Assembly (NCBI GenBank): GCA_024400275.1
Contig: JAKSMY010000045.1
Coordinates: forward strand, 1 to 16,615
Length of the DNA stretch: 16,615 nucleotides
Origin: Paludibacteraceae bacterium
GTDB lineage: Bacteria; Bacteroidota; Bacteroidia; Bacteroidales; Paludibacteraceae
Direction: 5' to 3'
Part shown: positions 1 to 16,615 of the stretch, piece after piece
Layout: each line of letters opens with the position of its first letter
How positions within the stretch are numbered: the stretch's first letter is position 1
Notes under the pieces: model-generated
Database searches by the model: none
Told to the model about the DNA's origin: nothing
What the model saw: the letters and a program-made list of their open reading frames with translations, nothing else
Translations under genes and position numbers: made by a program

Positions 1-38
1 CAAATAATAAAATGGAAGCAAAACTAAAACAATAATTT

Positions 39-353
39 ATGAAAACAAAACTTTTTTCTTTATTTGTAGTGGTTCTTATTACCACAAACGTTGCCTTTGC
101 TGCGGACTGTTATATAGACGGCATATTGTATGATTTATATGGCGATGAAGCCACAGTAACTTGCGATAATAACCTTATAGAATATACTGGACACAGAACA
201 ATTCCCTCCTCTATAACCTATCAATACAAGACATATCGCGTAGTAGCGATTGCTCCGAGTGCTTTTAAAGACTGCCCTAAATTGACAGGAGTAACTATTG
301 GTAACTCCGTCACTAGATTGGAGCTTATGCTTTTGAAAACTGCCCTAAATTGA
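39..353 (+). CDS. BspA-like LRR surface protein, N-terminal part (frameshifted)
   Basis: This is the 5' part of a secreted leucine-rich-repeat protein. Residues 1-21 form a signal peptide: a basic start (MKTK), a hydrophobic core and an AFA-A cleavage site. The mature part runs through a short beta-rich region into LRR_5/BspA repeats of the form AFKDCPKL..VTIGNSVT. The frame is lost after position 315. Reading on in the frame that starts at 317 continues the repeat (IGAYAFENC), whereas this frame ends in a non-repeat tail and stops at 351-353. Adding one base between 315 and 316 gives a single 358-residue protein over 39-1114. BspA-like proteins are usually exported to the surface of Bacteroidetes and bind host or matrix proteins; that role here is inferred. 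No promoter is visible in the 38 bases before the start. Confidence 0.8.
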   Translation: MKTKLFSLFVVVLITTNVAFAADCYIDGILYDLYGDEATVTCDNNLIEYTGHRTIPSSITYQYKTYRVVAIAPSAFKDCPKLTGVTIGNSVTRLELMLLKTALN

Positions 354-490
354 AGTCAGTAACTATTGGTAATTCTGTTACAACGATTGGAAATTACGCT
401 TTCAGAGATTGCGACGGTTTAACTTCGGTAAAGATTGGTCATTCCGTCACTACAATTGGAAAGTATGCTTTCGAAGCTTGCGACGGTTTG
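261..490 (+). repeat. 69-bp direct repeats encoding LRR units
   Basis: Repeats begin at the GCTTT codons at 261, 329, 398 and 467. Successive spacings are 68, 69 and 69 bp, so each full unit encodes 23 residues. The first two units are nearly identical at the DNA level around ACTGCCCTAAATTG. The 68-bp spacing identifies the one-base loss at about 315/316. Confidence 0.85.
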
Positions 491-1114
491 AAAACAATTA
501 CTTGCTATGCAACAAATCCTCCGACTTGTGGCTATTGGGCACTTGCAGGAAATGTTTTATATGTGCCCGCAGGAAGTATAGAAGCATACAAACAGGCAGA
601 TGTATGGAAAAATTTCAAAACAATTCTTCCTATTCAGGCAGAGGAGGTGATAGTAACTGAGACACAAGTTAATCCATCTGCCAATATTGTTTCTATTGCC
701 TGGCGTGCTGTAGAGAATGCATATAATTACGTTATCGTTGTCAAACAAGATGAAGATACTATATGCAAACTGACATTTAATGCCCAAGGACAATTAGTAA
801 CATCACAATATTATGCTCCACAAAGAGCACGGTTGTTGACATCAATCACGGATGCAGAACAAACTGATACCGGCTGGCGTTATGTTATACGAGATTTAAA
901 AGAAGACACGGAATACACATATAGTATTATCGCGTATGACGAAACGGATAAGGCTATAGATTCCCAATTCGGAACATTCCGTACACTATTGCTCTCAGGA
1001 TTGGAAAATCTGACTATAGACCAAAAAGTAGGCAACAAATTCTTCTATGGTAATCAGTTCTATATTCGTCATGGCAATAAATTCTTTAACGCCGCAGGAT
1101 TAAGAGTGAAATGA
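350..1114 (+). CDS. BspA-like LRR protein, C-terminal part (same broken gene)
   Basis: This is the remainder of the LRR gene that begins at 39. The open frame actually extends back to 317; the TTG at 350 is only a formal start and there is no signal peptide, so this piece alone would not be exported. It contains 23-residue repeats (TIGNYAFRDC.., TIGKYAFEAC..) and then the usual BspA cap (NPPTCGYWAL..LYVPAGS.EAYK..DVWKNF). A fibronectin III-like domain follows (about nt 647-990, with AWRAVENAYNYVI and DLKEDTEYTYSI). The last 40 residues (GLENLT... NKFFYG.QFYIRHGNKFFNAAGLRVK) resemble the short C-terminal tails seen on many secreted Bacteroidales proteins and could be a sorting or anchoring module; that is inference. 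The gene may be a true pseudogene or carry a sequencing or assembly error. Confidence 0.8.
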   Translation: MKSVTIGNSVTTIGNYAFRDCDGLTSVKIGHSVTTIGKYAFEACDGLKTITCYATNPPTCGYWALAGNVLYVPAGSIEAYKQADVWKNFKTILPIQAEEVIVTETQVNPSANIVSIAWRAVENAYNYVIVVKQDEDTICKLTFNAQGQLVTSQYYAPQRARLLTSITDAEQTDTGWRYVIRDLKEDTEYTYSIIAYDETDKAIDSQFGTFRTLLLSGLENLTIDQKVGNKFFYGNQFYIRHGNKFFNAAGLRVK

Positions 1115-1119
1115 CAATG

Positions 1120-1164
1120 TTCAACCTGCTCAACCTGTTAAACCCGTTCAACTTGCTAAACCTG
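1120..1164 (+). repeat. 9-bp tandem array, 5 copies, unit YTMAACCTG
   Basis: The five units are ttcaacctg, ctcaacctg, ttaaacccg, ttcaacttg and ctaaacctg. The array starts eight bases after the base following the LRR stop codon and is not translated. Almost the same unit forms the Pro-rich repeat inside infB at 4600-4698. Confidence 0.85.
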
Positions 1165-1192
1165 CTATCTTAACAATCGTCAGTCGCTCATC

Positions 1193-1213
1193 GTGCATTG
1201 TGCATTGTGCATT
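1193..1213 (+). repeat. 7-bp tandem array, 3 copies of GTGCATT
   Basis: Three perfect copies are followed by gtcaaccgtcaatcg, which is itself a loose repeat (gtcaacc/gtcaatc). The array is non-coding. Confidence 0.8.
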
Positions 1214-1230
1214 GTCAACCGTCAATCGAA

Positions 1231-1274
1231 TAAGTATACGGTGAGTATAGGATGAATATAGGATGAGTATAGGA
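1231..1274 (+). repeat. 11-bp tandem array, 4 copies, unit TGAGTATAGGA
   Basis: The units are taagtatacgg, tgagtatagga, tgaatatagga and tgagtatagga. The last base of the array is the first base of the adjoining hairpin. Confidence 0.8.
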
Positions 1275-1317
1275 TTATGGGGCGAGATGCACAACGCATT
1301 TCGCCCCATAATTATTA
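1274..1317. terminator. Strong 17-bp hairpin, likely bidirectional terminator
   Basis: Left arm 1274-1290 pairs with right arm 1296-1312 across all 17 positions with a single G-U pair. The loop is acaac and the core is GGGGCGA. It is followed by tattaata rather than a run of T, so it is not a textbook intrinsic terminator, but its place after the LRR gene and before the next promoter region suggests termination. Confidence 0.6.
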
Positions 1318-1383
1318 ATAATCGTATCTCAAGAAATGGGTATCGTACATATATCCCTTCGACAGTGTATGCTATATCATAGA

Positions 1384-1438
1384 GAAATCATAAAGAAATC
1401 GTAAAGGAATCATAAAGCAATCGTAAAGGAATCATAAA
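1384..1438 (+). repeat. 11-bp tandem array, 5 copies, unit GNAATCRTAAA
   Basis: The units are gaaatcataaa, gaaatcgtaaa, ggaatcataaa, gcaatcgtaaa and ggaatcataaa. The middle triplet alternates strictly CAT/CGT, which gives a 22-bp higher-order period. The array ends 72 bp before the sigma-54-like element, at a distance where activator sites are often found. Confidence 0.85.
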
Positions 1439-1510
1439 GAAAAATCGGCTGAAATGGAGGTTTTTCGGTGGTGCTGTGGAAAAGATAGGAAAAAACGACT
1501 CGCTAAGTTT

Positions 1511-1526
1511 TGGCACACTTTTTGTA
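1511..1526 (+). promoter_or_regulatory. Sigma-54-like -24/-12 promoter for rubredoxin-ferritin
   Basis: The element TGGCACACTTTTTGTA matches the sigma-54 consensus TGGCACRN4TTGCW with one change (T for C at -12). The GG (1512-1513) and the GT in place of GC (1524-1525) are separated by the required 10 bp. Transcription would start near 1537, just before a 6-bp inverted repeat (1539-1544 with 1553-1558), about 67 bp before the rubredoxin ATG. No TAnnTTTG housekeeping promoter is visible here. Use by RpoN is an inference. Confidence 0.5.
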
Positions 1527-1603
1527 ATGGCTTTCATGAGTGAGAAATAGTGCTCACTGCAACAATTAAAACCTAATTATTTAATCTTAACAAAACAACT
1601 ACT

Positions 1604-1771
1604 ATGAAGTACCAATGTGTTTGTGGGTACATCTATGATGAAGCTGTAGAGCCCATCCGTTTCAACGATTTGCCGAAGGACTGGAAATGTCCCGTATGCG
1701 GCGCTGGTAAAGACGCTTTTACGCCCGTCTCCGACGAAAAGACCGGTAAGAAACATTGCTGTAGGAAATAG
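1604..1771 (+). CDS. Rubredoxin, short variant
   Basis: A 55-residue rubredoxin, a small one-electron carrier in which four cysteines hold one iron. The second half is classical ([20 protein letters not shown], cysteines 29 and 32). The central loop is about 8 residues shorter than in common rubredoxins, as in the short Desulfovibrio desulfuricans type. Two features are odd. The first metal knuckle reads C5-V-C7-G-Y, with one residue between the cysteines instead of two. The C-terminus has an extension ending KKHCCRK with two extra cysteines. The ATG is preceded by aacaactact, with no Shine-Dalgarno. The gene lies 101 bp before a ferritin gene, so it may supply electrons for iron uptake or release; a rubredoxin next to bacterioferritin is known in Desulfovibrio. 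Family assignment is firm; iron binding by the CxC knuckle is uncertain. Confidence 0.88.
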
Positions 1772-1773
1772 AC

Positions 1774-1828
1774 GCAATAGAGATTGATGGACATAGTCCA
1801 ATGAACTACCGAAACCAATCTCTGTTGC
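1774..1828 (+). other. Long inverted repeat with nested stem between rubredoxin and ferritin
   Basis: Arms 1774-1786 and 1816-1828 form 13 pairs with one G-U. Inside, 1788-1792 pairs with 1796-1800 (TGGAC/GTCCA, loop ata), leaving a 15-base single strand. It begins two bases after the rubredoxin stop codon. There is no following T-run, so it may be a processing, attenuation or mRNA-stability element, or a Rho-independent terminator of unusual form. This is a structure seen in the sequence without a known match. Confidence 0.5.
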
Positions 1829-1839
1829 CATTAAACCTA

Positions 1840-1867
1840 ACTCTAAACTCTAAATTCTAAACTTTAA
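1840..1867 (+). repeat. 7-bp array before ferritin start, 4 copies of ACTCTAA
   Basis: The units are actctaa, actctaa, attctaa and actttaa. The array is G-free and ends 5 bases (caact) before the ferritin ATG, so it makes up the ribosome-loading region. Confidence 0.85.
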
Positions 1868-1872
1868 CAACT

Positions 1873-2370
1873 ATGTTATCCAAGAAAATGTCTGAGGCGT
1901 TGAACGCCCAAATCAATATAGAACTCTGGTCCGCATATCTCTATTGCAGTATGTCTAATTGGGCACAAGATGCCGGTTACGAGGGTATTTCCCACTGGTT
2001 CCGCCTGCAAGCGCACGAGGAACAGACTCATGCAGAACGAATAGCCGACTATATCCGCAGCCGGGACACCAAAGTCCTCTTCCGTGCCATCGATGAGGTC
2101 CCGAACGATTGGGGAAGCCCGATTGACCTATTCCTTGATGCCGCCAAGCATGAGGAGAAAATCACCGACTGCATCAACAAACTGACGAAAAAAGCCATAG
2201 AAGAAGAGGATTTTGCCACGCAAGTTTTCTTACAGTGGTTTGTTAACGAGCAGGTTGAGGAAGAAGATTCGATTCGTGCTATTTTAACCGACTTGCGTAA
2301 GATAGGCGCATGCGAATGCGGTTGTGGACTGCATCTCGTTGACCGCGAACTCCTGCAACGCTCCAAATAA
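1873..2370 (+). CDS. ftnA: Bacterial non-heme ferritin (FtnA-like)
   Basis: A 165-residue ferritin that oxidises Fe(II) and stores iron in a 24-mer cytoplasmic shell. The ferroxidase residues match those of E. coli FtnA at the same numbers: Glu17, Glu50 and His53 (in AHEEQTH), Glu94 (KHEEK), Gln127 and Glu130, with third-site residues Glu49, Glu126 and Glu129 also present. Length is normal for the family. An oddity is the loop before the last short helix, which reads GACECGCGL, with cysteines at 147, 149 and 151 where E. coli has an acidic Gly-rich loop. It follows the rubredoxin gene and may share its transcript. The start is fixed by the ATG after the 7-bp array; there is no Shine-Dalgarno. 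The protein type is clear; the symbol is by homology. Confidence 0.93.
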   Translation: MLSKKMSEALNAQINIELWSAYLYCSMSNWAQDAGYEGISHWFRLQAHEEQTHAERIADYIRSRDTKVLFRAIDEVPNDWGSPIDLFLDAAKHEEKITDCINKLTKKAIEEEDFATQVFLQWFVNEQVEEEDSIRAILTDLRKIGACECGCGLHLVDRELLQRSK

Positions 2371-2423
2371 TTTTGGTTATATACCATTTTCAACTCTCAA
2401 TTTGCAATTTTCCATTCAAAAAA

Positions 2424-2455
2424 TTTGCATATATAAAAAAATAGTTGTATCTTTG
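2424..2455 (+). promoter_or_regulatory. Bacteroidetes-type promoter for the rimP operon
   Basis: A -33 TTTG (2424-2427) and a -7 TATCTTTG (2448-2455) are separated by 20 bp and match the Bacteroidetes TTTG/TAnnTTTG consensus. The same two boxes with the same spacing occur before the XRE gene. Transcription would begin around 2460, giving a leader of about 57 bases before rimP. Confidence 0.8.
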
Positions 2456-2469
2456 CAGTCGAATTTGAA

Positions 2470-2495
2470 TGAGGGGACCCGAAAAGGTTCCCTCA
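2470..2495 (+). promoter_or_regulatory. Leader hairpin upstream of rimP
   Basis: Positions 2470-2479 pair with 2486-2495 (10 pairs, one G-U), closed by the loop cgaaaa. It lies about 10 bases after the predicted transcription start and 21 bases before the rimP ATG, so it is at the 5' end of the mRNA. No T-run follows. It could stabilise the transcript or be a protein-binding site for autoregulation of the operon; this is inferred. Confidence 0.55.
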
Positions 2496-2516
2496 GTTCG
2501 TGCAAAATAAACCATT

Positions 2517-2930
2517 ATGATATCTGTTGAACAAGTAAAATCATTGGTGGAAAACTTCTTGAAAGACACCGATTACGAGTTGCAAACGCTTGAGATTGAC
2601 AAGGACCAGAACATCCTCGTGGAGGTGGACCGTCTCGGCATAGTAGATGTTGATTTCTGCGCCGGCCTGAACCGCTATCTGGTAGAACAGTTGGGCGATG
2701 AGGATTATGCCTTGGAAGTGGGCAGCGTCAGCCTGACCGACCCGTTCAAAACAAAAATCCAATACCAAAAGAACCTTGGACACAATGTGGTGGTGACCGA
2801 TATGGAGGGACATAAACACAGCGGACAACTTATCAGTGTAGATGAGGACACCTTCATGATTGAGTCCCAACAGACACAGACTTTCCGCTACGATGAAGTC
2901 AAAAAAGTAATCTATAACATCAATATATAA
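2517..2930 (+). CDS. rimP: Ribosome maturation factor RimP
   Basis: A 137-residue cytoplasmic protein needed for maturation of the 30S subunit. The N-terminal alpha/beta domain runs to about residue 72 and includes VDVDFCAGLNRYLVEQL..DYALEV. The C-terminal SH3-like domain begins after DPFKTKIQYQKNLGHNVVV and ends FRYDEVKKVIYNI. It is slightly shorter than E. coli RimP (about 150), as is common in this phylum. It is first in the rimP-nusA-infB cluster, which is conserved widely in bacteria, and follows the promoter and leader hairpin at 2424-2495. The stop codon is 5 bases before the nusA ATG, so the two are surely co-transcribed. Confidence 0.93.
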   Translation: MISVEQVKSLVENFLKDTDYELQTLEIDKDQNILVEVDRLGIVDVDFCAGLNRYLVEQLGDEDYALEVGSVSLTDPFKTKIQYQKNLGHNVVVTDMEGHKHSGQLISVDEDTFMIESQQTQTFRYDEVKKVIYNINI

Positions 2931-2935
2931 TAATT

Positions 2936-4192
2936 ATGGCTAAAACGCAAGAATCAATCAACCTGATTGACATTTTCTCAGAGTTCAAAGAACTCAAAAA
3001 CATCGACCGTCAGACTTTTATCAATGTCTTGGAAGACTCCTTCCGCAGTGTTATCGCCAAAATGTACGGCACCGATGCCAACTACGATGTCATCATCAAT
3101 CCCGACAAGGGTGACTTGGAAATCTATCGCAACCGACTCGTCATGGAAGATGGCGATGTGGCTAACTCCGAAAACCAAGTCGAAATAAGCGAAGCACGTA
3201 AAGTGGACCCCGAAATAGAAGTAGGTGAGGACTTTACCGACAAAGTCGAATTTGCCTCTTTCGGCAGGCGAATGATACTTAATCTCCGCCAAACACTCGC
3301 TTCGAAGATATTGGAGCTGCAAAAGGAAAACCTCTATATCCACTACTCGGATATGTTAGGTCAAGTCGTTTCCGGCGAACTGTATCAAGTGTGGAAAAAA
3401 GAAATGCTCCTTTTGGACGAGGACGGCAATGAACTATACTTGCCCAAACAGAACCAAATACCTACCGATTTCTACCGCAAAGGCGACAGCGTACGCGCCG
3501 TAGTCGTACAGGTAGATAATAAAAACCAAACACCCAAAATCATTCTTAGCCGTACCAGCCCCCTCTTCCTGCAACGGCTCTTCGAACAGGAAGTGCCCGA
3601 AGTACACGACGGCCTGATTGCCATCAAGAACATCGCCCGTATCCCGGGCGAACGTGCCAAAGTGGCTGTCGAAAGTTTTGACGACCGCATCGACCCCGTG
3701 GGCGCGTGCGTAGGTATAAAAGGTGCGCGTATTCACGGTATAGTACGTGAACTGCGTAACGAAAACATCGACGTCATCAACTATACATCCAATATCAATC
3801 TCTTTATCCAACGTGCTTTGGCTCCTGCTAAAATCAGTTCCATGACACTTGACGAAGAGACTAAACATGCTGATGTGTACCTCAAACCCGACGAGGTCAG
3901 CCTCGCCATCGGTAAGGGCGGTTTTAATATCAAATTGGCTTGTATGCTAACCGGCTACCAGATAGATGTTTACCGTGAGATGGACGAACAGGATACCGAA
4001 GATATCTACTTGGACGAGTTCAACGACGAAATCGACCAATGGGTATTAGATGCCTTCAAAACAATGGGATTGGATACAGCCAAAGCTGTTCTCGGCACAT
4101 CTAAAGAGGACCTGCTCAAAGGAACTGACCTCGAAGAAGAAACCGTTGAACACGTGTTGGAAGTACTCCAAGCCGAATTTGCAAACGACTAA
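2936..4192 (+). CDS. nusA: Transcription termination/antitermination factor NusA
   Basis: A 418-residue protein that binds RNA polymerase and nascent RNA and modulates pausing, termination and antitermination. The N-terminal polymerase-binding domain spans about 1-130. An S1 domain follows at about 140-205 (GELYQVWKKEMLLLDEDGNE). Two KH domains follow, with the first loop GIKG at 260-263 and the canonical GKGG at 326-329. The last 70 residues (DEIDQWVLDAFKTMGLDTAKAVLG..EDLLKGTDLEEETVEHVLEVL) look like a single helix-hairpin-helix region rather than the two acidic repeats of E. coli NusA. The gene is second in the operon, 46 bp before infB. Confidence 0.95.
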   Translation: MAKTQESINLIDIFSEFKELKNIDRQTFINVLEDSFRSVIAKMYGTDANYDVIINPDKGDLEIYRNRLVMEDGDVANSENQVEISEARKVDPEIEVGEDFTDKVEFASFGRRMILNLRQTLASKILELQKENLYIHYSDMLGQVVSGELYQVWKKEMLLLDEDGNELYLPKQNQIPTDFYRKGDSVRAVVVQVDNKNQTPKIILSRTSPLFLQRLFEQEVPEVHDGLIAIKNIARIPGERAKVAVESFDDRIDPVGACVGIKGARIHGIVRELRNENIDVINYTSNINLFIQRALAPAKISSMTLDEETKHADVYLKPDEVSLAIGKGGFNIKLACMLTGYQIDVYREMDEQDTEDIYLDEFNDEIDQWVLDAFKTMGLDTAKAVLGTSKEDLLKGTDLEEETVEHVLEVLQAEFAND

Positions 4193-4205
4193 GATATAAT
4201 TTATA

Positions 4206-4233
4206 ATTCAAAATTCTTAACTCAAAATTATTC
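4206..4233 (+). repeat. Degenerate 7-bp array before infB start
   Basis: Four units (attcaaa, attctta, actcaaa, attattc) end 5 bases (acatc) before the infB ATG, the same distance as in the ferritin leader. The stretch has no G. It is less regular than the other arrays. Confidence 0.55.
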
Positions 4234-4238
4234 ACATC

Positions 4239-6950
4239 ATGGCAATCAAACTCATCAAAGCTTGTAAAGAACTCAATATCGGCATGTCCACCGCCGTCGA
4301 ATTCTGTGCTAAGCAGGGCAAAGAGATAGCCACCGATCCCAATACACGTATCGATGACGACCTCTATCTGCTTCTCGCCAAGGAATTTAATAAGGACATG
4401 GCACTCAAATTAGAAGCAGAACATATCGCCCGGGAACGCCAAGAACGTGATATTCCGGCTTCTGTCAGTATCGAACCAAAGGATAAGCCCGAGCCTCAAC
4501 CCGAGCCCGAGCATATTCCTACAGAAGTGCCACAACCTAAGGTAGTCGGAAAGATAGATTTAGAGCCTAAGAAAAAAGAAGAAAAACCTCAACAGCAGGC
4601 TCAACCTGTTCAACCTGCTAAACCTGCTCAACCTGTCAAACCCGCTAAACCTGCTCAACCCGCTCAACCTGCTAAACCTGCTCAACCCGATAAACCTGTC
4701 GAACTGGCTAAAACACCGGGGGACCGCAAAGCGGAAGCAGCTGCCGGACAACAACTCAAAGTGCTCGGTAAGATAGACCTGGACTCAATAAATCAGGCTA
4801 CTCACCCCACAAAGAAAACCAAAGAGGAAAAGAAAAAAGAGCGCATCGAGCGTGAACAGCAACGCAAAGCGCAACAACAACCTGCTGCCAACAATGGTGG
4901 ACAAAACAACGGCAAAGCAGGAAATAACAACGATGGCGAAAAACGTAAACGCGAACGTATTCGTCAAGGACGTGTCGATATAAACGACGCACGCAACCAA
5001 AAAAGCGGCAAGAAAAAAGATAAACATTCTTTCAAAGTCGAGATAGATGACGAAGAGATACGTCGTAACGTCAAGAATGTAAATGCCTCCCTCAACGAAC
5101 GGCATAGCAAATCAATGACCTCTATCCACAAAAACGAACGCCGTAAACAGGAACAACAACGTCGTGAGGAGGAAAAAGCAGAGCAACAAGCCCAGTCAAC
5201 GGTTCTTAAACTTACCGAGTTTGTTACTGCGAATGACCTTGCCACCATGATGAATGTGCCCGTCACAAAAGTTATCGGCACATGTATGATGTTGGGAGTC
5301 ATGGTTAGTATTAACCAGCGTCTCGATGCCGAAACCATCAACCTTGTTGCAGAAGAGTTCGGATTTACTACGGAATATGTCAGTGCCAAAGTGACGGAAG
5401 AAATTAATGCCGACGAGGAAATAAACGAGGCTGACATCACCGAACGTTGCCCAATCGTTACCGTCATGGGTCACGTGGACCACGGTAAAACATCTCTCCT
5501 TGACCATATTCGTAATACGAACGTCATTGCCGGTGAAGCCGGTGGTATTACGCAACATATCGGTGCCTACAACGTCAAACTCAAAAACGGACGGCATATA
5601 ACCTTCTTGGACACTCCCGGTCACGAAGCCTTTACCGCTATGCGTGCTCGTGGTGCCAAAGTAACCGATATAGCCATCATCATTGTGGCTGCCGACGATG
5701 CCGTCATGCCACAGACCATAGAGGCTATCAACCACGCACAGGCTGCCGGTGTGCCTATGATTTTTGCTATCAATAAATGCGATAAACCCGGTGCTAATCC
5801 TGATAAGATTAAGGAACAACTGTCTAATATGAATATCCTTGTTGAGGATTGGGGCGGTAAATACCAATCGCAGGATATATCCGCAAAGAGTGGAGCAGGG
5901 GTCTTCGAACTGCTTGAAAAAGTGCTGCTCGAGGCCGATATGCTCGAACTCAAAGCCAACCCCAATCGTCGTGCCAAGGGCTCTATTATCGAATCTACCT
6001 TGGACAAGGGACGTGGTTATGTGGCTACTATCCTCGTCAGCGACGGTACACTTCACATGAGTGACATCGTCTTGGCAGGTACTTACCACGGTAAGATAAA
6101 AGCGATGTTCAACGAACGTGGACAGAAGATTCAACAGGCCCTGCCGGGTGAACCGGCTGTTATTCTTGGCTTGAATGGTGCGCCACAGGCAGGTGACGAA
6201 TTTAACGTCCTGCCTACCGAACAGGAAGCACGCGAAATAGCCAATAAACGGGAACAACTGCAACGTGAGCAGTCTATCCGCACCAAGAAACACCTTGGCT
6301 TGGACGAGATTGGACGCCGTCTCGCTATCGGTGACTTTAAGGAGATTAACCTTATCGTCAAGGGTGACGTAGATGGCTCTGTCGAAGCCTTGTCCGATTC
6401 ACTGATTAAACTCTCTACCGAGAATATACAAGTCAATGTTATTCACGGTGCCGTAGGTGCTATATCGGATAGCGATGTTCTGCTCGCTGCCGCCTCTAAC
6501 GCTATCATCGTGGGCTTTAATGTCCGTCCTACCGGTACGGCACGCAAGATGGCTGAGGAACAGGAGGTGGATATACGTATTTATAGCATTATTTACGACG
6601 CTATTGAGGAACTTAAATCCGCTATGGCAGGTATGCTGTCACCCGATATCAAGGAGGAAGTGACCGCCACGCTTGAAGTTCTGCAAACCTTCCACATATC
6701 CAAAGTCGGCACTATCGCAGGCTGTATAGTACGCGAAGGTAAAGCCAAACGGACCAATAAATGTCGTGTCATTCGTGATGGTATTGTCATACACACAGGC
6801 GACTTGTCTTCACTCAAACACGGTAAAGACGACATTAAGGAAATTGGACTTAACCAGGAATGTGGTTTGAGTATCAAGGCCTTTAACGATGTGGTCGAAG
6901 GCGATATGATAGAAACCTTTGAAACCGTCGAAGTAGCTAAATCGCTATAA
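4239..6950 (+). CDS. infB: Translation initiation factor IF-2
   Basis: A 903-residue GTPase that places fMet-tRNA on the 30S subunit and promotes 50S joining. An IF2_N domain lies at about 1-55. A long charged Pro/Ala/Lys/Gln linker follows to about 320, including a (A/V)-(Q/K)-P repeat from about residue 121 to 155. A second IF2_N-like domain ([16 protein letters not shown]) precedes the G domain. GTPase motifs are intact: G1 GHVDHGKT at 411-418, G3 DTPGHE at 458-463 and G4 NKCD at 512-515. Domains II, III and the fMet-tRNA-binding C-terminal barrel follow (ending [13 protein letters not shown]). It is third in the operon; its stop lies 3 bases before the next start. Confidence 0.96.
4600..4698 (+). 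repeat. In-frame 9-bp array inside infB, 11 copies
   Basis: The units are variants of ctcaacctg and ctaaacctg in perfect 9-bp register, encoding alternating Ala/Val-Gln/Lys-Pro triplets. The third codon position varies little, so the DNA itself is conserved between units. This suggests recent expansion by slippage. The same unit occurs outside any gene at 1120-1164. Confidence 0.85.
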
Positions 6951-6953
6951 AAC

Positions 6954-8360
6954 ATGACTATTCAATTTTTGGGAGCTGCCGGAGAAGTTACCGGCAGCAA
7001 ACATCTTGTTACAACCGATTCTGGCAAGCGTATCCTGCTTGATTGTGGTATGTACCAAGGTAAAGGAATGGAAACAGATGCTGCCAACCGCCAACTCGGC
7101 TTTGATCCCAAACAAATTGATTATGTCATCTTGTCGCACGCTCATATTGACCATTCGGGTCTGATTCCCTATATCTATCGTCTGGGCTTTCGGGGAGACG
7201 TAATCACTACGCCTGCTACACGCGACTTGTGCGCCCTTATGCTACTTGACACAGCGTATATTCAGGCGCAAGATATACGGTGGTACAATAAAAAAATGGA
7301 CCGCCTTCATAAACCGAAAGTGGATGTGCTGTACGACGCTAACCAAGCACAACAGTCTATCAAACACTTCGTTACTGTTGATTATGACAGGCGTTTTCAG
7401 GTTTGCGATGATGTCTTCCTTACTTTCACCAATTCCGGGCACATGCTCGGTTCGGCTGTCGTCAGTTTGGAAATACGTGAGAATAACGAATGGAAACGAA
7501 TTGCCTATACCGGCGATTTGGGACGTATTCATAGTCATATATTATGCACTCCGCAGTTATTCCCGCAGTGCGACTATCTCATTTGCGAATCAACCTACGG
7601 AGACCGCCTGCACGATGATACACTCGTTAGTGAAGAGGAATTATTGGGCGTAGTGGAAGATACTTGCGTGTATAAAAAGGGTAAACTCCTTATCCCTTCA
7701 TTCTCGGTTGGACGTACGCAAGAAATTGTCTATGTCCTCAATCAACTTTTCAACGATGGACGACTACCAAAAATAAAGGTTTATGTCGATTCACCACTTT
7801 CCGTCAATGCTACGCAGATATTCCGATTATACACCGATGCCTTGAATGAGGAAGTACAGGACACGATGCGTTTTGATGATGACCCGTTTGGCTTTTCGTC
7901 ACTGACCTATATAACGGATATTAAGGACAGCAAAGCCCTCAATAATAGCGACGAACCCTGTATTATCATATCTGCTTCAGGTATGTTAGAGGCAGGACGA
8001 ATCAAACACCATGTGGCAAATCATATCTCGGACCCTAAATGCACTATTTTAATAGTAGGGTATTGCACACCGTCTTCGTTAGGTGCACGTATTCAAGACC
8101 CTAAACTTCGTTGGGTCAGTATATTTGGTTATGACCATAAAATAAATGCACAGGTCACCAAAATAGAAGGTTTTTCCGGACACGGTGACTACCGTGAAAT
8201 GATAGATTATATCTCACGTAGCCAAAATATAGAGGCAATCCGTCGTGTTTTTATTGTTCACGGAGAATCAGCAGCACAGGAAGCCTACAAGGATCACTTA
8301 TACGAAGCGGGATTACGTGGAATTGAAATCCCGCAAAAAGGCGATATCATTCGGCTTTAA
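6954..8360 (+). CDS. Metallo-beta-lactamase-fold beta-CASP RNase
   Basis: A 468-residue protein of the metallo-beta-lactamase superfamily with a beta-CASP domain, the class of CPSF-like and TTHA0252-type exo/endoribonucleases. Zinc-binding motifs are complete: SHAHIDH at 61-67, His163 in GHMLGS, Asp188 in TGDLGR, and C-terminal His410 (GFSGHGD) and His436 (VHGES). The beta-CASP insert begins around ESTYGDRLH. It starts 3 bases after the infB stop codon, so it is almost certainly translated from the same mRNA as rimP-nusA-infB. That context suggests a role in rRNA or mRNA processing, which is inference. A hairpin follows the gene. The family is clear; the exact substrate is not. Confidence 0.9.
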   Translation: MTIQFLGAAGEVTGSKHLVTTDSGKRILLDCGMYQGKGMETDAANRQLGFDPKQIDYVILSHAHIDHSGLIPYIYRLGFRGDVITTPATRDLCALMLLDTAYIQAQDIRWYNKKMDRLHKPKVDVLYDANQAQQSIKHFVTVDYDRRFQVCDDVFLTFTNSGHMLGSAVVSLEIRENNEWKRIAYTGDLGRIHSHILCTPQLFPQCDYLICESTYGDRLHDDTLVSEEELLGVVEDTCVYKKGKLLIPSFSVGRTQEIVYVLNQLFNDGRLPKIKVYVDSPLSVNATQIFRLYTDALNEEVQDTMRFDDDPFGFSSLTYITDIKDSKALNNSDEPCIIISASGMLEAGRIKHHVANHISDPKCTILIVGYCTPSSLGARIQDPKLRWVSIFGYDHKINAQVTKIEGFSGHGDYREMIDYISRSQNIEAIRRVFIVHGESAAQEAYKDHLYEAGLRGIEIPQKGDIIRL

Positions 8361-8391
8361 TCATTTACTCTCACTTATTACCAAAAGGGTA

Positions 8392-8424
8392 GGGAAGCGT
8401 TCATAGAAAAGTGAACGCTTTTCT
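8392..8424 (+). terminator. Hairpin terminator of the rimP operon
   Basis: Arms 8395-8403 (aagcgttca) and 8412-8420 (tgaacgctt) pair perfectly with loop tagaaaag. G-U and G-C pairs at 8392-8394 with 8421-8423 extend the stem. It lies 32 bases after the RNase stop codon, with a T-rich but interrupted tail. Confidence 0.65.
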
Positions 8425-8435
8425 GTGCTGCTATT

Positions 8436-8448
8436 TGTGAATTTCACA
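8436..8448. promoter_or_regulatory. Palindrome TGTGAATTTCACA
   Basis: A perfect inverted repeat of TGTGAA around one base. It may be an operator for the XRE protein encoded downstream, although it is about 400 bp from that promoter. Confidence 0.35.
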
Positions 8449-8767
8449 TTTCTTCCATACCCAAAATTCACAACAATAAACTGCCTATACGGCACACTAT
8501 ATACAATATGTGAACTTTGAAAATACATGATTTACACTTGTGTCTGTCTGCTCTTACCTACACGCAAATAGCACGATATTTCATATACAAATCACTATTA
8601 CTCAGTATTTTATTGTAATTTATAACAAGTGTGTCTTTAATGTTTTTAGGTCATTTTTAATATCTGTCTTATAAATGCCGTATAATTGGTTATATTTTTA
8701 TATAACTTATTGATAATGAATATATAAGTACACCTACTTAAAGCGTCTGTGTACGCCACTTTTCAGT

Positions 8768-8814
8768 TGTGAATCACATCTATGTAGCAATATACTTTTC
8801 AAATGTAAATCACA
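8768..8814. promoter_or_regulatory. Pair of operator-like sites TGTGA-N-TCACA
   Basis: A perfect palindrome TGTGAATCACA (8768-8778) and a near copy TGTAAATCACA (8804-8814) start 36 bp apart, just upstream of the XRE promoter. A further half-site TGTGAA (8851-8856) falls between the -33 and -7 boxes. The arrangement fits autorepression by the XRE protein, but binding is inferred. Confidence 0.45.
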
Positions 8815-8842
8815 GATGTGTATAATTTTCTTTTGAAAATCA

Positions 8843-8874
8843 TTTGCGTATGTGAAATATTTTTCGTATCTTTG
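8843..8874 (+). promoter_or_regulatory. Bacteroidetes-type promoter of the XRE gene
   Basis: TTTG (8843-8846), a 20-bp spacer and TATCTTTG (8867-8874). Both boxes and the spacing are identical to the rimP promoter. The transcription start would be near 8879, giving a leader of about 17 bases. This places the true start codon at 8896 and excludes an in-frame upstream ATG at 8818. Confidence 0.8.
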
Positions 8875-8895
8875 CACCCAAAATTCGAATACATT

Positions 8896-9291
8896 ATGAA
8901 CGAAAGACAAAGATTACAGCAGGTCATGGAGGCTGAGCACATGACGGCTAAACAATTTGCCGAACAGGTCGGTATCAGTGCAGGTACAATATCGAATATA
9001 ATGGGAGGACGAAATAATCCCAGTTTAGATGTTTTGCAGGCGGTATTAAATCGTTTTCGTACAATCAACTCTGATTGGCTCATTCTGGGTATTGGTTCTA
9101 TGTACCGCCCTAATGGCGGACAAGACGGACCGCAAACCTCACTCTTTGATATACCCCCTGTTGAGCAGCACCCAGAACAAACTCCGGCACCTGCGCCTGC
9201 TGCTCCTAAGGCAGAAACAACAACTGTCATCGAAAAGAAAGTAGCCAAGATTGTTATTTATTACACCGATGGCACCTACGAAGAACGATAA
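8896..9291 (+). CDS. XRE-family helix-turn-helix regulator
   Basis: A 131-residue DNA-binding protein. Residues 5-65 are a Cro/C1-type five-helix domain; the recognition unit is AKQFAEQVGISAGTISNIMGGRNNPS. A flexible linker rich in Pro, Ala and Gln (about 75-108) follows. The conserved tail, KIVIYYTDGTYEER, is like the tails of many Bacteroidetes XRE proteins of this size and may mediate oligomerisation. I chose the ATG at 8896 because the promoter lies immediately upstream; the longer frame from 8818 would begin before the promoter. Palindromic TGTGA sites around the promoter suggest that it controls itself. Its other targets are unknown. It may be co-transcribed with ettA 112 bp downstream, as no promoter is visible between them. 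Confidence 0.88.
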   Translation: MNERQRLQQVMEAEHMTAKQFAEQVGISAGTISNIMGGRNNPSLDVLQAVLNRFRTINSDWLILGIGSMYRPNGGQDGPQTSLFDIPPVEQHPEQTPAPAPAAPKAETTTVIEKKVAKIVIYYTDGTYEER

Positions 9292-9292
9292 T

Positions 9293-9338
9293 AAGACCGC
9301 TATGCTGATGGAATATAGACCGCTACGCTGATGGAATA
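9293..9338 (+). repeat. 23-bp tandem duplication after the XRE gene
   Basis: Two adjacent copies (9293-9315 and 9316-9338) share the core agaccgctaYgctgatggaa and differ at only two positions. They begin one base after the XRE stop codon and are non-coding. Confidence 0.85.
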
Positions 9339-9345
9339 AGGACAG

Positions 9346-9387
9346 TCCATACTCCATACTCTATACTCCATACTCCATACTCCATAC
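9346..9387 (+). repeat. 7-bp array before ettA, 6 copies of TCCATAC
   Basis: Six units, five of them perfect and the third tctatac. The array and the 16 bases that link it to the ettA ATG contain no G. It forms the untranslated leader of ettA. Confidence 0.9.
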
Positions 9388-9403
9388 TCTAAAACAAACA
9401 ACT

Positions 9404-11080
9404 ATGTCAGACGATAAAAAAATCATTTTCTCAATGGTGGGAGTCAGCAAAACTTTCCCACCTCAAAAACGTGTACTTAACAACATATACCTTAGTTTCT
9501 TCTATGGGGCTAAAATCGGAATCATAGGTCTCAACGGTGCCGGTAAATCTACCCTTATGAAGATTATTGCCGGCGTGGAGAAGAACTACGAGGGACAGGT
9601 CGTTTTCTCCCCGGGGTACTCGGTCGGCTATTTGGAGCAGGACCCCCAATTGGACCCTTCCAAAACCGTGCGTCAGTGTGTGCAGGAGGGCGTGCAACCC
9701 ATTATGGATATGCTGCGTGAATACGACGACATCAACGCCGCTTTTGCTGACCCCGAAGCCGACTACGATAAACTGCTTGCACGCCAAGCCGAGTTGCAGG
9801 ACAAACTGGATGCTGCCGACGCTTGGAATATCGATTCTAAACTGGATCGCGCTATGGACGCGCTGCGTTGTCCTGACGACAATGCCTCTGTTGCCACGCT
9901 TTCCGGTGGTGAACGCCGACGTGTCGCCCTTTGTCGTCTGCTCTTGCAGCAACCGGATATACTGCTCCTTGACGAGCCTACCAACCACCTCGATGCCGAA
10001 TCGATTGATTGGCTGGAGCAGCACCTCCAGCAGTATGCGGGCACTGTTATCTGTATCACCCACGACCGCTATTTCCTTGACAATGTGGCAGGTTGGATTC
10101 TTGAATTGGACCGTGGAGAGGGAATCCCTTGGAAAGGTAATTATTCCTCGTGGCTTGAACAAAAAACCACCCGTATGGCTTTGGAGGAGAAACAAGCCTC
10201 TAAACGCCGCAAGACACTTGAACGCGAATTAGAGTGGGTTCGCATGGCGCCCAAAGCACGGCAGGCCAAGTCAAAAGCACGTCTCGGGGCTTATGATAAG
10301 ATGTTGAACGAGGAACAGAAAGAGCGAGAAGAAAAATTGGAGATATTTATTCCGAATGGTCCGCGTTTGGGTAATAAAGTCATCAATGCTGTTGATGTGG
10401 CTAAGTCCTTTGGCGAACGCTGCCTGTTCGAGGGCTTGAATTTCATGCTGCCTCCAAACGGCATTGTGGGTATTATCGGTCCCAACGGTGCAGGCAAAAC
10501 GACTCTTTTCCGCATGATTATGGGACAGGAAACGGTGGACAAAGGCTCATTTGAAGTGGGTGAGACGGTCAAAGTTGGTTATGTAGATCAGGTACACTCC
10601 GGCATAGACCCCGAGAAGACCGTCTTCGAGACCATCTCCAATGGTACTGACTTCATCCGCGTGGGGGGACGCGAAATATCTGCTCGCGCCTATCTCAGTC
10701 GTTTCAATTTTGCCGGTGCCGACCAAGAGAAGAAATGCGGTATGCTCTCCGGTGGTGAGCGTAATCGTCTGCACTTGGCACTGACGCTCAAGTCTGAAGC
10801 CAACGTCCTTTTATTGGACGAACCCACCAATGATATAGATGTTAATACCCTTCGCGCCCTTGAAGAGGGCTTGGAGAACTTTGCCGGCTGTGCCGTGGTC
10901 ATCAGTCACGACCGCTGGTTCCTTGACCGTATTTGTACCCATATCCTTGCTTACGAAGGCGATAGCCGCGTCTATTGGTTCGAGGGCTCGTACAGTGAAT
11001 ATGAGGCGAATAAAAAACTCCGCCTTGGCGAAGATGCCGCCAATCCCAAACGTATTCATTATAAAAAACTCATCGAATAA
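9404..11080 (+). CDS. ettA: ABC-F protein, energy-dependent translational throttle EttA
   Basis: A 558-residue ATPase with two ABC domains and no membrane segments; EttA binds the ribosomal E site and couples translation to the ATP/ADP ratio. ABC1 has Walker A GLNGAGKST at 42-50, signature LSGGE at 166-170 and Walker B ending DE at 190-191 (LLLDEPTNHLD). The basic inter-domain linker covers about 250-305. ABC2 has GPNGAGKTT at 359-367, LSGGERNRLHLA from 448 and DEPTND from 472. The end (GCAVVISHDRWFLDRICTHILAYEGDSRVYWFEGSYSEYE) is typical of EttA rather than of Uup or antibiotic-resistance ABC-F proteins, and the length is close to that of E. coli EttA (555). The ATG follows a G-free 7-bp array and no Shine-Dalgarno. 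Confidence 0.93.
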   Translation: MSDDKKIIFSMVGVSKTFPPQKRVLNNIYLSFFYGAKIGIIGLNGAGKSTLMKIIAGVEKNYEGQVVFSPGYSVGYLEQDPQLDPSKTVRQCVQEGVQPIMDMLREYDDINAAFADPEADYDKLLARQAELQDKLDAADAWNIDSKLDRAMDALRCPDDNASVATLSGGERRRVALCRLLLQQPDILLLDEPTNHLDAESIDWLEQHLQQYAGTVICITHDRYFLDNVAGWILELDRGEGIPWKGNYSSWLEQKTTRMALEEKQASKRRKTLERELEWVRMAPKARQAKSKARLGAYDKMLNEEQKEREEKLEIFIPNGPRLGNKVINAVDVAKSFGERCLFEGLNFMLPPNGIVGIIGPNGAGKTTLFRMIMGQETVDKGSFEVGETVKVGYVDQVHSGIDPEKTVFETISNGTDFIRVGGREISARAYLSRFNFAGADQEKKCGMLSGGERNRLHLALTLKSEANVLLLDEPTNDIDVNTLRALEEGLENFAGCAVVISHDRWFLDRICTHILAYEGDSRVYWFEGSYSEYEANKKLRLGEDAANPKRIHYKKLIE

Positions 11081-11146
11081 ATACCTCAACGTTTACATAT
11101 TGCTTATTGAACGTGTGCAGAATCCGTGTGTTCCCCGTGTAAAAAC

Positions 11147-11201
11147 CGGGTTGTTATCGGGTTGTTATCGGGTTGTTAACGGGTTGTTAATGGGTTGTTG
11201 A
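11147..11201 (+). repeat. 11-bp tandem array, 5 copies, unit CGGGTTGTTAT
   Basis: The units are cgggttgttat (twice), cgggttgttaa (twice) and tgggttgttga. They lie between the ettA stop and the next gene, 33 bp before its ATG. The unit has no C beyond its first base, the opposite bias to the 7-bp arrays. Confidence 0.9.
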
Positions 11202-11202
11202 C

Positions 11203-11231
11203 TTGCGTTGAACCACTTTTATGTATCTTTT
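11203..11231 (+). promoter_or_regulatory. Possible promoter giving a leaderless transcript
   Basis: TTG (11203-11205), 18 bp, then TATCTTTT (11224-11231), one base off the -7 consensus. Because the ATG at 11235 follows directly, the transcript would be leaderless or nearly so. This is a weak call. Confidence 0.25.
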
Positions 11232-11234
11232 TAT

Positions 11235-11678
11235 ATGGCACGAATTAAATATAACTTTCTGATTGATAGCGTCTCGGGTAAGTTCTGTAGGAAAGAGCAC
11301 AATGGGACTATTCAACGCCAAAAGCATTTTCGTGATGAAAACGGCAACATTATTGGCGAAGGAGTAAATGAATCGTTTTCTTATCTGAACCCTCGGGATT
11401 ATCGTAAGAACCCGCCTCATGGTGAGGAGGCACGTAATGTCTCTGTTTTTGGTCAGGCGGTGAAGCTTGCCAAGGTTGAGCGTGCTAATCCGGAACGCCT
11501 TGCTTATTGGACGAATCGTTGGCACCGGCAGTTGAAGAAAGGCGAATCGGATGCGCCGCTTAACCCTGAAACGGGCCAACCTCGTATTTACCGTCGTCTT
11601 GACTTGTTTATTCAAACGGTCATTCAGCGTGAACTCAAAGCCGGCACGTGGAACACTACGCCTCCCTCAGAACTGTAA
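11235..11678 (+). CDS. Hypothetical basic protein
   Basis: I do not recognise a named family. The product is 147 residues, basic, soluble, with no signal peptide or membrane segment. It starts MARIKYNFLIDSVSGKF, a beta-hairpin-like opening that I have the impression is common in small Bacteroidales proteins. A polar middle with GNIIGEG and NPRDYRKNPPHGEE follows. The end is helical (ERLAYWTNRWHRQLKKG; YRRLDLFIQTVIQRELKAG). I chose the ATG at 11235; an in-frame TTG at 11208 would add nine residues but overlaps the candidate promoter. It lies between ettA and the TamB fusion, 53 bp before the latter, and could be transcribed with it. No function can be assigned. Confidence 0.7.
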   Translation: MARIKYNFLIDSVSGKFCRKEHNGTIQRQKHFRDENGNIIGEGVNESFSYLNPRDYRKNPPHGEEARNVSVFGQAVKLAKVERANPERLAYWTNRWHRQLKKGESDAPLNPETGQPRIYRRLDLFIQTVIQRELKAGTWNTTPPSEL

Positions 11679-11731
11679 AATTTGAGAAAATGATGTAGAA
11701 TATTTGTGTATTACAAAATTAAAACAAGCGC

Positions 11732-14700
11732 GTGAAGCATAAAAAACGGCTTATATGGATTATTCCGACCGCTATAATAGGTACGGTCTTTGCCCTTTTG
11801 TTGCTTGTATTAGGGCTGTGCTCCGTGCCGTCTGTTCGGAAGAAAATATTGGACAAAGGTGTAAGCATAGCTGCTGAGAAGACGGGCTATGATATTCAAT
11901 TGGACGATCTCTATATTTCCGTTTTTCACCAGTCGCCGATGTCCTTGTTCCGTGATTCGTTGGTGGTTGAAATAGATGGTTTGTTTATTGGACATGCTTC
12001 GCAAGACACACTAGTGTCTTTTCGTCATTTATCTTTACATGCTTTGCCGTTGGCCTTGGAGTGCAAGCCTTTCTCTATTTATCTGCGCGACACTATTCCA
12101 GTGTATAGTCTAACGTTGGACGATGCCGTTCTGCACACGGATAGTATGATTGATGCTTGTACGGTAGATGCTTCTTTCCGTCATCTGTATCTTACCAGTC
12201 CGGGTATTGTGTTAGATGGAGGTCAGTATCCTTTGCATGATTTACACTTGGCACAAGCCGATGTAGCCGTCACGTTGCATGATACGCCTATAGATTCCAC
12301 GATGGTAGATACAACGGCTCTACAATTGGCATTTGATGTACCGGACGGGCAGTTAGATACTATCCGTTTTCGCTTACAACCGATGGGATTGGATATAGCA
12401 ACCCAATCGCTCCGCACATGCGCTTTAGCAGATGTTGGTGGCGAACTGTATGCGGTATCTCATATCGCTTTAGGAACGTCAAGGATAGGTTTTGGCGATT
12501 TCTCCATACCGATAGATACCTTGTATGGAGATGCTAACGTGAACCTTGCCAATCAACTCATCACTACCGATGGACTACATGTTAGTTGCGATTCATTGGA
12601 TGCCCAAGTGGATGTCAAAAGTACCCGCTTTGATATGGAGACGATGGAGACACGTTTTGCAGCAGACGCCACGATGCAAGGCAATGCGTTGACGGCACGA
12701 GGGATGTACAATATCAACACCGAACAATATGACCTGCAAGCCGACTTGAAACATATTGACCTCTCTCCTTTCCTGTCTAATCCAACGCGCACACTCTTTA
12801 CCGGTTCGCTGAAAGCGCAAGGACAAGGTTTGGACTATAAGTCACGCCAAACACGCAGTCATGTCGTGCTGGATCTTCCAAACTGTATCTACGACAGCAT
12901 AGACGCTTCGGGCATTCAGTTAGATGCCCAATTAGTCAGACACACGCTGTCCGGCGATTTGCACTTACCTGTTTCCTATAAAGATTCTGCCTTTTCCGCA
13001 CAAGTAGAATCGGAGAATCAGTTCCGTATTATAGAATTATTTTCCAAGTACCCACAAGTGGATTATCACACCCATTTGCAACAACTGCAAGCACATATAG
13101 CTGATGAGCAAGTCACGGTTCCGTTTATGGATCTTGATTTCCAAACGGACTCGGCAACGCAATGTCATCTTGTGGCAGATAACTTAGATGTGCATGTTCA
13201 AACGCCCCAACACCTCCTGTCTTTCTTGCAGGCGGTGCCGCCGTTGATGACCACCGTAAGTGATTCCGCTACGATAGGAGGTATTATGTCCTGTACCGAT
13301 TTGACTTTAATCGACACGTTGCGTAATCTTCTTCCCGCACTCACGGCACGTGTCAAAGTCAATCATAATAGTGTGGTGCAACCTTTCTTGGATAAATACG
13401 GCTTGGACATCAATTCCTTAGACCTGTCTCTTTCTTCGGACACTACCGGCACAACATTGCTGACCGATATTTCTATTCCTGCGTTGGAGCCGGAAGACAC
13501 AACGGCACTGCGCCTGCCTACAGCAGATGCTCATATAGAAGTAGTTTGCCAACCTTCTACCACAGATTTGACTATTACTTCTTCCGCAGGCATGACAGAC
13601 GGGCTATTATCTATGCACAACATCTGCACCGACCTCACCCTCAACACGCATATACACCGTCATGAACACGATTTAACGGGTAGTGGTTCTATTTTGTTTG
13701 ACAGTATAAACATTGGAGCGACTGATTTAGGCAATCAAGCCATCACCTTCACTCTTGAGCCTTCGCCCAATTATCACAAAGGGGCATTCAGCGTGCAAGC
13801 CCAATTAGATGATATCTCGTTGGATTTGGTAGATAGTTTATTATCCGTACCTGAATTGGACTTGAACGGTTATCTCCGCACGGCTGTTACTTTAGACGGA
13901 CTGCCATCATCAACAGATGTGTCAGCCCAAGTGCTGCCGATAGAGGTAAAAGCCAAATATCAGCCCCTTGAAGCAGAACTGTCGTTAGGCGAGATACCTA
14001 TCACAATGGAGCATAACCAAATACATCTGAATGGCTTGCCCATCTATGGCGTAGATAGCTCATACCTCGCTTTGTATGGCGGATTTGACTTGGATTCACT
14101 GGCTGTGGATATAACGTTTGAATCGGATAGTTTTGCCCCTCTGCGTCTGCTACAAGGCGGTCCGCTACTTATCTATGGAGATTTTGCCACTGCTCTTCGC
14201 GGACGTGTATCCGGACCGGTTGACCATCTTGCCACACAAGCCGATGTCACCATTCTGCCAATCACGAATCTGACGTATCCTATCGATGCGAAAAACTTGG
14301 CACAGGTCAACCCACAAGGTACGGTTCGTATCACCTATGCCGACAGTCTGCAATTAGGAGGCGAAATAGTGATTAACGACGGTTTGGTCAAGTACTCACC
14401 CAAAGCCTATCCGATGATGCCTTTCCGTGTGGACTCCGGCAGTTATATACGTTTTAATGGACCTGTCGGTGCAACAGAAATGGCAGTATCAGCCTCTCAA
14501 CAAATCAAAGCCAGCGTACAAACTGCCAATGAGGATTCACGGCGAGTCGAATTTAACACCGGCGTTAGTATTCATGGACAACTGGATTCGATAGGTATTC
14601 ACTCCATTGATTTCTTTTTGGAAGCCCCCAAAGATGAACGTATTACACAGGAGTTAAACACTGTCTCTGTCGAGGATCGTGAGGGATTAGCAGCCACTTT

Positions 14701-16438
14701 GTTGGCCACCGGTATGTATGTCGGTGAAAGCAATGTGGCAACACAACAAAGTGGTTATGCGTTGTCCAGTATTGTCAATAGCAAGATTAACGCCGCTATG
14801 GCTAATTCCAAAGCCGGAAAGGTGGTGGATATAGACATCAGTTCCGGAGAAAAAATGCATAATAATAATGTCAAAAGTCAAGACTTGGGACTGACTATCA
14901 GCAAATCGTTCCTGCAAGATAAACTTAAAATCACGGTAGGCACTTCCTTGTCCGACAATCCGCAAGTAAACAAAACCTACGGACTGCTGAATAATATCAG
15001 TGCCGATTATAAACTGACACCTAAGGGTGGGGTATTGCTTCATCTCTTTTCTAAACGTGATTTTGATAATGTATTAGAAGGCGAGTTATACAAGTCCGGC
15101 ATAGGTATTCGCGCCACAAAAGATTGGAAAAAACTCCGCCGAGACTCACTCGCCTATACGTATAGTCTGACAGGCGATTGCGATGTCGTCTATCGCAGCA
15201 ATAACTCTATCGGACCGGACGCAAATATCATATTTGCTATTCGTAACCTCTGGGGAAACGGCGAAACATTTTCTATACGTTATAAATGTGCTTATTATTG
15301 GTCATTACGCAAACGTTTTTCGGGAGATCCTACAAACAAAAATACATATAAACTGGGAGCCGATATGGCACTTACTTTCCCGTATTTGCATTGGTTAGGA
15401 GACCATAATCCGGAGGGGAACACACGGTATCTGTTCGGCTACCAATACGAGAATATAGCCGGCGGCTATTCCGTACATAAATACTATGCGTCGTTCTCTT
15501 ATCTCATTCGCTCCGGACAATTCATCACACACTCGTTCACTCCGTTCTCTCTTTCCGTTATACAGATGAAAGCCTCTGATGCCAATTTGACGGATAAGGC
15601 TGCCGACTATCCACAACTTATAGCGGTGCTTGCCGGAGACGAGTTTGTGCCTTCTATCGAATATAGTTTGGTTTACGATAATTACCGCACCAAACGTGCC
15701 GTTAATACGTTCTTTGACTGGGACATTAAGGAATCCGGTAATATCATCAATGGTCTTTTCTGTGCTTTTGGACATGATTGGAATAAAAAAGATAAAAAGA
15801 TTGGGGCAGTCATTTTCAATCAGTTCGTCAAAACCAGTCTTGAACTGCGTAATAAGTTCAATCTAACGCCAAAAATATGTTTCGCCACACGGCTATATGC
15901 GGGAGCTGTTATTCCAATTGGCAATTCCGAATTTGCTCCTTTATCTGAAAAATACTACACCGGTGGTCCGAATAGTTTGCGTGCAGCTTCCCCGTACGCA
16001 TACGGACCCGGCAATTTTTATAGTCCTAAATATAACCAATCGTTTTTCCATGCTGGTGATATACGCCTCGAAGCCAATGTCGAATTCCGTTTCCCTATTG
16101 TGTGGAAACTATACGGTGCTGTCTTTGCCGATGTGGGAAACGTTTGGAATTGGGAAGACACATGGAAAGTAGCAGAGCGAACAGGTCAGACTGATTTGGT
16201 TAAAAAATTCGAGATTAGAGACGATTTAAAAGACGGTATCCGTGTTGAGACCTTGGGCAAGCAGTTAGCGCTCGGAACGGGATTTGGTTTACGTTTAGAC
16301 ATTGAGTCTATTGTTATCCGTTTAGATTTAGGAGTAGCCATTCATGCTCCTTACGCCACCGGTAAATCCACTTATTATAATATCCCCGATACCAAGGACG
16401 GCTTCCGCTTCAATTTCGGCATCGGTTATCCTTTCTGA
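11732..16438 (+). CDS. TamB domain fused to a TamL/BamA-like outer-membrane barrel
   Basis: A 1568-residue envelope protein. Residues 6-28 are one hydrophobic helix after MKHKKR, an inner-membrane anchor. A long beta-rich AsmA/TamB-like region follows, ending in a TamB C-terminal (DUF490) domain at about 815-1137 (REGLAATLLATGMY; LGLTISKSFLQDKLKITVG; NVLEGELYKSGIGIR). From about 1141 the chain continues as a BamA/TamL-type barrel (FAIRNLWGNGETFSIR; LTFPYLHWLGD; YYTGGPNSLRAASPYAYGPG; DIRLEANVEFRFPIVWKLYGAVFADVGNVW; LALGTGFGLRLDIESIVIRLDLG), closing with a terminal Phe. TAM normally uses separate TamB and TamA/TamL proteins to insert outer-membrane proteins and move lipids; here no POTRA domains or lipoprotein signal are present. 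The start is GTG, fixed by an in-frame TAA at 11720-11722. The domain calls are by pattern recognition. Confidence 0.88.
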   Translation: MKHKKRLIWIIPTAIIGTVFALLLLVLGLCSVPSVRKKILDKGVSIAAEKTGYDIQLDDLYISVFHQSPMSLFRDSLVVEIDGLFIGHASQDTLVSFRHLSLHALPLALECKPFSIYLRDTIPVYSLTLDDAVLHTDSMIDACTVDASFRHLYLTSPGIVLDGGQYPLHDLHLAQADVAVTLHDTPIDSTMVDTTALQLAFDVPDGQLDTIRFRLQPMGLDIATQSLRTCALADVGGELYAVSHIALGTSRIGFGDFSIPIDTLYGDANVNLANQLITTDGLHVSCDSLDAQVDVKSTRFDMETMETRFAADATMQGNALTARGMYNINTEQYDLQADLKHIDLSPFLSNPTRTLFTGSLKAQGQGLDYKSRQTRSHVVLDLPNCIYDSIDASGIQLDAQLVRHTLSGDLHLPVSYKDSAFSAQVESENQFRIIELFSKYPQVDYHTHLQQLQAHIADEQVTVPFMDLDFQTDSATQCHLVADNLDVHVQTPQHLLSFLQAVPPLMTTVSDSATIGGIMSCTDLTLIDTLRNLLPALTARVKVNHNSVVQPFLDKYGLDINSLDLSLSSDTTGTTLLTDISIPALEPEDTTALRLPTADAHIEVVCQPSTTDLTITSSAGMTDGLLSMHNICTDLTLNTHIHRHEHDLTGSGSILFDSINIGATDLGNQAITFTLEPSPNYHKGAFSVQAQLDDISLDLVDSLLSVPELDLNGYLRTAVTLDGLPSSTDVSAQVLPIEVKAKYQPLEAELSLGEIPITMEHNQIHLNGLPIYGVDSSYLALYGGFDLDSLAVDITFESDSFAPLRLLQGGPLLIYGDFATALRGRVSGPVDHLATQADVTILPITNLTYPIDAKNLAQVNPQGTVRITYADSLQLGGEIVINDGLVKYSPKAYPMMPFRVDSGSYIRFNGPVGATEMAVSASQQIKASVQTANEDSRRVEFNTGVSIHGQLDSIGIHSIDFFLEAPKDERITQELNTVSVEDREGLAATLLATGMYVGESNVATQQSGYALSSIVNSKINAAMANSKAGKVVDIDISSGEKMHNNNVKSQDLGLTISKSFLQDKLKITVGTSLSDNPQVNKTYGLLNNISADYKLTPKGGVLLHLFSKRDFDNVLEGELYKSGIGIRATKDWKKLRRDSLAYTYSLTGDCDVVYRSNNSIGPDANIIFAIRNLWGNGETFSIRYKCAYYWSLRKRFSGDPTNKNTYKLGADMALTFPYLHWLGDHNPEGNTRYLFGYQYENIAGGYSVHKYYASFSYLIRSGQFITHSFTPFSLSVIQMKASDANLTDKAADYPQLIAVLAGDEFVPSIEYSLVYDNYRTKRAVNTFFDWDIKESGNIINGLFCAFGHDWNKKDKKIGAVIFNQFVKTSLELRNKFNLTPKICFATRLYAGAVIPIGNSEFAPLSEKYYTGGPNSLRAASPYAYGPGNFYSPKYNQSFFHAGDIRLEANVEFRFPIVWKLYGAVFADVGNVWNWEDTWKVAERTGQTDLVKKFEIRDDLKDGIRVETLGKQLALGTGFGLRLDIESIVIRLDLGVAIHAPYATGKSTYYNIPDTKDGFRFNFGIGYPF

Positions 16439-16615
16439 TAGTATGAATTGTATGTCAGCAATGTCAGCATTTTTCAATTAGTTGATTAAGGTATATATCC
16501 CGTCTGATTTCCTTCATATATATTCACTTACTGAAAATTTTTGCAAAAATATGACTTTTTTTTATTGTTGTCCGGTAAAAGTTGAAGATTTAAGATAGTT
16601 ACAAAAAAATCGGGC
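16439..16615. other. Non-coding tail after the TamB fusion
   Basis: These 177 bases contain two adjacent copies of a 9-bp unit (tgtcagcaa and tgtcagcat, 16453-16470), AT-rich sequence, and a possible promoter (16540-16570). No clear terminator hairpin follows the fusion gene. The window ends before any new start codon that I can support. Confidence 0.5.
16540..16570 (+). promoter_or_regulatory. Possible Bacteroidetes promoter for a gene beyond the window
   Basis: TTTG (16540-16543), a 19-bp spacer and TATTGTTG (16563-16570), which differs from TAnnTTTG at one position. Transcription would start near 16576 and run off the right edge. Confidence 0.4.

What the first reader, a model, noticed from the sequence alone, without database searches (positions are those of the whole stretch)
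11732..16438. Single-chain TamB plus outer-membrane barrel that may span the whole envelope
The open frame runs without a break from an N-terminal inner-membrane helix, through a TamB-type domain with its usual Bacteroidetes ending (VLEGELYKSGIGIR), straight into a complete TamL/BamA-like barrel ending in Phe. In known systems TamB and its barrel partner are separate proteins that dock through POTRA domains. Here the POTRA and lipoprotein parts of TamL appear to be missing and TamB takes their place. One polypeptide would then be anchored in the inner membrane and inserted in the outer membrane. Total length (1568) is similar to an ordinary TamB alone, so the AsmA-like part is shorter than usual.
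Basis: partly seen in the sequence, partly recalled or inferred. Interest (0 to 1): 0.82.

Follow-up and report, generated by a model that had tools for sequence, protein, structure and literature searches.

The report
One-piece TamB–barrel envelope bridge
Some Bacteroidales bacteria have joined two proteins that normally meet between the inner and outer cell membranes (TamB and its outer-membrane barrel partner) into one chain, apparently with one end in each membrane, and the join sits where the two separate proteins were recently seen to touch in E. coli.

Summary
Confirmed and extended. Window 11732-16438 (+) is one uninterrupted 1568-aa frame: an N-terminal membrane helix, a TamB body, then a complete predicted 16-strand Omp85/TamL barrel, with no POTRA part and no lipoprotein signal. 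It is no artefact: all 121 protein rows examined (the window's own twice) cross the junction in one alignment, and 33 of 61 sampled genomes of one genus carry it in a single frame of 1483-1680 aa. Fusion genomes keep a separate TamB (7 of 7 tested) and a separate TamL-type barrel (35 of 37), so this is not the cell's only TAM. In trees both halves group with adjacent tamB-tamL gene pairs resembling TamB2-TamL2, whose function is unknown. The junction replaces about 340 residues (lipid anchor plus POTRAs) by a short turn, joining TamB's last strand to barrel strand 1; those strands pair in the E. coli TamAB "hybrid barrel" (PMC12800296). Best explanation: a POTRA-free TAM2 whose hybrid barrel is covalently wired, probably a one-chain lipid-groove bridge. 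Fusion and ancestry are shown or well supported; the barrel is predicted; strand pairing, two-membrane topology and lipid transport are inferred.

The parts
11732..16438 (+). Whole gene: single-chain TamB plus Omp85 barrel, 1568 aa, GTG start, TGA stop
11744..11821 (+). Residues 5-30: N-terminal hydrophobic helix (inner-membrane anchor)
   Evidence: helix 5-30 in the AF2 model, pLDDT low there (46-57 for residues 1-20, 57 for 21-30); Kyte-Doolittle 19-residue maximum 2.68 from residue 14. Location in the inner membrane is inferred
11891..14635 (+). Residues 54-968: beta-rich TamB body (predicted groove)
   Evidence: AF2 strands from residue 54 on; part of this stretch lies in the Pfam TamB match of three other fusions; alignment to unfused TamB
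14636..15136 (+). Residues 969-1135: TamB C-terminal domain, helices followed by six strands
   Evidence: DSSP of the AF2 model: helices local 170-178, 181-194, 210-226 (and a short one 278-283); strands 234-244, 248-261, 266-275, 289-295, 302-314, 318-336; window residue = local + 799. pLDDT only 50-61 for local 201-260
15080..15136 (+). Residues 1117-1135: last TamB strand (motif LEGELYKSGIGI begins just before it, at 1115)
   Evidence: AF2 strand local 318-336; aligned to LEGEITETGAGIVLRKK, the end of unfused TamBs
15137..15151 (+). Residues 1136-1140: junction turn; lipid cysteine plus POTRAs (about 340 aa) of TamL are absent here
15152..16435 (+). Residues 1141-1568: Omp85/TamL barrel, 16 predicted strands, ending GYPF
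15152..15196 (+). Residues 1141-1155: barrel strand 1, presumed hairpin partner of the last TamB strand

Best explanation
The gene encodes a POTRA-free, one-piece second TAM (TAM2). It arose, apparently once in the sampled genomes, when neighbouring tamB2- and tamL2-like genes lost about 1.1 kb (the short TamB tail, the lipoprotein signal and the POTRAs). This joined TamB's last beta-strand through a short periplasmic turn to strand 1 of the TamL barrel. The N-terminal helix stays in the inner membrane, the TamB groove crosses the periplasm, and the barrel is inserted in the outer membrane. The join makes the hybrid-barrel contact (TamB last strand on Omp85 strand 1), which in E. coli exists in about half of the particles and depends on POTRAs, permanent and intramolecular. 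I expect it to act mainly as a dedicated lipid-groove bridge rather than as an insertase, since strand 1, the edge that clients use, is taken by its own TamB strand. SHOWN: frame, conservation, kinship of both halves with operonic pairs, missing POTRAs, separate TAM retained. PREDICTED: 16-strand barrel; strand-turn-strand at the junction. INFERRED: strand pairing, topology, lipid transport.
Against: No coordinates could be read, so the strand pairing is deduced from secondary structure; [quoted passage not shown] In F. [quoted passage not shown] In E. coli, POTRA 2 deletion is lethal and POTRA 1 or 3 deletion harms growth, so a POTRA-free TAM must work differently. The TamB body is about 340-430 aa shorter than in unfused near pairs, so reach across the periplasm is uncertain. 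Fold search of the N-terminal part gave middling, mixed matches, and a TamB profile hit no PDB sequence. Unfused TamB position 1127 is hydrophobic but varies, often to Arg, in fusions, so the last strand is not unchanged.
Confidence: 0.58

Rival explanations
1. Protein-handling TAM: the barrel closes on itself (strand 1 with strand 16) and TamB is merely tethered to it; the fusion inserts a small set of outer-membrane proteins, the tether doing the POTRAs' docking work.
For: The barrel is complete with 16 predicted strands and matches TamA crystal structures. TamAB helps insert Ag43 in E. coli (PMC12800296).
Against: The join is at TamB's last strand with a short turn (five residues in the window's model), which would place that strand beside strand 1. 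POTRAs, the usual client-handling part, are gone. TamL depletion in F. johnsoniae did not lower barrel OMPs overall (PMC12045153), though that is the other TAM.
Confidence: 0.25
2. Precursor: one chain is made but cut at the junction, giving a TamB and a POTRA-less barrel that act as two proteins.
For: The junction loop varies in length and is charged.
Against: The strand on the TamB side and the barrel's first strand are both conserved and the loop is short. No protease site was looked for.
Confidence: 0.08
3. Degenerate relic of TAM2 with no function.
For: No fusion match in 24 of 61 genomes of the genus sample; TamB2-TamL2 is dispensable in F. johnsoniae (PMC12045153).
Against: Frames of 1483-1680 aa without stops in 33 of 61 genomes; 78% mean column identity over residues 800-1568 in 19 fusions with many invariant residues. 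Genome completeness is not told, so absence may be missing sequence.
Confidence: 0.03
4. Assembly or frameshift artefact joining two genes.
For: The window's own genome is not held; no reads could be checked.
Against: Other assemblies carry the same join.
Confidence: 0.01

Closest known systems
TamB2-TamL2 operon of Bacteroidota (Fjoh_1899-Fjoh_1900; PMC12045153)
   Same: Same gene order and the same two domains; trees of both halves put the fusion with operonic pairs. That these pairs equal TamB2-TamL2 is inferred from gene order and overlap; the F. johnsoniae sequences were not in the trees.
   Different: Two separate proteins there, TamL2 being a lipoprotein with three POTRAs; here one chain without lipid anchor or POTRAs and with a shorter TamB body.
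E. coli TamA-TamB hybrid barrel (PMC12800296; abstract, sections 9, 13, 19 and passages seen)
   Same: TamB last strand next to Omp85 strand 1; TamB C-terminal domain with helices and six strands.
   Different: Two proteins, hybrid and non-hybrid states in about 1:1, POTRAs needed; here the contact would be covalent.
Borrelia burgdorferi BAM-TAM hybrid (PMC13382580; passages seen)
   Same: Six C-terminal TamB strands modelled to complete an Omp85 barrel at strand 1.
   Different: Two proteins, BamA with POTRAs; a model, not a fusion.
Other Omp85 proteins with unusual N-termini (WD40, metalloprotease, patatin, noNterm; PMC4104836, section 10 read)
   Same: Omp85 barrel with a different N-terminal partner domain on one chain.
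   Different: None of the subfamilies named in that section carries a TamB domain.

Membership tests
Omp85 superfamily (PF01103) | Complete C-terminal barrel domain, 16 strands | tested here: met
TamL (NF052279) | Barrel part of the family | tested here: met
   profile 335-747 at residues 1143-1568
TamL (NF052279) | Whole-protein score above the curated cut-off, with POTRA part | tested here: not met
   331.8 bits against 400; positions 1-334 unmatched
TamL (NF052279) | N-terminal lipoprotein signal | tested here: not met
   The chain starts with a membrane helix and its N-terminus aligns with TamB; the TamL lipobox region is absent at the junction. A crude lipobox pattern did match 44 of 121 homolog rows in their first 35 residues, which I take as chance inside the hydrophobic helix
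TamB / AsmA-like (PF04357) | Match to the TamB model above cut-off | tested here: inconclusive
   Not reached by the window's own protein; met by the fusion in 3 of 7 fusion genomes tested (59.5-69.1 bits)
TamB / AsmA-like (PF04357) | N-terminal membrane helix and long beta-rich groove | tested here: met
   helix 5-30 then strands (low pLDDT at the helix); groove hydrophobicity not measured
TAM complex | TamB and an Omp85 partner physically joined | tested here: met
   by one open reading frame; whether the chain stays uncut in cells is not tested
TAM complex | Transport of lipids or insertion of OMPs | not testable with these tools
   needs experiments

The most novel reading that the evidence does not exclude
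A natural single polypeptide that is a transmembrane helix in the inner membrane at one end and part of an outer-membrane barrel at the other, with a permanently wired TamB/Omp85 hybrid barrel: up to six TamB strands plus 16 TamL strands, no POTRAs. It would be a dedicated, always-connected lipid bridge, showing that POTRAs serve mainly to bring TamB to strand 1.
Probability: 0.42. Interest if true: 0.88.

Novelty: new variant of a known kind. Interest (0 to 1): 0.73.

Why it matters
The role of the hybrid barrel (working state or side state) and of the POTRAs in TAM is open, and the function of TamB2-TamL2 is stated to be unknown (PMC12045153, Discussion). A natural fusion at that very contact, kept across many genomes, is independent support that the contact is functional. 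It also offers one gene with which to separate lipid transport from OMP insertion. A chain fixed in both membranes also bears on how such proteins are made (Sec plus BAM on one polypeptide) and on how far apart the membranes are held.

Tried and rejected
Artefact: rejected. Only TAM of the cell: rejected. Fusion from the solo TamB/TamL: not favoured by either tree, with cautions: quick trees; the fusion sits on long branches (1.53 and 2.68); near pairs were found by likeness to the query; in the TamB tree the exact sister of the fusions is unresolved (support 13). Fusion elsewhere in the phylum: only G001, the centre genome, matched across the junction among 395 genomes (up to 9 first-look candidates were scored per genome); other phyla were not searched.

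Rows and labels in the trees. Barrel tree: 16 of 22 fusion loci then held plus the window, 20 of 25 near-pair loci, 5 of 5 far-pair loci, 20 of 31 solo loci. A TamB end was seen upstream of 21 of the 25 near-pair barrels, and of two more (L083, L085) in longer stretches; for L071 and L072, both in the tree as near pairs, the held flank shows none. 'Solo' means no TamB frame in the flank held, mostly up to 1.5 kb but only about 0.25 kb for L008. TamB tree: 16 fusions plus the window, all 12 near pairs, all 4 far pairs, all 18 solo TamBs held.

Led nowhere: phmmer of the whole protein against PDB sequences gave only TamA at E 0.45-0.49; the TamB profile against PDB sequences gave nothing. Fold search of residues 1-830 gave mixed beta proteins: LptD at the top in Foldseek, TamB 9xdd_B at rank 30 with E 0.21; by Z a CymA porin 11.5, ApoB 10.2, OspA 9.5, LPD-3 8.1, Vps13 7.6, Atg2 7.4, mostly near the level that may mean only a common arrangement. 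The N-part model has low-confidence stretches, such as 108-120, 763-781 and 800-823.

Neighbours: nine other window genes were compared with nine fusion loci. Only the LRR gene (many matches in L108, where an LRR gene lies just upstream of the fusion; one in L111) and one weak IF2 match in L111 appeared, so the window's gene order is not shared.

Regex counts found both junction motifs in 101 of 121 rows (20 missed by the pattern); the profile found all 121 (the window's own protein is in twice, so 119 others).

Papers: no report of a TamB-Omp85 fusion was seen in searches; most listed papers were seen as listings only; preprints and most subscription journals are not held. 'fused' and 'fusion' had no hit in the text of PMC12045153, PMC4494059, PMC11014939 and PMC13382580; 'fused' had none in PMC12800296, where 'fusion' was not asked. 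PMC4104836 has one 'fusion', on a BamA-BamB-like protein. PMC8151025 has 'fused' three times, none about TamB.

Full report
OBSERVATION. The frame 11732-16438 (+) reads through without a stop: 1568 residues from a GTG start. The gene of G135, 69% identical, starts with MKSKKRLIWIIP at the same position, which supports the start. Pfam finds a full Omp85 domain at 1172-1568. NCBIfam's TamL model matches only from its position 335 on, at residues 1143-1568, so the lipoprotein and POTRA part is absent.

IT IS REAL AND COMMON IN ONE GROUP. The genome-contig scan found one relative, at 50% identity, in a contig titled Bacteroidales bacterium UBA7009 (L001): a single 1604-aa frame. The protein search gave 651 relatives at E <= 0.001, of which the best 120 were listed, 1450-1700 aa long; of ten names shown, eight say Paludibacteraceae, one Bacteroidales, one hypothetical protein. 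All 121 rows on file (the window's own counted twice) cross the junction in one profile alignment; all 121 end in GYPF, and 114 have a membrane-helix-like N-terminus, most of the other seven looking like late start calls. In the genus sample of G001, the UBA7009 genome, 37 of 61 genomes matched as fusions: in 33 it is one frame of 1483-1680 aa, and in four (G142, G163, G165, G176) it is incomplete or split over contigs; 24 had no fusion match, three of them no match at all. In the family sample 6 of 120 genomes and in the order sample 5 of 393 have it; G001 is in every sample. Genome completeness is not told, so absences are weak evidence.

THE CELL KEEPS AN ORDINARY TAM. G001 has a separate TamL (profile 2-747, 645.8 bits) and a separate TamB (1395-aa frame, 178 bits). 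All 7 fusion genomes tested have a separate TamB over the cut-off. All 6 fusion genomes of the family sample have a TamL matched over the whole profile, POTRA part included. In the genus sample 35 of 37 fusion genomes show a separate TamL-type barrel; G136 and G139 do not.

WHERE IT COMES FROM. The nearest unfused relatives are mostly adjacent gene pairs: a TamB frame of about 1490-1620 aa followed by a TamL of about 770-850 aa. Starts could be set in 10 of 16 pairs examined (12 near, 4 far); gaps run from -47 to +90 nt, 7 of the 10 overlapping. A lipobox cysteine lies 335-339 residues before the barrel match in 9 of the 12 near pairs; the pattern found none in three of the 16 (L080, L082, L092) and an odd one in L091. 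In L085 the two frames lie about 0.85 kb apart. This is close to the arrangement described for tamB2-tamL2 in F. johnsoniae (PMC12045153, sections 5, 13 and 15 read), where the pair is dispensable and its function unknown. In the barrel tree the 17 fusions are one clade (100) next to 20 near-pair TamLs (joint support 94), and 20 solo TamLs form another group (100). In the TamB tree the 17 fusions are one clade (100) on the side of the 12 near pairs, split at 100 from 18 solo and 4 far-pair TamBs. Both are quick trees with a long fusion branch and rows chosen by me. Both halves thus fit one join of one neighbouring pair.

THE JUNCTION. A profile of the junction, run over 395 genomes of the phylum, matches from end to end only in G001. 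47 other genomes match only in part: positions up to about 52-69 in TamB-sized frames, or from about 62-76 in barrel-sized frames; 11 of them show both parts on one contig. In G339 the two parts lie 1130 nt apart. In window terms the break is at residues about 1135 | 1143. Aligned to it, unfused near-pair TamBs end ...LLEGEITETGAGIVLRKK plus a short charged tail, and unfused barrels start ...VYDLPLDGELELNITAKSN. The join thus keeps the TamB C-terminal strand and the first barrel strand and drops what lay between. The LEGE part of the last TamB strand is kept in the fusions and in most unfused proteins shown. The TamB part is about 340-430 residues shorter than in the near pairs; in the example L084 about 170 and 140 residues are missing in two places, as judged from unaligned stretches.

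HOW IT MOST LIKELY WORKS. In E. coli the first TamA strand pairs with the last TamB strand, with TamB strands folded into the lumen; the authors link this hybrid state to phospholipid transport and a semi-closed state to OMP insertion; POTRA 2 deletion is lethal (PMC12800296: abstract, sections 9, 13, 19 and passages). A Borrelia model has six TamB strands completing the BamA barrel (PMC13382580, passages). The fusion joins these two strands by a short turn. That in Omp85 proteins strand 1 starts at the periplasmic side and that a partner's last strand runs the other way is recalled, not taken from a call; if so, the turn lies in the periplasm and the geometry fits. I infer that the fusion makes the hybrid contact permanent and the POTRAs unnecessary, and that this favours a lipid bridge over client insertion. 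Against the lipid part stands the F. johnsoniae work, which found no major lipid change on TamL depletion, though that concerns the other TAM.

VERDICT. The fusion, its spread, its kinship with an operonic pair and the missing POTRAs are well supported. Topology and function are inference. No description of it was seen in the papers searched.

Noticed in passing
window 11147-11199: Array of 4.8 copies of an 11-base unit (CGGGTTGTTAA) between the ABC-F gene and the 156-aa frame upstream of the fusion gene.
   Followed up: partly
window 11208-11678 (+): 156-aa frame just upstream of the fusion gene with no Pfam match at E 0.001 and no tblastn match in nine fusion loci.
   Followed up: partly
window 39-1114 (+): A BspA-type leucine-rich-repeat protein appears split over two overlapping frames, 39-353 (signal-peptide-like start, no Pfam match) and 350-1114 (LRR_5): broken gene, slippage or sequencing error.
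   Followed up: no
window 2517-6950 (+): rimP-nusA-infB cluster, followed by a beta-CASP metallo-beta-lactamase-fold nuclease gene at 6954-8360.
   Followed up: no
L108 4010-8101: Many matches to the window's LRR protein just upstream of the fusion gene (8705-13486) in this relative, although in the window the LRR gene lies some 10 kb away.
   Followed up: no
L092, L093, L095, L097: A second, more distant class of adjacent TamB-TamL pairs (TamB about 1650 aa) in the family sample that falls outside the fusion/near-pair group in both trees.
   Followed up: partly
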